Source: Dehalococcoidia bacterium | GTDB taxonomy: Bacteria; Chloroflexota; Dehalococcoidia; DSTF01; WHTK01 | Direction: 5' to 3' | DNA: 64,000 nt | Assembly: GCA_009377745.1 (NCBI GenBank) | Contig: WHTK01000004.1 | Location: 1 to 64,000 of the forward strand | Shown: positions 1 through 64,000 of the stretch, one piece after another | Layout: every line of letters begins with the position of its first letter | How positions within the stretch are numbered: position 1 is the stretch's first letter | Made by a program: the position numbers and the translations under genes | Notes under the pieces: generated by a model | Seen by the model: only the letters and a program-made list of their open reading frames with translations | The model's database searches: none | What the model was told of the DNA's origin: nothing

Positions 1-585
1 CAAGCCGAGAATCGCGCGTCCGGTGTACGCGAGATCGCCTGCGGCACGGCGCCGATCATGGTTGACCAGGGATCGCGGGCCACGCTGACCTTCGATCAGC
101 GGTCGTTACCTGATTACCTGATCTCGACCGTCGCGGTGCGGAGTGTTTCGCCGAACGCGTCGCCGCAGGCCGTGAACGCGCGGGCGCAGCAGGGTCTCAG
201 TGTGCTGTTCGAAGCGTTGGCGGCGACCGGCCCGGGAGGCCGTACGGATGAGTACAAGCTGACAGTGACGTTCAGCAAGGACGAAGAGCGGACGATCTCC
301 GAGTGCACGGTGCTGGTTAAAGCGCCTGCTGGCCTCGCCGCGACGGCCACGCCTGCCTCACCGGCGGCCTCGCCGACGGCGGCCGCCACGAATACGCCGG
401 CGCCAGTGCAGCCGACGGTCGCTCCGACGCGGCCGCCGGTGGTTGTCCAGCCGACCACGCCACCGGCCATACCAACCGCCACGCCAACGCCGCGTCTCTG
501 CGCTCCAACACCTGGCCCGCCACCTGCCGGCACGCCGTTCCCAATACCGTTCCCAACCTTCACGCCTGTCCCCGTGCCCTGCTAG
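1..585 (+). CDS. C-terminal part of a secreted Thr/Pro-rich protein (5' end outside window)
   Basis: The reading frame is open from the first base of the window, so the N-terminus is missing; an internal ATG at 58 is probably not the start. The visible part is a small globular segment of about 110 residues, then a low-complexity tail of roughly 80 residues rich in Thr, Pro, Ala and Val that ends in a Cys. Such TP-rich tails are typical stalks of extracellular or cell-wall proteins. I do not recognise the globular family. The TAG stop (583-585) coincides with the TA target site of the IS630-type insertion that follows; the IS begins with G and so regenerates the stop codon. Confidence 0.6.
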   Translation, partial: QAENRASGVREIACGTAPIMVDQGSRATLTFDQRSLPDYLISTVAVRSVSPNASPQAVNARAQQGLSVLFEALAATGPGGRTDEYKLTVTFSKDEERTISECTVLVKAPAGLAATATPASPAASPTAAATNTPAPVQPTVAPTRPPVVVQPTTPPAIPTATPTPRLCAPTPGPPPAGTPFPIPFPTFTPVPVPC

Positions 586-627
586 TGGTGTGTCGCTTAA
601 ATAGTGATCTGTCGTAGTGTGGGTGGG

Positions 628-1994
628 ATGGTGGCTGCGGCTGGGGCATTGGAGATGACGGGTGGGCAGCGGGTTGAGCTGGAGGGGCTTGCTCGTTCGC
701 ACACCGCGCCGGCTCGGGAGGTGCGCCAGGCCAAGGCGTTGTTGTGGGCCGCCGCGGAGGGAACCGCTGCGGTGGGGCGCGCAAGAGCCGCGAACCAGGG
801 CTCCATGATGCGGCCGGCTCAGGCTAGCAAGCCCGATGGCTACCTTCTCGGCTCATACCGCATCGCTACTGCCCCCGAGCTGAACTCAAGCCGGCTCACG
901 AGCTTTAAGTCGACATACGTCGATAGGCCCGCGAACAACGTCGGCCCGTGGCCCGCGAGTCTGGGATGCACTACGAACTCGTACTCATCGATCAATCCCA
1001 GCTCCGCCAACGCCAGCGGGAGCTTCACGCCGCCCACGAACAGTCCCTTACCCGACTCCCCTTTGAGCTGTTGAACGGCCTTCCCCAGATCCCCGCGCAC
1101 GAGCTCCGCGTTCCAATCGACCCGGTCCAGGGTGCTCGATAAACGACGTACTTCTTTGCCGCGTCGATCGTCCGGGCGAAGGGTTCCATCCAATCGGCCA
1201 TCCAATCAGGCCTCGCTCCCGCCGCCGGCGGACGCCACGCTGCCTCCATCATTTCGTAGGTTACCCGGCCAAAGAGGAGGGCATCGGCCTGCGCGAGGCT
1301 CTCGGCCCAGTAACGATGCAAGTCTTCGTCCGTCACCATTGCCCGATGATCGCAGCACCCGTCCAGTGTGACGTTGATAGAATACCGAAGAGGTCGCATT
1401 TCGCAAGAGTACCGCCGATGGGCGTAACCCGCCAGCTGCCGCAGCGGTGTTCTGTTTCGACGAGAAAACCCAGGTCCAGGCTCTGGACCGCACCCAGCCG
1501 TCCCTGCGGATGGTGCCCGGGCGGGCCGGGACGATGACCCACGACTACAAGAGAAACGGCACCCTGGACCTGTTCGCCGCGCTGAACGTGGGCTCCGGGG
1601 AGGTGCTGCACGACACCCGCCGCTCCCACACCGGCCGTGACGTGCTGGCGTTCTTCCGCTGGATCGACATGCACGTCGACCCCGACCTAGAGCTGCACGT
1701 CATTTTGGACAACCTGTCGGCCCACAAGAGCCAGCCTGTCCGTGACTGGCTGGCCCACAAGAAACGCCGCCGCTGGCACCTGCACGTCACCCCGACCAGC
1801 TTGTCATGGCTCAACCTCATCGAGTGCTGGTTCTCCGTGCTCAGTCGCAAAGCCTTGACCAACACCAGCTTCACCTCCGTCGCCGACTCGAAACCCGGAT
1901 CGACTGCTGGGTCTCCCACTGGAACGACAACCCCGAGCCCTTCGTCTGGACCAAACCCGCCGACGAGATCCTCGACAAAGTAGCCCGCGGATAA
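628..1994 (+). pseudogene. IS630-family transposase, split and frameshifted
   Basis: The N-terminal helix-turn-helix arm is visible from ATG 628 to about 785 (QRVELEGLARSHTAPA). The frame then enters unrelated sequence. The DDE catalytic part resumes at about 1435-1447 with DEKTQVQALDRTQPS, then ILDNLSAHKS near 1706 and the WLNLIECWF glutamate motif near 1813. A one-base deletion at 1885-1887 shifts the last third; restoring it gives LETRIDCWVSHWNDNPEPFV to the TAA at 1992-1994. About 120 residues of the family's usual middle are absent. The copy cannot encode an active transposase, although its ends look mobilisable in trans. Confidence 0.8.
840..1399 (-). pseudogene. Dihydrofolate-reductase/RibD-C-family protein, frameshifted, inside the IS
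   Basis: Reading from 1399 the frame encodes MRPLRYSINVTLDGCCDH, then ALLFGRVTYEMMEAAW and a DAAKKYVV segment, typical of the small DHFR-family (YyaP/RibD C-terminal-like) proteins. Near 1137-1143 one base is missing; the next frame continues with LDRVDWNAELV, GGVKLPLALAELGLIDEY and HPRLAGHGPTLF to a stop at 840-842. Together this is a full-length protein of about 185 residues. The gene lies antisense to the transposase and fills the place of the transposase's missing middle. It may be a decayed passenger or the result of recombination. Confidence 0.75.
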
Positions 1995-2053
1995 GCCACC
2001 CTCGACCGGATCACCAAACCCGCGACACACCACTAGGCAATCGATGCCAAAGT

Positions 2054-2082
2054 AAGAGGCCGGACGTTAAGTCCGGCCTCTT
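2054..2082. terminator. Bidirectional intrinsic terminator
   Basis: A perfect 12-bp stem (AAGAGGCCGGAC at 2054-2065, its complement at 2071-2082) closes a five-base GTTAA loop. TTGATTT follows on the plus strand and a mixed T-rich stretch on the minus strand. It lies between the convergent secreted-protein gene and sucD, separated from the former only by the IS insertion. Confidence 0.8.
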
Positions 2083-2101
2083 TGATTTCAAGAAGTCGTG
2101 A

Positions 2102-2986
2102 TTAGAGCAGGCGCTCCTTGAGCACGCGCGCTGCCGTCGCGCCGATCTCGGCCGGGGAGTCAGAGATGACGGCGCCGGCGTCGGTCAGGGCGGCCTTCTT
2201 GGCGGCGGCGGTGCCGGTGTTGCCGGCGATGATGGCGCCGGCGTGTCCCATGCGCCGCCCGGCTGGAGCCGTGCTGCCGGCGATAAAGGCGATGACGGGC
2301 TTCTTGACGTGGGCCTTGATGTACTCGGCGGCCTCTTGCTCCGCCGTGCCGCCGATCTCACCGATCATCACGATTGCTTTAGTGCCGGGATCGTTGTTGA
2401 ACATCTCGAGGACCTGACGCGTTGTCGTGCCGATGATCGGGTCGCCACCGACGCCGACGCAGGTCGACTGGCCGATGCCCAGCCGGGTTAGCTGGTCGAC
2501 GGCCTCGTAGACGAGCGTGCCGCTGCGGGATACGACGCCGACGTTACCCTGACTGAAGACGCTGCCGGGCATGATGCCGACGCGGCACTCGCCGGGGGTT
2601 ATTACGCCGGGGCAGTTGGGGCCGATGAGGGTGAGATCGCTGCCATCGAGGGTGCGCTTGACGGTCATCATGTCCAGGGTGGGGATACCCTCCGTGATGC
2701 AGATGATCACCTTGATCCGGCAGTCCGCCGCTTCGAGGATGGCGTCGGCGGCGAATGGGGCCGGGACGAAGATCAGGGAGCAGTCGATCGGCCCCTGCGC
2801 TTCGATGGCGCCGGCGATGGTGTTGAAGACAGGGACGCCGAAAGCCGACTCGCCGCCGCGGCCGGGTGTAACGCCGGCGACCACCTTGGTGCCGTACTCG
2901 ATGCAGCGTTCCGTCTGGAAGCCGCCCTCGCGGCCGGTGATGCCCTGGACGAGGACGCGGGTGTTCTTGTCTACGAGAATGCTCAA
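2102..2986 (-). CDS. sucD: Succinyl-CoA synthetase, alpha subunit
   Basis: Cytoplasmic TCA-cycle enzyme that, with SucC, interconverts succinyl-CoA and succinate with nucleotide-linked phosphorylation. The N-terminus has the CoA-binding Rossmann segment ([19 protein letters not shown]), followed by PNCPGVI and a glycine-rich SRSGTLVYE. The phosphorylated histidine region reads [17 protein letters not shown], with His near residue 248. Length (294 residues) is normal. The start is TTG at 2984-2986, preceded by AGGAG at good spacing and overlapping the stop of the upstream secreted-protein gene by 4 nt. It is the last gene of an operon in which three foreign genes separate it from sucC. Confidence 0.96.
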
Positions 2987-3642
2987 GTTGATCTCCTAAT
3001 TCGTGCGGCCCAACTCAGGCCCAATGTGAGGATCGCTATTCCGACCAAGCCGGCTCCGGCCAACTGGCGCTGGTTCAGGTTGTCATCATCTCGCAAGTCG
3101 CCACCGGACCCGAGCGCCGGTAGCGTAGTCAGGCCGTAGGCGGCCAATCGCTCACGGATCCTCTCGTATCTGGGACCGGAAAGCTGATCCTTCTCACCGA
3201 TGTAGAAGGTGTGGAGGAGGTGAGTCCGCAGGGCGCCGCCGTCCGTCCGGCTGAGACCCATGAGGACATACATGCCCGTGGGATCCGCATTGAAGGCGCC
3301 GCAGGCGCCACTCGAACCAACCCAGGCGCCGGCCGGGCCCTGACCTTCGCGGATCAGGCTGGAGGTGTCGACGGCGACCAGGCTCGAGACGGGCGTCCCC
3401 TTGAGAGTGCGGTCGACGCTGATTGTAACCTCGACGGTCTGAAACGTGGAGTGCGTTGGTATGTTTGCCGGCGCGGTGACGGGCTGCCAGCCCGTAATCG
3501 TGCCCATGACGATGACTTCAGAACTCGAGACGGGGTTGAAGTCATCGCCGGCGCTGCAGGCGTAAGCAGGTCGGGCCGACTCGATCGTGACCAGACCGGC
3601 TACGGCGGTGAACAGGCTGACGGCCAGGAGGATCGGTTTCAT
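2983..3642 (-). CDS. Secreted or membrane-anchored protein of unknown function
   Basis: 219 residues. A Sec signal peptide is clear ([17 protein letters not shown], then a likely cleavage after a small-residue site near AYA). A beta-rich middle region carries two further cysteines and could form an OB- or TIMP-like extracellular domain, but I cannot assign a family. A C-terminal transmembrane helix ([18 protein letters not shown]) followed by RIRRST would anchor it with a short cytoplasmic basic tail. It overlaps the PIN gene upstream by ATGA at 3639-3642 and sucD downstream by 4 nt, so it is probably translationally coupled within the sucC-sucD operon. Codon use is ordinary for the window. 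Confidence 0.75.
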
Positions 3643-4088
3643 GCCGTCACTTCGTGGGCCAGGGAAAGGCCTTCGGATTGGATTGCAGCGACGAGGCCGC
3701 TGTTCCGATCCCAGGTGGAAATCTCAACTGGCTCAAATGATTTAGACGACAGGGCTAGCGCCGTCGCCAGAAGAATAGCGTCTACTCCACGGAGGAAATA
3801 TCTCTCGGCCAGTCGCCCAGCCTCAGCGATGATCTCGTCTGAAAGGGCGATCCGAAAGTAGCCATCCCAGTCCACTTCAAATTCGGCCGTAATGCGGGCA
3901 TAACTGCTGGCGCTGCGAATGCGCCGTACGCGCCGGGCTCTAGCCAAGACGCCTCTAACCTCGACATAAGACAGAATCGAAGCCGCAAGCACATCCGCCG
4001 CCTCCATAGCGAGGAGAGTCTCGTCGATGTTGTCTTCATCTCTGAGATAGCGTTTACAGATGCTGTCGCTATCGAGGAAGAGGATCAC
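3639..4088 (-). CDS. PIN-domain ribonuclease toxin (VapC type)
   Basis: 149 residues with the four conserved acidic positions of PIN nucleases: Asp in FLDSDSICK near the N-terminus, Glu in SYVEVRG, Asp in RGVDAILLATAL and Asp in STWDRNSG. These coordinate Mg2+ or Mn2+ for RNA cleavage. The start overlaps the stop of the upstream antitoxin by 4 nt, the usual arrangement of type II toxin-antitoxin pairs. GC content looks lower than in the neighbouring sucC, consistent with acquisition. It is unusual in lying inside the sucC-sucD operon. Confidence 0.85.
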   Translation of the reverse strand: MILFLDSDSICKRYLRDEDNIDETLLAMEAADVLAASILSYVEVRGVLARARRVRRIRSASSYARITAEFEVDWDGYFRIALSDEIIAEAGRLAERYFLRGVDAILLATALALSSKSFEPVEISTWDRNSGLVAAIQSEGLSLAHEVTA

Positions 4089-4408
4089 TCGCGCATTTCG
4101 TGAATCATCTCGGAGATAGAGGAACCCGGGGTTAGCTTGACAGGGTTCTTGCTACCCTTGGGTTTTTCGCCGGACCATCTGGCAAAGCCTTGATCTACGA
4201 GCCGCAATAGCGCTGTTTGAGAGACGCGCTTGCTCAAGGCACGTACCTGCTCGTCGTCCGGCTCTAGTGCCATCGCTTGCTTGATTGCAGTACGGGCGCC
4301 ATCGAGGTTGCCGGCATCGAGATAGCTCTCCGTCTTGTGAAGCAGCGTCGCGATCTCGATTGCCGGTGCGCCGTGGCGATTCTCAGGGTTCTTTCGGCGT
4401 GCGACCAT
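4085..4408 (-). CDS. Putative antitoxin for the adjacent PIN toxin
   Basis: 107 residues. The C-terminal third (ARWSGEKPKGSKNPVKLTPG, then ISEMIHEMRE) resembles the toxin-binding tail of Phd/YefM- or VapB-type antitoxins. The N-terminal two thirds lack an obvious AbrB, RHH or Phd fold and instead look like a TPR-like helical hairpin (SYLDAGNLDGARTAIKQAMA, LEPDDEQVRAL). It begins 9 nt after the sucC stop and overlaps the toxin by 4 nt. The antitoxin role rests on the tail motif and gene order; whether it can bind DNA is unclear. Confidence 0.65.
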   Translation of the reverse strand: MVARRKNPENRHGAPAIEIATLLHKTESYLDAGNLDGARTAIKQAMALEPDDEQVRALSKRVSQTALLRLVDQGFARWSGEKPKGSKNPVKLTPGSSISEMIHEMRE

Positions 4409-4417
4409 GGCTCTAGT

Positions 4418-5581
4418 TTACGCGGTGGCGGCGGCGACGGCTTTGCGGGCCGCTTCGCCGAGGTCATCGGCGCGCTCCACGTGGATGCCGGAGTCGGCGA
4501 GCATCTTCAGGCCTTCGTCGAGGTTGGTGCCGGCGAGGCGCGCGACGATTGGCACCTTGGCCGGCATCGAGTTATGAGCCGCAATGATGCCCTCGGCTAT
4601 GACGTCGACGCGGGCCATGCCGCCGAAGATGTTGAACAGGATAGCCTTGACGTTGGGGTCGGAGGTGATGATGCCGAGGGCGTTGACGACGCGCTGGGGG
4701 TCGTTGGCCGTGGCGATGTCGAGGAAGTTGGCGGGCTCGCCGCCGGCCAGCTTGATCGCGTCCATCGTGGCCATGGCGAGGCCGGCGCCGTTGACGACGC
4801 AGCCGATGTTGCCATCCAGCTTGACGTAGTTGCTGATGCCCTCGGCTTGGGCGCGCACCTCCAGCGGGTCCTCTTCTTCCACGTCGCGCAGAGCAAGGAT
4901 GTCCTGATGGCGGAAGGCGGCGTTGTCATCGAAGTTGAGCTTGGCGTCCAGAGCGAGGACGCGGTTGTCCTTGGTAACAACGAGGGGGTTGATCTCGGCC
5001 AGGGAGGCGTCCTTCTCGATGAAGAGACGGTAGAGGTTCTGCATCAGCGCGACAGCGGGTCGCAGCAAGTCGCCGTCGAGGCCGAGCGCGAAAGCGAGCT
5101 CGCGGCCCTGGTAGGGCTGGAAGCCGGCCGCGGGGTCGATGGCGACGCGGTGGATCTGCTCAGGGTTGGAGGCGGCGACCTCTTCGATCTCCATGCCGCC
5201 GGCCTGCGAGCCCATGAGGATCGCTCGGCCGATGCTGGAGTCGATCAGGACGGCGAAGTAGAGCTCGCGGTCGATCTGAGTCTGCTCTTCGATGAGTACC
5301 TTGCGCACGAGACGGCCCTCGGGCCCTGTCTGGGGCGTGACGAGGGTCATGCCGATGATCTGGCCGGCCGCGGTCTCAGCTTCAACCGGGGTGGCTGCCA
5401 GCTTGATGCCGCCGCCTTTGCCGCGTCCGCCGGCGTGGATCTGCGCCTTGACGACGACCGCAACGCCCAGCTCCGTGGCTATCGCTTTGGCTTCGGCCGG
5501 GGTTGAGGCGACGCGGCCCTTGGGGATCGGGACGCTGTAATGAGCAAGCAGCTCTTTGGCCTGGTACTCGTGGACCTTCAC
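4418..5581 (-). CDS. sucC: Succinyl-CoA synthetase, beta subunit
   Basis: 387 residues. ATP-grasp N-terminal region (KVHEYQAKELLAHYSVPIPK; KAQIHAGGRGKGGGIKLA) and a C-terminal ligase-CoA domain (LDGNIGCVVNGAGLAMATMD; NIFGGMARVDVIAEG). Works with SucD in the TCA cycle. I chose the GTG at 5579-5581: an AGGAGG lies 5 nt upstream and the protein then begins with the family's usual VHEYQAKEL, whereas a frame-open ATG further out adds an unconserved extension. It is the first gene of the operon continuing through the antitoxin, toxin, secreted protein and sucD. Confidence 0.95.
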   Translation of the reverse strand: MKVHEYQAKELLAHYSVPIPKGRVASTPAEAKAIATELGVAVVVKAQIHAGGRGKGGGIKLAATPVEAETAAGQIIGMTLVTPQTGPEGRLVRKVLIEEQTQIDRELYFAVLIDSSIGRAILMGSQAGGMEIEEVAASNPEQIHRVAIDPAAGFQPYQGRELAFALGLDGDLLRPAVALMQNLYRLFIEKDASLAEINPLVVTKDNRVLALDAKLNFDDNAAFRHQDILALRDVEEEDPLEVRAQAEGISNYVKLDGNIGCVVNGAGLAMATMDAIKLAGGEPANFLDIATANDPQRVVNALGIITSDPNVKAILFNIFGGMARVDVIAEGIIAAHNSMPAKVPIVARLAGTNLDEGLKMLADSGIHVERADDLGEAARKAVAAATA

Positions 5582-5599
5582 ACGCGCCTCCTGGGGTGA

Positions 5600-5631
5600 G
5601 TAACAAGTAACCGGTAGCAAGTAACAAGCAG
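5600..5631. repeat. Short degenerate tandem repeat in the sucC leader
   Basis: Four imperfect copies of an AAGTAAC-like 7- to 8-mer lie just upstream of the sucC ribosome binding site (GTAACAAGTAACC, then GTAGCAAGTAACAAGC). It may be a replication-slippage tract; no function is evident. Confidence 0.5.
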
Positions 5632-5736
5632 TGAGATTCGCGCTTGTAGTTGCCCCCGTAGCATAACGGAACGCCGCGTCAGAGACCCGCGCCGGAGCTG
5701 GGCGGGCAGATTGCGAGCCGGACTCGGGACCAGGCG

Positions 5737-6144
5737 TCAGGCGTTGTAGGCGTCGGCGCCGGCGCGGGCGATGGCCTCGTCTTCTTCAGACGTCGCACCG
5801 GAGACGCCGACGGAGCCAACGAGGTCACCGCGGGAGTCACGCACCGGCACGGCGCCCTGGTGCGGAGCAAAGCGCTGGCCCTGCATGCGCGCCGCGAGGG
5901 TGTTAAACACGAAAGGCGCGTTCTCCGACATACCCTTGAGCGTGCTGGAGTCGCGGCCGGTGATGGCGCTGGCCGCTGCCTTGCCCTCTGCGACGAAGGC
6001 GGTGAAGGGCGGCGCGTCGTTGAGGCGCTCGAGGACGACGATGGCGCCGGCGGCGTCGAGGACGGCGACGCTGACGGGCTTGCCGATCTCGTTGGCTTTG
6101 GCGCGGGATGCTTCGAGCATTCGCCGGGCGTCTTCGGTCTTCAT
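5737..6144 (-). CDS. GlcG/HbpS family protein (DUF336, possible haem or cofactor binding)
   Basis: 135 residues starting at ATG 6144, which has AGGAGGG just upstream. Conserved features include KPVSVAVLDAAGAIVVLERL, the FVAEGKAAASA helix, and GAVPVRDSRGDLVGSVGVSG near the C-terminus, matching the HbpS/GlcG/PduO C-terminal fold. Members bind haem, corrinoids or small ligands, or have no known function. It stands alone, divergent from the peroxiredoxin gene 148 bp away, which may hint at a shared oxidative-stress role. Substrate unknown. Confidence 0.85.
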   Translation of the reverse strand: MKTEDARRMLEASRAKANEIGKPVSVAVLDAAGAIVVLERLNDAPPFTAFVAEGKAAASAITGRDSSTLKGMSENAPFVFNTLAARMQGQRFAPHQGAVPVRDSRGDLVGSVGVSGATSEEDEAIARAGADAYNA

Positions 6145-6200
6145 GATCCCTCCTGAGGTTGCAAGCGGCCCCGGGCCGCGGTCGTTAACCATAGGGCTCA

Positions 6201-6229
6201 TTCGCCACGAGCCCGAGCCAGATTATACT
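6201..6229 (+). promoter_or_regulatory. Possible sigma70-type promoter for the peroxiredoxin gene
   Basis: TATACT at 6224-6229 has a poor -35 (TTCGCC, 6201-6206) at 17-nt spacing. It lies about 60 nt upstream of the peroxiredoxin start. Assigned only from the -10 match and position. Confidence 0.35.
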
Positions 6230-6292
6230 GGTCGGGTAGGTTAAGCGGCTCGCAATGGGCCGGCGTCAAACATCTTTGGAGGGTAAGCACAC

Positions 6293-6763
6293 ATGGCACA
6301 GGTCCAACTGAAGCCAGGCGACCAGGCCCCCGACTTCGAGACCCTTGACGAAAACAACCAGAAAGTCCGCCTGAGCGACTTTCGCGGCAAGAAGGTGGTC
6401 CTTTACTTCTACCCCAAGGACGAGACGCGCGGCTGCACGGTCCAGGCCTGCGGCTTCCGCGACTCCTACCCGCAGGTGCAGGAGAAGAACGCGGTGGTGC
6501 TGGGTGTGAGCCCGGACGATGCCGAATCGCACAAGGCGTTCAAGGCCAACCACGAGCTGCCGTTCCCGCTGCTGGTCGACACGGACCACGCGATCCACGA
6601 CCTCTACGGAACCTGGGGCGAGCGCAAGCGGCCCGACAGCGATGAGACATTCATGGGCGTCCTGCGCAGTCACTTCGTGATTGACGAGGACGGGAAGGTT
6701 GTTGACGCGAAGTACCGGGTGGCGCCGGAGGAGAGCCCGGAGCTCTCGATCGGGGCGCTCTAA
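6293..6763 (+). CDS. bcp: Thiol peroxidase, Bcp/PrxQ-type peroxiredoxin
   Basis: 156 residues, usual length. Reduces hydrogen and organic peroxides in the cytoplasm using thioredoxin-type donors. The active-site segment VVLYFYPKDETRGCTVQACG carries the peroxidatic Cys48 and, five residues later, Cys53, the resolving cysteine of atypical 2-Cys Bcp proteins. A C-terminal RSHFVIDEDGKVVDAKYRV strand pair is typical. Start ATG 6293 follows GGAGGG at about 9 nt. Confidence 0.95.
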   Translation: MAQVQLKPGDQAPDFETLDENNQKVRLSDFRGKKVVLYFYPKDETRGCTVQACGFRDSYPQVQEKNAVVLGVSPDDAESHKAFKANHELPFPLLVDTDHAIHDLYGTWGERKRPDSDETFMGVLRSHFVIDEDGKVVDAKYRVAPEESPELSIGAL

Positions 6764-6866
6764 GGCACCACGACGGTCCCATCCGCGCGACAGGCACGAA
6801 GATCGGGAAAGTGCTATCGTAGCGGCGCTTTGAGGCATTGGTCAGACGTGACGATTCTTAATAGAT

Positions 6867-6963
6867 CCATCGATCAGCCAGCGCCCCGATAGGCGCGAGA
6901 TGCGGGATCGATGGCGGGATCGAACACTAGACGACGGCGATCAGGTCACCTGGTCGCCGTCGT
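6867..6963 (+). promoter_or_regulatory. Structured 5' leader of the MATE exporter (riboswitch-like candidate)
   Basis: A 9-bp stem (CCATCGATC at 6867-6875 with GATCGATGG at 6906-6914) encloses a second hairpin (GCGCC 6881-6885 with GGCGC 6892-6896). It is followed by a near-perfect 33-nt hairpin at 6931-6963, whose outer arms ACGACGGCGA/TCGCCGTCGT close an inner CAGGT/ACCTG stem. The last hairpin ends 14 nt before the MATE ATG at a weak Shine-Dalgarno. I recognise no known riboswitch consensus. It could equally contain a DNA operator. Confidence 0.5.
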
Positions 6964-6977
6964 TGGCGTAGAAGACC

Positions 6978-8525
6978 ATGGCGGACGAAGTAACCAAAGC
7001 GCTATCGGACGAAGAAAAGGCGGCCGCCAAGAACCCCGAACCAGAGGCGGCCGCGGAAGCCATCGCGCCGGAAGCTGCAAGCGCATCCACTGGCGACGTG
7101 GAGGCGGTTTCTGAGACCGAATCGCCGGCGCCGCGACATGGCGGGCGCCGCGGCCGGCTGGCGGAGCAGTACGCGACCCGCAACCTGACCGAGGGCAGCA
7201 TCTCCCGTAACCTGCTGTTCCTCTCCTGGCCGCAGATGGCAGAGGGCGCCCTCTACGTCTTCTACCAGATGGTGGACCTGTTCTGGGCCGGCCAGGGCTT
7301 CGGTCTCGACGCCCTGGCGGGGGTCGGCGCTGTCTGGACCTACACGACCCTGGGACTGACGGCGCGCGGCGGCCTCGATACGGCGATGCGCGCCATGGTG
7401 TCACGCGCTGTCGGGGCCGGCGATATGGCGCTCGCGAACCGGGTGGTCCTGCAGGCGTTCGCGCTCAACACCTTCATCTCGATCTTCTTCGTCGTGATAC
7501 CGGGCGTGATCTTTGCCGACCAGCTGCTGATGATAATCGGCCTGCCGGAGGAAGTGCGCAACGAGGTCAGCCTCTACATGCGCTTTCAGCTCATCAACCA
7601 ATCGCTGGTGGCGTGGCGGACGATGTCCGGGCAGGCGCTGGCCTCGGCCGGCGATAGCCTGACGCCGCTGCGCGCGACGGTGATCACGCGAGCCGTGCAC
7701 ATGACGATGAGCCCGACGCTGGCCTTCGGGCTGCTGTTCTTCCCGGAGCTGGGTCTCATGGGGTTAGCCGTCGCCGGGATCATCGGCCAAATCGTCGGCT
7801 CGATCCTGAACTGGAACGCCCTGTTCTCCGGCCGCTCCCGGCTGCACCTGACGCTCAAGGGCTTCTACCTCGATTGGGACGTCATGAGGCGACTGGTGCG
7901 CATCGGCGTGCCGGCCTCGGTCACGAGCATGGAGCGGGCGCTATCTCAGTTCGTCATGGTTGGCGTGGTGGCATCCTTCGGCGTGACGGCGCTGGGCGTC
8001 TACACGCTCGCGCAGCGCACGGACCTACTGGCTAACCGGGTGATCACCGGTCTGGCCAACGCCAGCGGCGTGCTGGTGGGGCAGAACCTGGGCGCCGGGC
8101 AGCCGGAGCGGGCCCGTAAGACCGTCCTGGTGGCGATGGTCTGGTCGTTCTTCTCGCAGCTCGTGTTCGCGGCGCTGCTGGCGGCGTTCCCGATCGCCTA
8201 CATGGCGATCTTCAACGACGACGCCGACCTGCACGCGCTGGGTGAGACCTGGTTCCGAATCCTGGCGCTGGGCTATGTGACCATGGGCCTGAGCACGGTG
8301 ATGATGCACTGCTTCAACACGGCAGGCGACACGATAGTCCCGGCACTCGTCAACATCGTGACGATCTGGGTCGTGCAGCTACCGCTGGCGCTCTTCCTGC
8401 GTGACTTCCTCGACTTTGACTCGACGTCGGTGGCCTGGGCCATTGTGGCGGCGATGCTGTTCCGGCTGCTGATCTACCTGCCGTATTTCCTGTCGGGGCG
8501 CTGGATGCGCGCCAGGGTGCTTTGA
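6978..8525 (+). CDS. MATE-family multidrug/cation exporter
   Basis: 515 residues. About 60 N-terminal residues are acidic, Ala/Glu-rich and probably disordered, an unusual extension. Then come about 12 membrane segments in two homologous bundles, beginning SRNLLFLSWPQMAEGALYVF and again at RLVRIGVPASVTSMERALSQ, with the second-half motif ANASGVLVGQNLGAGQPERA typical of MATE transporters. These proteins export organic cations or metabolites using Na+ or H+ gradients. Its own substrate cannot be told. The gene is monocistronic, with a structured leader upstream and a bidirectional terminator downstream. Confidence 0.92.
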   Translation: MADEVTKALSDEEKAAAKNPEPEAAAEAIAPEAASASTGDVEAVSETESPAPRHGGRRGRLAEQYATRNLTEGSISRNLLFLSWPQMAEGALYVFYQMVDLFWAGQGFGLDALAGVGAVWTYTTLGLTARGGLDTAMRAMVSRAVGAGDMALANRVVLQAFALNTFISIFFVVIPGVIFADQLLMIIGLPEEVRNEVSLYMRFQLINQSLVAWRTMSGQALASAGDSLTPLRATVITRAVHMTMSPTLAFGLLFFPELGLMGLAVAGIIGQIVGSILNWNALFSGRSRLHLTLKGFYLDWDVMRRLVRIGVPASVTSMERALSQFVMVGVVASFGVTALGVYTLAQRTDLLANRVITGLANASGVLVGQNLGAGQPERARKTVLVAMVWSFFSQLVFAALLAAFPIAYMAIFNDDADLHALGETWFRILALGYVTMGLSTVMMHCFNTAGDTIVPALVNIVTIWVVQLPLALFLRDFLDFDSTSVAWAIVAAMLFRLLIYLPYFLSGRWMRARVL

Positions 8526-8554
8526 GCGATCATCGAGGGCCCACATGCGGGCGC

Positions 8555-8582
8555 GAAGCCTGCTATGGCTGGAGCAGGCTTC
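8555..8582. terminator. Terminator hairpin between convergent genes
   Basis: Perfect 10-bp stem (GAAGCCTGCT 8555-8564, complement 8573-8582) with an 8-nt loop. It sits between the MATE gene and the convergent reductase and overlaps the last codons and stop of the reductase (8563-8565). There is no long U-tract on either side. Confidence 0.6.
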
Positions 8583-9798
8583 TCAGCTCGAATGACGGGT
8601 CCTGGAGCTCGGCTTTGTGGCCGCCTATGTCCTTCTTCGTCAGGATGAAGCGGCGGAGGATACCGTACTCGCGCGCCGGCGTGTTGAGGGCGAAGTAGGC
8701 GGTGAGACGGTCTTCCTTGAGATAGAGGACGGTGAACTTGTTGTCCTCATAGCGGCCCCGCAGCAGCACCTCGTCGCGCTCGCCCTCATCGCCGGCAAAC
8801 TCGAGATGCAGGTCGAAGATGTCCGACCAGACGTAGGTGAGGAAGCTATAGGGCGTAGGTTCGCCGGCCATGTTGCGACCGGCGACCTGACCGGTGTACT
8901 CGGCGTGACCCCAGTGCTCGACGCGGCGTCGCTTGCCAAACGTGGCATCCGGATAATTGATGACATCGCCGGCTGCGTAGATCTCCGGGTTGGATGTGCG
9001 CAGGTAGTCATCGACGACGATGCCGTTGTCGACCTCAAGGCCTGCCGCCTGCGCCAGCTCGACGTTGGGCCGAATGCCAACGCCGATGCAGACGAAGTCG
9101 CAAGCGAGAACGTCGCCGCCGCGCAGAGCCACGGCGCCGACACGGCCCTCGCCGCGCAGCTCCGTCACGGTCTCGTTGGTGCGGAAGGTGACTCCCTCGC
9201 GGCTGCAGTAGTCCTGAAAGTAGCCGGCAAGGCTGGCATCGGCGAAGCGGGCCCAGATGTGAGGCAGCGCTTCGATAACGGTGACCTGGACGCCGCGCTG
9301 GGTCAAGGAAGCCGCGACCTTCAGGCCGATGAAGCCGCCGCCGATGATCACGGCGTGACGGCCTGGCCGGGCTTCGGCAGCGATGGCGCCCGCGTCCTGG
9401 GCGGTTCGCAGATAGTGGACGCCCGCAAGGTCAGCGCCGGGAAGTGGTAGACGAATGGGAGAGCCGCCGGTAGCGATGAGCGCCTTCTCGAAGTGGACGG
9501 TCTCGCCACCGGAGAGCGTTGCCTGCTGCGTTGTCGCATCCAGGGCATCGACGCGGACGCCAAGGGCGAGATCGATGGCCTGCTCAGCCAGCTTCCCGGC
9601 CGGCTCAAAGACGATCTCGTCGATCGACTTCTCGCCGCGCATAACCTCTTTCGAGAGCGGTGGCCGGTCGTAGGGTGGCAGCGGCTCCTCACCCACGATG
9701 AGGACGGAGCCTTCCGTGTCGGTCTGGCGGATCAGCTTGGCCGCGTTGAAAGAGGCGATGCCGCCGCCGATCAGGAGGTATTTAACATCGCGAGGCAT
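8563..9798 (-). CDS. FAD-dependent NAD(P)H oxidoreductase, ferredoxin/rubredoxin reductase type
   Basis: 411 residues from ATG 9798. A larger open frame extends upstream but lacks family similarity. The FAD-binding Rossmann motif is YLLIGGGIASFNAAKLI at the N-terminus, the NAD(P)H-binding motif is AVIIGGGFIGLKVAASL near residue 150, and the second FAD contact is YAAGDVINYPD. A C-terminal reductase domain follows, the BphA4/putidaredoxin-reductase arrangement. It probably passes electrons to a ferredoxin or Rieske partner, but no ferredoxin gene is adjacent. The true partner is unknown. Confidence 0.9.
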   Translation of the reverse strand: MPRDVKYLLIGGGIASFNAAKLIRQTDTEGSVLIVGEEPLPPYDRPPLSKEVMRGEKSIDEIVFEPAGKLAEQAIDLALGVRVDALDATTQQATLSGGETVHFEKALIATGGSPIRLPLPGADLAGVHYLRTAQDAGAIAAEARPGRHAVIIGGGFIGLKVAASLTQRGVQVTVIEALPHIWARFADASLAGYFQDYCSREGVTFRTNETVTELRGEGRVGAVALRGGDVLACDFVCIGVGIRPNVELAQAAGLEVDNGIVVDDYLRTSNPEIYAAGDVINYPDATFGKRRRVEHWGHAEYTGQVAGRNMAGEPTPYSFLTYVWSDIFDLHLEFAGDEGERDEVLLRGRYEDNKFTVLYLKEDRLTAYFALNTPAREYGILRRFILTKKDIGGHKAELQDPSFELRSLLQP

Positions 9799-9874
9799 GG
9801 GCCTATCTTGCCACGCTACCGCGTCTGTGGCGTGGCCGAGGTGTCCTATTCGCGGGTGCAGATTCGGAAACGGG

Positions 9875-10264
9875 TCAGCGGATGGAGTTGGATAGCTCGA
9901 TCTGCCAGCGCCACTCCTTGCGGTCGTCCGCGTGCCACCAGGACCTGAGGATGCCAACCTCGCCACCGGGCAGGAGGATAGGCAGGCCAAGCTCGGCGTC
10001 GGTGGGCCAAATGTCCTCACGGCGGATGCTGACGCCCTCGCGGCGCAGCAGGCAGACCGGCGATTGAAGAGTACGCGGCAGGTCCTGGGCGAAGGCGATC
10101 CGCTCACCGTTGTCAGTGCGGATTTCGACGGTCAGGTGTTCGGGGACGGCGTGGACCAGCAGGGCCTCGGTGGCATCGAGGCGGCCGCGGGCGAAGGGGA
10201 TGCCGGTGGCGGCGGCCTTCGGGTACCAGAGGTCCCAGATTTCGATAGACACGCCGCCCATCAT
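9875..10264 (-). CDS. Conserved hypothetical protein
   Basis: 129 residues, soluble, with SIEIWDLWYPKAAATGIPFA at the N-terminus, a beta-rich middle and a tryptophan-rich end (ILRSWWHADDRKEWRWQIEL). I do not recognise the family. It begins 6 nt after the stop of the EamA transporter gene, so the two are very likely cotranscribed. Two ATG codons in tandem (10264 and 10261) are both possible starts and neither has a strong ribosome binding site. Confidence 0.65.
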   Translation of the reverse strand: MMGGVSIEIWDLWYPKAAATGIPFARGRLDATEALLVHAVPEHLTVEIRTDNGERIAFAQDLPRTLQSPVCLLRREGVSIRREDIWPTDAELGLPILLPGGEVGILRSWWHADDRKEWRWQIELSNSIR

Positions 10265-10270
10265 ACCGCC

Positions 10271-11194
10271 CTAGCCGCCGAGGATGATGACCACGAGGCC
10301 GAGGGAGAGCAGGGCGATGCCGACGACCTCGCTGCGGGAGAGGCTCTCCAGGAAGATGCGCCGCGAGAGCAGGTAGGCGAAGAACAGCTCGACCAGGCCG
10401 AGGGTACGGACGTGGGCGACGGGCTCGATGGCCATGGCGGTGAACCAACCGACGGAGGCGGCGGCGCCCATGAAGCCCGCGAAGATCGAGGGTCGCCAGA
10501 CCTGGAGCAGCGTGCCAACGATGCCGGGCTGCCGAACGAGCAGCCAGCCGCCAAGCGCGACGGTCTGGATCGCCTGGGCCCAGAAGAGGGTGAAGGCCGC
10601 GGCGACGAGGAAGGACGGTGCATCGACCTCCAGAGCGGCGCCACGATAGCCGACGGCGGCGAGGGCGAAGCCGGTGCCGGAGGCCAGACCGAGGAGCGCC
10701 GTACGGGAGGTCCAGCCGCGGATGAACCCGGCCAGCGGGCGCTCCTTATCGGCGGGGGAGAGGAAGAGGACGCCGATGGTCGCCAGCATGACGGCAATGG
10801 CGGCCAGCAGCGAGATTTCATCGCCGAGGAAGACGAGGGCGAAGACGGCGACCTGCACCAGCTCGGTCTTGGAATAGGCGACGCCGAGGGTGAAGTTGCG
10901 CTCCGCCATGACTCGCAGCAGCAGGGCCGTGGCGGCGATCTGGGCGAGGGCGCCCTCGGTGACCCAGGCAAGGAAGCCGAGGTTGGGCTGCGGGATGCTA
11001 TCGCCGCGGATGAGGAGGACGATGACGAGCCAGGCGGCGGCGAAGGGCAGGCCGTAGAGGAAGCGGACGAGGGTCGCGCCGAGGGTGCCGAGATCGGCGA
11101 TCAGGTGTCGCTGGGCGGCGTTGCGCAGCGTCTGGGCGAAGCCGGCCCAAATCGTCAGGGGTATCCACAACCATTCGAGGCCGCCGGGCGCCAT
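10271..11194 (-). CDS. EamA/DMT-family transporter
   Basis: 307 residues from ATG 11194 (MAPGGLEWLWIPLTI). A longer frame open to 11302 adds a basic, unconserved leader. About ten hydrophobic segments form two EamA-type five-helix repeats, with the typical E-rich turn (YSKTELVQVAVFALVFLGDE) in the first and VELFFAYLLSRRIFLE in the second. Members move metabolites or drugs. Substrate unknown. Likely operon with the downstream hypothetical gene. Confidence 0.88.
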   Translation of the reverse strand: MAPGGLEWLWIPLTIWAGFAQTLRNAAQRHLIADLGTLGATLVRFLYGLPFAAAWLVIVLLIRGDSIPQPNLGFLAWVTEGALAQIAATALLLRVMAERNFTLGVAYSKTELVQVAVFALVFLGDEISLLAAIAVMLATIGVLFLSPADKERPLAGFIRGWTSRTALLGLASGTGFALAAVGYRGAALEVDAPSFLVAAAFTLFWAQAIQTVALGGWLLVRQPGIVGTLLQVWRPSIFAGFMGAAASVGWFTAMAIEPVAHVRTLGLVELFFAYLLSRRIFLESLSRSEVVGIALLSLGLVVIILGG

Positions 11195-11305
11195 TGCCTG
11201 ACGATAGCGGAGGTGTGGGTATGGGGCTATCGGGAATAAGGCTGAGGAGGTTGTTCGCCAAGATGTTGGGGGGTTCGATCTACGGGCGCTATACACCCTC
11301 ACCCT

Positions 11306-11331
11306 GGCCCTCTCCCTCGAGGGAGAGGGCC
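11306..11331. repeat. 26-bp perfect palindrome in the intergenic repeat cluster
   Basis: The sequence from 11306 to 11331 reads the same on both strands, built on CTCTCCCTCGAGGGAGAG. Together with the repeats at 11341-11410 it fills the space between nadE and the EamA gene and may terminate nadE transcription. Confidence 0.7.
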
Positions 11332-11340
11332 TTACTGGGT

Positions 11341-11410
11341 CTGCGGGATGAATCCCGCAGCTAGCACCTGATGCGGCCTATTTTCAGTAGCTGCGGGATT
11401 CATCCCGTAG
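11341..11410. repeat. Paired inverted REP-like elements downstream of nadE
   Basis: CTGCGGGATGAATCCCGCAG at 11341-11360 is itself palindromic. At 11391-11410 its reverse complement occurs with one change. The two small hairpins can therefore also pair with each other into a long stem, the arrangement of bacterial REP/BIME elements. It starts 18 nt beyond the nadE stop. Confidence 0.7.
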
Positions 11411-11428
11411 GTTGCGCGATGCCGCCTG

Positions 11429-13273
11429 CTAAGGCCGGTATTTGTTTGTGATCGGCAGGCGGCGGTCGCGGCCGAAAGCGCGGGGCGTGATCTTGACGCC
11501 GGGAGGGGCCTGGCGGCGCTTGTACTCGTTGCGGTCCACGAGGCTGACGATGCGGCGGACGGTGGCCTCTTCGAAGCCCATGGCCACGATCTCGTCCAGG
11601 CCGCGGTCCTGCTCGACGTAGGCCTCGAGTATGGGGTCGAGGACGTCGTAGGACGGCAAGGAATCGGTGTCGAGCTGATCCGGCTTCAGCTCGGCTGAGG
11701 GTGGCTTATCGATGATGGCGCGGGGGATGAGGTCACGGCCGGCGAGGGCGTTGCGGTAGCGGGCGAGGCGGTAGACCAGCGTCTTCGGCACGTCCTTGAT
11801 AACGGCGAAGCCGCCCGCCATGTCGCCGTAGAGGGTGGCGTAGCCGGTGGCCATCTCGCTCTTGTTGCCGCAGCTGAGCACTGGCTGCCAGCCAAACTTG
11901 TTCGAGAGGGCCATCCAGATATTGCCGCGGATGCGGGACTGGATATTCTCTTCGGCGGTGCCGGGCGCTGTGCCGGCGAAGACGGGTTCTAGCATTTCGA
12001 GGTAGGCGGCGTGGCCGGGTTCGATAGGGATGATCAGCAGCTTGATGCCGAGATTCTCGGCCAGGGCGCGGGCGTCGGCGATGGAGCCTTCGGAGGAGTA
12101 GCGAGAGGGGTTGGAGACGCCGACGACGTGGCCGGGGCCGAGGGCGTCGGTAGCGATGGTGGCGACGATGCTCGAGTCGATGCCGCCAGAGACGCCGACC
12201 AGGACGGTCTCGAAGCCGTTCTTGTGGACGTAGTCGCGGGTGCCGGTGACGAGGGCCTGGTAGACCTCTGCCTCTTCGGAGAGAGGTGGGGCGATTTCGG
12301 CGGGAACGAGGGATGGTATGAGGCCTGAGGCCGCTCGCTCTTCGAGTGCCTCAGGGTGAGCGGTTCGGGTTTCGAGGGCTTCGGAGTTAGTGGTTTGGGA
12401 TCCGGCTGGAGACTTGCCCGTATGCCCGTATGCCCGTATGCCCGCTTCCCCCGAAACGAAGACCTCGTCGACGGGGGCGGCGCGATGGCGCAGCGTTTCG
12501 AGGCGGCGCAGGGGGTTGTGCAGGCGCGAGAGGTAGAGCGAATCGAGATTGAGGTCAACGACGAGCAGGCTCTCCTCGAAGGCGGGCGCGCGGGCGATCA
12601 GCTCGCCGGTCTGGTCGAAGACAGTGCTGCTGCCGTCGAAGACGAGCTCGTCCTGGCCGCCGACAAGGTTGACGTAGCAGAGGATGACGGCGTTATCGGC
12701 GGCGCGGGTGGCGACCATGCGCTCGCGGTCGGCTCGCTTGCCCTTGTGGAAGGGGGAGCCGTTGATGTTGATGATTACGTCGGCGCCGGCCAGGGCCTGG
12801 TCCTGGGTGGGACCCTCCGGGTACCAGATATCCTCGCAGATGTTTACGCCGACCCGCGCCCCGGCGATGGTGAAGAGCTGGGAGCGCTCGCCGGCGCGGA
12901 AGTAGCGCTTCTCATCGAAGACGCCGTAGTTGGGCAGGAACTGCTTGTGGTAGACGCCGGCAATTTCGCCCTCGTGGATGACTGCGGCGGCGTTGTGGAT
13001 ATCGGCGTTGGAATCGACGAAGCCGGCGACGGCGGTGATGCCGCGTACGGAAGCGGCGATCCTTCGGAGGGCGGCCTGGTTATCGAGGATGAAGGAGCGG
13101 CGCAGCAGGAGGTCCTCGGGCGGGTAGCCGGGGACCGTCAGCTCCGGGAAGGCGACGAGATCGGCGCTGGCCTCGCGGGCGCGGTTAGCGTAGTCGATGA
13201 CCTTGGCGGCGTTGCCGTCGAGGTCCCCCACGGTGGTATTGATCTGCGCGAGGGCGACTCTTAGTGTCTTAAT
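11429..13273 (-). CDS. nadE: Glutamine-dependent NAD+ synthetase, with an apparent ATT start
   Basis: Last step of NAD synthesis: amidates nicotinate adenine dinucleotide using glutamine. The N-terminal nitrilase-type glutaminase shows the Glu (FPELTVPGYPPEDLL), Lys (YHKQFLPNYGVFDE) and Cys (NICEDIWYPEG) triad; the C-terminal synthetase has the pyrophosphatase loop SGGIDSS and KPPSAELKPDQLD. No ATG, GTG or TTG fits the N-terminus. ATT at 13273, 8 nt after AGGAGG, gives KTLRVALAQINTTVGDLDG, exactly the family start; GTG 13231 would delete the first beta strand and has no ribosome binding site. The domain linker (about residues 270-330) contains extra repeat-derived sequence. A promoter and a palindrome lie directly upstream. 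Confidence 0.93.
   Translation of the reverse strand: MKTLRVALAQINTTVGDLDGNAAKVIDYANRAREASADLVAFPELTVPGYPPEDLLLRRSFILDNQAALRRIAASVRGITAVAGFVDSNADIHNAAAVIHEGEIAGVYHKQFLPNYGVFDEKRYFRAGERSQLFTIAGARVGVNICEDIWYPEGPTQDQALAGADVIININGSPFHKGKRADRERMVATRAADNAVILCYVNLVGGQDELVFDGSSTVFDQTGELIARAPAFEESLLVVDLNLDSLYLSRLHNPLRRLETLRHRAAPVDEVFVSGEAGIRAYGHTGKSPAGSQTTNSEALETRTAHPEALEERAASGLIPSLVPAEIAPPLSEEAEVYQALVTGTRDYVHKNGFETVLVGVSGGIDSSIVATIATDALGPGHVVGVSNPSRYSSEGSIADARALAENLGIKLLIIPIEPGHAAYLEMLEPVFAGTAPGTAEENIQSRIRGNIWMALSNKFGWQPVLSCGNKSEMATGYATLYGDMAGGFAVIKDVPKTLVYRLARYRNALAGRDLIPRAIIDKPPSAELKPDQLDTDSLPSYDVLDPILEAYVEQDRGLDEIVAMGFEEATVRRIVSLVDRNEYKRRQAPPGVKITPRAFGRDRRLPITNKYRP
12331..12444 (-). repeat. Repeat-derived insertions inside the nadE linker
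   Basis: Two different repeats are read in frame. An interspersed hairpin element (CCGCTC at 12331-12336, CCTCAGGGTGAGCGG at 12349-12363) shares that 15-mer with the intergenic copy at 20866-20880. An 8-bp tandem repeat, TATGCCCG x3 preceded by a partial unit, spans 12415-12444. They encode a non-conserved stretch between the glutaminase and synthetase domains. Confidence 0.7.
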
Positions 13274-13281
13274 GACACTAA
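13261..13281. promoter_or_regulatory. Palindrome over the nadE start and ribosome binding site (operator candidate)
   Basis: TTAGTGTC-TTAAT-GACACTAA is a perfect 8-bp dyad with a 5-bp spacer. It covers the ATT start and lies next to the AGGAGG. The TAGTGT/ACACTA half-sites resemble operators described for NrtR, the Nudix-related repressor of NAD genes; that identification is my inference. In RNA it could instead form a hairpin that hides the start. Confidence 0.55.
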
Positions 13282-13296
13282 CCTCCTGCTAGGGTG

Positions 13297-13326
13297 ATTA
13301 TCGGCCGTGGAGGGCAGGAGGGTCAA
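13297..13326 (-). promoter_or_regulatory. Sigma70-type promoter for nadE
   Basis: On the minus strand TTGACC (13326-13321) and GATAAT (13302-13297) are 18 nt apart. Transcription would start about 15 nt before the AGGAGG and the palindrome at 13261-13281. Confidence 0.7.
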
Positions 13327-13364
13327 TGCGAGGCGTGATGTAATCGTTCCTCCTGCGCGGTGAA

Positions 13365-13684
13365 TCAGGTCGGGCCGATGCGCAGACTTTCCCCTGGCTT
13401 GATGCTCACCAGGGCCTTAAGCACAGCCGGGATAAGGGGTTGGAGAGATTCAATACTATTGGTTGCCGCTTGGAGCGTAATTATCGCGAGTCCTAGAGGC
13501 ACAGGAGACTGTCTTGCCAGACGCTGGTCGATGGTAACAAAGACTTCATAGTCTCTTGCCGCGAGGTGAAGAAGCTCGCTGTTGCGGATGCCAGACCAGC
13601 CAGCGCGTGATACGGTTTGACCGTATGTCCGGTGAGGTAACGCGCCAGCCGAACAGGCAGGCACTCATCAATGAGAATGCGCAC
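13365..13684 (-). pseudogene. DUF5615-type (PIN-like) toxin with a one-base frameshift
   Basis: From ATG 13684 the frame encodes MRILIDECLPVRLARYLTGH and then departs from the family. A neighbouring frame supplies VSRAGWSGIRNSELLHLAAR, DYEVFVTIDQRLARQ and the normal C-terminus ending at 13365. Insertion of a single base near 13615-13622 joins the two perfectly. DUF5615 proteins are PIN-like nucleases paired with DUF433 antitoxins, and such an antitoxin overlaps this gene upstream. The toxin is either inactivated or the base is a sequencing error. Confidence 0.8.
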
Positions 13685-13904
13685 TCGCGAGGAGGGCTTG
13701 GCGGGCGACTTCGAGCGCTTGAACTGCCTGATCGCGACTGACCGAAGGAAAGTCTAAAAGAAACTCGTCGAGGCTATTGTCTGCTTCCAGATAGTCAATC
13801 AAGTTCTGCACCGGCACACGCGTTCCAACGAAGACGGGTATCCCGCCAAGTATTTCGGGATCGGAATGAACGATTCTGGCCTTGTCTGTCATTGCGTAAT
13901 TCAT
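13668..13904 (-). CDS. DUF433 antitoxin
   Basis: 78 residues with the family pattern RIVHSDPEILGGIPVFVGTR, VPVQNLIDYLEADNSLDEFL and DFPSVSRDQAVQALEVARQA. DUF433 proteins are HTH-like antitoxins of DUF5615 toxins. It overlaps the toxin start by 17 nt. ATG 13904 is 13 bp from the start of the divergent acetyltransferase gene, so each gene's promoter must lie inside the other's coding sequence or the mRNAs are nearly leaderless. Confidence 0.85.
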   Translation of the reverse strand: MNYAMTDKARIVHSDPEILGGIPVFVGTRVPVQNLIDYLEADNSLDEFLLDFPSVSRDQAVQALEVARQALLASAHSH

Positions 13905-13917
13905 CTTATTCTAGGGC

Positions 13918-14439
13918 ATGCACCTTGAACAGGGTAACGTCCGCGCGCGGTCTGCCTCGAGTATTGAGTCATTGACCATCCGGCCACTGCTTGCGTCAGA
14001 GATACCGGCGCTGGCGGCATCGATCGAGGAGATGAGCGCGGCGCAGTTCGAGAACCGCTGGCGGGAGCAAGAGAACGGCTATCGGGAGTTGCTTGTGGCT
14101 GAGCTGGACGGCGAGCTGGTCGGTACGGTGAGCATCCGGCATTCGATAGCGCAGCAGGCGCTGCATCTGTTCGCGCTGGAGGTAGGGCTGTCCTGGCGCC
14201 GGCGCGGCGTCGGCAGCGCCATCGTGGCGCACGTACTAGAAGAGGCGCGACGGCGGCGGCTGCGCAGTGTCTACCTGGAGGTGCGGGTCGATAACCCGGC
14301 GCGAAAGCTGTACCACCGCCTCGGATTCCGGCGGGTGGGCAAGCCGTTTCTCAACGCCTGGTGGCGCTTCGGCGATGACGGGTCGCAGCGGCGGGTGGAG
14401 GAGCTTTCGTTCCGCATGGTGCGGCGGGTGTCGCGCTGA
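13918..14439 (+). CDS. GNAT-family N-acetyltransferase
   Basis: 173 residues. The acetyl-CoA pyrophosphate loop is VGLSWRRRGVGSAIVAHVLE, and VDNPARKLYHRLGFRRVG is the typical C-terminal beta-bulge region. The N-terminus (SLTIRPLLASEIPALAASIE) is also standard. Substrate unknown. A TATTCT hexamer at 13907-13912 would place transcription at or next to the ATG, implying a leaderless message. Confidence 0.88.
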   Translation: MHLEQGNVRARSASSIESLTIRPLLASEIPALAASIEEMSAAQFENRWREQENGYRELLVAELDGELVGTVSIRHSIAQQALHLFALEVGLSWRRRGVGSAIVAHVLEEARRRRLRSVYLEVRVDNPARKLYHRLGFRRVGKPFLNAWWRFGDDGSQRRVEELSFRMVRRVSR

Positions 14440-14573
14440 CCGGGGCTGGGCTGCGCGCTCATGCGCTTGTCTGCTCCGCCATTGAGAAAGAAATAGAGAA
14501 TTAGACTTGAGGGGACACCGCTCAAACTCCCCGGCAGGGGCGCTATGCCCTCTGCACTTCCGCCTTGCCGCCT

Positions 14574-16016
14574 TTAAGACGCGGAGGCTTTGGATGCAGC
14601 CGGAACCACCTCAGGGGGCATCTCATCTTCATGGCGGCGCCAGAGGAGGGCGATGGCGGCGAGGGCGGCGGCGGTGAGGAGCAGGGCGGGCAGGCGCAGA
14701 AGCAGGACGGCATCGAGGTGGTTGTGGTAGAGGCGCAGCTTGTCTTCGACCCAGACGCCGGGCACCCAGTCGGGGTGGTGGAGGGCGTGACCGGGGTCGA
14801 ACATGGCGAAGTCGGGCGGGAAGAGCCAGAAGTCGCCGGGGTAGTTGAGGCCGATGAAGGCGAAGGCGAGCGCGGCGAGCAGGCCGAATCGGAGTAGCGG
14901 CGCCGCCGGGATGAGTCGAGACGGGGCGAGGAAGACAGCGAGGAAGACGGGCAGCAGCCAGACTGCGTAGAACTCCCAGGTGACACTGCTGATCAGAAGG
15001 CCGGCGGTGACGACAAGGTAGAACTCGGCGAAGAGGCGCTCGCGAGGGAGATCGGCGCGACGAGGGCGCCCGAGGATCAGCGCGACAGCGGCGAGGACGG
15101 CGATGGTGACGGCGCTGGAGGCGAGGCGGGCTGAGAGGCCGCTGGGCACCTCGTCCAGGTAATCGACTTCGGCGAGGCCGTTGATGACCTCCGGGGTGCT
15201 GGCGCGGGCGATAAGAGCCTGCACGGTGTTGTTGGAGTAGTGGGTGCTGCCCTTGAGCAGGGAGGGCAGGGAGTCGGTCAGGTAGGTACGGTAGATATCG
15301 ACACCGGCATAGGCCAGGGAGACAAGGAAGAGCCCGGCGCCGGCGCCGAAGCCCCAGGCGACGATCTGGTAGCGGCCGCGCCAGAGGAAGTAGAGCAGGA
15401 GTAGCGCCGGGACCAGCTTGATGGCGGCGGCAAGGGCGATGGCGATGCCCGCGATGGGGTCGTGGCGCGTGGCGGCGGCCCAGAAAGCGATGCAGAGCAG
15501 CAGTAGCAAGGTCGCGTCCCACTGGCCCAGGACGAAGGAGCTGTAGACCTGGCTGAAGGCCGCGAGGACCACCGTCGCGCCGGCTATGAGCCAGGGCAGC
15601 GACAGGGCAGGCCGCATCGTGTAGAGCGTCAGGCCCACGGCGGCGAGGAGGATGACGTGGTTGAACACCAGACCGGCGCGGGTCGCGTCACGCCAGGGCA
15701 GGAACGAAAGCGGTGTCAGGAGCATGGCCGAGGTGGGCGGCTGGATGTAGGAGGTGAAGAGCTGGCTGTAGACGTCCTGAGTCGGGCTGCCGAGCGCCTC
15801 GGCGCGTTCACGCAAGGTGGTGCGGCCGTAGGGACTTTCGCCGTCTTGCAACGCGTCAGAGGCAACGAGATTGATCGAGAGGTCGATGTGGAACGCGTCG
15901 TAGGTGCTGAGGAGGGAGGCGTTGAGAAAGATGAAGCCGGCGACGACAGTGATAACGGCGGCCAGGAGCCACTCGAAAGGCCGAGGGCGCCGGGTTGAGT
16001 GCGGCTGCATGGGCAT
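14574..16016 (-). CDS. Integral-membrane glycosyltransferase, GT87-like
   Basis: 480 residues with about 10-11 membrane helices. After the first helix a periplasmic loop carries HIDLSINLVASDALQDGESP YGR-type residues (Asp and Tyr near residues 45-63), the conserved first loop of polyprenol-phosphate-dependent GT-C mannosyl/arabinofuranosyl transferases. FSQVYSSFVLGQWDATLLLL and IALAAAIKLVPALLLLYFLW match GT87 signatures (the QWD and IKLVP segments). It is the last gene of the polysaccharide cluster and probably uses a lipid-linked sugar outside the membrane. Acceptor unknown. Confidence 0.82.
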   Translation of the reverse strand: MPMQPHSTRRPRPFEWLLAAVITVVAGFIFLNASLLSTYDAFHIDLSINLVASDALQDGESPYGRTTLRERAEALGSPTQDVYSQLFTSYIQPPTSAMLLTPLSFLPWRDATRAGLVFNHVILLAAVGLTLYTMRPALSLPWLIAGATVVLAAFSQVYSSFVLGQWDATLLLLLCIAFWAAATRHDPIAGIAIALAAAIKLVPALLLLYFLWRGRYQIVAWGFGAGAGLFLVSLAYAGVDIYRTYLTDSLPSLLKGSTHYSNNTVQALIARASTPEVINGLAEVDYLDEVPSGLSARLASSAVTIAVLAAVALILGRPRRADLPRERLFAEFYLVVTAGLLISSVTWEFYAVWLLPVFLAVFLAPSRLIPAAPLLRFGLLAALAFAFIGLNYPGDFWLFPPDFAMFDPGHALHHPDWVPGVWVEDKLRLYHNHLDAVLLLRLPALLLTAAALAAIALLWRRHEDEMPPEVVPAASKASAS

Positions 16017-16073
16017 AGGCTACGTCTTTGACGTTTGTGGGGCATCCAGGGGCAGTGGGGTGGGCGGGCGCGG

Positions 16074-16925
16074 CTACGGGCGGCCGCGGCGAGGAGTGAG
16101 GCGCCTGGGCAGGATGGCGGCCACCTGGACTGCGCATCGCAAGCCGATGCTGAAGCAGACGATGGCATCGATGAGGGGATTCGAGGCCAGATAGCGGCGG
16201 TAGTAACGCCACATGCCGCGATGGTGCGCCACCACCGCGCGCGTCGGGGTGCTGCGTGCGCTGACGCCGATCGTGTGGGTCACGCTGGTCATCGGGTAGT
16301 AGACGGCGCGCAGGCCGGCGCGTCGCAGACGCTGACAGAAATCGGCGTCCTCGAAACCGTAGAAGAAGCCCTCGTCAAATTGCCCCACGTTATCGAGGAC
16401 GGCGTGGGTGGTCATCAGGCAGGCCCCGGATATCCAATCGACGTCCGTGACGTCGGCGTCCTCCCCATCGCTCAGGCGTGGTGGCGGTGAATGGCGGTTA
16501 AATAGCGCCGTTGTGAGGCCGGGGAAGCGGCGGACCGAGGGCTGGGCCGTCCCGCCCGGGTCCAGCAGCCTGAGGCCGAGGGCGCCGACGTCCTGGTTCT
16601 CGCGCAGATAGGTTGCAGCGTCCGAGAGGGCGTCTTCGGCGAGCTCAGAGTCCGGGTTGAGGAAGAGGATCACGTCGCCGGCGGCGGCATCGGCGGCGAA
16701 GTTGGCGGCGGCGGAGTAACCCTCGTTGCGGCGATTGCGCAGGAGCCGCACCTTGGGGTAGCCGTAGGCCACCATGTCGGCGCTGCCGTCGCGGGAGGCG
16801 TTATCGATGACGCAGACCTCGAAATCGCAGGTGACGTGGGCGTAGATCGAATCGAGGCAACGGCGCAGATGCTCACGGGCATTGAAGCTGACGATCACGA
16901 CGGAGAGGACCTGGGGCAGGGGCAC
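16074..16925 (-). CDS. Family 2 glycosyltransferase (rhamnosyltransferase-like)
   Basis: GT-A fold: LSVVIVSFNAREHLRRCLDS starts the nucleotide-binding domain, VCVIDNASRDGSADMV follows, and ILFLNPDSEL stands in for the DXD metal motif. GFFYGFEDADFCQRLRRAGL is the usual acceptor-side segment of WbbL-type enzymes. I chose GTG 16925; the frame is open to an ATG at 17024, but that start lies inside an interspersed hairpin repeat and adds unconserved sequence. Probably adds rhamnose or another NDP-sugar to the glycan made by this cluster. Confidence 0.85.
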   Translation of the reverse strand: MPLPQVLSVVIVSFNAREHLRRCLDSIYAHVTCDFEVCVIDNASRDGSADMVAYGYPKVRLLRNRRNEGYSAAANFAADAAAGDVILFLNPDSELAEDALSDAATYLRENQDVGALGLRLLDPGGTAQPSVRRFPGLTTALFNRHSPPPRLSDGEDADVTDVDWISGACLMTTHAVLDNVGQFDEGFFYGFEDADFCQRLRRAGLRAVYYPMTSVTHTIGVSARSTPTRAVVAHHRGMWRYYRRYLASNPLIDAIVCFSIGLRCAVQVAAILPRRLTPRRGRP

Positions 16926-17000
16926 CTGCCCACTTTGCCCGTCTGAGGCCCCGAAGTCAAAAACCCGATAGGAATTGGCGATGCGTATCAGGGCCGAACA

Positions 17001-17029
17001 CCCCAGCCCGGAAGGCTGGGGCATGAGGA
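17001..17029 (+). repeat. Interspersed hairpin repeat, copy A
   Basis: CCCCAGCC-(5 nt)-GGCTGGGG followed by CATGAGGA. A second copy with the same stem and the same CATGAGGA tail is at 33585-33612. It lies between the GT4 stop and the GT2 start and could act as an intra-operon terminator or stability element. Confidence 0.75.
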
Positions 17030-17057
17030 GACCTTCGCTTGCCTGACTCGATGGAGC

Positions 17058-18197
17058 CTAGGTCTCACCGAGGACCTGCCGATAGACCGACAGGGTTGCG
17101 GCCGCGCAGTCCTCCCAGCTGAAGCCGGCGGCGCGATCGAGGCCGACCTGGCGCAGGGTCTCGGCCAGGGCGGGCTGGTCGAGGATGCGCGCCACGGCGG
17201 CGGCAATCGCGCCGGCGTCCAGGGGATCGATGAGAAGAGTGGCGTCGCCGACGACCTCTGGCAGGGAGGAAACGTTGGAGGTGACGACGGGAGTGCCGCA
17301 GGCCATTGCCTCCAGCGGTGGTAGGCCAAAGCCCTCGTACAGCGACGGGAAGACGAAGACGCTGGCGGCGTTGTAGAGCGCCGGCAGGTCGGCCTGGGGC
17401 ACGTAGCCCGTGAAGCGCACTCGGCCGGAGAGGCCCAGCTCATGCAGCGCTGCCTCGTCCTCATGCGAGCGCCAGCCGTCCTGGCCGACGATGGCGAGAT
17501 GCAGGTCGCGGCCCTGATCGAGGAGGTGGCGGAAGGCGCGCAGAAGGGTCGGGCGGTTCTTGCCGGGCTCGCGGGTGCCGACGCTGAGCAGATAGCCTTC
17601 CGGCAGTCCATAGCGCTCGCGAGCAAGGCGGACGCATTCGGCCTTGTCTAGAGGATGGAAGCCAGAGTCGACGCCCTCCGGCGTGATGTGGATTCGTTGG
17701 GCGGGAGGGTGGAGGTAGGTGCGCAGGTCATCGGTGGAGCTGCGACTGGGCACGATGATCGCACGGGCGCGGCGGACGCTGAGCCAGGTGTTGAGCTGGA
17801 AGTAGAGGCGCCGGACGAGGGTGTAGCGCTGTGGCAGTACAAAGAACGTTGCGTCGTGGATCGTGACGACACTCGGGCAGGGCAAATAAACAATCGGAGT
17901 GGTGTGGTGCGTCGAGTGCAGCAGGACAACGCCGCGCCGCCTGAGGTCGAAGGCGAGCCGCGTCTGCTCCCAGACGTAGCGCGCGGCGCGTGACTTTGGC
18001 CCGATATCGACGACCTGGAACGAATGACCAAGATCACTGAGGACCGCCAGGCTGTGACGCCGAGCGTAGATGACATAATCATGCTCGGTATCGACGCGCG
18101 CCATCGCCTGGATCAGGCTAAGGGTGTAGCGGCCAGCTCCCGCCGGTAGCGGCGGCGCCGAGGTGGCATCGATGGCTATGAGGCGACGCGGCGGCAT
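17058..18197 (-). CDS. Family 4 glycosyltransferase
   Basis: 379 residues, GT-B fold. The N-terminal half has [20 protein letters not shown] and [10 protein letters not shown]; the C-terminal donor domain has [20 protein letters not shown] and the EX7E motif [18 protein letters not shown]. Retaining transferase acting on the cytoplasmic face of the membrane, likely extending the lipid-linked oligosaccharide of this cluster. Ordinary length. No convincing ribosome binding site is visible upstream of ATG 18197. Confidence 0.9.
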
Positions 18198-18208
18198 GGA
18201 AGTCAGAA

Positions 18209-18266
18209 GCTGGACGTTAGAAACCGGACCGGTCCAACATCTAATTCCTAACCTCTAACTTCCAGC
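18209..18266. repeat. Imperfect inverted repeat between rfbD and the GT4 gene
   Basis: GCTGGACGTTAG (18209-18220) pairs with CTAACTTCCAGC (18255-18266) with one mismatch, and ACCGGACCGGT lies in the intervening loop. TAAC-type short repeats follow. The right arm touches the rfbD stop codon. Possible internal terminator. Confidence 0.55.
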
Positions 18267-19153
18267 TAGGCGGCTAGCTGGCCGGAGAGTCGCAGGTAAT
18301 CGGCGAGGGCCTCACGCCAGGGACGGGGCTGCGCAATACCCAGCTCTTGCAGACGGCCGTTGTCGAGCACGGAATAGAGCGGCCGCTGGGCCGGTGAGCC
18401 GAACTCGGCGGAGGTGACGGGCGTCAGGTCCGGACGGAGACCCAGCATCGCGAAGAGCTCGGTGGCGAAGTCGTACCAGGAGCACTGGCCGGCGTTGGAG
18501 ATGTGGAAGGCGCCGCGTCCGCCCTTGTTCGCCAGCTCCAGCAGCGCGGCGGCGAGGTCGAGCGTGTAGGTGGGCGCCTGGATCTGGTCAGAGACGACGC
18601 GGATGGGAGCGCCTTCACGGTGGAAGCGCAGCATCGTCTCGACGAAGTTGCCGCCTTTGCCGCTGGCGCCCGCGACGCCATAGAGGCCGGAAGAGCGGAC
18701 GAGGATGTGGTCCCGGGGCAGGATGTAGCGCAGGAAGTGCTCACCGGCCAGCTTGGAGATGGCGTAGGCGCTGCATGGGCTCGGCGGGTCGTCTTCTGTA
18801 TAGGGTGAGCGTTTCTCACCATCGAAGATGTAGTCGGTGCTGAAGTGCATCATCACGGCGCCGAGGTCGCGGCAGACCTCGGCCACGTTCTTCACGCCGA
18901 CGGCGTTGACGCGCATGGCTTCCCGGACCTGCGTCTCGCAGTCATCGACGCGGTGGAAGGCGGACGTATTGATCACCAGGTTCGGTTGCACACCGGTGAG
19001 GACGGAACGCACCCAGGCGGCGTCGACCACGTCGACGTCCGCGTGAGTCAGGGCGATGAGCTCGTCGCGCCGCCCGATTGCGGATGAGGTCCAGAGCCGG
19101 GCGATATCCGTGCCCAGCTGCCCGTTGCTGCCGATTAGAGCTACGCGTGCCAT
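18266..19153 (-). CDS. rfbD: dTDP-4-dehydrorhamnose reductase
   Basis: 295 residues. Extended short-chain dehydrogenase: RVALIGSNGQLGTDIARLW is the NADPH-binding motif, FSTDYIFDGEKRSPYTEDD the conserved substrate segment, and YAISKLAGEHF supplies the Tyr/Lys pair. Final step of dTDP-L-rhamnose synthesis. Starts 3 nt after the neighbouring epimerase stop. The matching rfbA and rfbB lie about 3-4 kb upstream in the same cluster. Confidence 0.93.
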   Translation of the reverse strand: MARVALIGSNGQLGTDIARLWTSSAIGRRDELIALTHADVDVVDAAWVRSVLTGVQPNLVINTSAFHRVDDCETQVREAMRVNAVGVKNVAEVCRDLGAVMMHFSTDYIFDGEKRSPYTEDDPPSPCSAYAISKLAGEHFLRYILPRDHILVRSSGLYGVAGASGKGGNFVETMLRFHREGAPIRVVSDQIQAPTYTLDLAAALLELANKGGRGAFHISNAGQCSWYDFATELFAMLGLRPDLTPVTSAEFGSPAQRPLYSVLDNGRLQELGIAQPRPWREALADYLRLSGQLAA

Positions 19154-19156
19154 TTC

Positions 19157-20209
19157 TTATTCACTCACTCTCGCTCCTTCGCCACGCCGGAGGACGTAAC
19201 CGAAGGGTCTAAGACCGGCGTGGGCCTCCGTCAGGAGGACCAGCCAGTCGAGGTTGTAATACCTGGGATGGGCCAGCCGCGCCGTATCCATACCGCCGAA
19301 TGCCGCGACCATCTCGTCGACTGATTGCGTGACGCCGCGGGCGGGCCGGAAGCCGAGTGTGTCGTAAAGCTTGTCGTTGGCGCAGCGGTAGTTGCGTACC
19401 AGGGCCGGCTCGGGCGCCATGTTGATGGCGACGCTGCCGTGCGCCTGGCCGACCGACTCGGCGACCTGCATGGCGAGGTCACGGATCTGGTAGTTGTCCT
19501 GGACGACGTTGAAGATCTGGCCTCGCACCGCGTCTGCCGGCGCTTCGAGGGCCGTGATCTGGGCGTCGGCGGCGTCCTGCACATCGACCAGGGGGCGCGA
19601 CATCCAGCCGCCGCCGTGGAGCAGCAGCCGGCCCTGGGTAAGGGCATCCTTGACGAAGGTGTTGACCACCAGGTCGAGGCGCATGCGCGGGCTGACGCCG
19701 TAGACGGTGCCCTGGCGCAGGATGACGGGGCAGAAGCCATCGGCGGCCATCTGGAGCAGCGATTCTTCGGCGTAGCGCTTGGACTCGGCGTAGGGGCCGC
19801 GCGGCGCGATCGGCGCGTCCTCGTCGTAAGTGGCGCCGTCCGGCAGGCCATCGTAGAGAGAGCAGCTGGAGCCGAAGACGAAGCGCTGGACGCCGGCTCG
19901 GAGGCAGGCAGCGGCGATCTCGGCCGTGGCGACGGCGTTCATCTGCCAGTTCGCCTCGGGGTCAAAGTTGGCGGTCGGGTCATTGGAGAGGCCGGCGAGG
20001 TGGACGATGCCATCGATGCCGGTGAACCACTCATCGCGGGCGTCGCGGATGTCGGCGTGGACGACCTCGATGCGCGGCAGGACCTCCGCCAGCGGCGCCA
20101 TGCCCCAGTAAAGACGATCGACGACGCGGACGGCGTGCCCCTTATCGAGGAGACGCCGGACAAGGACGGAGCCAATGTAGCCCCCGCCCCCGGTCACGAG
20201 AACGCGCAA
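19157..20209 (-). CDS. NAD-dependent sugar-nucleotide epimerase/dehydratase
   Basis: 350 residues. N-terminal RVLVTGGGGYIGSVLVRRLL binds NAD(P); the catalytic Ser/Tyr/Lys are in FGSSCSLYDG and GPYAESKRYAEE; the C-terminal half has GQIFNVVQDNYQIRDLA. It starts with TTG at 20209. This is an extended SDR acting on an NDP-sugar, but not one of the four standard dTDP-rhamnose enzymes. It may make a second deoxysugar or epimerised sugar for the same glycan. Product unknown. Confidence 0.87.
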   Translation of the reverse strand: MRVLVTGGGGYIGSVLVRRLLDKGHAVRVVDRLYWGMAPLAEVLPRIEVVHADIRDARDEWFTGIDGIVHLAGLSNDPTANFDPEANWQMNAVATAEIAAACLRAGVQRFVFGSSCSLYDGLPDGATYDEDAPIAPRGPYAESKRYAEESLLQMAADGFCPVILRQGTVYGVSPRMRLDLVVNTFVKDALTQGRLLLHGGGWMSRPLVDVQDAADAQITALEAPADAVRGQIFNVVQDNYQIRDLAMQVAESVGQAHGSVAINMAPEPALVRNYRCANDKLYDTLGFRPARGVTQSVDEMVAAFGGMDTARLAHPRYYNLDWLVLLTEAHAGLRPFGYVLRRGEGARVSE

Positions 20210-20212
20210 AGC

Positions 20213-20692
20213 TTAACGACCTTTCACTGTCCAGACGTCGCCGAACACATCGGGCGAGACGCGGACCTCGTCAGGGTTGTCTCCATTGTATACTTCCGAC
20301 CCTGTCGAAACGACTAAGGTCTCGTCCTCCAGCGCCATCCAGCCGTGCCAGTGTCCCGGGGGGATCACCAGCAGGCTGGGCTGGCGCTCAGTCAGGACGA
20401 AAGTCTCGATCGCGTCCGGAATTACCACGCCGCCGGCCTCTGAGGCCGCCGCCGTGTCCCGGTCGTGGGAGCGGGCGATGACGAACTTGCCGGCGCCGCG
20501 CACGACGCAGAAGTAGTCCCAGAGGTGGTGGTGGCGATGGAAGCCGCGGATGGTGCCGCGAACCGGCGAAGCAACGACGTAGGTCTGGCCAAACTTGGGC
20601 AAGAAATCGTCCGTGGCGTGGATGATCTCGTAGAGGTAGCCCCGGTCGTCGATGTGACGCTCAAGCCGGATGAGACGGACGCCTTCGATCAA
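20213..20692 (-). CDS. dTDP-sugar 3,5-epimerase-like cupin (RfbC family)
   Basis: 159 residues, shorter than classic RfbC (about 180). Retains RLERHIDDRGYLYEI, GTIRGFHRHHHLWDYFCVV and the PPGHWHGWMALED strand. The His of GFHRHHH corresponds to the catalytic base region, but the spacing differs from canonical RmlC. It could therefore be the cluster's 3,5-epimerase or a 3,4-ketoisomerase-like relative. TTG start (20690-20692) preceded by GGGAG. Adjacent to the SDR gene with a 3-nt gap. Confidence 0.8.
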   Translation of the reverse strand: MIEGVRLIRLERHIDDRGYLYEIIHATDDFLPKFGQTYVVASPVRGTIRGFHRHHHLWDYFCVVRGAGKFVIARSHDRDTAAASEAGGVVIPDAIETFVLTERQPSLLVIPPGHWHGWMALEDETLVVSTGSEVYNGDNPDEVRVSPDVFGDVWTVKGR

Positions 20693-20825
20693 CTATCGCT
20701 CCCTGGCAGGCGTGGCAGTGACTATTGCTCTTACTGGGTGAGAACGCCGCTGCTCTGATAAAGGTTACTTCACGGCTCTTGCGGTTGTCGCGGAGGCACG
20801 AGGAGGAGGGCACCGGCTCAACGGG

Positions 20826-20880
20826 CCGCTCATCCTGCGAGTGTCGTAGGTTGGCCGGAGATGCACCTCAGGGTGAGCGG
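20826..20880. repeat. Interspersed hairpin element upstream of the rfbC-like gene
   Basis: CCGCTCATCCTG (20826-20837) pairs with CAGGGTGAGCGG (20869-20880) with one mismatch. The right arm, CCTCAGGGTGAGCGG, is identical to sequence inserted in nadE at 12349-12363. The rest of the 243-bp gap (20693-20935) shows no gene. Confidence 0.65.
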
Positions 20881-20935
20881 ACGAGACATCTCAGGGGGTG
20901 CCAAGACGGTAGCTGACGGAGCCGCTTGCGCTCAG

Positions 20936-21859
20936 CTAGTAGCGCTGGTTGGGCGGGTTGAGGTCGGAGGGCTGGTAGGTCATGCCCATCCGGCCGGTGT
21001 AGAAGTCGCGCAGTCCCCGGAGATGGGCGCGAAGAAGCGGCCAGTTGCGCGTACGCACCTCGCCCGCAACCTGACGCGCGTGGGTGGCGAGGAAGTAGAC
21101 GCTGAAGAGGAGATAGCGCGGCAAGCTAAGGTGCTTGCGCAGCGTGAAGGGACGATTACGGACGGCGTAGTAGAGGGTGAAGGGCGAATCGCGCCCGCTG
21201 GAGCCGCCATGGCTGTGATGGATGATCGCGGCAGGTTGGATGAGGATGCGGAAGCCGGCTTTGCGTGCCCGGATTGAGTAATCGGTGTCTTCGTAGTACA
21301 TGCCAAAGCGCTCATCGAGGGGGCCGATGGCGGCGAAGGCCGCCGCCGGGATGAGGATGCAGGCGAAGCAGGCGACCTCGACCTCTCGAGGTGAGGTGTG
21401 AGCGGGGCCATCCTGCTCGCCATCGTGGGTGTGGGTAAGGCGTCCCCTGAGCCAGCTGAAACCACCGGAATGGGTGGCCAGGCGGCCGGTATCGGTCGCC
21501 AGCACCTTGGGTGAGACCAGGGTGCTGGCATCGGCGCTCTCGACCAGGCTATCGAGGAAGCCGGGCGGCAGCGTCGTGTCGGGGTTGAGTAGCAGGACGT
21601 AGTCCGTGGGCTTGGTCAGGCAGATTCCGGCGGCCTGATTGACGGCGGCCGCGTAGCCGGTGTTGACATCGTTGAGGATGATCTCTGCATTGGGGAAGAG
21701 AGTGCGCAGGCGGGTGCCGGAGCCATCGGGAGAAGCGTTATCGACCAGGCAGAGGCGGTGGTTGGTGTAGGTTATGGCTGCCAGCGATGCGGCCAGGTCT
21801 TCTAGGACGGCGGCGCCGTTGTAGTTGATGACGATGATGGCAACCGAGGGCTGGGACAT
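20936..21859 (-). CDS. Family 2 glycosyltransferase
   Basis: 307 residues. GT-A domain with VAIIVINYNGAAVLEDLAAS, CLVDNASPDGSG and YVLLLNPDTTLPPGFLDSLV, and the WbbL-like segment RFGMYYEDTDYSIRARKAGF. The C-terminus has a hydrophobic, basic stretch (LPRYLLFSVYFLATHARQVA) that probably touches the membrane. Likely transfers rhamnose or a related sugar in this cluster. About 84 bp separate it from rfbB. Confidence 0.88.
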   Translation of the reverse strand: MSQPSVAIIVINYNGAAVLEDLAASLAAITYTNHRLCLVDNASPDGSGTRLRTLFPNAEIILNDVNTGYAAAVNQAAGICLTKPTDYVLLLNPDTTLPPGFLDSLVESADASTLVSPKVLATDTGRLATHSGGFSWLRGRLTHTHDGEQDGPAHTSPREVEVACFACILIPAAAFAAIGPLDERFGMYYEDTDYSIRARKAGFRILIQPAAIIHHSHGGSSGRDSPFTLYYAVRNRPFTLRKHLSLPRYLLFSVYFLATHARQVAGEVRTRNWPLLRAHLRGLRDFYTGRMGMTYQPSDLNPPNQRY

Positions 21860-21942
21860 CGACTAAGGACGGTGTGCGCTGGTGGCTGATAACGCAGGGG
21901 CTGGAAGGCCTCGGCTGCGTAAGCGCCGATCCGAGGTGAGCA

Positions 21943-22965
21943 TCAGGGGCCGTGGGAGCGGGCAAGGCGGCCGGCGTACTGCTGCTGGTAGTAGACGGAG
22001 AACTCGCCGGACCTGATCTTCTGCCACCACCAGGGATTATCGCGGTACCAGGCGACGGTGCGGGCCATCGCTGTCTCGAAGTCGTGCTGTGGCTCCCAGC
22101 CGAGGGCGCGAATCTTCGACGTGTCGAGGCTGTAGCGGGCGTCGTGGTTGGTGCGGTCCTCGATGAAGCGGATGAGGTCTCGCGGCTTGTCGAGGAGGTC
22201 GAGGACGGCCTGCGCGACCTCGATGTTGGGGCGCTCGTTGTCGGCGCCGATGTTATAGGCCTCCCCGGGCTGGCCTCGATGGAGGACGAGATCGATGGCC
22301 TCACAGTTGTCGTCGACATAGAGCCGGTCGCGGACCTGGAGGCCTTCGCCGTAAACGGGCAGGGGCAGGTCTTCGAGGGCGTTCGTGATGAAAAGGGCCA
22401 CAGCCTTCTCCGGGTGCTGGCGCGGGCCGATGTTATTGCGGCTGCGAGTGACGATGATGGGCAGGCCGTAGGTGCGGAAGAACGCTTGGCACTGCATCTC
22501 GCCTCCGGCCTTGCTGGCCGCGTAGGGGTTGGCGGGCGTCAGCGGGTCATCCTCACGGGCTGGGTTGGCCGGAAAGCGCGGACCGTAGACCTCGTCGGTC
22601 GAGATGTGGAGAAAGCGCTCGACGCCGTGTTGGCGGGCTGCTTCGAGGAGGGCGAAGACGCCGTGGACGTCGGTCTGGATGAAAGCGCCGGCGTCGATCA
22701 GGGAGCGGTCGACGTGGGTCTCGGCGGCGAAGTTGACGACGGCGTCGCAGCCGTCGAGCGCCACATTGACGGCCGCGGGGTCGCAAATGTCGCCCTTCAC
22801 GAACCGGTAGCGACGGTCGGACTGGAGGTCGTTGACGTTATCTGGGTTGCCGGCGTAGGTCAGCTTGTCGAAGTTGACGACCTCGTAGTCATAGCGGGCG
22901 AGGAGGTGGCGGATGAAGTTGGAGCCGATGAAGCCGGCGCCGCCGGTGATGAGGACGCGCTTCAT
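21943..22965 (-). CDS. rfbB: dTDP-glucose 4,6-dehydratase
   Basis: 340 residues. KRVLITGGAGFIGSNFIRHL binds NAD+, LTYAGNPDNV and NFAAETHVDRS are family signatures, and the active site is HISTDEVYG (Thr-Asp-Glu) with Tyr/Lys in NPYAASKAGGEM. Second step of dTDP-L-rhamnose synthesis. Overlaps the rfbA stop by 4 nt, so translation is probably coupled. Confidence 0.96.
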   Translation of the reverse strand: MKRVLITGGAGFIGSNFIRHLLARYDYEVVNFDKLTYAGNPDNVNDLQSDRRYRFVKGDICDPAAVNVALDGCDAVVNFAAETHVDRSLIDAGAFIQTDVHGVFALLEAARQHGVERFLHISTDEVYGPRFPANPAREDDPLTPANPYAASKAGGEMQCQAFFRTYGLPIIVTRSRNNIGPRQHPEKAVALFITNALEDLPLPVYGEGLQVRDRLYVDDNCEAIDLVLHRGQPGEAYNIGADNERPNIEVAQAVLDLLDKPRDLIRFIEDRTNHDARYSLDTSKIRALGWEPQHDFETAMARTVAWYRDNPWWWQKIRSGEFSVYYQQQYAGRLARSHGP

Positions 22966-23735
22966 AGCGTGACGGCCTGGGCAGAGTCCCGCAGCAGGGC
23001 TTCGGCCGCGGGGCCGAGCTTCTTGCGGGTCCAGTAGACGCTGGTGCGATAGAGGCTCTCGAAGGTGCCGGCATCGCTCCAGAAGCCGTCGAGGATGGCC
23101 CAGCCGAGGGCGCCCTTTTCGAGGTACTGGTTGTTGACGTCCGTAATCTCCATCTCGCCGCGCGCGGAGGGCTTGTTGAGGCGGATGAAGTCGAACACCT
23201 GGGCATCGTAGAGGTAGAGGCCGGTGACGGCGTAGTTGCTCTGGGGATTGGCGGGCTTTTCGTCGATGCGGAGGATACGCGAGGGTTTCTGAGGATCGTC
23301 GAAGCGAGGGACGCCGAAACGATGGGGGTCCGGCACCTGCTTGAGGAAGATGCGGGCGCCGCCATGAAAGCTCTCGACATCACCGCGGATGCTGAAGTCG
23401 GTGCAGTTGTCGCCGAGGATGACGGCGACGCTCTCGCCGTCCACGAAGGCCTCGCAGAGGCGCAGGGCGTCGGCGATGCCGCCTTCGCCTTCCTGATAGG
23501 CATATTCGAGGTGGCGGATGCCGAACTCCTCGCCGTTCTTGAGGACGTGGATGAAGTCGCCGGCGTGGGGGCCACCGGTGACGACGATGACCTCGTCGAT
23601 GCCGGCGTTGACCAGGGTCTGGAGGGGGTAATAGATCATCGGCTTGTCGAAGACGGGCAGGAGGTGCTTGTTGGTCGCATAGGTTAGAGGGTAGAGGCGG
23701 CTGCCGAGGCCGCCGGCCAGGATGGCGCCCTTCAT
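22962..23735 (-). CDS. rfbA: Glucose-1-phosphate thymidylyltransferase
   Basis: 257 residues, somewhat shorter than E. coli RfbA (about 290). KGAILAGGLGSRLYPLTYAT is the nucleotide-binding loop, KPMIYYPLQTLVNAGI and VILGDNCTDFSI follow, and DEKPANPQSNYAVTGLYLYD is the sugar-binding region. First gene of the minus-strand polysaccharide operon. It commits glucose-1-phosphate to dTDP-rhamnose. A GCCCGCGCGGGC palindrome lies 24 nt upstream of the start. Confidence 0.95.
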   Translation of the reverse strand: MKGAILAGGLGSRLYPLTYATNKHLLPVFDKPMIYYPLQTLVNAGIDEVIVVTGGPHAGDFIHVLKNGEEFGIRHLEYAYQEGEGGIADALRLCEAFVDGESVAVILGDNCTDFSIRGDVESFHGGARIFLKQVPDPHRFGVPRFDDPQKPSRILRIDEKPANPQSNYAVTGLYLYDAQVFDFIRLNKPSARGEMEITDVNNQYLEKGALGWAILDGFWSDAGTFESLYRTSVYWTRKKLGPAAEALLRDSAQAVTL

Positions 23736-23860
23736 GCTAGTGGGACAACGGGTGTACGGCCCGCGCGGGCGGTCTCTGACATAAGCGGATTGTAAGCGGA
23801 TACATCCGGCGCGGGCAAAGCATGGTGGCGGGCTGCAAAAGAACGGCTGTGCCCGGAAGC

Positions 23861-23889
23861 TTGTGGCCTCGCGCTTGCGTGCCTACAAT
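23861..23889 (+). promoter_or_regulatory. Sigma70-type promoter for the cNMP-binding protein
   Basis: TTGTGG (23861-23866) and TACAAT (23884-23889) are exactly 17 nt apart, about 45 nt before the chosen ATG 23935. Confidence 0.6.
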
Positions 23890-23934
23890 GCGGCTACTGT
23901 TCGAGGCCGGGTGGTTGCAGACGAGGGAGGCGAC

Positions 23935-24363
23935 ATGAGCACCGAAGACACGCTGGCATCGGTTGAGCTGTTCCGGGACATCGAAAAAAACGACCTGGAG
24001 ACGCTGGCCAAGATCGTGGTCGAACGCGATTTCAAGCAGGGCGATGTGATCGTCAAAGAGGGCGAACCCGGCCTGGCGATGTACATCATCTCCAGGGGCA
24101 AGGCGGAGGTTGTGAAGGGCGCGGGCGGCAGCGAGCAGGTAATCGCGACTCTTGGCGCTGGCGACTTCTTCGGAGAGATGGCGCTGTTCGACGATTCGCC
24201 GCGCTTTGCCAGCGTGCGGGCGGTGGAGGACACGGATTGCCTCGTGATGTCGAAGTGGGACCTCAAGACGGCGTTCGTGGCGACGGACGGCCGCGTGGCG
24301 ATGGCGCTGCTGGCGGTGCTGGCGCGCCGGGTGCGCAGCCTCTCGGACGCGGCGACGCACTAG
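23935..24363 (+). CDS. Stand-alone cyclic-nucleotide-binding domain protein
   Basis: 142 residues from ATG 23935, which has GGGAGG upstream. A frame open to 23863 overlaps the promoter. The whole protein is one cNMP-binding beta-roll: FRDIEKNDLETLAKIVVERD, GDVIVKEGEPGLAMYIISRG and the phosphate-binding cassette GAGDFFGEMALFDDSPRFAS, ending in a helix (ALLAVLARRVRSLSDA). There is no C-terminal helix-turn-helix, so it is not a CRP-type transcription factor. It may sense cAMP or cGMP and act on a partner, or be a scaffold. Partner unknown. Confidence 0.87.
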   Translation: MSTEDTLASVELFRDIEKNDLETLAKIVVERDFKQGDVIVKEGEPGLAMYIISRGKAEVVKGAGGSEQVIATLGAGDFFGEMALFDDSPRFASVRAVEDTDCLVMSKWDLKTAFVATDGRVAMALLAVLARRVRSLSDAATH

Positions 24364-24392
24364 AGCTTAGTTACATCCCAGACTGATTGAGA

Positions 24393-24638
24393 ATGGCACC
24401 GACACTGCGCCAAAAACCAAGTCGGGGCATGACTCTCTTCTTGATAGCCGCAGTGATGCCCTCAACCGTCGTGATGTTCGCGATTCTTGCCGGCTTCTTC
24501 TACCTTGCCTGGTCAGCCGGTTGGATCGTCGGCCTGACATTCACCGTCCTAATGATCGGTATGGTGCTGGTGATGGGGAGGTTGACCCTTCAGCGAGTAA
24601 AGAAGATCCGTGATGCTCAGGCTAACAATCTAACCTGA
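24393..24638 (+). CDS. Small two-helix membrane protein
   Basis: 81 residues, starting at ATG 24393 (an in-frame TTG is 6 nt upstream). Two membrane helices are clear (MTLFLIAAVMPSTVVMFAIL and GWIVGLTFTVLMIGMVLVMG) with a basic C-terminal tail. Function unknown. It follows the cNMP-binding gene by 29 nt and is followed by a terminator, so the two probably share a transcript. No strong ribosome binding site. Confidence 0.55.
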   Translation: MAPTLRQKPSRGMTLFLIAAVMPSTVVMFAILAGFFYLAWSAGWIVGLTFTVLMIGMVLVMGRLTLQRVKKIRDAQANNLT

Positions 24639-24652
24639 TCCACTGATGGATA

Positions 24653-24686
24653 AAAGAGGGGCTTGGTATGAGCCACGCCCCTCTTT
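24653..24686. terminator. Bidirectional intrinsic terminator
   Basis: A 10-bp stem AAAGAGGGGC/GCCCCTCTTT (24653-24662 with 24677-24686) with a 14-nt loop. On the minus strand it is followed by TTTTATCC, and so terminates the pyruvate dehydrogenase operon. On the plus strand it closes the cNMP/membrane-protein unit. Confidence 0.75.
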
Positions 24687-24704
24687 GCGTCCAAGTTAGT
24701 TGCC

Positions 24705-26012
24705 CTAGAGCAGCATCATCCCCGGCGATTCCAGGAGCTGGCGCAGGGTCTGGAGGAAGCGGGCGCCATCGGCGCCGTCCGTGGCGCGGTGGTCGGCGGA
24801 GAGGATGACGTTCATCATCTGACGCACGACGACCTGGCCGTCGCGGATAACGGGTGTCTCCTTGACCGCGCCGACGCCGAGGACGCCGACCTGCGGCTGG
24901 GTGATGATAGCGGAGATCGTATCGATGCCGAAGCCACCGACGTTGGAGACGTTGAAGGTGGCGGCGGTGTACTCCTCCGGCTTGAGGGAGCCGCTGCGGG
25001 CCCGCTGGGCAACGTCGCGGGCCTCGATGGAGATCTGCTCCAGGCCCTTGTTGGCGGTATCGATGACGGCGGGGGCGACTAGGCCGTCGTCCAGGGCGAC
25101 GGCGATGCCGACGTTGACCTGGCTGTGGCGCTCGATATGGTCCTCGGCCCAGAAGGCGTTGAACTTGGGGTGCTGGACCAGGGTCCTGGCGGTCGCCAGG
25201 ATGACGATGTCGTTGACGCTGATCCGGCCCCGGTCGCCGAGGGCCTTGTTGACGGAGCTACGCAGGGCCATCAACTCGGTCATGTCGATATCGGCGCCGA
25301 GGTAGTAGTGGGGTACGTTCTGCTTCGATTCCTGGGTGCGCCGGGCGATGGTCTGACGCATGCGGCTGAGCGGGATGTTCTCGATCTCGTCGACGCCGGC
25401 AGGGGCAGCGCGAGTCATCGTCGCGGTGGCGGTCGCGGCCTGGGCCGGAGCTGCGGTGCGGGCAGCTTCGACATCGCGGCGGACGATGCGGCCGTCGGGA
25501 CCGGTGCCGTTGACGGTGGCGAGGTCGATGCCGAACTCCTCGGCCATGCGCCGCGCGACCGGAGAGGCGCGCAGGCGGCCATCGGCGCGGGCTGGAGCGG
25601 CAGGCGCAGCCTGAGCAGCCGTGGTGGCGGGAGGCGCGGAGGGGACCGGAGCGGCGCCCACGGGTTCCGGCGCAGGGGCGCTGGGGGCGGGCGCTGACTC
25701 AGGTGCGGGAGCCTGGGCCTCAGCCGCGGGGGCCGGAGCTGCGCCGCCGCCTTCATACTTGGCGATATCGTCGCTCGGGGCGGCAATGACGGCGATGATC
25801 GTGCCCACGGGGACGGTCTCGCCGTCCTTGTGGATCGCCTTGCGGAAGACACCGGCGCCGAAGGCCTCGATCTCGATGTTGGCCTTGTCGGTCTCGATCT
25901 CGGCGATGATCTCGCCACGGTTAACCTCATCACCCTCGGCTTTGCGCCAGTTGATGATGGTGCCTTCCTTCATGTCGGCGCCCATCTGGGGCATGACGAC
26001 TTCGGTAATCAT
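24705..26012 (-). CDS. pdhC: Pyruvate (2-oxoacid) dehydrogenase E2, dihydrolipoyl acyltransferase
   Basis: 435 residues from ATG 26012, with AGGAG about 8 nt upstream. Three parts in order: an N-terminal lipoyl domain with the lipoylated Lys in IAEIETDKANIEIEA; an Ala/Pro-rich linker of about 70 residues; a peripheral-subunit-binding domain (RASPVARRMAEEFGIDLATV); and the catalytic domain with the HXXXDG motif DHRATDG near the C-terminus. Forms the core of the complex with PdhA, PdhB and Lpd. A repeat-filled 169-bp gap separates it from pdhB. Acyl specificity (pyruvate versus branched-chain) is inferred from the operon. Confidence 0.94.
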   Translation of the reverse strand: MITEVVMPQMGADMKEGTIINWRKAEGDEVNRGEIIAEIETDKANIEIEAFGAGVFRKAIHKDGETVPVGTIIAVIAAPSDDIAKYEGGGAAPAPAAEAQAPAPESAPAPSAPAPEPVGAAPVPSAPPATTAAQAAPAAPARADGRLRASPVARRMAEEFGIDLATVNGTGPDGRIVRRDVEAARTAAPAQAATATATMTRAAPAGVDEIENIPLSRMRQTIARRTQESKQNVPHYYLGADIDMTELMALRSSVNKALGDRGRISVNDIVILATARTLVQHPKFNAFWAEDHIERHSQVNVGIAVALDDGLVAPAVIDTANKGLEQISIEARDVAQRARSGSLKPEEYTAATFNVSNVGGFGIDTISAIITQPQVGVLGVGAVKETPVIRDGQVVVRQMMNVILSADHRATDGADGARFLQTLRQLLESPGMMLL

Positions 26013-26093
26013 GTGACGTCTCCTACCAGGATGGTACCAGGGGCTGCGCACCGCTCTCGCGCTGCTCCGCCCGGTTTAAGGTGGGGAATTGCC

Positions 26094-26134
26094 GAGGAGA
26101 TACTCCTCGAACTCCCCGTCTGGGGCTCTGCCCC
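26094..26134. repeat. Double hairpin in the pdhB-pdhC gap
   Basis: GAGGAG-ATA-CTCCTC (26094-26108) is followed by GGGGC-TCT-GCCCC (26122-26134). The intervening GAACTCCCCG resembles AAACTCCCCGGCAGGGGC near 14524-14541, suggesting a dispersed repeat family. It could attenuate or stabilise pdhC mRNA. Confidence 0.55.
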
Positions 26135-26181
26135 GGTACCCCGCTCGCGCATATTCATTACTGCCGTGGCAGCGGTGGTGT

Positions 26182-27153
26182 CTAGAACAGGGCCCGGACC
26201 GCTTCGACGACCTGTTCTCCGGTGGGGAGGGCGGCCACTTCGAGCGGCATGGAGTAGGGCATTGGCACCTCCACACCGGCAACGCGGCCGACGGGCGCGT
26301 CTAGGTAGTCGAAGGCTTCTTCCTGGATGATGGCGGCGATCTCAGCGCCGAAGCCACCGAAGCGCCAGGCATGCTCAACGACGACGCAGCGGCCTGTCTT
26401 CTTCACCGACTCGAGGATCGCCTCCTTGTCGAGAGGCCGCAGGGTACGCAGGTCGATGACCTCGGCGTCGATGTCTTCCTGGGCCAGCAGCTCGCCGGCC
26501 TTCGTAGCCTCGATCACGCTGCCGGAGTAACCGATGATGGTAACGTCCTTGCCTTGGCGTGCGATGCGAGCCTTGCCGAAGGGGACGTAATACTCGCCCT
26601 CCGGGACCTCCCCCTTCATGCCGTAGCTGGCGGTGTTCTCAATGAAGATGACCGGGTTTTCGTCGCGCATGGCGGTCTTGAGCAGGCCCTTGGAGTCGGC
26701 CGGGTTGGAGGGCACGGCGACCTTGAGGCCGGGGACGTGGGCGAACCAGCCCTCGATGCTGTGGGAGTGCTGGGCGCCGACGGAAAGGCGGGCGCCGCTG
26801 GCCATGCGAATGACGACAGGCACGCTGACCTGGCCGCCGAACATGTAGTGGATCTTGGAGGCGCTGTTGATGATCTGGTCCAGCGCCAGGAAGCTGAAGT
26901 TGATCGTCATGATCTCGACGATGGGCCGGAGGCCGGCCATGGCGGCGCCGATGCCGGCGCCGACGAAGCCGAGCTCGCTGATCGGCGTGTCGATGATGCG
27001 ATCGGGACCGAACTCTTCGAGCAGGCCCTTGGAGACGCCGTATGCGCCACCGTAGGGGCCGACATCCTCGCCCATGAGGATGACGCGCTCGTTGGCCAGC
27101 ATCTCCTCGCGGATGGCCTCACGCAGGGCTTCGCGGATCAGCATCTCAGGCAT
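26182..27153 (-). CDS. pdhB: Pyruvate (2-oxoacid) dehydrogenase E1, beta subunit
   Basis: 323 residues. Transketolase-pyrimidine domain with RVILMGEDVGPYGGAYGVSK and the TPP-activating Glu in FVGAGIGAAMAGLRPIVEIM, then the C-terminal domain (GKDVTIIGYSGSVIEATKAG; VVEHAWRFGGFGAEIAA). Forms an alpha2beta2 E1 with PdhA, which overlaps it by 8 nt. Alternative substrates are acetoin or branched-chain 2-oxoacids; linkage to lipA/lipB and lpd favours a central 2-oxoacid dehydrogenase. Confidence 0.94.
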   Translation of the reverse strand: MPEMLIREALREAIREEMLANERVILMGEDVGPYGGAYGVSKGLLEEFGPDRIIDTPISELGFVGAGIGAAMAGLRPIVEIMTINFSFLALDQIINSASKIHYMFGGQVSVPVVIRMASGARLSVGAQHSHSIEGWFAHVPGLKVAVPSNPADSKGLLKTAMRDENPVIFIENTASYGMKGEVPEGEYYVPFGKARIARQGKDVTIIGYSGSVIEATKAGELLAQEDIDAEVIDLRTLRPLDKEAILESVKKTGRCVVVEHAWRFGGFGAEIAAIIQEEAFDYLDAPVGRVAGVEVPMPYSMPLEVAALPTGEQVVEAVRALF

Positions 27154-28174
27154 CGAGCGGGCCCTCCGTCTGGAGGTTGTCCAGCGGCGAAGGGGCGTAC
27201 ATGTGGTTGGTGAGGGTTGAGACGTCCGGGAAGGGACTCTCGTCGGCGAAGCGCGCGGCCTCTTCGACTTCCTCTTCGACTTTCTTCCAGACGACCTCGA
27301 TCTCTCCCTGGTTGAACATGCCGCCCTGGATCAGAGCGTCGGAGAAGGTCTTGATCGGGTCGTTCTGGCGCCAGTGATCCACCTCGCTCTTGTCGCGGTA
27401 GAGCTCCGGGTCGGCCATGGAGTGGCCACGGAAGCGGTAGGTGATGGCTTCGAGGAAGTAAGGGCCTTCGCCGCGGCGGATCAGCTGCAGCGCCTGCTCG
27501 GTCTTCTTCGCCACTTCGATGACGTCCATGCCATCGACCTGCTCGGAGCGGATGCCGTAGGCCTCGGCGCGCTTGTAGATGTCAGTGCTGGCGGAGACGC
27601 GGGACATAGCCGTGCCCATGCCGTAGAAGTTGTTCTCGCAGAGGAAGAGCACCGGCAGCTTCCAGACGGCGGCCAGGTTGAGCGCTTCGTGGAAGGCGCC
27701 TTCGTTGACCGCGCCGTCGCCGAGGATGGAGACGGTGACTGCATCGGTGCCGAGGTGCTTCTGGGCGAGGGCGGTGCCGCAAGCAAGCGGCATGTGGCCG
27801 GCGACGATGGCGTAGCCGCCCATGAAGCGCTTGCTGATATCGAAGATGTGCATGGACCCGCCCAGACCGCGGCTGACGCCCGTGGCCTTGCCAAACAGCT
27901 CCGCCATGATCGCTTTCGGGTCCAGGCCGCGGGCGATGGCCTGGCCGTGCTCACGGTAGTGGCTGTAGATGTAGTCATCCGCGCGCAGGCGGGAAATGAC
28001 GCCGACGCCGACCGCTTCCTGCCCGATGTAGAGATGGAGGAAGCCCCTGATCTTGCCACGGGCGTACATTTCCGCGGCCTTCTCTTCGAAGCGGCGGATT
28101 AGGATCATCTGGTAGAGGAGCTTACCGAGCTCCTCCTTGGAGATGGACGCTAGGGATCGTTCTGAAACAACCAA
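27146..28174 (-). CDS. pdhA: Pyruvate (2-oxoacid) dehydrogenase E1, alpha subunit
   Basis: 342 residues. TPP-binding motif GDGAVNEGAFHEALNLAA ending in CENN, preceded by GGSMHIFDISKRFMGGYAIV, which carries the conserved His region, and followed by TYRFRGHSMADPELYRDKSE, the phosphorylation-loop-like segment. TTG start at 28174 with GAGG upstream; no ATG fits the conserved N-terminus. Decarboxylates the 2-oxoacid and passes the acyl group to PdhC. Confidence 0.94.
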   Translation of the reverse strand: MVVSERSLASISKEELGKLLYQMILIRRFEEKAAEMYARGKIRGFLHLYIGQEAVGVGVISRLRADDYIYSHYREHGQAIARGLDPKAIMAELFGKATGVSRGLGGSMHIFDISKRFMGGYAIVAGHMPLACGTALAQKHLGTDAVTVSILGDGAVNEGAFHEALNLAAVWKLPVLFLCENNFYGMGTAMSRVSASTDIYKRAEAYGIRSEQVDGMDVIEVAKKTEQALQLIRRGEGPYFLEAITYRFRGHSMADPELYRDKSEVDHWRQNDPIKTFSDALIQGGMFNQGEIEVVWKKVEEEVEEAARFADESPFPDVSTLTNHMYAPSPLDNLQTEGPLDA

Positions 28175-28227
28175 CTTGACCTCGGGCTTTCTCAGGTCGT
28201 CTGACCTAATCCAGTCTCGATTACACC

Positions 28228-30593
<2,366 letters not shown>

Positions 30594-30604
<11 letters not shown>

Positions 30605-31310
30605 GGGTGAGGACGAGATCCCTAGACTCGTTAAAGGTGGCCGGGTCGGGCATGCTGGCATACAGGCATTCTGGCTGGTAGTCAAAAACGGTTGCAAAGG
30701 AGTCGATGAGGGCGTCCTCGACGGCTGCGAGGCCAGGGGTGAAGCCGAGCTCACGGGCCAGGGACGTGACGCCGGCGTTGGCGATGCCGCAGGGGACGAT
30801 GGCCTGGAACCAGGCAAGGTCGGTCTCGACGTTGAGGGCGAAGCCGTGCAGGCTGACGCCGCCCTGGACACGGACGCCGATGGCGCCGATCTTGTCGCCG
30901 CCGAGCCAGACGCCGGGGCGCCCGGTGACGCGCTCGGAAGTGAGGCCGAAGCGGGCGAGGGTGAGGATCAGGGTCTCTTCGAGGCCGCGGACGTAGTCGA
31001 CGGGGCCGAGGGCGCGCCGCTTGAGGCTGATGATCGGGTAGCCGACGATCTGGCCGGGGCCGTGAAACGTGACGTCGCCGCCGCGGTCGCTCTCGATGAC
31101 CTCGGCGCCGCGCAGCCGCAGGTCTTCGGCATCTACAAGGAGATTGTCTGGGCGGACACGGCGTCCGAAGGTGAAGACCGGCGAATGCTGAAGCAGCGCC
31201 AGGGCGTCAGGAGCGCCCGCGCGTACGTCATTAGCGGTTTCGGTCTGCCAGTTCCAGGCCACGTGATAGTCGACCTGGGGGAAGCGGAAGACGCGGAGGG
31301 AACGGCTCAA
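30594..31310 (-). CDS. lipB: Octanoyl-[ACP]:protein N-octanoyltransferase
   Basis: 238 residues. RGGDVTFHGPGQIVGYPI is the family signature, the catalytic Lys lies in GDKIGAIGVRV and the acyl-thioester Cys in PCGIANAGVTSL. TTG start at 31310 with AGGAG 5 nt upstream. First gene of lipB-lipA-lpd-pdhA-pdhB-pdhC. A TATGAT hexamer (minus strand, 31355-31350) could be its -10, but the -35 is poor. Confidence 0.94.
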
Positions 31311-31402
31311 GCTGGCTCCTTAATGGGATTGGGGCCTCACCAGAATCGTATCATAGCTACCCGCCTGGTCGCAGGCGATGCGGGTCTGCCCGTACAGGTA
31401 GA

Positions 31403-31855
31403 TCAGGGACCGGTGCTGATTGAGGCGACGAACTTGGGCGGCGTCTCCAGGGTGCGGTGGACCGGGCAGCGGCCGGCGATTTCCAGGAGGCGGGCCCGCT
31501 GCTCCTCGGTGAGATCGCCGCGGACCGAGAGGCTGGTGCGGATGACATCGATGCGGGCGTTGCCGGCATTAGCGATCTCATCGTCGGTACACTCGGCGCA
31601 GTCGGCGGGGTGGACCTTCTCGTGCGAAAGGTGGACGGAGATTTCGTAGACCGGCCACTCTTTGCGGCGGGCGTACATCAGCGCCGTTATTGCCATGCAG
31701 CCGCCGAGCGCGGAGAGCAGCAACTCGTACGGCGAAGGGCCGAGGTCGTTGCCGTCGTTATCGAGGGGCTCATCGGCGTACCAGGCATGACGGCCGTCAT
31801 TGATCATCATCGTGTAGTTGTAGTCCGGCAGGGATTGGACGGTGACGGTCTTCAT
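31403..31855 (-). CDS. OsmC-family protein
   Basis: 150 residues. The two conserved cysteines are in SALGGCMAITALMYARRK and GRCPVHRTL, with the charged helix between them. OsmC proteins reduce organic hydroperoxides; related YhfA-like members are of unknown role. It overlaps the upstream amidohydrolase by 4 nt, an unexplained pairing. No signal peptide, so cytoplasmic. Confidence 0.9.
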   Translation of the reverse strand: MKTVTVQSLPDYNYTMMINDGRHAWYADEPLDNDGNDLGPSPYELLLSALGGCMAITALMYARRKEWPVYEISVHLSHEKVHPADCAECTDDEIANAGNARIDVIRTSLSVRGDLTEEQRARLLEIAGRCPVHRTLETPPKFVASISTGP

Positions 31856-32871
31856 GGCATCTTGTCCGGGATGAGGCCGAGAAGCGCCATGGCGTTACCG
31901 GCGTAGATCTTCTCCTTGTCGGCGTCCGAGAGTCCCAGCTCTTCGATCGAGCGGATGGCTTCGCGAATGAACATGGGGCCGCCCTCGGGGTCGAAGGGGC
32001 AGTCGCTGGCGAAGACGACGTGATCGGCGCCGAAGAAATCGAGGCCGCAGCGCAGGGCCGGGGTGGAGCCGCCGAGCACGGTATCACCGTAGAAGCGGCG
32101 GAACATGTCGAGCAGGGATTCGTTGGCGTAACGGTCGCGCAGGGCGGAGTAGTCCTCGTCGGCGGTGCGGCTGCCGATCTGGGCCCAGAGAGTCTCGGCG
32201 CGGCCGGAGAAGAAGGGCAGCATGCCGCCGCAGTGGTGGGTGACAACGCGGAGGCCGGGCAGCCTATCGAGGAGGCCGGAGAAGACAAGACGCGACATGG
32301 CGGCGGTGGTCTCGTAGGGCCAGCCCATGACCTGCCAGATCTCGTAGCGCGATTTCGGCTCCGTCTTGTAGTCGCTGAAGCCGGCGTTGCGGGCGGGGTG
32401 CATCCAGACGGCGAGCCCGTGATGGTTGACGGCGCGTTCGAGGATGGGGAAGAACTCGGGCTCGTCCAGAGGGCGGTCGTTGACGTTGGTGAAGGTCTGG
32501 ACACCGCGCGCACCCAGCTTCTCGACGGCGCGGTCCATCTCGGTCAAGGCGGTAGCGGGGTCGTTCCAGGGTAGGGAGGCGACGAAGGCGGGGAAGCGCT
32601 GAGGCCAGCGGGCGCAAATCTCGGCCATGGCGTCGTTGGCGGTGCGAGCGTATTCGACGGCGAGGTCGCCGAAGGCCTCCGGCGGCGGATTGGAAAGCGT
32701 CAACACCTGCTGAAGATCGGGCCACTGCCCGAGCATTTCGACGCGGGCCTCGATATCCCAGAGGATGCGGATATTCGACATGCGCTTGACGAGGCCCTGA
32801 TCGCTGAGGTTGGCCTGGAGCAGGTCAAGGCAGGCCTTAGGTATGACGTGGTTAAAGAGGTCGATTTTCAT
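31852..32871 (-). CDS. Amidohydrolase-2 family protein (ACMSD/resorcylate-decarboxylase-like)
   Basis: 339 residues, TIM-barrel metal enzyme of the amidohydrolase_2 group. The N-terminal metal motif, usually HXH, reads DLFNHVIPK here, so only one of its two histidines is present. Other ligand positions look intact: VWMHPARN, VVTHHCGGMLPFF and FASDCPFDPEGG. Members decarboxylate or hydrolyse aromatic or 2-keto acids; the substrate here is unknown. Overlaps the OsmC gene by 4 nt; HAD gene 30 nt upstream. Confidence 0.87.
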   Translation of the reverse strand: MKIDLFNHVIPKACLDLLQANLSDQGLVKRMSNIRILWDIEARVEMLGQWPDLQQVLTLSNPPPEAFGDLAVEYARTANDAMAEICARWPQRFPAFVASLPWNDPATALTEMDRAVEKLGARGVQTFTNVNDRPLDEPEFFPILERAVNHHGLAVWMHPARNAGFSDYKTEPKSRYEIWQVMGWPYETTAAMSRLVFSGLLDRLPGLRVVTHHCGGMLPFFSGRAETLWAQIGSRTADEDYSALRDRYANESLLDMFRRFYGDTVLGGSTPALRCGLDFFGADHVVFASDCPFDPEGGPMFIREAIRSIEELGLSDADKEKIYAGNAMALLGLIPDKMP

Positions 32872-32901
32872 GCTGACTCCCGCCTCGAATGATACAGGCA
32901 G

Positions 32902-33564
32902 CTAGGCGAGGTTGAGGAAGGCCGGGAGCTGGCCAGCGGAGGCCAGGGTGGCGATGGGCTTGAAGGGCGCGAACTCGTCGGCTGTTGTTGGACCAGTGAG
33001 GACGGCGACGAAGCCGACGCCGGCCCGGTGGGCCGTCTCGGCGTCGATGACGGTGTCGCCCACGTAGAGAGTCGCGTTGGGCTTGGCGTTGAGGCGCTCG
33101 ATGGCGAGGAGGAGGCCGCGGGGATCGGGTTTGAAGTCGGGCAGATCGTCACCGCCGAGGATGGCGTCGAAGAGAGACAGGAGACCCTCGGCGCGAAGTA
33201 CGTCCTCGACGCGATGGCGGAGCTTCTGAGAGACGATCCCGAGCTTGAGGCCGGATGAGCGGAGGGCGCGCAAGGTCTCCGGGACGCCATCGATGATCCG
33301 CGTCAGCCCGGTCATCACCTCGTCGGCGTGCTGCTGGTAGGCGCTGAGGTAGTCGTCCAGCTTATCGAGGTGGTCCCGGCCGTGGAGCCGCAGGAAGACC
33401 TCCGGCAGCGGTGTGCCGATGGTGGGCGCTACGGCCTCGGCAGGCGGCGGCTGCAGCCCTGACTGCCGAGAGGCAAAGGCGTGGCAGTGGACGAATGCCG
33501 GTGTCGAGTCGACGAGCGTCAGGTCAAAGTCGAAGACGATGGCGGCAGGCAGGGGTTGGATCAA
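32902..33564 (-). CDS. HAD-superfamily hydrolase (phosphoglycolate-phosphatase-like)
   Basis: 220 residues. Motif I is AIVFDFDLTLVDSTPAF (Leu instead of the usual Gly after the second Asp), motif II LGIVSQKLRH, and motifs III/IV DFKPDPRGLL with YVGDTVIDAETAHRAG. A helical cap domain lies between motifs I and II. TTG start at 33564, with a G-rich stretch upstream. Likely a phosphatase of small phosphorylated metabolites; substrate unknown. Confidence 0.87.
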   Translation of the reverse strand: MIQPLPAAIVFDFDLTLVDSTPAFVHCHAFASRQSGLQPPPAEAVAPTIGTPLPEVFLRLHGRDHLDKLDDYLSAYQQHADEVMTGLTRIIDGVPETLRALRSSGLKLGIVSQKLRHRVEDVLRAEGLLSLFDAILGGDDLPDFKPDPRGLLLAIERLNAKPNATLYVGDTVIDAETAHRAGVGFVAVLTGPTTADEFAPFKPIATLASAGQLPAFLNLA

Positions 33565-33584
33565 GGACGCCCCTTTTCCCAGTA

Positions 33585-33612
33585 CCCCAGCCTGAAGGCT
33601 GGGGCATGAGGA
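33585..33612 (+). repeat. Interspersed hairpin repeat, copy B
   Basis: CCCCAGCC-(4 nt)-GGCTGGGG plus CATGAGGA, matching the copy at 17001-17029. It lies between the amidase stop and the HAD start, the same relative position as copy A between GT4 and GT2. Confidence 0.75.
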
Positions 33613-33650
33613 ACCTGGCTCAGGTGGCCTGATGGCATGCAGGACAGTGC

Positions 33651-34970
33651 TTAAGCACCTAGGGCCGGCTCGGCGTGGAAGTCGAGGAGGTTTTCGACCC
33701 AGGCGGCGGCGCTGAGGAGCTGCGCTTCGGCGAAGGGGCCTGCCATGAGCTGCACCGAGAGCGGCAGGCCGTTGGCAGCGAGGCCGCTGGGCAGGGCGAT
33801 GGCGGGCAGGCCGGTGAAGCTGGCCGGAGCGTTGAACAGCGGCGGGCCGGTAGAAGTGAGCCCGAGGGGAGCGGTGCCGACGGAGGCTGGAAAGAGGAGG
33901 ACGTCGTAGCCGGGGAGGATGGTGGTAAGGGCGCGGCGCAGGTCCTGGTAGGCTGAGCGCGCGGCGATGAAATCGACGGCGGTGACGGCGAGGCCGGCCT
34001 CGATGTGGCGGCTGATGATCGGCGGGTACTCCTCCTTGTGGCGGGAGTAGGGTCGAAAACGGACGGCGGCGGTCTCGGCGCGGAAGAGCGGCTGACCGAG
34101 GTCGGTGATCTCCTGAGCGCTCGCGGGCATTTCGACTTCCGTGACCCGGGCGCCGGCGGCGGCGAGGCGCTCGGCTACGGCATCGATGTGTCGCGCAACC
34201 TCGTCATCCGCGACGCCGTGGTAAAACTTCGTAGCCAGGCCGATGCGGGGCCTTAAGTTGGGGTTGGCGGCAGCCGCGACATAGTCGTCGACCGGCCGGT
34301 CGATGGAGTAAGGGTCGGCGGCGTCAAAGCCGGCGAGGACGCTGAGGGCGAGGGTGGTATCGGCGACAGAGCGGCTGAAGATGCCAATGTGGTCGAAGCT
34401 GGGCGCGAGGGGAAAGACGCCGGCGGCGCTGATGCGGCCGTGGCTGGGCTTGAAGCCTACGACGCCGCAATAGGCCGCGGGTCTCAGGGTGGAGCCCACG
34501 GTCTGGGAGCCGAGCGCCAGGGGGATCATGCCGGCGGCGACACCGGCCGCTGAGCCGCTGGAGGAGCCGCCGGGCGTGTGGTCCAGGTTCCAGGGGTTGC
34601 GGGTGGGGGCGGGGTCCTGCATGGCGAAGGCAGTTGTGTGCGTCTTGCCGAGGATGATCGCGCCGGCCGCGCGCAGCCGGGCGACGGCGGCGCTGTCGGT
34701 GTCTGGGTTGTAGTGGGCGTAGGGGCCGGCGCCGAGTCGCGTCGGTAGGCCGGCGACATCGAAAATGTCCTTGATGCCGACTGGCACGCCGGCCAGGGGT
34801 CCGGCCGGGGCGCCCTCGCTGGCGGCGCGGAGGGCGCCTTCGCGGTCGACTTCAACCCAGGCCTTGATCTCGGAGTCCAGGGCGTCGATGCGGGCGAGGG
34901 CGGCCTCAACGGCCGCGGACGTGGAGCCGCCGTGACGGACCGAAGCGGCGATCTCGGTTACGGACTGCAT
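33651..34970 (-). CDS. Amidase-signature family hydrolase
   Basis: 439 residues. The Ser-cisSer-Lys triad is visible: Lys in VGIKDIFDVAG, the Gly/Ser-rich HTPGGSSSGSAAGVAAG, and the nucleophile Ser in GSQTVGSTLRPAAYCGVVGF, where Q and V replace the usual D/G of GatA-type enzymes. Hydrolyses an amide of unknown identity. It is not likely to be GatA, since no gatB or gatC is near and the motif differs. Monocistronic or first gene before HAD. Confidence 0.9.
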   Translation of the reverse strand: MQSVTEIAASVRHGGSTSAAVEAALARIDALDSEIKAWVEVDREGALRAASEGAPAGPLAGVPVGIKDIFDVAGLPTRLGAGPYAHYNPDTDSAAVARLRAAGAIILGKTHTTAFAMQDPAPTRNPWNLDHTPGGSSSGSAAGVAAGMIPLALGSQTVGSTLRPAAYCGVVGFKPSHGRISAAGVFPLAPSFDHIGIFSRSVADTTLALSVLAGFDAADPYSIDRPVDDYVAAAANPNLRPRIGLATKFYHGVADDEVARHIDAVAERLAAAGARVTEVEMPASAQEITDLGQPLFRAETAAVRFRPYSRHKEEYPPIISRHIEAGLAVTAVDFIAARSAYQDLRRALTTILPGYDVLLFPASVGTAPLGLTSTGPPLFNAPASFTGLPAIALPSGLAANGLPLSVQLMAGPFAEAQLLSAAAWVENLLDFHAEPALGA

Positions 34971-35009
34971 GAGCCGAGTCTACACGGCGCCAGGGAGCTT
35001 CTCCAGCCC

Positions 35010-35666
35010 TTAAGGAATCGCCTTCGCGGCGGCGATTATGGTATCGACAGCGAAGTCGAGCGAGAGATTGTCCGTATTGAGCGCCAGCTCATACATGCCC
35101 GCGTCCGCCCAGTCGAAGTGGTAAAGGCGCTTGAGCAGCTCGGCCCGGTCCTTGTCTGACTGACGGACAGCGGCTTCGGCCTGGGAGACCTCGATGCTCT
35201 GCTCGGCCGCAAGACGTTCGGCGCGAATGGCGAGGGAGCCGTGGATCAGGACCCGCAGCACGCCGGGCCGGCCGGCAAGGGTGTGCTGGGCCGCGTGGCT
35301 AACGACGACGGCATCGCCGCGATCCGCCAGCTCCAGGACCACGCGGCTGATGAAGTCGCGGTAGTCGTCAGAGCTGAGACCCTGGAGGGCGTTACCCCAG
35401 GCGGCTGGCGATGGGTCGGTGAAGGTTGGGCTGCCCTCTACGCCGACGGAGGAGACGGCGCCAAGGCGGCGCATCATGCGCTCCATGAAGCCGGGGACGT
35501 GCTCGGCGGCGATGACCTCGGTAGGGGAGACGCCGGCGCGGGCGGCGGCCTCCGAGGTTATTTCCCAGTCGTAGTAGCGCAGGCCGAGGCTGTCTGCTAC
35601 CTGGTGGGCAATCGTGTAGCCGCCGGAACCTGCCTGAGCCGAAACAACGATAACGGACGCCGCCAT
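35010..35666 (-). CDS. Cytidylate-kinase-like protein
   Basis: 218 residues. N-terminal VIVVSAQAGSGGYTIAHQVA is a P-loop lacking the usual Lys of GK[ST]. LGLRYYDWEITSEAAARAGV and the middle VVVSHAAQHTLAGRPGVLRV plus RAERLAAEQSIEVSQAEAAV match the cytidylate-kinase-like family (Pfam CMK-like 2). A long helical segment carries DKDRAELLKRLYHFDW. Excellent AGGAGG before ATG 35666. Kinase activity is uncertain because of the degenerate P-loop. Confidence 0.8.
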   Translation of the reverse strand: MAASVIVVSAQAGSGGYTIAHQVADSLGLRYYDWEITSEAAARAGVSPTEVIAAEHVPGFMERMMRRLGAVSSVGVEGSPTFTDPSPAAWGNALQGLSSDDYRDFISRVVLELADRGDAVVVSHAAQHTLAGRPGVLRVLIHGSLAIRAERLAAEQSIEVSQAEAAVRQSDKDRAELLKRLYHFDWADAGMYELALNTDNLSLDFAVDTIIAAAKAIP

Positions 35667-35728
35667 CAGTCCTCCTCCTGCGGGTGAGTTGCGCCCTAGA
35701 GTAGCAAATAGAGGCGGCGTGCGGGCGT

Positions 35729-36979
35729 TTACTTTAGGCCGGGTTTGGGTGCGCCGATGAGGATTGCCATGTTGCCGTTGGGGTGCTTGTTCTCGTAGAG
35801 CAGCTGATGGACGGCGCCGATCTCGTCGTAAGCGAAGACCTTGCCGAGACAGGGGTCGAGCTTGCCATCGTGCACGAGCTGGTTGACGGCGGCCGCCTGC
35901 TCCGCGTTGGCGAAGTGGGAGCCCTGGAAGCGCTTCTGCCGCGTCCAGAGGTAGCGCAGGTCGACGTCAGCGTTGTAGCCGGTGGTGCCGGCGCAGATGA
36001 CGACCATGCCGCCGGTGTCACAGATGAACATCGACGTGGGGATCGTGTCCTCGCCGGGGTGCTCGAAGATGATACGGGGATTGCGGCGCTCGCCCAGGAC
36101 CTCCCAGACCGCCCGCCCGAAGGCGCGAAAGCCCTGGACGGCTTTAGCCGTGGCTTCTTCATCCCGCCAGTCCGGCAGGCGGCCCCAGTGGTTGAAGCGC
36201 GTGCGGTCGATGAAGCCGCGGGCGCCGAGGCGGAGGCAGTACTCGCCGCGCTCGGCGTTTGAGACGACAGCGATGGGGATGCCGCCGAGTGCCTTCGTAA
36301 TCTGAATCGCCATGGAGCCGAGACCGCCGGAGCCGCCCCAGATCAGGACGACATCATTCTCTCTTACCTGGTGAGGCGGCCAGCCGGTGAGCATTCGATA
36401 AGCTGTAGCGCCATCGAGCATGAAGGCAGCCGACTCTTCCCAGCTCAGATGAGGCGGCTTCGGCAGGCACTGGTGGGCCTGGACGCGCGTGAACTGGGCA
36501 AAGGAGCCCCAGTTGCTGTCGTAGCCCCAGATGCGGAAGGTGTTGCTGAACATCGGGTCGTTGCTCTGGAGGACGAAGGGGTCGTCTTCGTCCCACATAC
36601 CGCAGTGGAGCACGACGTGGTCGCCGACTTTGACGTTGTCGACCTTCTCGCCCACGGCGTAGACGATGCCGGAGCCATCGCCGCCGCCGATGTGGAAACC
36701 CGTGGCGTCGCCGCCCTTACCGGCCATCTTGTGGCCGCGGACGACATCGACCGGGACACCGAGGCTGGCCCAGACGGTGCTGTAGTTGATGCCGGCGGCC
36801 ATGACGTAGACCAGGACCTCGCGCGGCCCCAGGGACGGTATATCGACGATCTCATCTACAAAGGCGTCACGGGGCTCGCCGTAACGGCTCTGGCGGATCA
36901 GCTGGGCGTGCATCTTCGGCGGCACAACGCCCGGCGGCGGCGCCTCACCGATCTCGTAGACTTCCTTGCTCGCGGTCAT
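35729..36979 (-). CDS. ccr: Crotonyl-CoA carboxylase/reductase
   Basis: 416 residues from ATG 36979; a frame open to 37096 adds an unconserved leader. Medium-chain dehydrogenase fold. Family-specific features include [20 protein letters not shown] (conserved Asn), [20 protein letters not shown], the NADPH loop [15 protein letters not shown], and [20 protein letters not shown] followed by the His of GSHFAN. In the ethylmalonyl-CoA pathway and in polyketide precursor supply it reductively carboxylates crotonyl-CoA. No other ethylmalonyl-CoA gene is in the window. Confidence 0.93.
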
Positions 36980-37069
36980 CAGCTGCTGTTCTAGAGGGTC
37001 CAGCCCTCGGCGCCGGAGAGACGCCAGAAGAGAATAACGGGCGCTTGCCGGAGCGTCTAGGCGGCCCGG

Positions 37070-37084
37070 CGGGCTTGAAGCCCG
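37070..37084. repeat. Short perfect palindrome in the divergent spacer
   Basis: CGGGCTTGAAGCCCG, 15 nt, within the 240-bp spacer between ccr and the divergent five-repeat protein. No convincing promoter was found in the spacer. Confidence 0.5.
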
Positions 37085-37219
37085 GGGCGCAACCATTCAT
37101 GGAGGATGAGATCAGTAACCTCAGCAGGCCGGCGGCCCGGATGCCCTCAGAAATCCGGCAATCGAGCCGAAAATCATAGAAGAAAGGCCAACCTGCTTGA
37201 GGCAGGGGCAGAGGCGAAG

Positions 37220-38623
37220 ATGCCCGAACCGATTTTCAATCCCCAAGAAGCGAGTCAGCCGGATTGGCGAACCCTGGTCCAGGAGGCTGAAGAGCGGATT
37301 AACGTCCTTAGCGCTGCCCTGGACGATATGCGCTCCGTGGTGCGCGATCTCGCCTTCCTGGCGCTGCAATCGCCTGCGGAGGTGATGGACGCCCCGGCGG
37401 CGCCGCCTGTCCGGACGGCTGAGCCCTCAGCGGCGGCGGGACACGATTCGCTCTCCGCAGCTACCTGGCCTCAGCGCTTTACCGAGACGCCCACTATCGA
37501 GGGGCCACCGTCTCCGCCGCCTCATCACGAGATCCCGCGAGCCGACCCGGTTGCCTTCAGCGGCATGATGCGTGACGACGGCTGGGGCGCCCCGAGCTTA
37601 CGCGTCGAAGAGGCGCAGCCGGAATCAGATTCAACCGCCGATGAGCGCGAAGTCCGCCGCGCCGTGGAGCAGGCTCGCGCTGAGCTTGAGACTTCATGGA
37701 TCGCTGAGGATGAGGCATCGCAGGACGGCGCCTCGGCTGCGGCTGCTCAGGGAGAATCTCAAGCGGAAGACGATTACGACGCCCGCGAGGCTGTCCGCCG
37801 CGCTGTCGAGCAGGCCCGCGCGGAGCTGGAGTCAGACCAGGCCGCTCCCAGTGGCTCGCTCTGGCCCGAATCGGCTTCCGTGGCGCAAAGCGATGCTACT
37901 GAAGTAGATGCGTCATCGAATGACGCGCGCGATGAAGTCCGCCGTGCCGTCGAGAAGGCCAGAGCCGAGCTCGAATCGTCCTCGGCGGCGCCTGCAGGGG
38001 CGCTATGGCCGGCGGAGCAGTCGGGCTGGCCCAGCCGAGCGCCGGCTAACGAATCTGAGCAGCCAGAAGACAGTAACGAGCACGAGACCGTCCGCCGCGC
38101 TGTAGAAGAAGCGCGGGCCGACATGGAAGCCGGGATGCTGCGGTTGTCCGAGATGGATGTCGATGCGTTGAGTGAGGCTGGACCGTCCTACGAGGAACGC
38201 GAAGATGTGCGGCGTAAGGTCGCCCTGGCCAAGGCGGAGTTGGAGCTCAGCGCTATTAATCCCGATGGTGAGGCGCCCGACCTGATGCAGGCTATGCCCG
38301 CGCGGCGCGCTTCCTGGGAGGCCCCAACCTTCGATGAAGCGGAGCTGATGCCGCCGGTGATGGTGATCGAAGACGCGGAACGGCACGTTGAGCTGGCCCG
38401 CGTCTACGAGGTGCTGAACCGGCTGGAATGCACGGCCCACGCCTCTCTCCTCAACTACGCTCCGCACAATGTCAGCATCGGCCTCACCTCACGCGAGGTA
38501 GTGCCGCAGCAGGAGGCGATTCGGGCTGCCGTCAAAGCCGTCTTCGGACGGGGCTGCCAGATCGTCGCGGAGGGATCACGGCTTTCGATCAACATTGGCG
38601 ATAATCAAGGAAGAGCAGCCTAA
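37220..38623 (+). CDS. Unknown protein with five copies of a charged helical repeat
   Basis: 467 residues from ATG 37220 (GAGG upstream). An N-terminal helix (residues 15-50, including EERINVLSAALDDMRSVVRD) is followed by a Pro/Ala-rich linker. Then five copies of a 16- to 18-residue motif, consensus ReEVRRAVEqARAELE, occur at about 141-157, 187-204, 236-252, 287-303 and 325-342. Two spacers share APSGSLWPE/APAGALWPA. The C-terminal 90 residues (PPVMVIEDAERHVELARVYE; AIRAAVKAVFGRGCQIVAEG) look like a small alpha/beta domain. I know no such family. It precedes a GAF-GGDEF gene by 12 nt, so it may be a scaffold or signalling partner. Confidence 0.8.
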   Translation: MPEPIFNPQEASQPDWRTLVQEAEERINVLSAALDDMRSVVRDLAFLALQSPAEVMDAPAAPPVRTAEPSAAAGHDSLSAATWPQRFTETPTIEGPPSPPPHHEIPRADPVAFSGMMRDDGWGAPSLRVEEAQPESDSTADEREVRRAVEQARAELETSWIAEDEASQDGASAAAAQGESQAEDDYDAREAVRRAVEQARAELESDQAAPSGSLWPESASVAQSDATEVDASSNDARDEVRRAVEKARAELESSSAAPAGALWPAEQSGWPSRAPANESEQPEDSNEHETVRRAVEEARADMEAGMLRLSEMDVDALSEAGPSYEEREDVRRKVALAKAELELSAINPDGEAPDLMQAMPARRASWEAPTFDEAELMPPVMVIEDAERHVELARVYEVLNRLECTAHASLLNYAPHNVSIGLTSREVVPQQEAIRAAVKAVFGRGCQIVAEGSRLSINIGDNQGRAA

Positions 38624-38635
38624 CGAGGTGGTGGC

Positions 38636-39853
38636 ATGAGGCTATTTTCAAGCTGGGCTGGTGGTAACAAGACGGAGGGTATCGACGCCGAGGGGCTGCG
38701 CCGCTCGACTAGAAATGCTCACCGCGAGCGCACTCTCAGCACCGAAGAGGTCCGGACGCAGTCCGAGCGTCTGCATGAGCTGGCGGTACTGAGCCTGTTC
38801 CTTCACAGCGCCGGCACCCTGGAAGAGATGCTGTCGCTGTTCCTGGAGCGCTCTCCGCGCGTGACCAGCGCCGTGGTGACCTACCCGCTGCTGCTGGACC
38901 GACGCCGCGAAGTCTTGACCGCCCAGCACCTGTCGACAATCGACGAGACTGGTCTGGACCAGGCGTCCCTGGCCGCCAACGAGAATCTGGCGGAAATCGA
39001 GTACCCCTTGCCGCTGCGCAGTTGGCGTCGCTCTGTCATGGAGGGTGGCGAGGTTGCCGTTGTTGACGACCTCAAGGACGTGCTGGGCGACGTGCTGGGC
39101 AAGCAGGCCTGCGACCAGATCAAGCAGCGTCTGGAGATCACGCGCACGGCGGTGGTGCCGCTGGTCATGGAGGGCGAGGCCTTCGGTCTCTGCGTCTTCC
39201 TTTTCTCAGGCGCCGAGCCGGACATCGAGCTCCTGGAGTTGGCTGCCGGCCATTGCACGCTGGCCCTCAAAGACATCATGACTGGTGAGGAGACCACCCG
39301 CTTCGGCGGCATTGACCCGGTCACCTGGGCTCACAGCCGCGGCTACTTCCTTGAAACCCTGGACTCGGAAGTGATCCGCGCCAAGCGCTACAGCCGCGGG
39401 CTCTCGCTCGTCTTCTTCGATATCGATGACTTTGGCGAGTTTAACGCCAGCTATGGCCATACCCTGGGCGACCGCCTGCTGCGGGCCGTGGCGATGACTC
39501 TCGCCGGCTCCGTGGCGCCGCCAGAGATCGTGGCGCGCTGCGGCGGTGACGATTTTGTGCTGGTGCTGCCGGAATCAAACCGCGCCGCGGCCGTCGAGCT
39601 CACTTCCAAGGTGGTCGACAAGCTGGAGGCATTGTCCGTCTTCGATGTGGATGCCAAAGAGCGCCAGGGTGTTTCCGTTTCGGCGGCCATCATCGCCTAT
39701 CCGGAGGACGGCGGCAGCCGGGACGAGCTGCTGGCGGCCGCCGAAATCGCGATCGAACAAGCGAAGGCGGAGCGTAAGGCACAGCGGGCGCCGGTGCAGC
39801 AGCTAACGCCGGTGCAGCAGCTCCGGCTCGCCGGCCGTCGCCGCAGCGCTTAG
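38636..39853 (+). CDS. GAF-GGDEF protein, probable diguanylate cyclase
   Basis: 405 residues. A GAF-like sensory region occupies about residues 45-215, and a GGDEF domain about 225-380. The metal-binding segment is LVFFDIDDFGEFNASYGHTL and the signature is RCGGDDFVLVLPES (303-307), an allowed GG[DE][DE]F variant. The product-inhibition RXXD site normally just before the signature is replaced by APPE, so feedback inhibition is likely absent. No membrane segment. Tight operon with the five-repeat protein; GAGGTGG ribosome binding site. Confidence 0.9.
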   Translation: MRLFSSWAGGNKTEGIDAEGLRRSTRNAHRERTLSTEEVRTQSERLHELAVLSLFLHSAGTLEEMLSLFLERSPRVTSAVVTYPLLLDRRREVLTAQHLSTIDETGLDQASLAANENLAEIEYPLPLRSWRRSVMEGGEVAVVDDLKDVLGDVLGKQACDQIKQRLEITRTAVVPLVMEGEAFGLCVFLFSGAEPDIELLELAAGHCTLALKDIMTGEETTRFGGIDPVTWAHSRGYFLETLDSEVIRAKRYSRGLSLVFFDIDDFGEFNASYGHTLGDRLLRAVAMTLAGSVAPPEIVARCGGDDFVLVLPESNRAAAVELTSKVVDKLEALSVFDVDAKERQGVSVSAAIIAYPEDGGSRDELLAAAEIAIEQAKAERKAQRAPVQQLTPVQQLRLAGRRRSA

Positions 39854-39869
39854 AGCTCAGTCCTCAAAT

Positions 39870-39898
39870 TTGCCCTATTTGTTATGCGGACGTAATTT
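39870..39898 (+). promoter_or_regulatory. Sigma70-type promoter for the ferritin-like protein
   Basis: TTGCCC (39870-39875) and TAATTT (39893-39898) with 17-nt spacing, in an AT-rich island directly after the GGDEF gene. Confidence 0.5.
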
Positions 39899-39960
39899 TG
39901 TAACTCCGCCGCCTTGGGAATTCGTCGCGCCGGCCGATGCTTATGGTGGCGGGTGATTTA

Positions 39961-40548
39961 ATGGCATATGCGCTCTCGATACAAAGAGAAGCCTCGCGGG
40001 ATATTGTCCTCCAGATCCTCTCCCGGCTCTGGCAGACAAAGCTGCGCAGCATCAGCATCCTCGAGAAGTGGCTGGAAAAGACGGCAGACGCTGAGATCAT
40101 CGCGGGGCTGAAGCCGCAGCTCATCGATGAGCGGCGCCATCTACGTATCCTGGGTGACGAGATCAAACGCCTGGGTGGCAGCATCGCGGCGCTCTCACGC
40201 GAGAACCGGCTTGGCCGGCCGTTCGCGTTAGTCCAGACCCAGCCCAACGACTTCTACCGCCTCAGCGCCTTCCATTTCGGTAGCAAGGCATTCACGCTGG
40301 ACCGCTGCGGCCATATGATGCAGCTGGTTGATATCAGGCTGGGGCGGACGCTGGAGCAGATTGTCCTGGACGAAGAGCGCCACATCCGCTGGGCAGACAT
40401 ACGCCTGGCGCGCCTGAAGGACGTCGAGGAACTGCGACTGTGCCAGCAGCTGATGGAGCGGGTCGGAGGCATGCTCGAAGGAGTCTGGCCGAAGCCGTGG
40501 CTGGAGCTGAACCGGCGGCGCGCCGTCTCCATCGTCGCGCGGCGTTGA
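39961..40548 (+). CDS. Ferritin-like four-helix protein
   Basis: 195 residues from ATG 39961; ATG 39937 and 39943 are also in frame and none has a clear ribosome binding site. Four long helices with paired carboxylate/histidine motifs LIDERRHLRILGDEIKRL and VLDEERHIRWADIRLARLKD, as in rubrerythrin/ferritin-like di-iron proteins. It may bind iron or act as an oxidase or hydroxylase. No rubredoxin domain. Function unknown beyond the fold. Confidence 0.7.
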   Translation: MAYALSIQREASRDIVLQILSRLWQTKLRSISILEKWLEKTADAEIIAGLKPQLIDERRHLRILGDEIKRLGGSIAALSRENRLGRPFALVQTQPNDFYRLSAFHFGSKAFTLDRCGHMMQLVDIRLGRTLEQIVLDEERHIRWADIRLARLKDVEELRLCQQLMERVGGMLEGVWPKPWLELNRRRAVSIVARR

Positions 40549-40579
40549 ACCCCTGAAGGCCGGGCGCTAGTCTGGCCTC

Positions 40580-41335
40580 GTGTCAGCGGCGCATTCGCAA
40601 ACAGCGGCTATCGTCGTAGAAGACGTCGACAAGACGTTTCGCTTAACCACGCGCCGCGATATCAAGTCGGCGGTCCTTCATCCCTTTCGCAACCGCCAGT
40701 CAGCCAGCGAGCCATTCTCGGCCCTGAGCGGCGTCTCGCTCACCGTGGCGCGAGGCGAGAGCCTGGGCGTCATCGGCGCCAACGGGTCGGGCAAGAGCAC
40801 GCTGCTACGGCTAATGGCCGGCATCTCGCGGCCGACACGAGGCCGGGTGGAGGTGCGCGGGCGCGTGTCGGCTTTGCTGGAGCTGGGGGCCGGCTTCCAC
40901 GACCAGATCAGCGGCCGTGACAATGCCGTGATCAACGCCGTACTGCTGGGCCTCAGCTTGCGGGAGGCGAACGAGCGCCTGGATGAGATGATCGCCTTCG
41001 CCGAGTTGGAGCAGTTCATCGATGAGCCGATGCGGACCTACTCCTACGGCATGTATCTGCGCTTGGGCTTCTCGGTAGCCGTGCACGTGCGGGCGGAGGT
41101 GCTGCTAATCGATGAGGTGCTTGCCGTAGGTGACGCGGAGTTCCAGGCGAAGTGCTTCGCCCATATAGAGAGGCTGCGGCGGGATGGCGCCACGATCGTC
41201 ATCGTCTCGCACGATCTGGCGGCGATCGAGCGCTTCACCGACAGGGTGGTGTTATTGGACGGTGGCCGGATCTTGGCGGAGGGCGAGCCGGCGGATGTCG
41301 TTGCCCGCTACCGGGCTCAGGCCACTACCTTGTAG
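40580..41335 (+). CDS. ABC transporter ATPase of the polysaccharide/teichoic-acid export type (Wzt/TagH-like)
   Basis: 251 residues. Walker A GANGSGKSTLLRLMAGI, signature region TYSYGMYLRLGFSVAV (Tyr-Ser-Tyr-Gly-Met, as in Wzt/TagH), Walker B VLLIDEVLAVGD and H-loop IVSHD. It would energise export of a lipid-linked glycan such as the one made at 14.6-23.7 kb, but no permease (Wzm/TagG) is adjacent. GTG start at 40580, no strong ribosome binding site. Its last 19 bases overlap the convergent gene at 41317. Confidence 0.87.
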   Translation: MSAAHSQTAAIVVEDVDKTFRLTTRRDIKSAVLHPFRNRQSASEPFSALSGVSLTVARGESLGVIGANGSGKSTLLRLMAGISRPTRGRVEVRGRVSALLELGAGFHDQISGRDNAVINAVLLGLSLREANERLDEMIAFAELEQFIDEPMRTYSYGMYLRLGFSVAVHVRAEVLLIDEVLAVGDAEFQAKCFAHIERLRRDGATIVIVSHDLAAIERFTDRVVLLDGGRILAEGEPADVVARYRAQATTL

Positions 41336-42153
41336 CTGGTCGATTCGTCTTCGGTGGCCGGGCTGACCGGCGCCGGTGAGGCAGGACCGAATTCAATCGG
41401 CTCTGAGATGGATACCTGCGCGACTTCGATGTGCTTTCTGCCGAGTAGACGTTCGCGGGCCACGCCGACAAGGGAGCCGGCATCGACGGAGTCGGTGGGG
41501 TAGACGGCCCAGCCCACGCGCACCTTCAGCGTCGCCTCCGCGGTCATGGCGACGAGGCTACGCAGACGCTCTGCGAAGGCGGCGGCGTGAGCCGAGTCAG
41601 CCTTGGGGGCCAGGATGCCGATCTCGTGCGGCCCCAGGATGGCGAGGCACTCGGACTCCTCGGCGGTAGGAGTCAGGATGCGCAGAGCCTTCTCACTGTT
41701 CTGCGTGCTCTTGAACTCGTCCTTGTCGGAGCCTTCTAGACGCAGCGCGACGACGGTGAACTCGCTGCCGGCGGCTTTGGCGCGCTCGCATTGGATGACG
41801 ATGCGGTCGTAGAAGTACTCGCGCTTGCGGGCGTCGCCGAGGCCTTCGTGAACGGTGGACCAGGTGAGGATCGTCTGCTCGACGCGGCGGCTAAGGTCAC
41901 GATGATAGACGGCGCCGAAGGCCGTAACGCTGGCCATTGCCAACAGGCCCAGCAGACCGGCAAGGCGCTCGTTGTAGTCCTCAGGAGAGAGGCCGTAGGG
42001 GAACCAGGGGACCAGCCAGAACAAGATGGCGACGAAGATGATGCTGAATGAGGCGAGCATCACCTTCTTCCAGAGAACAGCCCGCTTGTAGGACTGGAGA
42101 AGGGTGGAGGACCTCTGGGGCAGCGGTGGTTGTCTCTCTAGCTGTTTCGGCAC
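41317..42153 (-). CDS. Membrane protein with a degenerate GGDEF domain
   Basis: 278 residues. Two membrane helices near the N-terminus (VMLASFSIIFVAILFWLVPW and LAGLLGLLAMASVTAFGAVY), then a domain with GGDEF architecture: HEGLGDARKREYFYDRIVIQ, FTVVALRLEGSD, and RVGWAVYPTDSVDAGSLVGV with a final ARERLLGRKH helix. The signature position reads ILGPHEIGILAP, so GGDEF chemistry is lost. It may bind GTP or c-di-GMP or be purely structural. Convergent overlap of 19 bp with the ABC ATPase. Confidence 0.75.
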   Translation of the reverse strand: MPKQLERQPPLPQRSSTLLQSYKRAVLWKKVMLASFSIIFVAILFWLVPWFPYGLSPEDYNERLAGLLGLLAMASVTAFGAVYHRDLSRRVEQTILTWSTVHEGLGDARKREYFYDRIVIQCERAKAAGSEFTVVALRLEGSDKDEFKSTQNSEKALRILTPTAEESECLAILGPHEIGILAPKADSAHAAAFAERLRSLVAMTAEATLKVRVGWAVYPTDSVDAGSLVGVARERLLGRKHIEVAQVSISEPIEFGPASPAPVSPATEDESTSYKVVA

Positions 42154-42195
42154 TGCCTATAAGTATCGGCAGAATCTCCGGTGTCAGGTAGTGGT

Positions 42196-43212
42196 CTAGA
42201 AGTCGCGCTCCAGGATGAAGGATGTGAGCTCGTCAAAGTGGACGCGCGACTCGAAGGGGATCTTGGTCTGCGATAGGGCTGCCATGGCGTGAGAGCGATA
42301 GTCTTCGGCCAGTCCCTGGGCAAAGTAGCGGCAGTTCCAGCGCTGGAGGACCCCCAGCACCACATCGACGTCTTCGTCTTCGATGGCGGGCGTGCTGTAG
42401 ACGTTGCGCAGCAGGTCCCTATCCGGGCCAACCACCTGCTCGAAGGCCTGGACGATGGGCAGCGACTTCTTCTTGCGGGCGATGTCGGCGCCGACGGGCT
42501 TGCCGGTCGCGGTGCCTTCACCCCAGATGCCGAGAATGTCATCGCGGATCTGGAAAGCGAGGCCGAGCTGGCGGCCGAAGACGCCGAAGCGCTCGATCTC
42601 ATCGGCATCGGCGCCGGCAACCAGGGCGCCGGCCTGAAGCGCGGCGCTGAGCAGGGCGGCCGTCTTGCGGCTGATCATCTCAATGTAGTCCGGCATGGTG
42701 ATGTCGGTGCGCAGCTCGTAGCTAAGGTCGAGGTGCTGGCCCTCGATCATCTCGCTACAAGCCTGGTTGAGGATGCGCCGCGCCCCCAGGACGCGGTCGG
42801 CGGCGAGTCCGCGGTCGAAGCTGCGATTGAGCGTCTGGTAGGCCAGCGTCCAGAGGGCAATGCCGGCCGCGATGGCCTGGTCGCGCCCGTACACGCTCCA
42901 GAGCGCGGGACGATGGTAGCGCAGCTCGTCGCCGTCTTCGATGTCGTCATGGATCAGGGAGAAGTTGTGGATCATCTCGATCGCGGCAGCGATCGGTAGG
43001 GCCTGCTCGATGTCGCCGCCCATCGCATCGCAAGCCAGGAGGCAGAGCGAGGGTCGTAGGCCTTTGCCGCCGAGATTGACGCCGCCATCGGCGGACCAGC
43101 CGAGCTGATAGCGCAGCATGTCGTTCATCGGGGAGCTTTCGGAGGTGAGGGAGCGGCCCACCTCCAGCTCAATCGCCTGGCGATAGCGGTAGAGGACTTC
43201 GGGGCCTTCCAC
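42196..43212 (-). CDS. Polyprenyl (isoprenyl) diphosphate synthase
   Basis: 338 residues. The first Asp-rich motif is FSLIHDDIEDGDELRYHRPA and the second QIRDDILGIWGEG. GGKGLRPSLCLLACDA and the GKPVGADIARKKKSLPIVQA segment are family signatures. Condenses isopentenyl diphosphate with allylic diphosphates to make farnesyl, geranylgeranyl or longer chains for quinones, carotenoids or glycan carriers. Chain length cannot be judged reliably. GTG start at 43212. Divergent from the phage-like cassette. Confidence 0.93.
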   Translation of the reverse strand: MEGPEVLYRYRQAIELEVGRSLTSESSPMNDMLRYQLGWSADGGVNLGGKGLRPSLCLLACDAMGGDIEQALPIAAAIEMIHNFSLIHDDIEDGDELRYHRPALWSVYGRDQAIAAGIALWTLAYQTLNRSFDRGLAADRVLGARRILNQACSEMIEGQHLDLSYELRTDITMPDYIEMISRKTAALLSAALQAGALVAGADADEIERFGVFGRQLGLAFQIRDDILGIWGEGTATGKPVGADIARKKKSLPIVQAFEQVVGPDRDLLRNVYSTPAIEDEDVDVVLGVLQRWNCRYFAQGLAEDYRSHAMAALSQTKIPFESRVHFDELTSFILERDF

Positions 43213-43286
43213 GTAAGCGATGGTACGCCGCGGGACGGTCCGTGTTCAAATCGCCACCCCCTGGCTGGGCAGTGTCATGGCGGGGA

Positions 43287-43315
43287 TTTATTGTACAGAA
43301 CATTCGTTCTATACT
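43287..43315 (+). promoter_or_regulatory. Promoter of the phage-like cassette
   Basis: TATACT at 43310-43315 with a weak -35 (TTTATT, 43287-43292) at 17-nt spacing; TTATTG at 16 nt is an alternative. The SOS-box palindrome fills the spacer and touches the -10, an ideal repressing position. Confidence 0.6.
43297..43310. promoter_or_regulatory. LexA (SOS) box in the cassette promoter
   Basis: AGAAC-ATTC-GTTCT is a perfect palindrome containing GAAC-N4-GTTC, the core of the Gram-positive-type LexA box. Symmetry extends imperfectly to about 18 bp. It sits between -35 and -10, so LexA binding would block transcription until DNA damage. Confidence 0.75.
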
Positions 43316-43354
43316 CCTGCATGTCGGACCGAGATTGCGAGAGCTGAGGTGGAT

Positions 43355-43666
43355 GTGCAGTGGTTGGATTTGTTGGTCTCGATAGAGGCGGGCGGCGATT
43401 TCATCCTGGCGTCGCTGAACTGCCTGTACTTCTTGAAGTATGCCGCGGCCACGCGGTCGCCGTCACGCAGGCTGGGGGCGGGCGCCCTGGCGTCTCTGCA
43501 GGGCAGCCTGGCGCTGGAGGCGCTGCTGTTCCTGTCGCAGGCGCCTTCGGGGGCACAGTCCTGGACGCGGGCCGTGGCGCTGGTCACGGTGCGCAGCGCG
43601 CTGCTGGCTTCGACGGCGCTGGTGAGCCTGCTGATCCGGCGTCACCTCTGGCTAACCCGGCGCTAG
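43355..43666 (+). CDS. Small membrane protein, first gene of the phage-like cassette
   Basis: About 103 residues from GTG 43355 (GAGG 6 nt upstream); the frame is open further 5' but crosses the promoter. Three hydrophobic segments (SIEAGGDFILASLNCLYFLK, GSLALEALLFLS and a final TALVSLLIRRHLW helix) suggest a polytopic membrane protein, possibly holin-like. Family not recognised. Confidence 0.6.
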   Translation: MQWLDLLVSIEAGGDFILASLNCLYFLKYAAATRSPSRRLGAGALASLQGSLALEALLFLSQAPSGAQSWTRAVALVTVRSALLASTALVSLLIRRHLWLTRR

Positions 43667-43676
43667 GCGGTGGCCG

Positions 43677-43847
43677 GTGAAGCCGTTTGCCGTCGCTGTG
43701 AAGCGGCAGCAATGGACGCTCGTCTCGCTCTACCTGTTGCTGGCAATCAGCGAGACGGCGGCGAAGCTGCCGCCGGAGTCGCTGACGGCGTTGATCGACC
43801 TGTTGGGCGGCGACGAGGCCCCGGCGAAGGGCGGGCAGGATGATTAG
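43677..43847 (+). CDS. Very small protein in the phage-like cassette
   Basis: 56 residues, GTG 43677 to TAG 43847. A basic N-terminus (VKPFAVAVKRQQ) precedes one hydrophobic helix (WTLVSLYLLLAISETAAKL) and an acidic tail. Supported by tight packing: it starts 11 nt after the previous stop and overlaps the next start by 8 nt. Single-span membrane peptide or helical accessory protein; function unknown. Confidence 0.5.
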   Translation: MKPFAVAVKRQQWTLVSLYLLLAISETAAKLPPESLTALIDLLGGDEAPAKGGQDD

Positions 43848-44223
43848 CGGTCCGTCCCTGCCCGATGAGGCCCTCATTGCCAAAGACAAACCCAGGAGCC
43901 ACGCCCGCCGTATTCGCCGGCCGGACCCGCGACGGTTCTACGGCGAGGCGTTGAGTAAAGCCGAACGCTTGGACCTGCCGGCGGCGCTAAAGATCGAGGG
44001 CATGGATGAGGAGATCGCCGTGCTGCGGCTAAGGCTGCGCACGGCGATCGAAGAGCGGCCGGACGACATCGAGCTGATGTTCAGGGGCATTGGCCTGATC
44101 GTCAGGACGGTGGCGGCGCGCTATCGCCTCTCCAAGCAGGCTGAACGCGACCTGGACTCTAGCCTGGCCGGCGTTGTCCGGACCCTGGGCGACCTGTTGC
44201 CGGGAGGGCTCATCGATGAGTGA
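43840..44223 (+). CDS. Small helical protein upstream of terminase (possible small-terminase role)
   Basis: 127 residues, ATG 43840. Basic N-terminal third (DKPRSHARRIRRPDPRRFYG), then helices IEGMDEEIAVLRLRLRTAIE and LMFRGIGLIVRTVAARYRLS. No membrane segment. Position, size and helical character fit a terminase small subunit or DNA-recognition factor, but I see no confident HTH. It overlaps its neighbours on both sides (8 nt each). Confidence 0.6.
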   Translation: MISGPSLPDEALIAKDKPRSHARRIRRPDPRRFYGEALSKAERLDLPAALKIEGMDEEIAVLRLRLRTAIEERPDDIELMFRGIGLIVRTVAARYRLSKQAERDLDSSLAGVVRTLGDLLPGGLIDE

Positions 44224-44431
44224 GAGGTCATCGGCGTTGGAGGCTGAGATCGGCCGCGTTGTGCAGCGCACCCGGCGGATAGGCGCGGAGGCGGCCTTTC
44301 GCGCCGCCATCGAGGAGCGGCTACGCGGCCTGGAATCAGAGATGAGCGAGGTGAAGTCGCGGCTGAACGGGCTGCTGTTCTTCATCGCCAGCACGGTCAT
44401 CGCGCAGGTCGTACTGAGGATCTGGGCGTGA
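44216..44431 (+). CDS. Coiled-coil plus membrane-anchor protein, XhlA-like
   Basis: 71 residues from ATG 44216 with GGGAGGG upstream. A charged amphipathic coil (AAIEERLRGLESEMSEVKSR) is followed by one C-terminal membrane helix (LLFFIASTVIAQVVLRIW). This is the layout of XhlA-type phage lysis accessory proteins. Overlaps terminase by 4 nt. The lysis role is inferred from layout only. Confidence 0.65.
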   Translation: MSERSSALEAEIGRVVQRTRRIGAEAAFRAAIEERLRGLESEMSEVKSRLNGLLFFIASTVIAQVVLRIWA

Positions 44432-45930
44432 TGCTTGCTAAAGGTGCGAGGGGCGCCTCCAACGCGGTGTCCACCGCCCAGATTGATCTGAAGGTGGCGT
44501 CCATCCCCAGCCGCCCGGTCCCCACATCACAGGGCCCGGCGTCCGGAAGGCCCGGGAAGACGGCAGCGGGTCTCAAATCGCCGTTGAGGCCTTATCAGCG
44601 CCAGGCGGCGCGGGCCATTGTCGATAGCGTGCTGCGGCGCAAGGGGCTGTCGTTCTCGGTGGAGATCGCGCGGCAGGGCGGCAAGAACGAGCTTTCGGCC
44701 CGCATCGAGCTGCTGCTGCTGGCGACGCATCTCCATCGAGACATCACCTCGATCAAGGCGGCGCCGACGCTGCGGCCCCAGGCGCTAATCAGCCTGCAAC
44801 GGCTCTGGGAGCGGGTGCAGGACGCCGGTCTCGACGCCTGGGCAACGAAGGAGAACGGCAACGCTGTCCGGCTGGGGCGCGCGCGGCAGCTCTTCCTCTC
44901 GGCGGAGCCCAACAGCAACGTCGTCGGCCACACCGCAGGTCTCCTTCTGGAGATCGATGAAGCCCAGGACGTGGACACGGACAAGTTCGACAAGGAATTC
45001 CGGCCGATGGCTGCCAGCACAGGCGCCACCACCGTCTTCTATGGCACGGCCTGGGACGACGCCAACCTGCTGGAGCGCGCCAAGCAAACGCACCTGGAGC
45101 AGGAACGCCGCGACGGCATCCGGCGTCACTTCGAGTACGACTGGCAGGTGGTGGCGGCGAGCAACCCGGATTACGGACGCTACGTCCTCGGCGAGCGCGA
45201 GCGGCTGGGCGCCGAGCACCCGCTATTCCTCACGCAGTACAGCCTGCGGACGCTGCCGGGGGCGGGCAGGCTGCTGGGCCCGGCTCAGCTATCGCTGCTG
45301 CGCGGGTCGCATGCGGCCCTGGCTGGGCCGGTGGCGGGCGAAACCTACGTGGCGGGGCTGGACCTCGCGGGCGAGGCGTCGCGGCCGGGGAGCGAGGCCG
45401 GGCACGACGCCACGGTGCTGACCATCGGCCGGGTGCGCGAGCCGGAAGCCGGTAGCCCCCTGGCCGAGAGCAGCGTCGAGGTGGTGCGGCACTACGCCTG
45501 GACCGGCGTGGCGCACACGGAGATATACGGCGCCCTCGTGTCGCTGCTGCGTGACACGTGGCGGGTGCAGCGTCTCTGCGTCGATGCGACCGGTATCGGT
45601 GAGCCGGTTGCCGCCTTCCTGACCAAGGGGCTGGGCGGCGGGCGTGTCGAGGCCGTGAAGCTCAGCTCCGAGACCAAGTCGAGTTTGGGCTTCGAGCTGC
45701 TGTCAGCCGTTAACGGCGGCCGGCTAAGGCTTTACGAGGCCGTGTCAGCCGAGTGCTGGCGGCAGCTGGAGCGCTGTCGCGCCGTCTACCGGCCGAACCG
45801 GACGCTGAGCTACTTCGTCGAGGCGCGCGACGGCCACGACGACTACGTGATCAGCCTGGCGCTGGCGTGGGCCGCCGCGTCGGGAGCGGGGCCGCGACGC
45901 GCCCGCGGCCGGAGCGATGGATTGATCTGA
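44428..45930 (+). CDS. Phage terminase large subunit (DNA-packaging ATPase/nuclease)
   Basis: 500 residues. ATPase domain: SPLRPYQRQAARAIVDSVLR, the Walker-A-like VEIARQGGKNELSARIE, Walker B LLLEIDEAQDV (about residues 170-180) and the coupling-motif region TTVFYGTAWDD. RNase-H-like nuclease domain: first Asp in YVAGLDLAGE, second in CVDATGIGEP and third in DGHDDYVISLALAWA. All catalytic positions look present, so the protein is probably functional. GTG 44428 (GAGGA 7 nt upstream) or ATG 44431 can start it. Residues about 19-36 are encoded by a repeat (44481-44533) that recurs at the gene's end. Confidence 0.9.
   Translation: MMLAKGARGASNAVSTAQIDLKVASIPSRPVPTSQGPASGRPGKTAAGLKSPLRPYQRQAARAIVDSVLRRKGLSFSVEIARQGGKNELSARIELLLLATHLHRDITSIKAAPTLRPQALISLQRLWERVQDAGLDAWATKENGNAVRLGRARQLFLSAEPNSNVVGHTAGLLLEIDEAQDVDTDKFDKEFRPMAASTGATTVFYGTAWDDANLLERAKQTHLEQERRDGIRRHFEYDWQVVAASNPDYGRYVLGERERLGAEHPLFLTQYSLRTLPGAGRLLGPAQLSLLRGSHAALAGPVAGETYVAGLDLAGEASRPGSEAGHDATVLTIGRVREPEAGSPLAESSVEVVRHYAWTGVAHTEIYGALVSLLRDTWRVQRLCVDATGIGEPVAAFLTKGLGGGRVEAVKLSSETKSSLGFELLSAVNGGRLRLYEAVSAECWRQLERCRAVYRPNRTLSYFVEARDGHDDYVISLALAWAAASGAGPRRARGRSDGLI
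44481..44533 (+). repeat. Cassette repeat, copy 1 (inside the terminase 5' end)
   Basis: About 53 nt beginning GATTGATCTGAAGGTGGCGT and ending CCCCACATCACAGG. Aligns well with copy 2 at 45920-45973 and with the inverted copy at 46362-46411. Here it is translated as part of the terminase N-terminus. Confidence 0.7.
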
Positions 45931-45973
45931 AGGGTGGTGTCCACCCCATGCCCTGCAACCCCCACACCACAGG
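45920..45973 (+). repeat. Cassette repeat, copy 2 (over the terminase stop)
   Basis: 54 nt from GATTGATCTGAAGGGTGGTG to CCCCCACACCACAGG. The terminase TGA (45928-45930) lies inside it. GTGGTGT and ACACCAC can form a 7-bp stem, and GGGTGG-TGT-CCACCC a competing smaller hairpin. Confidence 0.75.
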
Positions 45974-46008
45974 ATGGGCAGTGACCCTCAACGAGAGGAG
46001 GAAATGAC

Positions 46009-46338
46009 ATGGTAGCCCTACAAAACAGACCGCCTTCCTATTTGCGGCAACCCGTCATCGGAGACGAGGAGCTGCCGCGGCCGGCCCGGCGAGACGCGCT
46101 GCCGGAGCACACCCATTACGCCGATACCGGCTGTGACCTGCACCCGAGCTGCCTGACTTGCCCGCTGGTGCGCTGCCGCTACGACGAGCCCGGTGGCGCC
46201 CGCCGCCTCCTGAGTGAGGACCGCGACCGGACGATGCTGGAGCTACAGCGATCGCACGTGCCGATCAACTCGATTGCGGCCCGGTTTGGCATCTCACGCC
46301 GCACCGTCTTCCGGGTGCTGGCGCGGCACCGAAGTTAG
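46009..46338 (+). CDS. Cys-cluster helix-turn-helix protein of the phage-like cassette
   Basis: 109 residues; AGGAGG upstream of ATG 46009. The middle carries TGCDLHPSCLTCPLVRCRYD, four cysteines that could bind zinc or an Fe-S cluster. The C-terminus is a helix-turn-helix (SHVPINSIAARFGISRRTVF, then RVLARHR). Probably a DNA-binding regulator or recognition factor. It lies between terminase and portal, where phages often encode small DNA-binding proteins. Confidence 0.75.
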   Translation: MVALQNRPPSYLRQPVIGDEELPRPARRDALPEHTHYADTGCDLHPSCLTCPLVRCRYDEPGGARRLLSEDRDRTMLELQRSHVPINSIAARFGISRRTVFRVLARHRS

Positions 46339-46361
46339 GCAGGCCGATTACGAGTAGGGTT

Positions 46362-46411
46362 CCTGTGGTGTGGGTGTGGGGACGGCTGGAGGGAGGACAC
46401 CACTTTCAGAT
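46362..46411 (-). repeat. Cassette repeat, copy 3 (inverted, before the portal gene)
   Basis: The reverse complement runs ATCTGAAAGTGGTGTCC through CCCACACCACAGG, matching copies 1 and 2. It ends 12 nt before the portal start and brings GTGGTGT/ACACCAC arms able to form a hairpin. Confidence 0.7.
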
Positions 46412-46423
46412 GAGGAGGAGCAG

Positions 46424-47803
46424 ATGACCAGTCCGCCCGCTACCGCCAACCAGAGCGTCATAGAGCAGCTGACGCGCCTCGATAGCCAGCGTCTGCGCGC
46501 CTACCGCGAGAACCTGGCGTTCTATCGCGGGCAGCAATGGCCGGCCCAGGCGCGCCGCCGGGAGCGGCGGCTGGTCTTCAACTACGCCAGGGCGATGATC
46601 GACAAGACAGCGTCTTACCTGACGGCGGGCATGAGCTGCGTCGTGGATGAGGAAGACGGGACGCAAGAAGCGCGGGAGCGGGCTCGGCAGGCCGAGAAGG
46701 CCCTGCGCCAGGTCTATGAGGCCAACAACCTGGCCCAGCTCGACTTCGATGCCGAGATCGACGCCTCGATCCTGGGCGATGGCGCCTTCAAGGTGACCTG
46801 GGACCCGGACGAACGCCGGATACGAGTCTCTTCGCCGGACGTGCAGGGGCTATTCGCCTGGTGGCTGGGCGACGACGTGACGCGGCTCTGGCGGGTCGCC
46901 AGCCGCTACTACCTCTCGGACGAGGAGGCCACGCTGCTCTACGGCGAGGCGGTCCCGCGGCGGACGCAGCGTCATGGCGGTCGCGCCGGCGTCCCGGTGG
47001 CCAAGCAGCATAGCGTGGTCGAGGTCTGGACGCGGGAAGAGTTCGAGCTCTGGTTTGATGGCGGCCTACTTGATGCCAAGCCGAACCCCTACGGCTTCAT
47101 CCCGTTCGTGATCTTCGCCAACCTGCGCGAGCCGCATCAGTTCTGGGGCGTCAGCGATATCGAGGCCGTGCGCGAGCCGGTGCGGGAGCTGAACCGGGCG
47201 CTCTCGCAGCTCTCGATGATCCTGGAGCTGTCCGGCAATCCCGTCGCGGTTCTGGAGAACGTGACGGAGGCGCAGGACATCGCCGTGGCGCCGGGCGCGG
47301 TCTGGGAGCTACCGGAGCGGGCGCGCGCCTACTTGCTGGACCTGCTGCAGGGTGGCGGCGTGGGCCTGCACGGCGACTACGTGCAGATGATCTACCGGAC
47401 GCTGCATGACCTGGGCGAGTCGCCGCGTACCGCGTTTGGCGAGAGCCGCGGGCTGTCCGGAGTTGCGCTCAACATCGAGCTGGACCCGCTACTGAAGAAG
47501 ATCCAGCGCAAGCGCCTGCTGCGCGACGCGGCGATCAGGCGCCGCAACGAGCTGGTCCTGCGGCTACTGGAGCAGTACACCGGCGTGAGCTACGCGCCTT
47601 ACCGCTCGCGCGTAGTCTGGGGGCCGCTGTTGCCGCCGGACCGCAGCCGGCTGGTCGGCGATGAGACGCGGCTGGTGCAGGCCGGCATCCACTCGCGTCG
47701 CCGGGCTGCCAACGAGCTGGGCGTGGCCGACCCGGAGACCGAGTTTGAGCGCTGGCGCGAGGAGCGGGCGCTGCTGGTTGCTGAGGAGGAAGACGATGCT
47801 TGA
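46424..47803 (+). CDS. Phage portal protein (SPP1 gp6-like)
   Basis: 459 residues from ATG 46424 with AGGAGG upstream. YRENLAFYRGQQWPAQARRR and LVFNYARAMIDKTASYLTAG near the N-terminus, then GDGAFKVTWDPDERRIRVSS and a PNPYGFIPFVIFANLREPHQ-type stem region, and a long C-terminal helical part (LLKKIQRKRLLRDAAIRRRN). These are typical of dodecameric portals that seat the terminase on a procapsid. No capsid gene follows. Overlaps the next gene by 8 nt. Confidence 0.87.
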   Translation: MTSPPATANQSVIEQLTRLDSQRLRAYRENLAFYRGQQWPAQARRRERRLVFNYARAMIDKTASYLTAGMSCVVDEEDGTQEARERARQAEKALRQVYEANNLAQLDFDAEIDASILGDGAFKVTWDPDERRIRVSSPDVQGLFAWWLGDDVTRLWRVASRYYLSDEEATLLYGEAVPRRTQRHGGRAGVPVAKQHSVVEVWTREEFELWFDGGLLDAKPNPYGFIPFVIFANLREPHQFWGVSDIEAVREPVRELNRALSQLSMILELSGNPVAVLENVTEAQDIAVAPGAVWELPERARAYLLDLLQGGGVGLHGDYVQMIYRTLHDLGESPRTAFGESRGLSGVALNIELDPLLKKIQRKRLLRDAAIRRRNELVLRLLEQYTGVSYAPYRSRVVWGPLLPPDRSRLVGDETRLVQAGIHSRRRAANELGVADPETEFERWREERALLVAEEEDDA

Positions 47804-48137
47804 TGACACCGCGACGGCGATCGTATTGCTGCTGTTCCTCTCGGCGGCGGTAGAGCGCGGCGTGGAGGTCGTGCTCTCCGCGCTGGATGGCTGGCAGGCC
47901 CCGGCGCAGCGCCGCCTCCTGGCCGTCGGGCTCTCGGCCGCCTTGAGTGCGGCGATTGCTTTCGGATTGGAGCTCGACCTGATCGGTCCGCTGCTGAGCG
48001 AGGAAGCGCTGACTCTGACTCAGGCCCGAGCCGCCACGGCAATTGCGCTGGCCGGCGGCAGCGGCCCGGCCCACGAGCTGATCCGGCTGATCGAAGAGGC
48101 GAAGGCGCGCTTGAAGGCCGGATCGTCAGGAGCTTAG
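47796..48137 (+). CDS. Small membrane protein closing the cassette (holin-like candidate)
   Basis: 113 residues from ATG 47796, GAGGAGG upstream. Two membrane segments (AIVLLLFLSAAVERGVEVVL and LLAVGLSAALSAAIAFGLEL), then a charged C-terminal helix (ELIRLIEEAKARLKAG). Topology fits a class II holin or another phage membrane protein. The stop overlaps the convergent acyl-CoA synthetase stop by 4 nt, leaving no room for an attachment site at this end. Confidence 0.65.
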   Translation: MLDDTATAIVLLLFLSAAVERGVEVVLSALDGWQAPAQRRLLAVGLSAALSAAIAFGLELDLIGPLLSEEALTLTQARAATAIALAGGSGPAHELIRLIEEAKARLKAGSSGA

Positions 48138-49921
48138 CCGGCGGGGTTGCTGCTTTCGGCGGCGGCGAGCCACTTCTCGTAGGAGAAGTCGTAGCTCGCT
48201 TCAATGTGGCCGCGAGCGACCTTCTGCAGCGCCGTCTTGGGCAGGGGCTCGTCGCTCAATTCGATGCGGCTAACGCGCTTGTAGGCCGCCAGCTGCTTGC
48301 CAAGGCGGTCGATCTCGCCGCTTACGAGGCGGCGGAGGGCGGGCTCATCGGCGGTGGCCGCGGCCTGAGCAGCCTCCGGGTCCGGGTAGACCAGCGCGGT
48401 GACCTGAGTCTTGTCGCCGATCTTGCGGCCGAGGACGCAGATGTCGTTGAGGAGGGCGCTCTCGCGCAGCTTGTCTTCCAGCTCGTCCGGGTGGACCTTC
48501 TCGCCGGACTCGAGGACGATGACGTACTTGCTGCGGCCGGTGAGGTAGATGTTGCCGCCGGCATCGATGCGGCCGAGGTCGCCGGTGCGTAGCCAGCCGT
48601 CGAGCTTGGCGTCACCGGTGGCGTCCTCCGCCTGCCAGTAGCCCTGGAAGACGTTATCGCCGCGGACGATGACCTCGCCTTCACCGCTAACGCTGACGCG
48701 GATATCCTTCTCCGGCACGTCGATCAAGCGCACCTCGACGCCGGGGACGGCCGGCCCCACGCCGCCGGCATGGTCCTCGTAGAAGCGGCTAAAGCGGAAC
48801 TTGGAAGCCGAAAAACGCTGGACGGCGATTACCGGCGAGGCTTCCGTCATGCCCCACCCCTGCAGCAGCGGCAGGCCGAGGCTAAAGAAGTCGCGGGCGG
48901 TCTGAGGATTAAGGGCGGCGCCGCCGCTGACCAGGAAGCGCAGCTTGCCGCCGAGCGCCTTGTGAATCTTGAAGAAGACCAGCGGCCCGATGTTGATGCC
49001 GGTAAGGCGCTTGATCAATCGGCCGCGACGCTGCCAGGCTTGCAGCGTTGCCAGACGGCCCTCAGCCTCGGCGCGGGCGAGGACGTTGCGGTAGACGATC
49101 TCGAAGAGGGCAGGGACGCCAAAGAAGATCGTCGGCTTGTGCTCCTGCAGCCGGTCGCGCACCCGGCGCAGGTCGTTCTCGATGACGAAGCAGGCGCCCA
49201 CGAGCATCGGCAGGATCAGCGCGGCGATGAACGGCATGGCGTGATGCATCGGCAGGACGAGCAGGGCGCTGTCGCGCTCGCTGAAGCTCAGGGCTTCGCA
49301 GCAGGAATGGCCGTTGGCGAGGAAGTTGCGATGGCTGAGCATCACGCCCTTGGCGCCGCCGGTGGTGCCGGAGGTGTAGATCACGGCCGCGAGGTCATCC
49401 GGCGAGGGAGCCCGGCCCGGCAGCAAGCGGCGGCTCTCGGCGGTAGCCTTGAGCGCAACCCCGGCGAAGGAGAGGGCGTCGCGTCGCGGCGGCGCGTTCT
49501 TGCCGGACCGGCCGATGGCGATGACGCGCTCGACGCCGGGGATGCCGCCGCCGAGCTTCTCGATTACCCCCTCGGAGGCGACGAGGAAGCGGCTGGCGGG
49601 GCGCGTGACTTGCTCAGCGATCTCCGGCGGCTTGAGGTCGTAGTAAACCAGGACACCGGCGCCGCCGGCCAGGGCGGTCGCTAGGTAGGCGGCGATCCAC
49701 TCGATGCCGTTCTCGGCGCAGATGGCGACGCGGTCGCCGCGCTGGAGGCCGAGAGCGATTAAGCCGGCCGCGGTCTCGCTGACCAAGCGTTGTAGCTCGG
49801 CCCAGGAGATGGTATGGCGCGAACCAGCGCCACCCTCGATGTAGGCGGTGCGGTTGGGGAAGCGGCGCGCCGCCTGGGCCAGCGCCGCCGGGATTGTCAG
49901 GGGCCGTTCGAGATTATCCAT
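48134..49921 (-). CDS. AMP-forming acyl-CoA synthetase (long-chain type)
   Basis: 595 residues. ANL-family enzyme: P-loop AVIYTSGTTGGAKGVMLSHR, QGWGMTEASPVIAV (motif A5), GWLRTGDLGRIDAGGNIYLT and the hinge RSKYVIVLESGEKVHPDELE, ending with the adenylation Lys in PLPKTALQKVARGHI. Activates a fatty acid to acyl-CoA. The length and absence of a signal peptide suit a cytoplasmic or membrane-associated FadD-like enzyme. Chain-length preference unknown. Confidence 0.92.
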   Translation of the reverse strand: MDNLERPLTIPAALAQAARRFPNRTAYIEGGAGSRHTISWAELQRLVSETAAGLIALGLQRGDRVAICAENGIEWIAAYLATALAGGAGVLVYYDLKPPEIAEQVTRPASRFLVASEGVIEKLGGGIPGVERVIAIGRSGKNAPPRRDALSFAGVALKATAESRRLLPGRAPSPDDLAAVIYTSGTTGGAKGVMLSHRNFLANGHSCCEALSFSERDSALLVLPMHHAMPFIAALILPMLVGACFVIENDLRRVRDRLQEHKPTIFFGVPALFEIVYRNVLARAEAEGRLATLQAWQRRGRLIKRLTGINIGPLVFFKIHKALGGKLRFLVSGGAALNPQTARDFFSLGLPLLQGWGMTEASPVIAVQRFSASKFRFSRFYEDHAGGVGPAVPGVEVRLIDVPEKDIRVSVSGEGEVIVRGDNVFQGYWQAEDATGDAKLDGWLRTGDLGRIDAGGNIYLTGRSKYVIVLESGEKVHPDELEDKLRESALLNDICVLGRKIGDKTQVTALVYPDPEAAQAAATADEPALRRLVSGEIDRLGKQLAAYKRVSRIELSDEPLPKTALQKVARGHIEASYDFSYEKWLAAAESSNPAG

Positions 49922-49962
49922 CGCCGTTCGGGAGTATAGCCCAGGGTAGTAAAGCCAGCCTG

Positions 49963-50499
49963 TCAGGCGACGCGGCTGATACGGGTGTCTGAGAGCAGGC
50001 TAATGGAGGCGAGGTTATCGCGGTTAAGCAGTACGACACTCAACTCAAGCGGGTCAACGTCCGGCAGGTAGAGCGCCGCGCCCGTGATGGGAAAGAAACG
50101 TGCGAATACGGCCGGGTTCGGCCGCAGCTTGCCCGCGCCCGCCGAAACGTGAGCCGTCCCTTCGACATAGAGCGGCGGCAGCAGGAAGCCCATCTGCGCC
50201 TGCCGGGTCATGGATCGGCCGATGGCGGTGTTGAGCAGGGCGCGATGGCGCATCTGCTCGCGCGTTTCGTGGGGAATGGCTGCGAGGATGGCGCCCTTGT
50301 CGATGGCCATGATCGGGAAGTAGCGTGGCTCGTCCCCGGCGGCGATGGTCAACTTCGCCGATTCGAGCTCGAAGAGCGTATCGGGGGCGTTTAATACGTC
50401 GACGAGCCGTTTGCGCTGTTCGACCTGACGGGTCACGCCGCTTACGTGACCGCCATGCAGGTATACCTCCACCAGGAGGGGCGGCCTCGATTCACTCAT
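49963..50499 (-). CDS. Conserved hypothetical protein, possibly two related halves
   Basis: 178 residues. VEVYLHGGHVSGVTRQVEQR and DVLNAPDTLFELESAKLTIA in the first half appear loosely repeated by LPPLYVEGTAHVSAGAGKLR and RFFPITGAALYLPDVDPLEL in the second, suggesting an internal duplication of a beta-rich unit (DUF6812-like). No signal peptide or membrane segment. Function unknown. Confidence 0.65.
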   Translation of the reverse strand: MSESRPPLLVEVYLHGGHVSGVTRQVEQRKRLVDVLNAPDTLFELESAKLTIAAGDEPRYFPIMAIDKGAILAAIPHETREQMRHRALLNTAIGRSMTRQAQMGFLLPPLYVEGTAHVSAGAGKLRPNPAVFARFFPITGAALYLPDVDPLELSVVLLNRDNLASISLLSDTRISRVA

Positions 50500-50568
50500 A
50501 TCTATGATCTTCGGCGGCGAGCGGCTGCTGATTTACCCGGTAGGTCTTTCGAAAGGCTGAAAAAGGGT

Positions 50569-53367
50569 TCAACTGTCACCGTGGGGCACCGTCAGAATGC
50601 CGCGCAGGTCATTCTTGTGGCTGAGGATATCTGCCCAGGGGTCGCCGTGGCCGCGGAGCAGGTCCGGGATCGTTAGCAGGTTGTAGTCAGTAGGGTCCAG
50701 ACGTGAAAGCTCCGGCCAGGCGACCGGCATCGAGACACCGGCCCAGCCCGTTGGCCGCAGCGAGTACTGGGCCGCGAGGGTCTTGCCGCGGGTGTTCTGG
50801 TTGTGGTCGAAGAAGACCTTGCCGCGGCGCTTGGAGGTGTCCCAGTCCATCGTCAGGTCCTTGGGGTGCTGTTGTAGCAGGAAATGCCCGATTGTCGCGG
50901 TAAAGGCGCGGATGTGGTCGTAGTCGAAGTGGCGCAGGACGGGGACGTAGATGTGGAGCCCCGTCTTGCCGGACGTCTTGACGAAGGACGAGAGCTTGAG
51001 GCCATCCAGCAGGTCCTTGAGGCTGAGGGCAATCTCGACGGTCTTTTGCCAGCCGCGCTTGTTGTACTCCGGCTCTTCGCCCTTGCCCTCCTGGCCGGAA
51101 TAGATGTAGGGGTCAAGGTCAAAGATCATGTAGTCGGGGTAGCTAAGCGCGGAGGCATCTATGGCGGCCTCGGAGCCGGAGAAGGTCATCGTCCGGCCGT
51201 GGGCGTCCGGCTCCGGGTCGATGCGCGACATCCAGGCGTGTATTTCCAGGTCGGCGATCTGGGCCAGCCAGACCAGGGTCGGCAGGTTGTTGCAGAGGAT
51301 GTACTCGCCGTCCTCCTTGTTGCTTTCCGACCAAAGATTTACGGTCTCGACGAAGGATGGGATCGGCTGCTCGTAGTGCTTCTGGTAGAAGGGCTTGGCC
51401 GTGACACCGTTGGGGTAGCGGGTCAGGGTGAGAGGACGGTCCTTGAGGTGAGGCAGGATGTAGGGCGCGACGCTGGCGTAGTAGCGGATGAGGTCGCGCT
51501 TGAGCAGCGGCGGCCGGTCCTTGTAGGCGGGCCAGAACTCCTTGTCCAGGTTGGTGACCTTGATCGACTCGCCGGCGATGTCCAGGGGAAAGGTCTGCTT
51601 CGGGTTCTCCAGCTGGCGCAGGACGAAAGCTACGTCGGAATCGAGGGGGCTGGTTGTGCCTACGGGGCGTAGGGGTGCGGCATGCTGCGCCCCTACGCCT
51701 TCGTGATCCACGGTGGCATCCTCGATAGGTCCAGCTGTCACTTCCGCCGCCGGGCTGGCTTGCTCGCGGCGCACCTGTCTGGGGTCGATGTCGTTGCGCA
51801 GGCCGAGGAAGACGGGCGCGCGCAGGTGGCCGTCCTTGGTCCACTCCGCGAACTTGACCTGCGCGACCAGCTCCGGCTTCACCCAGGCCGGCTTGCCCTC
51901 AATCTTCTTCTCGGCGAAGGGCGGCTCGTCAGTCTCCAGTGACATGAGCTTCTCAAGGACGACGCCGAGGGAGCGATCATCGAAGCCGGAACCGACGTTG
52001 CCGGTGTGGTGGAGGAGGCCGGCGTCGTCGTAGTAGCCGATGGCCAGGGCGCCGAAGCTCTTGGCGCGCGACCCTTCGCCCCTGGTATAGCCGCCGACCA
52101 CGAACTCCTGCTCCTGCACCGCTTTGACCTTGACCCAGGCGCGGCTGCGCGCCCCGGGCTCGTAGCGGGAGTCGGCGCGCTTGCCGACGACGCCCTCGAA
52201 GCCAATGCGCCTCGCCGCCGCCTCGACCTCGCGGCCCTGCTCCTCAATGTGGCTGACGATGCGGACATTGTCGCGCTGGACGATTCGGGTCTGGAGCAGG
52301 TTCTTGCGATCGCGGATCGGGACGGCTTTGAGGTCATAGCCGTCGAGGTAGAGAAGGTCGAAGAGGAAGTAGGCGACCGGTATTTCCGCCTCGACGCGGG
52401 CGATGTCGGCCGGGCGGGTGAGATTGATCCGGGGCTGCAAGAGCTGGAATCGCGGCACGCCCTCCTCATCCAGGGCGCAGATCTCGCCGTCGAGGACGCA
52501 GTTTGCCGGCGCTTGAGCCTTGAGCGCCCCGGCCAGCGCCGGGTAGGCCTTCGTGACATCGACGCCGCGGCGGCTGCGCAGCTCGACCTTGCCGTCGCGG
52601 ATGAAGGTGAGGGTGCGGATGCCGTCCAGCTTTGGCTCCCAGAGCCAGGCCGTGTTGTCGAAGGCTTTGTCGACCAGCGTGGCCAGCATCGGCTGCAGGC
52701 GCCTCGGCTCCGGGAAGGGCGTTTGGCGGGCGTTGGGCAGCGCTTCCAAACTGGCAGCGCCGGGGTTGGGCAGGCGGCCCTCCTTTAGGTCCTTGATGCT
52801 GAGGCCGGAGCGGACGGATCGGTCCTCTTCGAGGATGTCGCGCTCGGCGGCGTACTCGTCACGGTGTTTGATCAGCAGCCAGCTATCGGCCGAGTAGCGC
52901 GTCTTGACCAGGGCGAAGGAACCACGCAGCTTGTGGCCCTGCAGCGTGAAGGAGAGCTTGCCGGCGGCGATGCCCTCCAGCATGCGGTGGCTGCCCTCCT
53001 CCTTGTCGTCCCAGGACGTGGCGCCGCCTTCGTCCGGGGTGTAGATGCCCTCGTCCCAGACGATGACCTGGCCGCCGCCGTACTCGCCCTTGGGGATCAC
53101 GCCCTCGAAGGTGCGGTACTCGTAGGGGTGATCCTCCACCATAACGGCCATGCGCTTCTCTTTAGGGTCGATGGATGGGCCCTTGGGCAAGGGCCAGGAC
53201 TTGAGCACGCCGTCAACTTCGAGGCGGAAGTCCCAGTGCATGCGCGTCGCGGCGTGCTGCTGGACAACGAAGACCAGGTTGCGCGCGGAGGCGTCCGGGT
53301 CGCCGGGGGGCGGCTCCGGCGTCTTGCTGAAGTCGCGCTTCTTGCGGTAAGCATCGAGCTCTGGCAT
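50569..53367 (-). CDS. ligD: ATP-dependent DNA ligase D (LigD: phosphoesterase-ligase-polymerase)
   Basis: 932 residues in the order PE-LIG-POL. The 3'-phosphoesterase domain is about residues 25-165 (FVVQQHAATRMHWDFRLEVD); the ligase domain 220-535 with catalytic Lys246 in EPKLDGIRTL and EGVVGKRADSRYEPG; the primase-like polymerase 595-925 with MIFDLDP metal ligands and KTSGKTGLHIYVPV. Acts with Ku in bacterial non-homologous end joining; no Ku gene is in the window. Residues about 554-571, between ligase and polymerase, are encoded by a hairpin repeat (51666-51699). Confidence 0.95.
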   Translation of the reverse strand: MPELDAYRKKRDFSKTPEPPPGDPDASARNLVFVVQQHAATRMHWDFRLEVDGVLKSWPLPKGPSIDPKEKRMAVMVEDHPYEYRTFEGVIPKGEYGGGQVIVWDEGIYTPDEGGATSWDDKEEGSHRMLEGIAAGKLSFTLQGHKLRGSFALVKTRYSADSWLLIKHRDEYAAERDILEEDRSVRSGLSIKDLKEGRLPNPGAASLEALPNARQTPFPEPRRLQPMLATLVDKAFDNTAWLWEPKLDGIRTLTFIRDGKVELRSRRGVDVTKAYPALAGALKAQAPANCVLDGEICALDEEGVPRFQLLQPRINLTRPADIARVEAEIPVAYFLFDLLYLDGYDLKAVPIRDRKNLLQTRIVQRDNVRIVSHIEEQGREVEAAARRIGFEGVVGKRADSRYEPGARSRAWVKVKAVQEQEFVVGGYTRGEGSRAKSFGALAIGYYDDAGLLHHTGNVGSGFDDRSLGVVLEKLMSLETDEPPFAEKKIEGKPAWVKPELVAQVKFAEWTKDGHLRAPVFLGLRNDIDPRQVRREQASPAAEVTAGPIEDATVDHEGVGAQHAAPLRPVGTTSPLDSDVAFVLRQLENPKQTFPLDIAGESIKVTNLDKEFWPAYKDRPPLLKRDLIRYYASVAPYILPHLKDRPLTLTRYPNGVTAKPFYQKHYEQPIPSFVETVNLWSESNKEDGEYILCNNLPTLVWLAQIADLEIHAWMSRIDPEPDAHGRTMTFSGSEAAIDASALSYPDYMIFDLDPYIYSGQEGKGEEPEYNKRGWQKTVEIALSLKDLLDGLKLSSFVKTSGKTGLHIYVPVLRHFDYDHIRAFTATIGHFLLQQHPKDLTMDWDTSKRRGKVFFDHNQNTRGKTLAAQYSLRPTGWAGVSMPVAWPELSRLDPTDYNLLTIPDLLRGHGDPWADILSHKNDLRGILTVPHGDS
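51666..51699. repeat. Hairpin repeat read through inside ligD
   Basis: GGCGTAGGGGTGC (51666-51678) faces GCGCCCCTACGCC (51687-51699), 12 of 13 bp paired, with an 8-nt loop. It encodes part of the ligase-polymerase linker, where inserted sequence is tolerated. Confidence 0.7.
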
Positions 53368-53420
53368 GGAATGATCGTAAGCGAGGGCTTTCGCCCTGGC
53401 AAACTGCTAACGCCTGGCCT

Positions 53421-53847
53421 TCACGCCTCGTTGGGCAGTATGGCGTAGATGTTGCCGTCACGTTGGAGGACGGCGAAGACGACGAGCGGCTTGGTGCGGA
53501 CGCTGGCCATCATCTGGCTACGCCGCGCCGCCCGCGCTGCCGCCTCCGGGTCGATTGGCGCGGCCGCGGCCGTGGCGGCTTCGCGGTTGCCGCCGCCCAT
53601 GATCGGCGCGGTCACGAGGCTGTAGTCGCTGAGGTCAAACCGGGCGCGATGCTGCGGGCAGGTGACGACGCAGCCCTCGATCGCGCCGTAGCTCAGCGGC
53701 ACGGCCATATGAGGGCAACGGTCCTCGACGACGCGGACGGCGCCATCGATGCGCGTGACGCAGAAGTCGATATCCCCGGCCGTGATCCATTGCAGCGACC
53801 CCCTCGGCGACTTCATCATCGCGCGCCAGCAGTAGCTCTCGGTCCAT
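53421..53847 (-). pseudogene. Rieske [2Fe-2S] protein with an apparent +1 frameshift in a G5 run
   Basis: The best start is ATG 53847 with a strong GAGGAGG. That frame encodes DRELLLARDDEVAEG and then goes wrong. At 53799-53803 there are five consecutive C on the plus strand (G on the coding strand). With four, the frame joins SLQWITAGDIDFCVTRIDG, the Rieske cluster ligands RCPHMAVPL and TCPQHRARFDL, and runs to the stop at 53421. About 141 residues in total. Without correction, the downstream ATG 53819 gives a protein still containing all four ligands but no ribosome binding site. Likely a small ferredoxin-like electron carrier, or a homopolymer sequencing error. Confidence 0.75.
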
Positions 53848-53895
53848 AACGCTCCTCCTCAGAGCCTCGATTATGGCTGATGCAGCCTGATTCGC

Positions 53896-54417
53896 CTACA
53901 GCAGCGCCGGGTAGACGACCCGGCCGTCGACGATCCGTGCGTGCGGCGATAGCTGGTGCGGCCGTTGCGCGCCCTGCAGCAGGTGCCTGACATCGATGCC
54001 GCGAGACACCAGCGCGTCGCTGATCAGCGAGCGATGGCAGCGCCAGGGCAGCGCTTCCGCGCACATGATCGCTGTCGGCTGGTCGCGGCTGAGGTCGATC
54101 AGGTCCGCGAGGGCCTGGTCGAATTCCGGCGTCTGCATATAGTCCGCGTAGCCGCGAAAGCCCTCGTTAATCAAAGCCGTGTTCGTGGATTCGGGCCGCG
54201 GCTCGCGCCGGCCGCCCAGCGACTCCAGGTGGACGTATTCGATGCCGTGTTCGCCCAGCGCGGCGGCGAGGGCGTCGCGGTTGAACTGCGGGTTGCGCCT
54301 CGACATCGGATAGTGCCGCACGTCCACCAGCCTCTCGATGCCGGCCGCCAATAGCTGGTCCAGCAACGCCTCGCCCGGCACATTGGAGTGGCCGATGGTC
54401 CAGATTACCCGCGTCAC
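53896..54417 (-). CDS. DUF488 family protein
   Basis: 173 residues from GTG 54417, which begins VTRVIWTIGHSNVPGEALLD as in the family. An ATG at 54489 is also in frame but would overlap the divergent gene. Other signatures: LVDVRHYPMSRRNPQFNRDA, IEYVHLESLGGRREPRPEST, and PTAIMCAEALPWRCHRSLIS with two cysteines. DUF488 proteins are of unknown function, with a fold thought to resemble nucleic-acid or nucleotide-processing enzymes. Confidence 0.87.
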   Translation of the reverse strand: MTRVIWTIGHSNVPGEALLDQLLAAGIERLVDVRHYPMSRRNPQFNRDALAAALGEHGIEYVHLESLGGRREPRPESTNTALINEGFRGYADYMQTPEFDQALADLIDLSRDQPTAIMCAEALPWRCHRSLISDALVSRGIDVRHLLQGAQRPHQLSPHARIVDGRVVYPALL

Positions 54418-54471
54418 GTTCAAGCCGGCGCCGGGGTGCCGCTCAACGGCGGGCTTCTGTACGATGTCGGG

Positions 54472-54936
54472 GTGCTCTTTCTCGGCCACATCGCTGCCAG
54501 CCTCCTGATCGCCGATGCCACAGACTCAGATCGCGCCACCGCCATCGCCGGCAACCTGGTGCCGGATGTCACCGACAAGACCGGTAGCTGGATCCTGAAG
54601 GTCATGCCGTCCAGCCGCTGGATCGCCCACGGTTTGCCCTGCTTCGCCATCGTCAGCCTGGCCGCCGGCCTGGTGCTGGACGGCCCCAGATGGCGCGGCT
54701 TCGTCCTTGGATATGCCGGTCACCTGGTCTGCGATCTCTGGAACGGCGATAAGGTGCCCTGGCTGGCGCCGTTCCAGAAACCGCTACCGAAGAGCAAGCG
54801 GCGCTCCAAACTCAGGATACTGCTCTATTTGCTGCCGGAAGTTGTGGGAGCTGCCATCATCAGCCGGCTCCTGCGCGGGCCGTCCGTATTACAGAGGCCG
54901 GAAGAGGCAGGGATAGGGCACAGGACACGGGGCTGA
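54472..54936 (+). CDS. Membrane-bound metal-dependent hydrolase-like protein (YdjM/DUF457-like)
   Basis: About 154 residues if started at GTG 54472; the frame is open back to 54388. LGHIAASLLIADATDSDRAT and GNLVPDVTDKTGSWILKVMP carry His/Asp residues; SRWIAHGLPCFAIVSLAAGL and GYAGHLVCDLWNGDKVPWLA supply further His/Asp in membrane-associated segments, the pattern of YdjM-type proteins. Substrate unknown. Divergent from DUF488 and convergent with the sugar transferase. Confidence 0.7.
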   Translation: MLFLGHIAASLLIADATDSDRATAIAGNLVPDVTDKTGSWILKVMPSSRWIAHGLPCFAIVSLAAGLVLDGPRWRGFVLGYAGHLVCDLWNGDKVPWLAPFQKPLPKSKRRSKLRILLYLLPEVVGAAIISRLLRGPSVLQRPEEAGIGHRTRG

Positions 54937-54951
54937 GGCTCTGTCCTTTGC

Positions 54952-55704
54952 CTAGTACGCGCCGCGTCCAAAGAGGACGCACGGCACCGTCTTGAGGATG
55001 ATCTTCACGTCCATCCACAACGACCGCTCCTCGATGTAGCGCAGGTCCAGACGCACCATCTCCTCGAACGGCAGGTTGCTGCGGCCGTTGACCTGCCAGA
55101 GACCGGTCAGACCCGGCACGACGCGCAGCCGGGCGCGCTGCACCTGCTCGTAACCTGCCAGCTCGCGCGGCAGCGGCGGTCGCGGCCCCACCAGCGTCAT
55201 CTGGCCGAAGAGGATGTTAAACAACTGCGGCAGCTCGTCCAGGCTGGTGCGGCGCAGCCAGCGTCCCGCCCGGGTGATCCGAGGGTCGTGACGCATCTTG
55301 AACAGGGGGCCGGTCGATTCGTTGCGCTCGATCAGGTGGGTGGGAATATCGCCGCTGTCCACGTACATGGTGCGGAACTTGAGCATCGTAAACGGCCGCG
55401 CGTCTTTGCCGAGGCGGCTCTGGCGAAACAGCACCGGCCCCGGCGAATCGAGACGGATCAGCAGGGCGATGACGATCATCACCGGCAGGGCGGCCAGGAT
55501 GGCGCACATGGCGATGGCGAGATCGAGCGCGCGCTTGGCCGCGATGTAGAGTCGCTGGTTGAGGCCAGAGCCGGTCTCCAACCACTCAAGGCTGCCGGCC
55601 CATGCCGATAGGCTTAGCGTTTGCTCGGCGTCCAAGGCGGCGCTCTGGGCGCGACGGTCCGGCTTGACGCCCGGCGACCTGAGGGAACGGCCGCGAGTAG
55701 CCAT
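54952..55704 (-). CDS. Undecaprenyl-phosphate sugar-1-phosphate transferase (WcaJ/RfbP type)
   Basis: 250 residues from ATG 55704, which has GAGG about 9 nt upstream. One membrane helix ([20 protein letters not shown]) precedes the catalytic domain: [53 protein letters not shown] and [20 protein letters not shown]. Starts glycan assembly by transferring hexose-1-phosphate to the lipid carrier, so it probably initiates the polysaccharide built by the 14.6-23.7 kb cluster. Its leader is highly structured and holds a terminator-like hairpin. Confidence 0.92.
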
Positions 55705-55787
55705 TAGCCGTCGCCTCGGATGGAGCCGCGGTGGCGGAGAGGAGCAGTGGTGGACAGTGTGTGTATCAGCATCCTTGCCAAATAGCG

Positions 55788-55815
55788 AAAACCGGCAAAC
55801 GCCTGTTGCCGGTTT
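55788..55815 (-). terminator. Terminator-like hairpin in the sugar-transferase leader
   Basis: On the minus strand AAACCGGCAA-CAGGCGT-TTGCCGGTTT forms a perfect 10-bp stem followed by TTCGC. It lies about 85 nt before the ATG, inside the leader, so it would stop the gene's own transcript unless overcome. Confidence 0.6.
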
Positions 55816-55899
55816 CACCACTGGCCTGTCCCGGGGAGGGACGGCTCCGGAGTCTTCTGGTGACCACGTCGAGTCGCTTGACGACCCTGACCCCGGAGC
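55788..55899 (-). ncRNA. Candidate structured regulatory leader upstream of the sugar transferase
   Basis: Minus-strand order: CACCA (55862-55858) pairs with TGGTG (55820-55816) and encloses a bulged stem GCC-GTCCC/GGGAC-a-GGC (55845-55824), immediately followed by the terminator hairpin. A GCTCCGG (55899-55893)/CCGGAGC (55850-55844) pairing could compete with the inner stem. Aptamer-plus-terminator order suggests a riboswitch or attenuator. It does not match the c-di-GMP-I core or any other class I know. Confidence 0.4.
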
Positions 55900-55959
55900 G
55901 GCCTCAACAGCCTATCTAACGTGTCCTACACAGCTACAAACGCAGCCTGGTGGGACGCG

Positions 55960-56172
55960 TTACAGGGCAGAGGCTGTCGCGGACTGGCGATCTGCTTTCG
56001 GCTGCCAGGGGCCGGCGAAAACGTCGGGCCGGCAGACCTTGCAGGCCCGGTAACCAGCCTGGATCGCCGCGGCTTCAGATTCGAAGCCAACGCGGTTCTC
56101 CGGCTTCGTCCGGCGGCCGGGCGGGCAGTTCTCAAGGCAATAGATGCGGGTTGTGCGGCAGGCATTCAACAT
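55960..56172 (-). CDS. Stand-alone Ada-type zinc-binding domain
   Basis: 70 residues. TTRIYCLENCPPGRRTKPEN and ESEAAAIQAGYRACKVCRPD reproduce the C-X3-C...C-X2-C zinc site of the N-terminal domain of the Ada methylphosphotriester-DNA repair protein. The rest of Ada (AraC and methyltransferase domains) is absent. It may bind DNA or be a mini methyl-phosphotriester sensor. It starts 24 nt after the PRC-barrel stop, so the two are probably cotranscribed. Confidence 0.75.
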   Translation of the reverse strand: MLNACRTTRIYCLENCPPGRRTKPENRVGFESEAAAIQAGYRACKVCRPDVFAGPWQPKADRQSATASAL

Positions 56173-56196
56173 GCCGCAATCATACCCCTGCCTGGC

Positions 56197-56961
56197 TCAA
56201 GCCCTCGCGTGACTGCCGTAATAGTCGCGGACCCGCCCGAGGAACATGGCGTCACGCACGACCGTCTCGTCGAAGTCGGGCGCGCCGAAGAGCAGCTCCG
56301 GGCTCAGCCGGACAAGGACATCCTGGTCCGGCCAGCCAACCTTTTCGATGGCGGCTGTCGGCGCCAGCACGTGCCGATTGCTATCCAGCTCGGCGACCAG
56401 GTAGGGCGCATGCCAGATATCGCCATCCACCTCTAGCAGGAAGTCCGCTATCCTGGCGATCTCGCCATCGTGGGAGAGCAGTTTCTGGCCGATCAGGTGC
56501 TTGACGCTACGCAGGCTGTAGTCCCGATCTTCGGTCACCGGCGGCGTGGAGCCTGCCTCGGGTTCACTTCTCGGTAGCGGCGTCAGCGGCACCTCGGCCA
56601 GCGCATCGGCGTGGCCGAAGCCGACGTTGCCGCCACCCAGCCAGTAGTACGGCCAGCGATAGTGGTCGTGATAGGCAATCTCTTGATCGCGCGAGAGCGG
56701 CGGGTCAGACGCGATGTCCGGGCTGTCCTTGATCTCCTGCTTGGTCAGGCGCACGGGCAGCAGCTTGCCGGCGGCGTCCGGCTCCCGCGCCGCCACCGGC
56801 GCGATCATTACCTTGCGGCCGAATAGCCAGCCGCCTGTATCGACGACCAGGTAGCGCGCCGTCCAGTCGGCGTCGTCGACCAGCACGTCAGAGACGGAAC
56901 CGATCTCGCCGTCCTCAGCCTGAATCTTGTAATCGAAGAGGTCCTTGACGCTAATGTTCAT
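56197..56961 (-). CDS. Double PRC-barrel protein
   Basis: 254 residues from ATG 56961 with GGAGG 8 nt upstream. First PRC barrel at about residues 1-75 (SVKDLFDYKIQAEDGEIGSV; ARYLVVDTGGWLFGRKVMIA) and a second at about 155-230 (SVKHLIGQKLLSHDGEIARI; APYLVAELDSNRHVLAPTAA). They are joined by an Asp/His/Tyr-rich linker (HDHYRWPYYWLGGGNVGFG). PRC barrels act in photosynthetic reaction centres, ribosome maturation and stress proteins; this two-barrel soluble form is common in environmental bacteria but of unknown role. Confidence 0.88.
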   Translation of the reverse strand: MNISVKDLFDYKIQAEDGEIGSVSDVLVDDADWTARYLVVDTGGWLFGRKVMIAPVAAREPDAAGKLLPVRLTKQEIKDSPDIASDPPLSRDQEIAYHDHYRWPYYWLGGGNVGFGHADALAEVPLTPLPRSEPEAGSTPPVTEDRDYSLRSVKHLIGQKLLSHDGEIARIADFLLEVDGDIWHAPYLVAELDSNRHVLAPTAAIEKVGWPDQDVLVRLSPELLFGAPDFDETVVRDAMFLGRVRDYYGSHARA

Positions 56962-57102
56962 CTCGTTACCCTCCAACCTCAGTCTGCTCATCGATCCGGA
57001 ACGGTGAGGTGAAGCGCAGGCAGCGCTGCCTTTCAAAATCATTAATCGCCTGTCGAACGCGAATGCATCGCCGGCCGCTCCCCCGCGACCGCAGCGCCGC
57101 GG

Positions 57103-59310
57103 TTAGTGCTCCAGGAAGCGGCGCCAGCTTGACGCCAGGACGACGTTAACGTCGCCGCTCGTCTCGACAGCGACTGAGGTGCGGCCTCGCTGCAGGTAAA
57201 AGCGCAGGTCGACCTTCTCCGTGCCCACCTGCAACCCGCCGATATGGACGCTTTTCAGCCAGTAGGGCAGCCGGGGCCGGATCACATAGAGGCGCTTGTT
57301 GGCCGCGTCCGGGTACAGGCCCAGCATGGCCTGGAGCAGATGTAGCTGGGCTCCCGCCGTCCAGGCCTGGGGCCGGCAGGCTACAGGGTACGGCACCGGT
57401 GGCTGGTATTCCGAGCGGGGCTGGCCACCGAACAGCTCTGGCAGCCGGTACGAAGGGAACTCCCGCGCGGCATCGAACAGGGCCGTGGCGATCTCGTTGA
57501 CCTCATTGTCGAAGCCGTAGCGCTTCAGCCCCAGGGCAATGATCCCGTTGTCGTGCGGCCAAACCGTGCCGACGTGGTAGCCGAGGGGGTAGTAGCTAAT
57601 CGCATCGCTGGAGAGGGTGCGGATGCCCCAGCCGCTGAACATATCGTTCTGGAAGAGGGCGTCTCGCACAAACGGCGCCCGGTCCGGCCGGAGGATGCCA
57701 CTCCACAGCGCCTGCCCGGCGTTGGATGACATAACCTCTGACGGCCGCTTCTTGCCGTCGAGCGCCATCGCCAGGCGCTTGAGGTCCGGCAGCCAGAAAG
57801 CGCGGTTGAAGCGCCGCCGCAGGGTGGCCGCGCTCCGGCGTAGCTCTCCGGCTTTTGCCTCGTCGCCCAGAGCTTCGAACAGGGGAGCCAGTCGCAGGTA
57901 AGCGGCATAGACATAGCCCTGCACCTCCACAAGTGAGATCGGCCCCTCGCAGAGAGAGCCGTCGCTGTGCATCACGCCCTCGATAGAGTCCTTCCAGCCC
58001 TGGTTGCGCAGGCCTCCCAGCGCGTCAGTGGCGTACTCGAGGAAGCCATCGCCGTCCGGGTCGCCGTGGGTGTGCAGCCAGCGCAGGCCAGCGCTGATCG
58101 CCGGCATCAGGATTTCGATGAGATCTCTGTCCGCCGTCCAGTGGAAATACTCGGCGGCCAGCAGGAGGAACAGCGGCGTCGAATCAGCGCTGCCGTAGTA
58201 GCGCTCGTAGGGCAGCTCACCGATGACGGAGAGCTCATCCTCGCGCATCTCGTGCAGGATCTTGCCCGGCTCCTCGCAACGGAAGGCGTCGATAGTCTGG
58301 CCCTGGCTTTTCGCCAGCAGCACCAGCGTGTCGCGGGCGATTTCAGGGCTGAAGGGTAGCGTCTGCAGGGCGGTGATGATGCTATCGCGCCCGAACAGGG
58401 TCGCGTACCAGGGAGTGCCGGCCGCGATGTAGGGCAGGCCGTTCAGATTGGTCCAGAGCACGCGAAGGTCGCTTATCGAACGGCTCACCACCTCGTTGAA
58501 GACCTCGTTGTCGGTACGGATGCGCGCGAAGCCGGCGTGCCACTTCGAGTACTCACCGTGCAGCCGGCGCAGAGCGCTCCCGGGTTCAGACTCCTCCGGT
58601 TCGTCCAGCAGGATGCGGAAATGAATATCCTTCGTCTCCCGCGGGCCGAGGCTGAGCTCGTAGACAGCGCGGGTGGCGTCGATCTCGTCCGGTGGCTGGT
58701 CGAAGGCGATCAGGGTCCGGCGCCAGACACCGTCGGCGCCCCAGTAGCGATAGCAGATCGACCGTTCCGTCACCTCCGCCGGGGAGAGGTTACCCGCCTG
58801 CTTACGCTGGTGCCCCCGCACCTCGAAGATGTCGGCGAAGTCGGCGTCGAAAAAGTAGGAAGGGCGAATCGAGACCGGAAAGGTGTTGTAGTTTGTGATC
58901 TGCAGGCTCTCCTCCAGCCCGCGATTGAGCACCCTCTGACGCGTGATCTCGATGGTGCAGCGGCCGATAACGCGCCCCTCCTCCTGGACGCTACGGTAGT
59001 TGCCGAGCACCTGCTCCTGCGTGAAGCCGGAATCGGCCGTGGAGAGCAGCATCAGCGGAGGGGCGCCGTCCAGCAGGAACTCAAACGAGGAGAGGTGGCG
59101 CGTGTCGTGGGAGTAGAGGCCCAGGCCGCGCTTGTTCGCCCTGGGGATGTCGCCGGTGGCGTCCGTAAGCAGGAACTGTCCCTGCTCGCGCGTGATCAGC
59201 GTATCGCTGATGTCCTCAACGCGGCCGAAGACGTCCGGTAGCTGCTCCCACTTGCGCTCCTCCGAGTTCAGCGGGGCACGGCGGCGCAGGGAATGATAGC
59301 GCCCGGTCAA
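57103..59310 (-). CDS. Glycogen-debranching-like amylo-alpha-1,6-glucosidase
   Basis: 735 residues. The N-terminal beta-sandwich domain (FLLTDATGDIPRANKRGLGL; RGLEESLQITNYNTFPVSIR) is of the glycogen-debranching N type, followed by an (alpha/alpha)6 barrel with AAGTPWYATLFGRDSIITAL (catalytic-domain signature), RYYGSADSTPLFLLLAAEYF, GGLRNQGWKDSIEGV and YHVGTVWPHDNGIIALGLKR. Probably removes alpha-1,6-glucosyl branches or acts on related alpha-glucans. Likely operon upstream of the BON protein and glycosyltransferase is not supported by orientation order, but all three lie on the same strand in 60673-57103. Confidence 0.88.
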   Translation of the reverse strand: MTGRYHSLRRRAPLNSEERKWEQLPDVFGRVEDISDTLITREQGQFLLTDATGDIPRANKRGLGLYSHDTRHLSSFEFLLDGAPPLMLLSTADSGFTQEQVLGNYRSVQEEGRVIGRCTIEITRQRVLNRGLEESLQITNYNTFPVSIRPSYFFDADFADIFEVRGHQRKQAGNLSPAEVTERSICYRYWGADGVWRRTLIAFDQPPDEIDATRAVYELSLGPRETKDIHFRILLDEPEESEPGSALRRLHGEYSKWHAGFARIRTDNEVFNEVVSRSISDLRVLWTNLNGLPYIAAGTPWYATLFGRDSIITALQTLPFSPEIARDTLVLLAKSQGQTIDAFRCEEPGKILHEMREDELSVIGELPYERYYGSADSTPLFLLLAAEYFHWTADRDLIEILMPAISAGLRWLHTHGDPDGDGFLEYATDALGGLRNQGWKDSIEGVMHSDGSLCEGPISLVEVQGYVYAAYLRLAPLFEALGDEAKAGELRRSAATLRRRFNRAFWLPDLKRLAMALDGKKRPSEVMSSNAGQALWSGILRPDRAPFVRDALFQNDMFSGWGIRTLSSDAISYYPLGYHVGTVWPHDNGIIALGLKRYGFDNEVNEIATALFDAAREFPSYRLPELFGGQPRSEYQPPVPYPVACRPQAWTAGAQLHLLQAMLGLYPDAANKRLYVIRPRLPYWLKSVHIGGLQVGTEKVDLRFYLQRGRTSVAVETSGDVNVVLASSWRRFLEH

Positions 59311-59337
59311 GGCCGATAGCCGGAGGTTAGCGTGGCG

Positions 59338-59622
59338 TTATCGTGGGGGGCTCGCGGGCTCGGTTGGGGAGAAGTCGGGCGGGACAAACTGGACGATTGC
59401 CGGTGTGACCCGCAGGCCGTTTTTGACTTGAAATCCGGCGGCACGGGCGGCGGTCTCCATTCTACGTTTCGCCTCGTAGCTGGCGATGCGGCCTTCGAGG
59501 ATCAGCTCATGGCCATCCAGGCTGAGACGCACCGATTCTAGCTCGTATGGCGGCAACGAGAGGATCAGTTGAGACAGCCTCTGTTCACGCTCGGCGGTGA
59601 TTTCAGGCAAGGACGTGGTCAT
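59338..59622 (-). CDS. Small BON-like domain protein
   Basis: 94 residues. SVRLSLDGHELILEGRIASY and EAKRRMETAARAAGFQVKNG form the beta-alpha-beta pattern of a BON domain (lipid- or protein-binding module). No signal peptide. It overlaps the preceding glycosyltransferase by 20 nt, ends 27 bp before the debranching gene, and so probably belongs to one transcript with both. Confidence 0.7.
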   Translation of the reverse strand: MTTSLPEITAEREQRLSQLILSLPPYELESVRLSLDGHELILEGRIASYEAKRRMETAARAAGFQVKNGLRVTPAIVQFVPPDFSPTEPASPPR

Positions 59623-60673
59623 GGACGGGCTCCTTCACTCCCAGTATTTTCTCGTAGATGGCAAGGTATCTATCAGCCAGCGCCCCCGGCCCGAAGTAAG
59701 TCTCGACGTGCTCGCGGCAGCGCCACGGGTCGATGCTCTCAATCCGTTTCAGGGCGGCAACCATGCCGTCGACGTCATCGATGACGAAGCCGGTCTCGCC
59801 GTCGATGACCAGCTCCGGAGCGGCGCCGCGGCGGAAAACGACGGCCGGCGTGCCGCAAGCCATGGCTTCTATCATCACGAGGCCGAACAGCTCGTCCCAG
59901 GCGAGGGGTAGCAGCAGCGCCTGCGCCCCGGCGTAGAGCTCCCGCTTGAGCGCCGCGTCAGCCTCACCGACGAACTCGGCAGTCTTGCCGTCGAGCATTG
60001 GCGCCAACACGTCACGGTAATAGCGCTGCTCCTCAGGGATGCAGACCTTGCCCGCCAGGATCAGCTTTACGCCCAACCGCCTCGCCGCCTCGACGGCAAG
60101 ATGGGGAGCCTTGTCCGCTGTGATCCGGCCGATGAACAGCAGATAGCCATCCTTCTCCGGCCGGAAGGGGAATGACTCAACGTCGATGGCGTTGTGCACA
60201 ACGCCGGCGAAGCTCGCGTTCGGCAGGTCCGGCAGCATCGAGACTTGCTGGCGGCTGATCGTGTTGTACCAGCCTTCGTAGTTGCTCCAGATGAAACGCG
60301 TGTCCGCCGTGAGCTGGTTGTGCAGCGTGGTCAGCATTGGCACGTGGATCATGTGACTCAGGGCCATGCCGATCTCGGAGGGAGGGCCGTTGTGGTTGTG
60401 GATGATATCGAAGTCGTCCGCCTCCGCCAGCGCCTTGGCGACGTGGATCAGACTGTATTGGAGAGATTCATCGATCAGCCCGGCAGGTCGTAGGCTACGA
60501 TCGAACACCGAGAACAGCTCCGCGTCTGTCTGGGAGTCTCCCGAAGCGCAGAGACGCACGTCATGGCCGCGACGCATCAGCTCCTCGGTGAGGACGCTGA
60601 CCACGCTCTCCGTACCTCCGTAACCCGGAGGCGGGACGGTCTCCCATATCGGCGCTAACTGCAGAATTCGCAT
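59603..60673 (-). CDS. Family 4 glycosyltransferase
   Basis: 356 residues from ATG 60673; the frame is open to 60841 but that part is unconserved. Starts RILQLAPIWETVPPPGYGGT (glycine-rich acceptor loop). Donor domain has YLLFIGRITADKAPHLAVEA and the EX7E-type [20 protein letters not shown]. Very similar in layout to NDP-glucose-dependent transferases that sit beside glucan genes. With the debranching-like enzyme it suggests a small alpha-glucan or compatible-solute locus. Substrate unknown. Confidence 0.9.
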   Translation of the reverse strand: MRILQLAPIWETVPPPGYGGTESVVSVLTEELMRRGHDVRLCASGDSQTDAELFSVFDRSLRPAGLIDESLQYSLIHVAKALAEADDFDIIHNHNGPPSEIGMALSHMIHVPMLTTLHNQLTADTRFIWSNYEGWYNTISRQQVSMLPDLPNASFAGVVHNAIDVESFPFRPEKDGYLLFIGRITADKAPHLAVEAARRLGVKLILAGKVCIPEEQRYYRDVLAPMLDGKTAEFVGEADAALKRELYAGAQALLLPLAWDELFGLVMIEAMACGTPAVVFRRGAAPELVIDGETGFVIDDVDGMVAALKRIESIDPWRCREHVETYFGPGALADRYLAIYEKILGVKEPVHDHVLA

Positions 60674-60876
60674 GATCCCGGACGCTAAACAGACAGATGA
60701 GGAGCGGTCCGAGTGCCCGAAGCGTCTCGGACTCGCTCCGCTCAAGCCTAGCCGCGAGGAGATTACAGCCACATAACAGAGCCGCATAAAGCCGGTGCGA
60801 GACCATCTACGGGCGCTTTGGGAGTGGCAAACCAAAGCCACTGGCGCGATACTGCGCCGAGAAACGGAGGCGCGTC

Positions 60877-62865
60877 ATGCCAGTCATCGACTTTCAAATC
60901 ACGGGACGCAAGCCCCTCGCGAGCGGCCAGGAGTTCGGAGCGGCCGGCGCCTACGAGCAGATCGATGGCAGCGTTACGTTCGCCGTCGATCCGCGTCACA
61001 AGGCCAACGAGACGATTGTTGACCTTGATCTCGCGCCGCATGACACCGAGGGCAGGGTGCGCTTCCGGTCTGACTTCTCGCTGCTCGTGCCGAAGCAGCA
61101 AGAGCGCGGCAACGGCCGTGTCATGGTCGAGCTGGTTAACCGCGGCCGCCGCCTTGCCGGTAGGCTCAACCGCGCCCCGGCCGACGCGCCGCTATATGAG
61201 GTCCATCCCGGCGACGGATTTCTCTTTCGTCGCGGCTGGTCCGTGGCATCGATCGGCTGGCAATGGGACGTGCCGGACGGCGGACCGCTGCTCCACTTCG
61301 ACGCGCCGCCCGTGCTGGAGAAGGGCGCGCCGCTGACAGGCTCCAACGTGGTGACGATCCGTCCCAGCTACCCCGGCACGACGTTTCTGCTGGCCAACCG
61401 GGTGCACAAGACATACGCCGCCTCAGACCTCGATGACCCGGACGCAACGCTCCTGGTGCGCGACTACGAGGACGGTGAGGATACGCTGATCGCCCGCGAC
61501 CGCTGGCGCTTCGCCAGCGAGGCGCCTGACGGGAGCGTTACGCCCAGCCGCGAGCACGTCTACATGGCATCCGGCTTCGAGCCGGGCAAGGTCTATAACC
61601 TCGTCTACCGGGCGGCGGGCGCGCGGGTGGTTGGCGCCGGGCTGCTCGCCTTCCGCGATATCGGCTCCTTCCTGCGCAGACCGTCGGCGCTGAACCCGGT
61701 GGCAGGCTTCGATTGGGTCTACGGCCACGGCGTCTCGCAGACGGGCCGCATGCTGCGCCACTTCCTCTACCTCGGCCTCAATCTGGACGAGGGCGGCGGC
61801 CAGGTCTACGACGGCCTCCTGGTGCACGTCGCGGGGGCGCGGCGCGGCGAGTTCAACCACCGCTTTGCCCAGCCCAGCGTGCAGACGACGCCCAACTTCG
61901 GCCACCTCTTCCCCTTCGCCGACGAGGACGCCATCGACCCCTACAACGAGCGCGAGGGCGGACTGCTGCGTCGCCAGCGCGCCCTCGGCGGCGTGCCGAA
62001 GGTGTTCTACACCAACACGTCGGCGGAGTACTGGCGCGGCGACGCGGCCCTGCTGCATACGGACGCTCTCGGCAAGGCCGACCTCACGCCCGCGCCGGAG
62101 ACTCGCATCTACCACTTCGGCGGCACGCAGCACATGGCAGGTGTGCTGCCCCAGGGCGACATCAACGCCGCCGAGGGCATCCGTGGCCGCTACGGCTTCA
62201 ACGTTGTCGATTACGCGCCGCTGCTGCGCTCGGCTCTGGTTAACCTCGATGCTTGGACTTCGCAGGACGTTGAGCCGCCGCCCAGCGTCCACGGCCGCAT
62301 CGATGACGGGACGCTGGTCAGCGAGCCGGAGGCGTTGCAGGGCTTTGCTGGTATCCCGTCGATGGCGCTGCCGGACCCGGAGCGGATGTGGGCTATCCGT
62401 GAGCTCGATCTGGGGCCGGACGCGGCCAGAGGCATCGGCGACTATCCGGCGAAGGCAGGGCGTTTCTACGGCCGGATGGTGGCTGCCGTGGACGCCGATG
62501 GCAACGAAACGGCGGGCATCCGGCTGCCGGACTTGACGGCGCCGGTGGCGACGAACACGGGCTGGAACCCGCGCCATCCGGAGACCGGCGGACCGGAACA
62601 AATCATCTCGATGATGGGCTTTACGCGCTTCTTCCCGGCCACTAAGTCCGAGCGGGAGGCCAGCGGCGACCCACGCCCGTCAATCGAGGAGCGCTACGCC
62701 GGCAAGGACGCCTACCTGGCGCGGGTGCGCGAAGAGGCGAAGTCGCTGGTGGAGAAGCGGCACATCCTCGCGGAAGACATCGAAATCCTGGTTAGCAATG
62801 CGTCCGCCCGCTACGACGCGGCGCTGGGCGCAACCGAGGGAGAAGCCAGGGCCGCGACGCACTAA
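60877..62865 (+). CDS. Large alpha/beta-hydrolase domain protein
   Basis: 662 residues, GGAGG before ATG 60877. The family (alpha/beta hydrolase domain, Abhydrolase_10-like) is recognised from VMVELVNRGRRLAGRLNRAP, GDGFLFRRGWSVASIGWQWD and the nucleophile elbow GHGVSQTGRMLRHFLY (Ser in the GXSXTG context). The C-terminal region with TGWNPRHPETGGPEQIISMM is typical. No signal peptide. Substrate unknown; likely an esterase or lactonase. Ends in a 4-nt convergent overlap with the next gene. A possible promoter upstream includes an AGTGGC/GCCACT hairpin. Confidence 0.85.
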   Translation: MPVIDFQITGRKPLASGQEFGAAGAYEQIDGSVTFAVDPRHKANETIVDLDLAPHDTEGRVRFRSDFSLLVPKQQERGNGRVMVELVNRGRRLAGRLNRAPADAPLYEVHPGDGFLFRRGWSVASIGWQWDVPDGGPLLHFDAPPVLEKGAPLTGSNVVTIRPSYPGTTFLLANRVHKTYAASDLDDPDATLLVRDYEDGEDTLIARDRWRFASEAPDGSVTPSREHVYMASGFEPGKVYNLVYRAAGARVVGAGLLAFRDIGSFLRRPSALNPVAGFDWVYGHGVSQTGRMLRHFLYLGLNLDEGGGQVYDGLLVHVAGARRGEFNHRFAQPSVQTTPNFGHLFPFADEDAIDPYNEREGGLLRRQRALGGVPKVFYTNTSAEYWRGDAALLHTDALGKADLTPAPETRIYHFGGTQHMAGVLPQGDINAAEGIRGRYGFNVVDYAPLLRSALVNLDAWTSQDVEPPPSVHGRIDDGTLVSEPEALQGFAGIPSMALPDPERMWAIRELDLGPDAARGIGDYPAKAGRFYGRMVAAVDADGNETAGIRLPDLTAPVATNTGWNPRHPETGGPEQIISMMGFTRFFPATKSEREASGDPRPSIEERYAGKDAYLARVREEAKSLVEKRHILAEDIEILVSNASARYDAALGATEGEARAATH

Positions 62866-64000
62866 GTCAGGTCGGCGGGTGACTGCGACGGGTCTACCGG
62901 CACGGCGACGAGGCAGGGCTCGTCCAGGTCCATCGCCTTGCGCAGCGTGGGTAGCAGCTGATCGGCGCTGGCGACGGCGAAGGCGGGCAGGCCGAAGCTC
63001 TTCGCATACATGACGAGGTCGGGATTCTGGAATTCGACGCCGAAGCCGCGGCCGAACTTGCGCTTCTGGTTCAGCTCGATGACGCCGTAACGGTCGTCCA
63101 CGAGCACGACGGCGACGAAGGCGGTCTTCATGCGCTTCGCCGTCTCCAGCTCCTGGGAGTTCATCAGGAAGCCGCCATCGCCCATCACCGCGACGACCTT
63201 GCGGTCCGGATGCACCAGCTTGGCCGCGATAGCGCCCGGCAGGGCGATGCCCATCGAGGCCAGGCCGTTGGGGATGACGACGGTGTTGGGCCGCGATGCC
63301 GGGAAACGCGTGGCGATCCAGAGCTTGTGGACGCCGACGTCGCTGATCAGGATGTCGTCGTCGGCTAGGGCGTGGCGCAGGTCATGGACGACGCGCTGAG
63401 GGCGCACCGGGTAGGAGTTATCCATCAGCAGCGAGGCGTCGTAGTCGTGGGCTTCGAGGCTGCCCCAACCCCATCGCGGCGTGAAGCCGGCCAGCGCCGC
63501 GTCCAGGGAGCGCAGGCTCTCGCCGATCTCGCCGACAACCTCGGTGGCGGGCAGATAGGCGCGGTCCACCTCAGCGGCGATGCTGTCGATGTGGAGGATC
63601 GTCCTGTCCTGCTTCGGGTTCCAGACCTCCGGCGACCACTCGACCAGGTCATAGCCCACCGCGAGGACAAGGTCGGCCTCGCCCAGCAACCCCAGAGGCG
63701 CGTCCGCGGAACGCAGGCCCATCGACGGCAGGGCGACCGGGCTGCGGTAGTCGATAGCGCCCTTGCCCATGAAGGTCGTTACCACCGGGATCGAAAGGCG
63801 CGTCGCGAAGGCCTCCAGCGCCTCCGATGCCTGGCGCCGGATGACCCCGTTGCCGGACAGGATGATCGGCTTGCGGGCCTGCTGGAGCAGCTCGGCGGCG
63901 CGCGCCACGCTCTCCGGCCGGGCGACCGGGTAGTTGGTGCGCCGCACCGGCATCGGCAGGGCGTCCACCTCTTCGGCGGCCACGTCCTCCGGCAGCTCGA
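62862..64000 (-). CDS. Thiamine-pyrophosphate enzyme, acetolactate-synthase-like (5' end outside window)
   Basis: The coding frame continues past base 64000 (ELPEDVAAEEVDALPMPVRR), so the N-terminal pyrimidine-binding domain is missing. Present are the central FAD/DHAP-type domain (PIILSGNGVIRRQASEALEA; ILHIDSIAAEVDRAYLPATE) and the C-terminal TPP domain with GDGGFLMNSQELETAKRMKT and VLVDDRYGVIELNQKRKFGR. The end (FGVEFQNPDLVMYAKSFGLP) resembles catabolic AlsS-type or other acetolactate-synthase-like enzymes. Could be ilvB-like, but no ilvN or ilvC is near. Anabolic or catabolic role unresolved. Confidence 0.88.
   Translation of the reverse strand, partial: ELPEDVAAEEVDALPMPVRRTNYPVARPESVARAAELLQQARKPIILSGNGVIRRQASEALEAFATRLSIPVVTTFMGKGAIDYRSPVALPSMGLRSADAPLGLLGEADLVLAVGYDLVEWSPEVWNPKQDRTILHIDSIAAEVDRAYLPATEVVGEIGESLRSLDAALAGFTPRWGWGSLEAHDYDASLLMDNSYPVRPQRVVHDLRHALADDDILISDVGVHKLWIATRFPASRPNTVVIPNGLASMGIALPGAIAAKLVHPDRKVVAVMGDGGFLMNSQELETAKRMKTAFVAVVLVDDRYGVIELNQKRKFGRGFGVEFQNPDLVMYAKSFGLPAFAVASADQLLPTLRKAMDLDEPCLVAVPVDPSQSPADLT

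Follow-up and report, generated by a model that had tools for sequence, protein, structure and literature searches.

A probable gene-transfer-agent-like packaging operon with a LexA-type promoter box in the Dehalococcoidia

Introduction

What use does a bacterium have for a phage DNA-packaging apparatus that stands among host genes with neither capsid nor tail beside it? The question is raised by a cassette at 43297-48137 of the window (the whole 64,000-nt stretch of Dehalococcoidia DNA analysed here), in which a LexA-type box is followed by genes for a candidate small terminase (TerS), the large terminase (TerL), a Cys-cluster/HTH (Cys/HTH) protein, a portal protein and small, mostly membrane proteins. 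An earlier note had read it as a domesticated packaging module, for example a portion of a split gene transfer agent (GTA) or a satellite that borrows capsids. GTAs are defined by caudoviricete-derived structural proteins, endogenized often across multiple loci and mostly inherited vertically, which encapsidate mostly random host DNA, cannot fully package their own genome and deliver DNA to other cells (PMC9662315). Discovering them depends on resemblance to GTAs already known, a hard task in distant bacteria (PMC11841831); in the literature searched, no title or abstract was found to describe a GTA of Chloroflexota or Dehalococcoidia. We propose that the window probably holds the packaging operon of a domesticated, tailed-phage-derived, GTA-like element that is class-wide, vertically inherited and derepressed by DNA damage.

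Results

Layout and gene content of the cassette

Eight plus-strand ORFs, from ~43358 to 48137, make up the cassette (Table 1), flanked by host genes on the minus strand, for a polyprenyl synthetase upstream and an AMP-ligase downstream. Their description as tightly overlapping is right for most junctions only (g2/TerS 8 nt, TerS/g4 8 nt, g4/TerL 4 nt, portal/g8 8 nt), because gaps of ~80 nt flank the Cys/HTH gene on each side; the final stop does overlap the host gene by 4 nt, as first noticed. GC3 of TerL and portal is 0.87, the same as in the adjoining host genes. There is no tRNA within the window, and no integrase or att site was seen at the cassette, where the scanned flanking genes were of host type or without assignment. 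The polyprenyl-synthetase flank is common to this genome (G000) and to G001, of the same family, in a tblastx synteny comparison that is noisy beyond that flank.

Table 1. Features of the packaging cassette, in window coordinates
Feature	Position	Strand	Remarks
LexA-type operator AGAACATTCGTTCTATA	43297..43313	+	overlaps -10 element TATACT (43310-43315)
g1, small membrane protein	43358..43666	+	start codon uncertain; sequence barely conserved beyond near relatives
g2, 56-aa protein	43677..43847	+	conserved, ~20 loci
g3, candidate small terminase (TerS), 127 aa	43840..44223	+	without the N-terminal GAPxGNxNAxKHG motif of divergent members
g4, conserved	44216..44431	+	coiled coil and one C-terminal transmembrane helix
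Large terminase (TerL)	44428..45930	+	ATPase and nuclease motifs intact
Cys-cluster and HTH protein, candidate late activator	46009..46338	+	phrog_836 matched by 14/14 members
Portal protein, SPP1 Gp6-like	46424..47803	+	PF05133, phrog_64
g8, small membrane protein, final gene	47796..48137	+	4-nt overlap with host AMP-ligase gene

The terminase motifs, first reported as intact, are so by alignment: Walker A (R-Q-x-G-K-N), Walker B (D-E) and the nuclease Asp residues are invariant across 34/34 homologues. The terminase nuclease domain matches Pfam and PHROGs weakly, and the portal is identified, as the earlier note had it, by PF05133 (3.7e-22) and phrog_64 (7e-32). That note had also counted four small proteins, at least three of them membrane-spanning. 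The 127-aa g3 product is no membrane protein and belongs instead with the small terminases, as a candidate relative. PHROG terminase small subunits are matched by 4/16 members of its family, and divergent members bear a GAPxGNxNAxKHGFYS motif that is missing from the window's protein; a fold search with the TerS model returned nothing significant, and g3 is regarded here as a candidate TerS. The Cys/HTH protein is likewise a candidate late activator, every one of the 14 members scanned matching a late transcriptional activator family (phrog_836). A Pfam search with g1, g4 and g8 gave no significant match; for g4, a lysis or membrane role is possible.

The packaging promoter carries a LexA-type box

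Just upstream of the cassette lie the palindrome AGAACATTCGTTCT and a -10 element, TATACT. The extended form of AGAACATTCGTTCT at 43297-43313 is the sole perfect match in the 3.53-Mb genome, and the LexA box originally read in this promoter, AGAACATTCGTTCTATA, has counterparts in 36/44 homologous cassettes. The scoring took in AGAACN4GTTCT sites up to 1.5 kb upstream of TerL and allowed a single mismatch (14 of the 36 loci are perfect), whereas five control palindromes matched in composition occurred at 0-6/44 loci, with 0 perfect; the box is therefore not there by chance. Most of the 36 box-aligned sites have TTGAC, a 17-nt spacer holding the box, and TATTNT; the window's own promoter has a good -10 and a weak -35. 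By this anatomy, the packaging promoter appears to be a LexA-repressible sigma70 promoter. A lexA gene was found in 10/10 genomes tested; at 8/8 loci readable in the right orientation, an AGAACN4GTTY-type box precedes the lexA match by 39-62 nt, and an operator of lexA's own kind, as expected of an SOS regulon, is thus placed in the packaging promoter. The Bacillus-type box CGAACN4GTTYG has three matches in the genome, none at the cassette.

Similar sites accompany other parts of the element. The Cys/HTH gene keeps a box of its own where the modules have separated (G061, G077, G014, G156), and a box with at most one mismatch stands just upstream of the head module (capsid and scaffold genes) in 7/22 genomes, against 0-1 for controls. 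In the window's own genome, where the earlier note had proposed looking for LexA boxes at capsid genes, a site with two mismatches is present 62 nt before the scaffold gene on contig C26.

Head and tail genes elsewhere in the genome

The claim that capsid and tail are lacking is true locally at the cassette and false genome-wide. Searching G000 with the 295-aa major capsid protein (MCP) of relatives gave one match, HK97-type (phrog_212, 2.9e-69), on C26; the packaging cassette is on C60. The neighbours of the MCP gene are the scaffold gene and, divergently, genes for an adaptor, a tail protein and a spike-like protein of 70 aa; the last gene stops 30 bp short of ruvB, which has the same orientation, and the layout in G001 is similar. 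A fold search with the tail protein gave beta-propeller matches for the predicted N-terminal part, where model confidence is modest, being low for the rest. Tape-measure, protease and endolysin or lysis genes were not identified. The MCP core is intact over 293 residues, and its frame runs on for 85 codons beyond the usual end, into RHS-like sequence, which may reflect decay or an assembly join; because of this run-on, activity of the element in G000 is uncertain.

Distribution across the class

Relatives of TerL occur in 172 of the 294 class genomes, usually as one copy and in most at 43-63% identity. The matching MCP is present in 130, both proteins in 116 (Fisher p ~6e-23) and neither in 108; some genomes have extra TerL copies, some of them with stop codons. 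The gene order g2-TerS-g4-TerL-Cys/HTH-portal, which the earlier note had suggested looking for, is conserved in many families. Many relatives still have their packaging, head and tail genes in one cluster: in G251, G078, G207 and G062, scaffold candidate, MCP, adaptor and tail protein start within ~3-8 kb after the portal, and in G100 the portal is followed by scaffold and MCP, where the sequence stretch ends. The head genes of clustered relatives encode a coiled-coil scaffold candidate, the 295-aa MCP (phrog_212, 6.7e-71), an SU10-type adaptor and a ~650-aa tail protein. Capsid genes adjacent to the cassette had been named in advance as evidence against a split module; yet the clustered relatives represent a less-split state of the same element, and therefore support the split reading.

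Where both TerL and MCP could be placed (81 genomes), they share a contig in 43, and lie within 31 kb of each other in 39 of those 43; the distance is 3 kb in the single-contig genomes G061 and G152. The modules are 117 kb to ~0.8 Mb apart on the circle in four other single-contig genomes (G069, G146, G123, G200), so that the split is not merely contig fragmentation. TerL, MCP and portal occupy three separate contigs in G084. The Dehalococcoides-like G014 retains a remnant made up of the Cys/HTH gene, a truncated portal that leads straight into part of the tail gene, the spike, and TerL facing them; MCP has been deleted from it, and G050 and G098 gave no MCP match. Beyond the class, in the same phylum, lie 28 of the 55 genomes positive for the portal in a 400-genome sample; MCP, portal and TerL fall within ~8 kb at several of these other-class loci, where most operons show no LexA-type box at their head.

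Inheritance and selection

Inheritance of the element is largely vertical. For 34 genomes, the TerL tree and the rpoB tree have 16/31 splits in common (relabelled trees: mean 0.14, maximum 3), and their distances are correlated (Mantel r 0.59, reached by 0/5000 permutations), families f1, f2, f4, f36, f37 and f61 each being recovered in both trees. Some transfer has occurred, since TerL and rpoB disagree on some deep branches (G026, G014). Selection is purifying, with pairwise dN/dS of 0.10-0.32 for TerL, 0.01-0.10 for MCP and 0.17-0.35 for the portal; between G000 and G001 the values are 0.25 for the portal and 0.32 for TerL.

Discussion

Judged by its anatomy, the element would work like a GTA, three of the six defining features being recognizable from its genes: caudoviricete-derived structural proteins (the TerL, portal, MCP and adaptor families), full endogenization across loci (the cassette on C60 but the head and tail genes on C26, and distant modules in single-contig genomes) and co-diversification with the host in the TerL and rpoB comparison, deep conflicts remaining. 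Co-packaging of modules so far apart seems implausible. The reading of the cassette as part of a split GTA is strongly supported by the MCP in the same genome, with its scaffold, adaptor and tail genes, the co-occurrence of TerL and MCP, the largely vertical inheritance and the purifying selection. In the simplest model, LexA would govern the packaging operon and Cys/HTH gene, and the Cys/HTH protein, by an arrow that we infer, the head and tail modules. DNA damage would cause LexA cleavage and switch on the packaging operon together with this regulator, which could then activate head and tail modules located elsewhere, of which some also bear a LexA box of their own. Particles would assemble and be filled non-specifically with host DNA by TerS/TerL, the small membrane proteins might release them, and the packaged DNA would be delivered to kin and recombined there for repair. 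We lean, by a small measure, towards the fuller proposition that this is a class-wide Chloroflexota GTA, apparently of Dehalococcoidia, independently domesticated and SOS-wired, whose modules have repeatedly drifted apart and by which some damaged cells release packaged genome for kin repair. Several findings count against the GTA-like explanation: no tape-measure, protease or endolysin gene was identified, 108/294 genomes have neither TerL nor MCP, Dehalococcoides-like genomes retain a mere remnant, some deep TerL branches disagree with rpoB, and a box with at most one mismatch stands upstream of only 7/22 head modules.

Among known systems, compared by description, the alphaproteobacterial type I GTA (RcGTA, Rhodogtaviriformidae) offers the nearest parallels in tailed-phage-derived head, packaging and tail genes that are genome-fixed, vertically inherited and scattered, over five loci in R. 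capsulatus (PMC9662315), and in regulation by a dedicated transcription activator, GafA (PMC6363796), with LexA involvement. For the latter, one study and the work it cites (PMC6473078) give a LexA site found in silico in the GTA promoter of D. shibae and, for R. capsulatus, control by way of cckA. The present element belongs to another phylum, has an SPP1-type portal and a phrog_212 capsid, and uses a Cys-cluster HTH regulator, not GafA; the unusual point is the direct LexA-type operator in the packaging promoter, conserved through a class. The Caulobacter GTA (CcGTA) has been connected with DNA repair and survival (PMC9632790), to which the LexA-type promoter and the tail genes beside ruvB correspond here, again by description. 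Phages like SU10, YuA and Ab18 have a capsid of the same family (38% identity) and share the SU10 adaptor family, and differ in being autonomous. No close match for the element was found in 50,697 phage records, in which portal identity did not exceed 22% and nothing matched the Cys/HTH protein, and a portal scan of viral contigs gave no relative.

The absence of a local capsid speaks for a PICI-like satellite, hijacking the capsid of a helper phage. This reading was rejected once an MCP was found on C26 of the same genome, and the MCP distribution largely refutes it: matching MCP, scaffold and tail genes are the genome's own, TerL and MCP co-occur and are vertically inherited, and the cassette, with no integrase, att site or tRNA seen there, does not look like a mobile unit. 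We put its likelihood as next to negligible. If prophages had integrated repeatedly and independently, every copy would be an ordinary prophage or one in decay. Such a history would account for the phage-like relatives (Pseudomonas phages for MCP, at 38%, and a Bacillus phage for TerL, at 31%) and for extra copies, some with stop codons, and is very improbable nonetheless, given TerL/rpoB congruence, a class-wide regulatory site, host-like GC3, a tail module repeatedly near ruvB and no close phage match. Nor does the element look like a single excisable unit such as an active prophage would be, host genes flanking the cassette and head and tail lying on another contig.

The main functional rival is a killer particle of the kind of PBSX of Bacillus subtilis, an SOS-induced defective phage that packages host DNA. 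Such a domesticated particle would kill competitors without delivering DNA; a direct LexA-type promoter with DNA-packaging genes would suit it, as would the tail protein, whose predicted beta-propeller N-terminus (modest model confidence) could bind surfaces. A killing device, however, need neither keep TerS/TerL under selection nor adjoin ruvB, and PBSX is a contiguous prophage, whereas the element here is split and conserved across a class; we regard this reading as quite unlikely. A further alternative concerns G000 alone and is compatible with the GTA-like explanation for the class: that this copy is a remnant, its packaging operon intact and its head module broken, of an element that is being lost, as it is in Dehalococcoides-like genomes. 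The copy could be decaying, because of the MCP run-on and the two-mismatch box at the scaffold promoter, and the MCP deletion in G014 and the lack of an MCP match in G050 and G098 point the same way. Against this, the TerL motifs and reading frames and the MCP core are intact, and dN/dS against G001 is 0.25 for the portal and 0.32 for TerL; decay in G000 is, on balance, doubtful.

The GTA-like explanation, preferred here, suggests a previously unreported gene transfer agent. If active, it would be a vehicle of gene exchange in a mostly uncultured class, and its LexA-type operator in the packaging promoter would make the question of whether GTAs serve DNA repair a testable one. If the explanation is true, a damage-triggered DNA-sharing system would exist in a group that includes organohalide respirers. 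As a separate observation, the single-contig genomes of family f17 (1.4-2.1 Mb) have 20-53 reductive-dehalogenase matches each.

Relatives and genomic context of the split GTA-like element

Related MCP-portal-TerL clusters occur in single copy in other classes of the phylum (L181-L187 and L194; 34-56% identical), mostly without a LexA-type box, and the GTA-like element may be older than the class. A remnant in the Dehalococcoides-like genome G014 (locus L041) retains Cys/HTH, TerL, the spike and a truncated portal, after which comes only part of the tail gene; every operon has a LexA-type box, and the MCP is deleted. Additional LexA-type box matches lie elsewhere in the genomes concerned (L090-L094, L115-L133), and the genes below them could define the SOS regulon.

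In several families, including loci of G251 and G148, the tail module adjoins ruvB, at a distance of 30 bp and on the same strand in the window's own genome; a functional link to recombination is possible. The MCP frame of that genome continues for 85 codons beyond its usual end, entering an RHS/YD-repeat fragment that is itself out of frame. Close to the packaging cassette lies a complete LigD gene (NHEJ ligase-polymerase-phosphoesterase).

Coordinates of neighbouring features
Feature	Location	Position	Strand
MCP frame continuing into RHS/YD-repeat fragment	L095, contig C26	16881-18511	reverse complement
Tail module beside ruvB	L095, contig C26	8888-10224	reverse complement
LigD	window	50572-53367

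Follow-up and report, generated by a model that had tools for sequence, protein, structure and literature searches.

The window analyzed here is a stretch of 64,000 nucleotides from a Dehalococcoidia genome (assembly GCA_009377745.1, contig WHTK01000004.1; referred to below as genome G000 of family f1, and its contig as C60). ORF calling and translation of the window reveal a cassette of eight ORFs at 43355-48137, all on the plus strand, with an exact LexA (SOS) box of the form GAACN4GTTC, GAACATTCGTTC (43298..43309), about 50 bp 5' of the first ORF. This ORF (43355..43666) encodes a small membrane protein with two predicted transmembrane (TM) segments, a holin-like candidate assigned to the mem7 family by a profile built from relatives (E 6e-11). 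It is followed by a small helical protein of 56 aa from the s6 family (43677..43847), whose orthologues occupy the equivalent position in relatives, and by a candidate TerS (43840..44223), which lacks an N-terminal GxPxGNxNAxKHG motif and belongs to a family shared with phage-form TerS proteins (phrog_1889/509/370, best E 1e-9). The fourth gene (44216..44431) encodes a small s2-family protein, with orthologues in relatives and a single predicted C-terminal TM segment.

TerL (44428..45930) was recognized by profile matches and motif alignment, with homology beginning near 44563. Single models match it weakly (Terminase_6C/phrog_5909, E ~1e-3); its identity is clear because Walker A (RQGGKNE), Walker B (LLLEIDEAQD) and the nuclease acidic positions are kept in an alignment with relatives across the order. 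A search of the genome with Pfam PF03354 returned no TerL match, although TerL is present, and PF05065 returned no capsid match, although a capsid is present. Single Pfam models are thus too insensitive for this TerL and capsid, and profiles derived from relatives are needed. Next comes a Cys4 protein with an HTH_7 domain (46009..46338; E 8e-6, four invariant Cys), probably a regulator, and then the portal protein (46424..47803), which matches SPP1_portal (PF05133, E 3e-22) and phrog_64 (E 1e-31) and is 65-72% identical to the portals of the order. The last gene (47796..48137) encodes a small protein with two TM segments, again a holin-like candidate, of which a relative lies 3' of the portal in an integrase-bearing contig (L089). 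Its stop codon lies within a 4-nt overlap with a convergent AMP-ligase gene, a case of simple tail-to-tail packing. No endolysin was identified.

This gene content agrees well with a first-pass annotation made from the sequence alone, which had called eight plus-strand genes, among them a terminase and a portal with intact-looking motifs, a Cys-cluster/HTH protein and at least three membrane-spanning small proteins (TM segments are predicted in the first ORF, 44216-44431 and 47796-48137), together with the LexA box in the promoter and the 4-nt overlap with a host gene. Disrupted catalytic residues, which it had named as an objection to its own reading, do not appear in the alignment. The tight overlap of the genes does not hold throughout, as gaps of about 10, 78 and 85 nt occur.

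Head and tail-tip genes are found on a different contig, C26 (locus L190). This genome has exactly one capsid gene (C26:2218-3120), detected with a profile of the divergent HK97-type capsid family of its relatives and matching phrog_212 with E 3e-68. It adjoins a scaffold gene preceded by a LexA box with one mismatch. The opposite strand carries an SU10-type adaptor (SU10_adaptor, E 5e-10), a hub with a length of about 600-650 aa and a gene for 70 aa whose product, judging by its sequence, may be a small OB/spike-like protein; ruvB (L190:10019-11113) comes directly after the hub and 70-aa genes. The hub family, modeled from sequences of relatives (pLDDT 90.7), is predicted by structure comparison to adopt a Mu gp44/VgrG-type hub fold (Z about 25), with an insert at about residues 42-329 that would form a six-bladed propeller like those of fucose lectins (Z about 26). 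In G000 the 5' end of the hub gene (L190:7765-7980) is spread over two reading frames and contains an in-frame TAG; the tail tip of this strain may be broken or in early decay, or the assembly may be in error. The capsid profile has no match in the whole of C60 (165 kb), nor is an integrase found there, so that the packaging and capsid halves lie at least ~43 kb apart unless misassembled. The absence of capsid and tail genes noted at first pass therefore stands for the 165-kb window contig and fails for the genome, which has scaffold, capsid, adaptor, hub and spike-like genes on C26; the capsid genes with a LexA box that it had suggested looking for elsewhere exist there, behind the one-mismatch box.

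LexA boxes are not a peculiarity of this genome. A box with at most one mismatch lies within 150 bp upstream of 31 of 98 cassette-gene promoters versus 26 of 351 other promoters (p=6e-9), and exact boxes are present in 9 of 98 versus 6 of 351 (p 1e-3), the other promoters being taken from the same loci and promoter positions following our own gene predictions. In many genera packaging and scaffold-capsid operons alike carry LexA boxes, for example in genomes G010, G013, G016, G050, G076 and G211. Our reading of the motif as an SOS box is supported by its presence before lexA in most of the order (GAACN4GTTC-type, at one mismatch in G000) and, in family f4, before a dinB-like gene. On the strength of these motifs, both loci of G000 are apparently under DNA-damage control. 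In two f4 loci (L113 and L115), the dinB-like gene with its exact LexA box adjoins the capsid locus.

Of the 294 genomes of the class that we surveyed, 146 have the portal, 130 the capsid and 115 both (Fisher p 5e-35). Within the order, 17 of 18 genomes encode the portal, mostly as a single copy, and TerL and hub were detected in 26/26 and 24/26 of the genomes tested, respectively; the cassette is indeed conserved in relatives, a check that the first-pass annotation had proposed. About half of the class genomes sampled have no module, which is lost or patchy in the class, absence being due in part to incomplete genomes. In relatives within the order the capsid family is encoded close to the portal in some cases and on a separate contig in others. 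Adjacent capsid genes had been named at first pass as refuting its reading; they do occur in some relatives, but the element there is vertically inherited and has no integrase.

The gene set is passed down vertically across Dehalococcoidia. Portal and rpoB divergence are correlated (Mantel r 0.81 over 28 genomes; 0.82 within the order), as are those of capsid and rpoB (0.58 over 27 genomes; 0.85 within the order), with 0 of 5000 permutations as high in either case. The main departure is the capsid of family f1, that of the present genome, which leaves its order in the tree and groups with G041; this branching hints at capsid replacement. Genera also have flanking host genes in common: a polyprenyl synthase lies upstream in both G000 and G017, and several gene families surround the capsid in both G001 and G008. 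The coding genes have omega values of 0.05-0.33; TerL, portal, capsid and scaffold evolve under purifying selection. Relatives of the portal also occur outside the class in the same phylum (G433, G447, G454, G405, G516, G546 and others, E 1e-137 to 1e-79).

Closed genomes allow the chromosomal layout to be followed. In genus g67 (three closed genomes), the order of hub, portal, and capsid with TerL is constant, with gaps of 76-119 kb between them and a total span of 191-231 kb. In the six closed genomes of family f17, portal, capsid and hub lie together, with TerL 6 kb to 1.3 Mb away; these genomes contain 19-50 reductive dehalogenase matches, which is why we take f17 to be probably Dehalococcoides and Dehalogenimonas. 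The element spans 47 kb to 1.3 Mb in 7/9 closed genomes and about 10-11 kb in 2/9, versus 17-20 kb in its phage relatives. At least two TerL matches at separate sites were seen in G083, G205 and G215, which are among the Dehalogenimonas-like closed genomes. An integrase-family profile had no match in 775 kb of chromosomal loci, including the window and L190, in line with the lack of integrase noted at first pass. With their loci scattered, such systems are hard to detect with contiguity-based tools.

One could see in these loci an ancient defective prophage, what remains of one or more past infections and now without a role. Some branches look the part: the Dehalococcoides-like closed genomes (L198 of G030, 9696-14181; G111; G065) hold a decayed copy with portal and hub fragments, a partial TerL and TerS, and no match in a capsid profile search, and the hub of G000 itself has the disrupted 5' end described above. 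Decay has occurred in those branches, but as a general account it is unlikely: TerL, portal, capsid and scaffold are under purifying selection, the portal tree follows the hosts class-wide, LexA boxes are conserved, and most genomes have single intact copies. Selection and conservation together do not fit simple decay.

Phage-like relatives of the cassette exist. Four IMG/VR contigs (L030, L032, L045 and L086) combine TerS-TerL-portal with a tyrosine recombinase (PF00589 E 1e-34); in the first three, which measure 17-20 kb, the portal is followed by scaffold-capsid-adaptor and hub genes, the sequence of L086 being partial. This gene order is shared with the chromosomal set, and their portals are about 54-55% identical to that of the window. 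Unlike the chromosomal form, they consist of one contig of ~17-20 kb with a tyrosine recombinase and a phage-type TerS N terminus; no exact LexA box was found upstream of their TerS-to-hub genes. In L045, a hub gene split between the two ends suggests circularity, and a search for terminal repeats in the phage-like contigs, two of them covered in part, found none. The hubs of these contigs belong to the Mu-gp44/VgrG-type family and no tape-measure-type gene was recognized, an unusual short-tailed layout. More distantly, capsids of the phrog_212 family from Streptomyces phage Rowa and Pseudomonas phage Ab18, which are 43-57 kb phages, are about 38-40% identical to the capsid over its length; the phage portals matching the window portal come only from phages other than these two and are less than 25% identical. 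In another IMG/VR contig (L088:2588-4062) the cassette portal is cut short, with a tyrosine recombinase directly after it and the terminase of another phage downstream; the portal gene seems to have been the insertion site of a prophage.

The phage-type TerS, which matches TerS PHROGs, opens with GAPKGNQNARKHGFY or a close variant of it. Most phage-like contigs retain this N-terminal motif in exact or slightly altered form, whereas cassette-type chromosomal loci are without it, the sole exception being the decayed Dehalococcoides-like copy. No structural match at E <= 0.001 was obtained with the predicted TerS structure (pLDDT 76); TerS is therefore called from gene position and from the PHROG matches that its phage forms give.

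Taken together, we interpret the window locus as part of a dispersed, SOS-inducible, gene-transfer-agent (GTA)-like viriform that descends from a small temperate phage with a short tail and is inherited vertically, a reading to which we give a probability of roughly 0.7. A viriform is preferred to a broken virus because the set is vertically inherited across the class. The first-pass annotation had offered one part of a split gene-transfer agent as one of its readings, and this suggestion is well supported: the other half lies elsewhere behind a LexA-like box, and the set is conserved, co-diversifies with its hosts and is under purifying selection. We infer a sequence in which SOS induction is followed by headful packaging of host DNA, then by lysis and delivery. 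DNA damage would inactivate LexA, and the packaging operon (TerS, TerL, portal, Cys4-HTH regulator and membrane proteins) would be induced together with the unlinked head and tail-tip locus on C26. Procapsids would then assemble on the portal and be filled by TerL, guided by the motif-less TerS, with cellular DNA of any sequence; the small membrane proteins would assist lysis, and the particles would attach to sister cells through the lectin-like hub.

We compared the system with the GTA criteria of Kogay et al. 2022 (PMC9662315). Its proteins derive from caudoviricetes (portal, TerL, TerS, capsid, adaptor and hub matches); it is endogenized over several loci (C60 and C26 here, two or three separated loci in closed relatives, no integrase); and it co-diversifies with its hosts by vertical inheritance, according to the portal-rpoB and capsid-rpoB correlations. 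From its extent in seven of the nine closed genomes, but not in the two with about 10-11 kb, the genome of the element may be too large or dispersed to be packaged whole in one particle. Random packaging of host DNA is hinted at by a sole feature, the loss of the TerS N-terminal motif. We prefer 'GTA-like' to 'GTA' because three of the six criteria agree, one may do so, and host-DNA packaging and delivery are putative. An active prophage, with an integrase and one contiguous excisable element, was also considered and does not fit, as no integrase was found in the chromosomal loci scanned and the genes lie at separate loci.

The particle may also have been domesticated for another job, damage-released heads, DNA-filled or empty, killing competitors, shedding DNA or aiding the repair of kin without real gene transfer. 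The fucose-lectin-like propeller on the hub, the SOS boxes and the lack of any tube or tape-measure family in the loci examined would all suit such a role; we hold it improbable, since the conserved terminase and portal, whose motifs are intact, speak for DNA packaging, and it overlaps with proposed GTA roles (PMC9632790). A phage satellite of the PICI/PLE type, with its own terminase and capsids borrowed from a helper, another first-pass suggestion prompted by a window that by itself is a packaging cassette without capsid, is largely refuted and very improbable, as the genome encodes its own capsid and scaffold (on C26) as well as adaptor and hub, these genes sometimes adjoin the cassette in relatives, and the element is inherited vertically and has no integrase in the loci scanned.

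The GTA-like viriform invites comparison with RcGTA-type agents of Alphaproteobacteria (Rhodobacter, Caulobacter), which likewise have head, terminase and adsorption genes of caudoviricete origin, lie at several chromosomal loci, are inherited vertically and have a TerS without the N-terminal DNA-binding part (PMC6854486, PMC9662315, PMC7947584). Loss of this domain has been proposed as a mark of GTA-type small terminases (PMC6854486); by analogy, the motif loss in the chromosomal TerS of Dehalococcoidia recalls the RcGTA small terminase, a DNA-binding role of the lost motif being putative. Unlike RcGTA, the Dehalococcoidia set belongs to another phylum and another phage ancestor, is short-tailed with no recognizable tube or tape measure, places even its packaging genes and its capsid genes at different loci, and carries LexA boxes at both, whereas RcGTA is activated by GafA (PMC6363796). 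We consider the odds somewhat better than even that Dehalococcoidia possess an independently evolved, class-wide GTA, derived from a short-tailed phage, encoded at two or three loci that the SOS response induces together.

Few GTAs have a known genetic basis, and three independently exapted groups are evaluated in PMC9662315. Our literature search, with most subscription papers outside its coverage, found no report of a GTA from Dehalococcoidia or Chloroflexota. If our reading is true, it would add a further GTA origin in another phylum, and domestication of phages for DNA packaging would be commoner than prophage callers suggest. The pair of phage-type and chromosomal TerS makes the loss of packaging specificity directly testable. 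The closed-genome relatives (Dehalogenimonas-like) are rich in reductive dehalogenase genes, and such a system, if real, may account for gene flow among slow-growing subsurface and dehalogenating bacteria of this class.

Follow-up and report, generated by a model that had tools for sequence, protein, structure and literature searches.

The window analysed here is a stretch of 64,000 nucleotides (positions 1-64000 of contig C60) from a genome of 3.53 Mb in 73 contigs. It contains a tight operon of eight genes (43349-48137), including those for a terminase, an HTH protein and a portal, which lies 3′ of a LexA-like palindrome. The promoter elements and genes of this cassette are:

43272-43277, plus strand: GTGTCA, a copy of the conserved gTG(A/C)CA, which in relatives lies about 9-12 bp 5′ of the −35
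43287-43292, plus strand: weak −35 register TTTATT with a 17-bp spacer; relatives have a good TTGAC
43297-43310, no strand: predicted LexA-type operator AGAACATTCGTTCT, a palindrome conserved in cassette promoters across the class
43310-43315, plus strand: −10 element TATACT, abutting the operator core; relatives have TATNNT in the same register
43349-43666, plus strand: small membrane protein, the first cassette gene, with a GTG start; family found in 19/80 genome loci
43677-43847, plus strand: small ORF; family found in 9 loci
43840-44223, plus strand: 127-aa protein occupying the small-terminase position; in some relatives it begins with RGAPKGNQNARKHGFY
44216-44431, plus strand: small conserved protein of 71 aa
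44428-45930, plus strand: terminase large subunit (TerL; Pfam PF17289, PHROG 5909) with ATPase and nuclease motifs
46009-46338, plus strand: protein with a Cys cluster and HTH_7, which marks the integrase-less architecture
46370-47803, plus strand: portal protein, SPP1 gp6-like (PHROG 64)
47796-48137, plus strand: small, lineage-specific membrane protein closing the operon; not found in relatives

The TerL match to PF17289 (E 0.001) was below the cut-off of that family. By reading, we located a Walker A-like RQGGKN, a Walker B LLLEIDEAQ and acidic nuclease residues in GLDLAGE, VDATG and HDDYVISLALA, and TerL homologs were present in most cassette loci. The 127-aa protein is a candidate small terminase solely by its gene position and N-terminal motif, and a fold search with it gave no significant match. 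Searches against PDB sequences returned no match for the capsid or TerL and only a partial one for the portal. No lysis gene was recognised. The four-Cys cluster of the HTH protein is nearly invariant, and this protein is a candidate regulator or packaging protein.

No capsid gene was found beside the TerL and portal genes on C60. The genome has a capsid gene of its own on contig C26, where a coiled-coil scaffold-like ORF, an SU10-type adaptor (PF24175) and, near ruvB, a tail-like ORF were also found; about 50 bp 5′ of the scaffold-capsid genes is ATTGGAACAAAGTTTCTAGA, a box with one mismatch. Relatives can have the portal, scaffold, capsid, adaptor and tail-like genes side by side, and in the closed genome G075 the capsid gene is 112 kb from the portal gene. 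The capsid ORF of the window's genome (L089:1954-3120, G000:C26) is missing its usual stop and continues for about 90 aa into RHS-like sequence. This read-through may reflect decay, fusion or misassembly, and the particle genes here may therefore be decaying or misassembled.

An earlier note on this DNA had described a perfect LexA-type operator between a −35-like element and TATACT, with no comparable box noticed before other genes in the window. Our analysis found AGAACATTCGTTCT at 43297-43310, with the core GAAC-ATTC-GTTC at 43298-43309, about 40 bp from the first cassette gene. It is the only perfect GAAC-N4-GTTC within the 64 kb, and the one-mismatch matches in the window were at chance level (19 found, 17.7 expected). 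TATACT was rated a good −10 and adjoins the box directly. The −35-like element does not hold if TTGTAC (43292-43297) was meant, as only 12 bp separate it from the −10; with a 17-bp spacer the −35 falls on TTTATT. At 65.7% GC, base composition predicts 0.64 occurrences of the 8-position core per 64 kb and 0.019 of the 10-position AGAAC-N4-GTTCT. Genome-wide, the 8-base core was found 24 times, with about 36 expected by chance. The core alone is therefore unremarkable, whereas the extended form inside a promoter is remarkable.

What makes the operator convincing is the comparative evidence, not the rarity of its core. Across 39 cassette loci, the 74 kb lying 5′ of cassette genes contained 32 boxes that match at least 11 of 12 positions. 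The other 513 kb contained 12, of which several precede capsid genes; permuted motifs averaged 0.05 and 0.25 in the two compartments, respectively. In a held-out set of 59 genome loci without overlap with the first set, 52 carried TAGAAC-N4-GTTCTA with at most one mismatch in 12. These loci had 63 sites, compared with a mean of 0.8 (maximum 4) for 30 permuted palindromes, and 60 of the 63 abutted a −10 (TANNNT). The aligned promoters of relatives read TTGAC-17 bp-TATTCT; the palindrome occupies the spacer, and gTGaCA stands further 5′. This logo is descriptive only, because the aligned sites were picked from the first box scan. The gTG(A/C)CA element is present in most boxed cassette promoters and is a candidate activator site or second promoter element. 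Scattered operons for TerL, portal and capsid often carry one copy of the box apiece, as do both separated operons in G096, and a box precedes 14 of 29 capsid operons (2.3% in shuffled windows).

L318-L366, for the most part Dehalococcoidales loci, usually have the box TAGAACATATGTGCTA, with a constant one-base departure from the palindrome. This form, GAAC-N4-GTGC, creates an extended −10 (TGCTATNNT), so that the change of T to G provides a plausible promoter reason for the imperfect operator of Dehalococcoidales.

Both lexA and recA are present in the genome. The native LexA is full length, and its AG cleavage site and Ser and Lys motifs were located. The lexA promoter carries AGAACAGGCGTTTCG, which has one core mismatch and spacing identical to GAAC-N4-GTTC. 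We counted every 4-mer dyad upstream of lexA, which makes the count unbiased, in 31 and then 51 Dehalococcoidia genomes. GAAC-N4-GTTC led by a wide margin, being present in 20 of the 31 (next dyad, 5) and in 35 of the 51 (next dyad, 7). This supports the link to DNA damage proposed in the earlier note, and of the native comparison it had suggested, the lexA part stands with the same dyad. The own recA gene has GGAACATTTTTTC upstream, also with one core mismatch, and recA promoters showed no strong class-wide motif. The boxes are mostly degenerate or missing in relatives, and the recA part of the comparison is therefore weak.

A genome scan for TAGAAC-N4-GTTCTA with at most one mismatch, which the earlier note had also called for, found five sites, and a reversed control found none. 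They belong to the cassette, an ATP-dependent ligase, a serine recombinase, a VTT/DedA-type gene and a Y-family polymerase, the last preceded by the GTGC form. In the same genome AAGAACGCACGTTCG lies upstream of a RecJ-like gene, and in G050 the cassette-type operator precedes a RadA-like gene. It is plausible that the boxes before these repair-type and other genes form an SOS regulon. The site before the serine recombinase gene (L368, G000:C4:25684) is the operator-like TAGAACACCTGGTCTATAAT, about 33 bp upstream, and another mobile element may therefore be under SOS control. A radical SAM gene (L096, G000:C66:29096) has TAAGAACAACTGTTCTTA at its start. The cassette operator matches the native dyad and overlaps the promoter in a genome that encodes RecA and a predicted self-cleaving LexA, and we consider it very probable that the box is a LexA operator.

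Among the alternatives, an ordinary SOS-inducible prophage, or the remnant of one, survives best but is unlikely. LexA-controlled prophages are well known, every recognisable gene here is phage-derived, and related contiguous modules with integrase and RepO occur in IMG/VR. Two architectures were found there: HTH-type contigs, 34 of 36 with the box, and contiguous TerL-portal contigs without the HTH gene, none of 13 with it. Integrase or RepO was found in 0 of 69 genomic and 1 of 51 IMG/VR box-type loci (1/120 together), against 10 of 14 box-less phage-type contigs; these counts are lower bounds, with few query sequences, differing locus sizes and many short contigs. The combination that marks a temperate prophage, integrase and replication genes beside the structural genes, was thus not seen in box-type loci. 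The dispersal of the operons, each with a box, and the absence of the box from phage-type relatives also argue against a prophage, as do class-wide occurrence, purifying selection and housekeeping flanks where checked. The portal gene was present in 59 of 99 relatives and the capsid gene in 52 of 99, the window's genome included, and portal relatives in named genome collections were almost all MAGs of Dehalococcoidia and other Chloroflexota. By dN/dS in a same-genus pair (about 0.11 for the portal and about 0.05 for the capsid), both genes are under strong purifying selection in such pairs. In the two relatives checked, housekeeping genes flank the locus (prolyl-tRNA synthetase, GcpE, MoaC, MoaA-like and Ham1). 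Like SOS-inducible temperate prophages, the cassette has phage structural genes and would be expected to respond to damage; it differs in that no integrase or replication genes were found and in that the LexA-type operator sits directly on structural operons.

The portal tree speaks in favour of a prophage. Two separate clades of box-type and phage-type portals were considered and rejected, since the types interleave, in Dehalococcoidales; this indicates exchange or repeated domestication and no single clean event. Absence of the module from viral collections was likewise dropped: a scan with a single portal sequence found none, and a scan with an alignment found 349 viral contigs. Taken together, the cassette is quite probably domesticated rather than an ordinary prophage.

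A dedicated cassette regulator in place of LexA, for example the adjacent Cys/HTH protein, could also bind the box, which we regard as rather improbable. The HTH gene adjoins the portal gene and tracks the box in the IMG/VR contigs counted above, gTGaCA is an additional conserved element upstream of the box, and Dehalococcoidales boxes are mostly GAAC-N4-GTGC, in contrast to GAAC-N4-GTTC at lexA in G030, G083 and G097. However, the core and spacing of the box are identical to those of the native lexA dyad, the Y-family polymerase of the window's own genome likewise has the GTGC form in front of it, and the extended −10 (TGCTATNNT) can explain the GTGC change. The consensus core GAACATATGTTC is, moreover, the core reported for the Firmicutes LexA footprint TACGAACATATGTTCGTA (PMC2248561). 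The divergent polyprenyl synthetase gene (42196-43212, minus strand) was rejected as the target of the box and is a most improbable one: the palindrome is 85 bp upstream of it, but only one relative (G001) keeps the gene as a neighbour, whereas the box remains beside the cassette, and the −10 abutting the box faces the cassette. A chance match is scarcely credible, for although the core alone would be expected at the rate given above, conservation of the box in fixed register with the −10 in the held-out loci rejects a chance origin at class level.

We therefore return to LexA control of a domesticated cassette. What was observed is an operator that is conserved, in phase with the promoter and matched to the native lexA dyad, together with a conserved, integrase-less cassette; from these we infer LexA binding and induction and, further on, particle formation, DNA content and any transfer. 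A LexA dimer lying over the spacer and the −10 edge would keep the operon off. Once DNA is damaged, LexA would cleave itself, prompted by RecA-ssDNA, and transcription of the operon would follow. The operon would act in concert with the separate capsid-adaptor-tail locus on C26, and the product would be small phage-like particles into which the terminase would load DNA, most likely that of the host, in the manner of a gene transfer agent (GTA). As a whole, the cassette is probably a LexA-repressed, domesticated phage DNA-packaging operon that would make phage-like particles. Against this reading stand the weak −35 of the window's own promoter, the single mismatch in each of its own lexA and recA boxes with the poor recA boxes class-wide, the capsid ORF running into RHS-like sequence, the interleaved portals, the about 40% of sampled relatives without a portal gene and the absence of any recognised lysis gene.

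The operator resembles those of Gram-positive-type LexA in its core GAACATATGTTC, spacing and position in the core promoter, and GAAC-N4-GTTC is the LexA operator of B. subtilis (PMC4234289). It differs in its flanks, TA..TA instead of TACG..CGTA, and in its target, a phage-derived structural operon. Damage control of GTAs has precedents: mitomycin C induces BhGTA (VSH-1) (PMC9662315), LexA sites are predicted at the GTA cluster of D. shibae, and in R. capsulatus LexA acts via cckA (PMC6473078). As in RcGTA, BaGTA and BhGTA (PMC9662315), the structural genes of the cassette are phage-derived, integrase-less, dispersed over loci and perhaps broadly vertical. In contrast to these, the cassette derives from another phage ancestor (SPP1-like portal, SU10-like adaptor) in another phylum, its capsid is about 42% identical to those of Pseudomonas phages, no tail-tube genes were recognised, and its operator lies in the core promoter of several operons.

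Of the features that define GTAs in PMC9662315, we found portal, TerL, capsid and adaptor families derived from caudoviricetes, endogenised over several loci (TerL and portal on C60, capsid on C26; also split in G075). Portal and recA distances correlate (Mantel r 0.555, 0 of 5000 permutations), yet phage-type portals interleave on the tree, and vertical inheritance of the module with the host is partly supported. In the literature surveyed, which covered few subscription papers, a single co-mention linked GTAs with Dehalococcoidia and no Chloroflexota GTA was described, so that within this scope the candidate is provisionally new for the phylum. We tentatively suggest, as a possibility somewhat short of even, a Chloroflexota GTA with several chromosomal operons, each switched by LexA, through which Dehalococcoidia would package and share host DNA after damage. 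If true, this would extend GTAs to Chloroflexota, and it would be a clean case of damage directly switching particle production through one operator repeated on dispersed operons. The difference between boxed, integrase-less loci and their box-less, integrase-bearing phage relatives would then provide a testable sequence mark of domestication.
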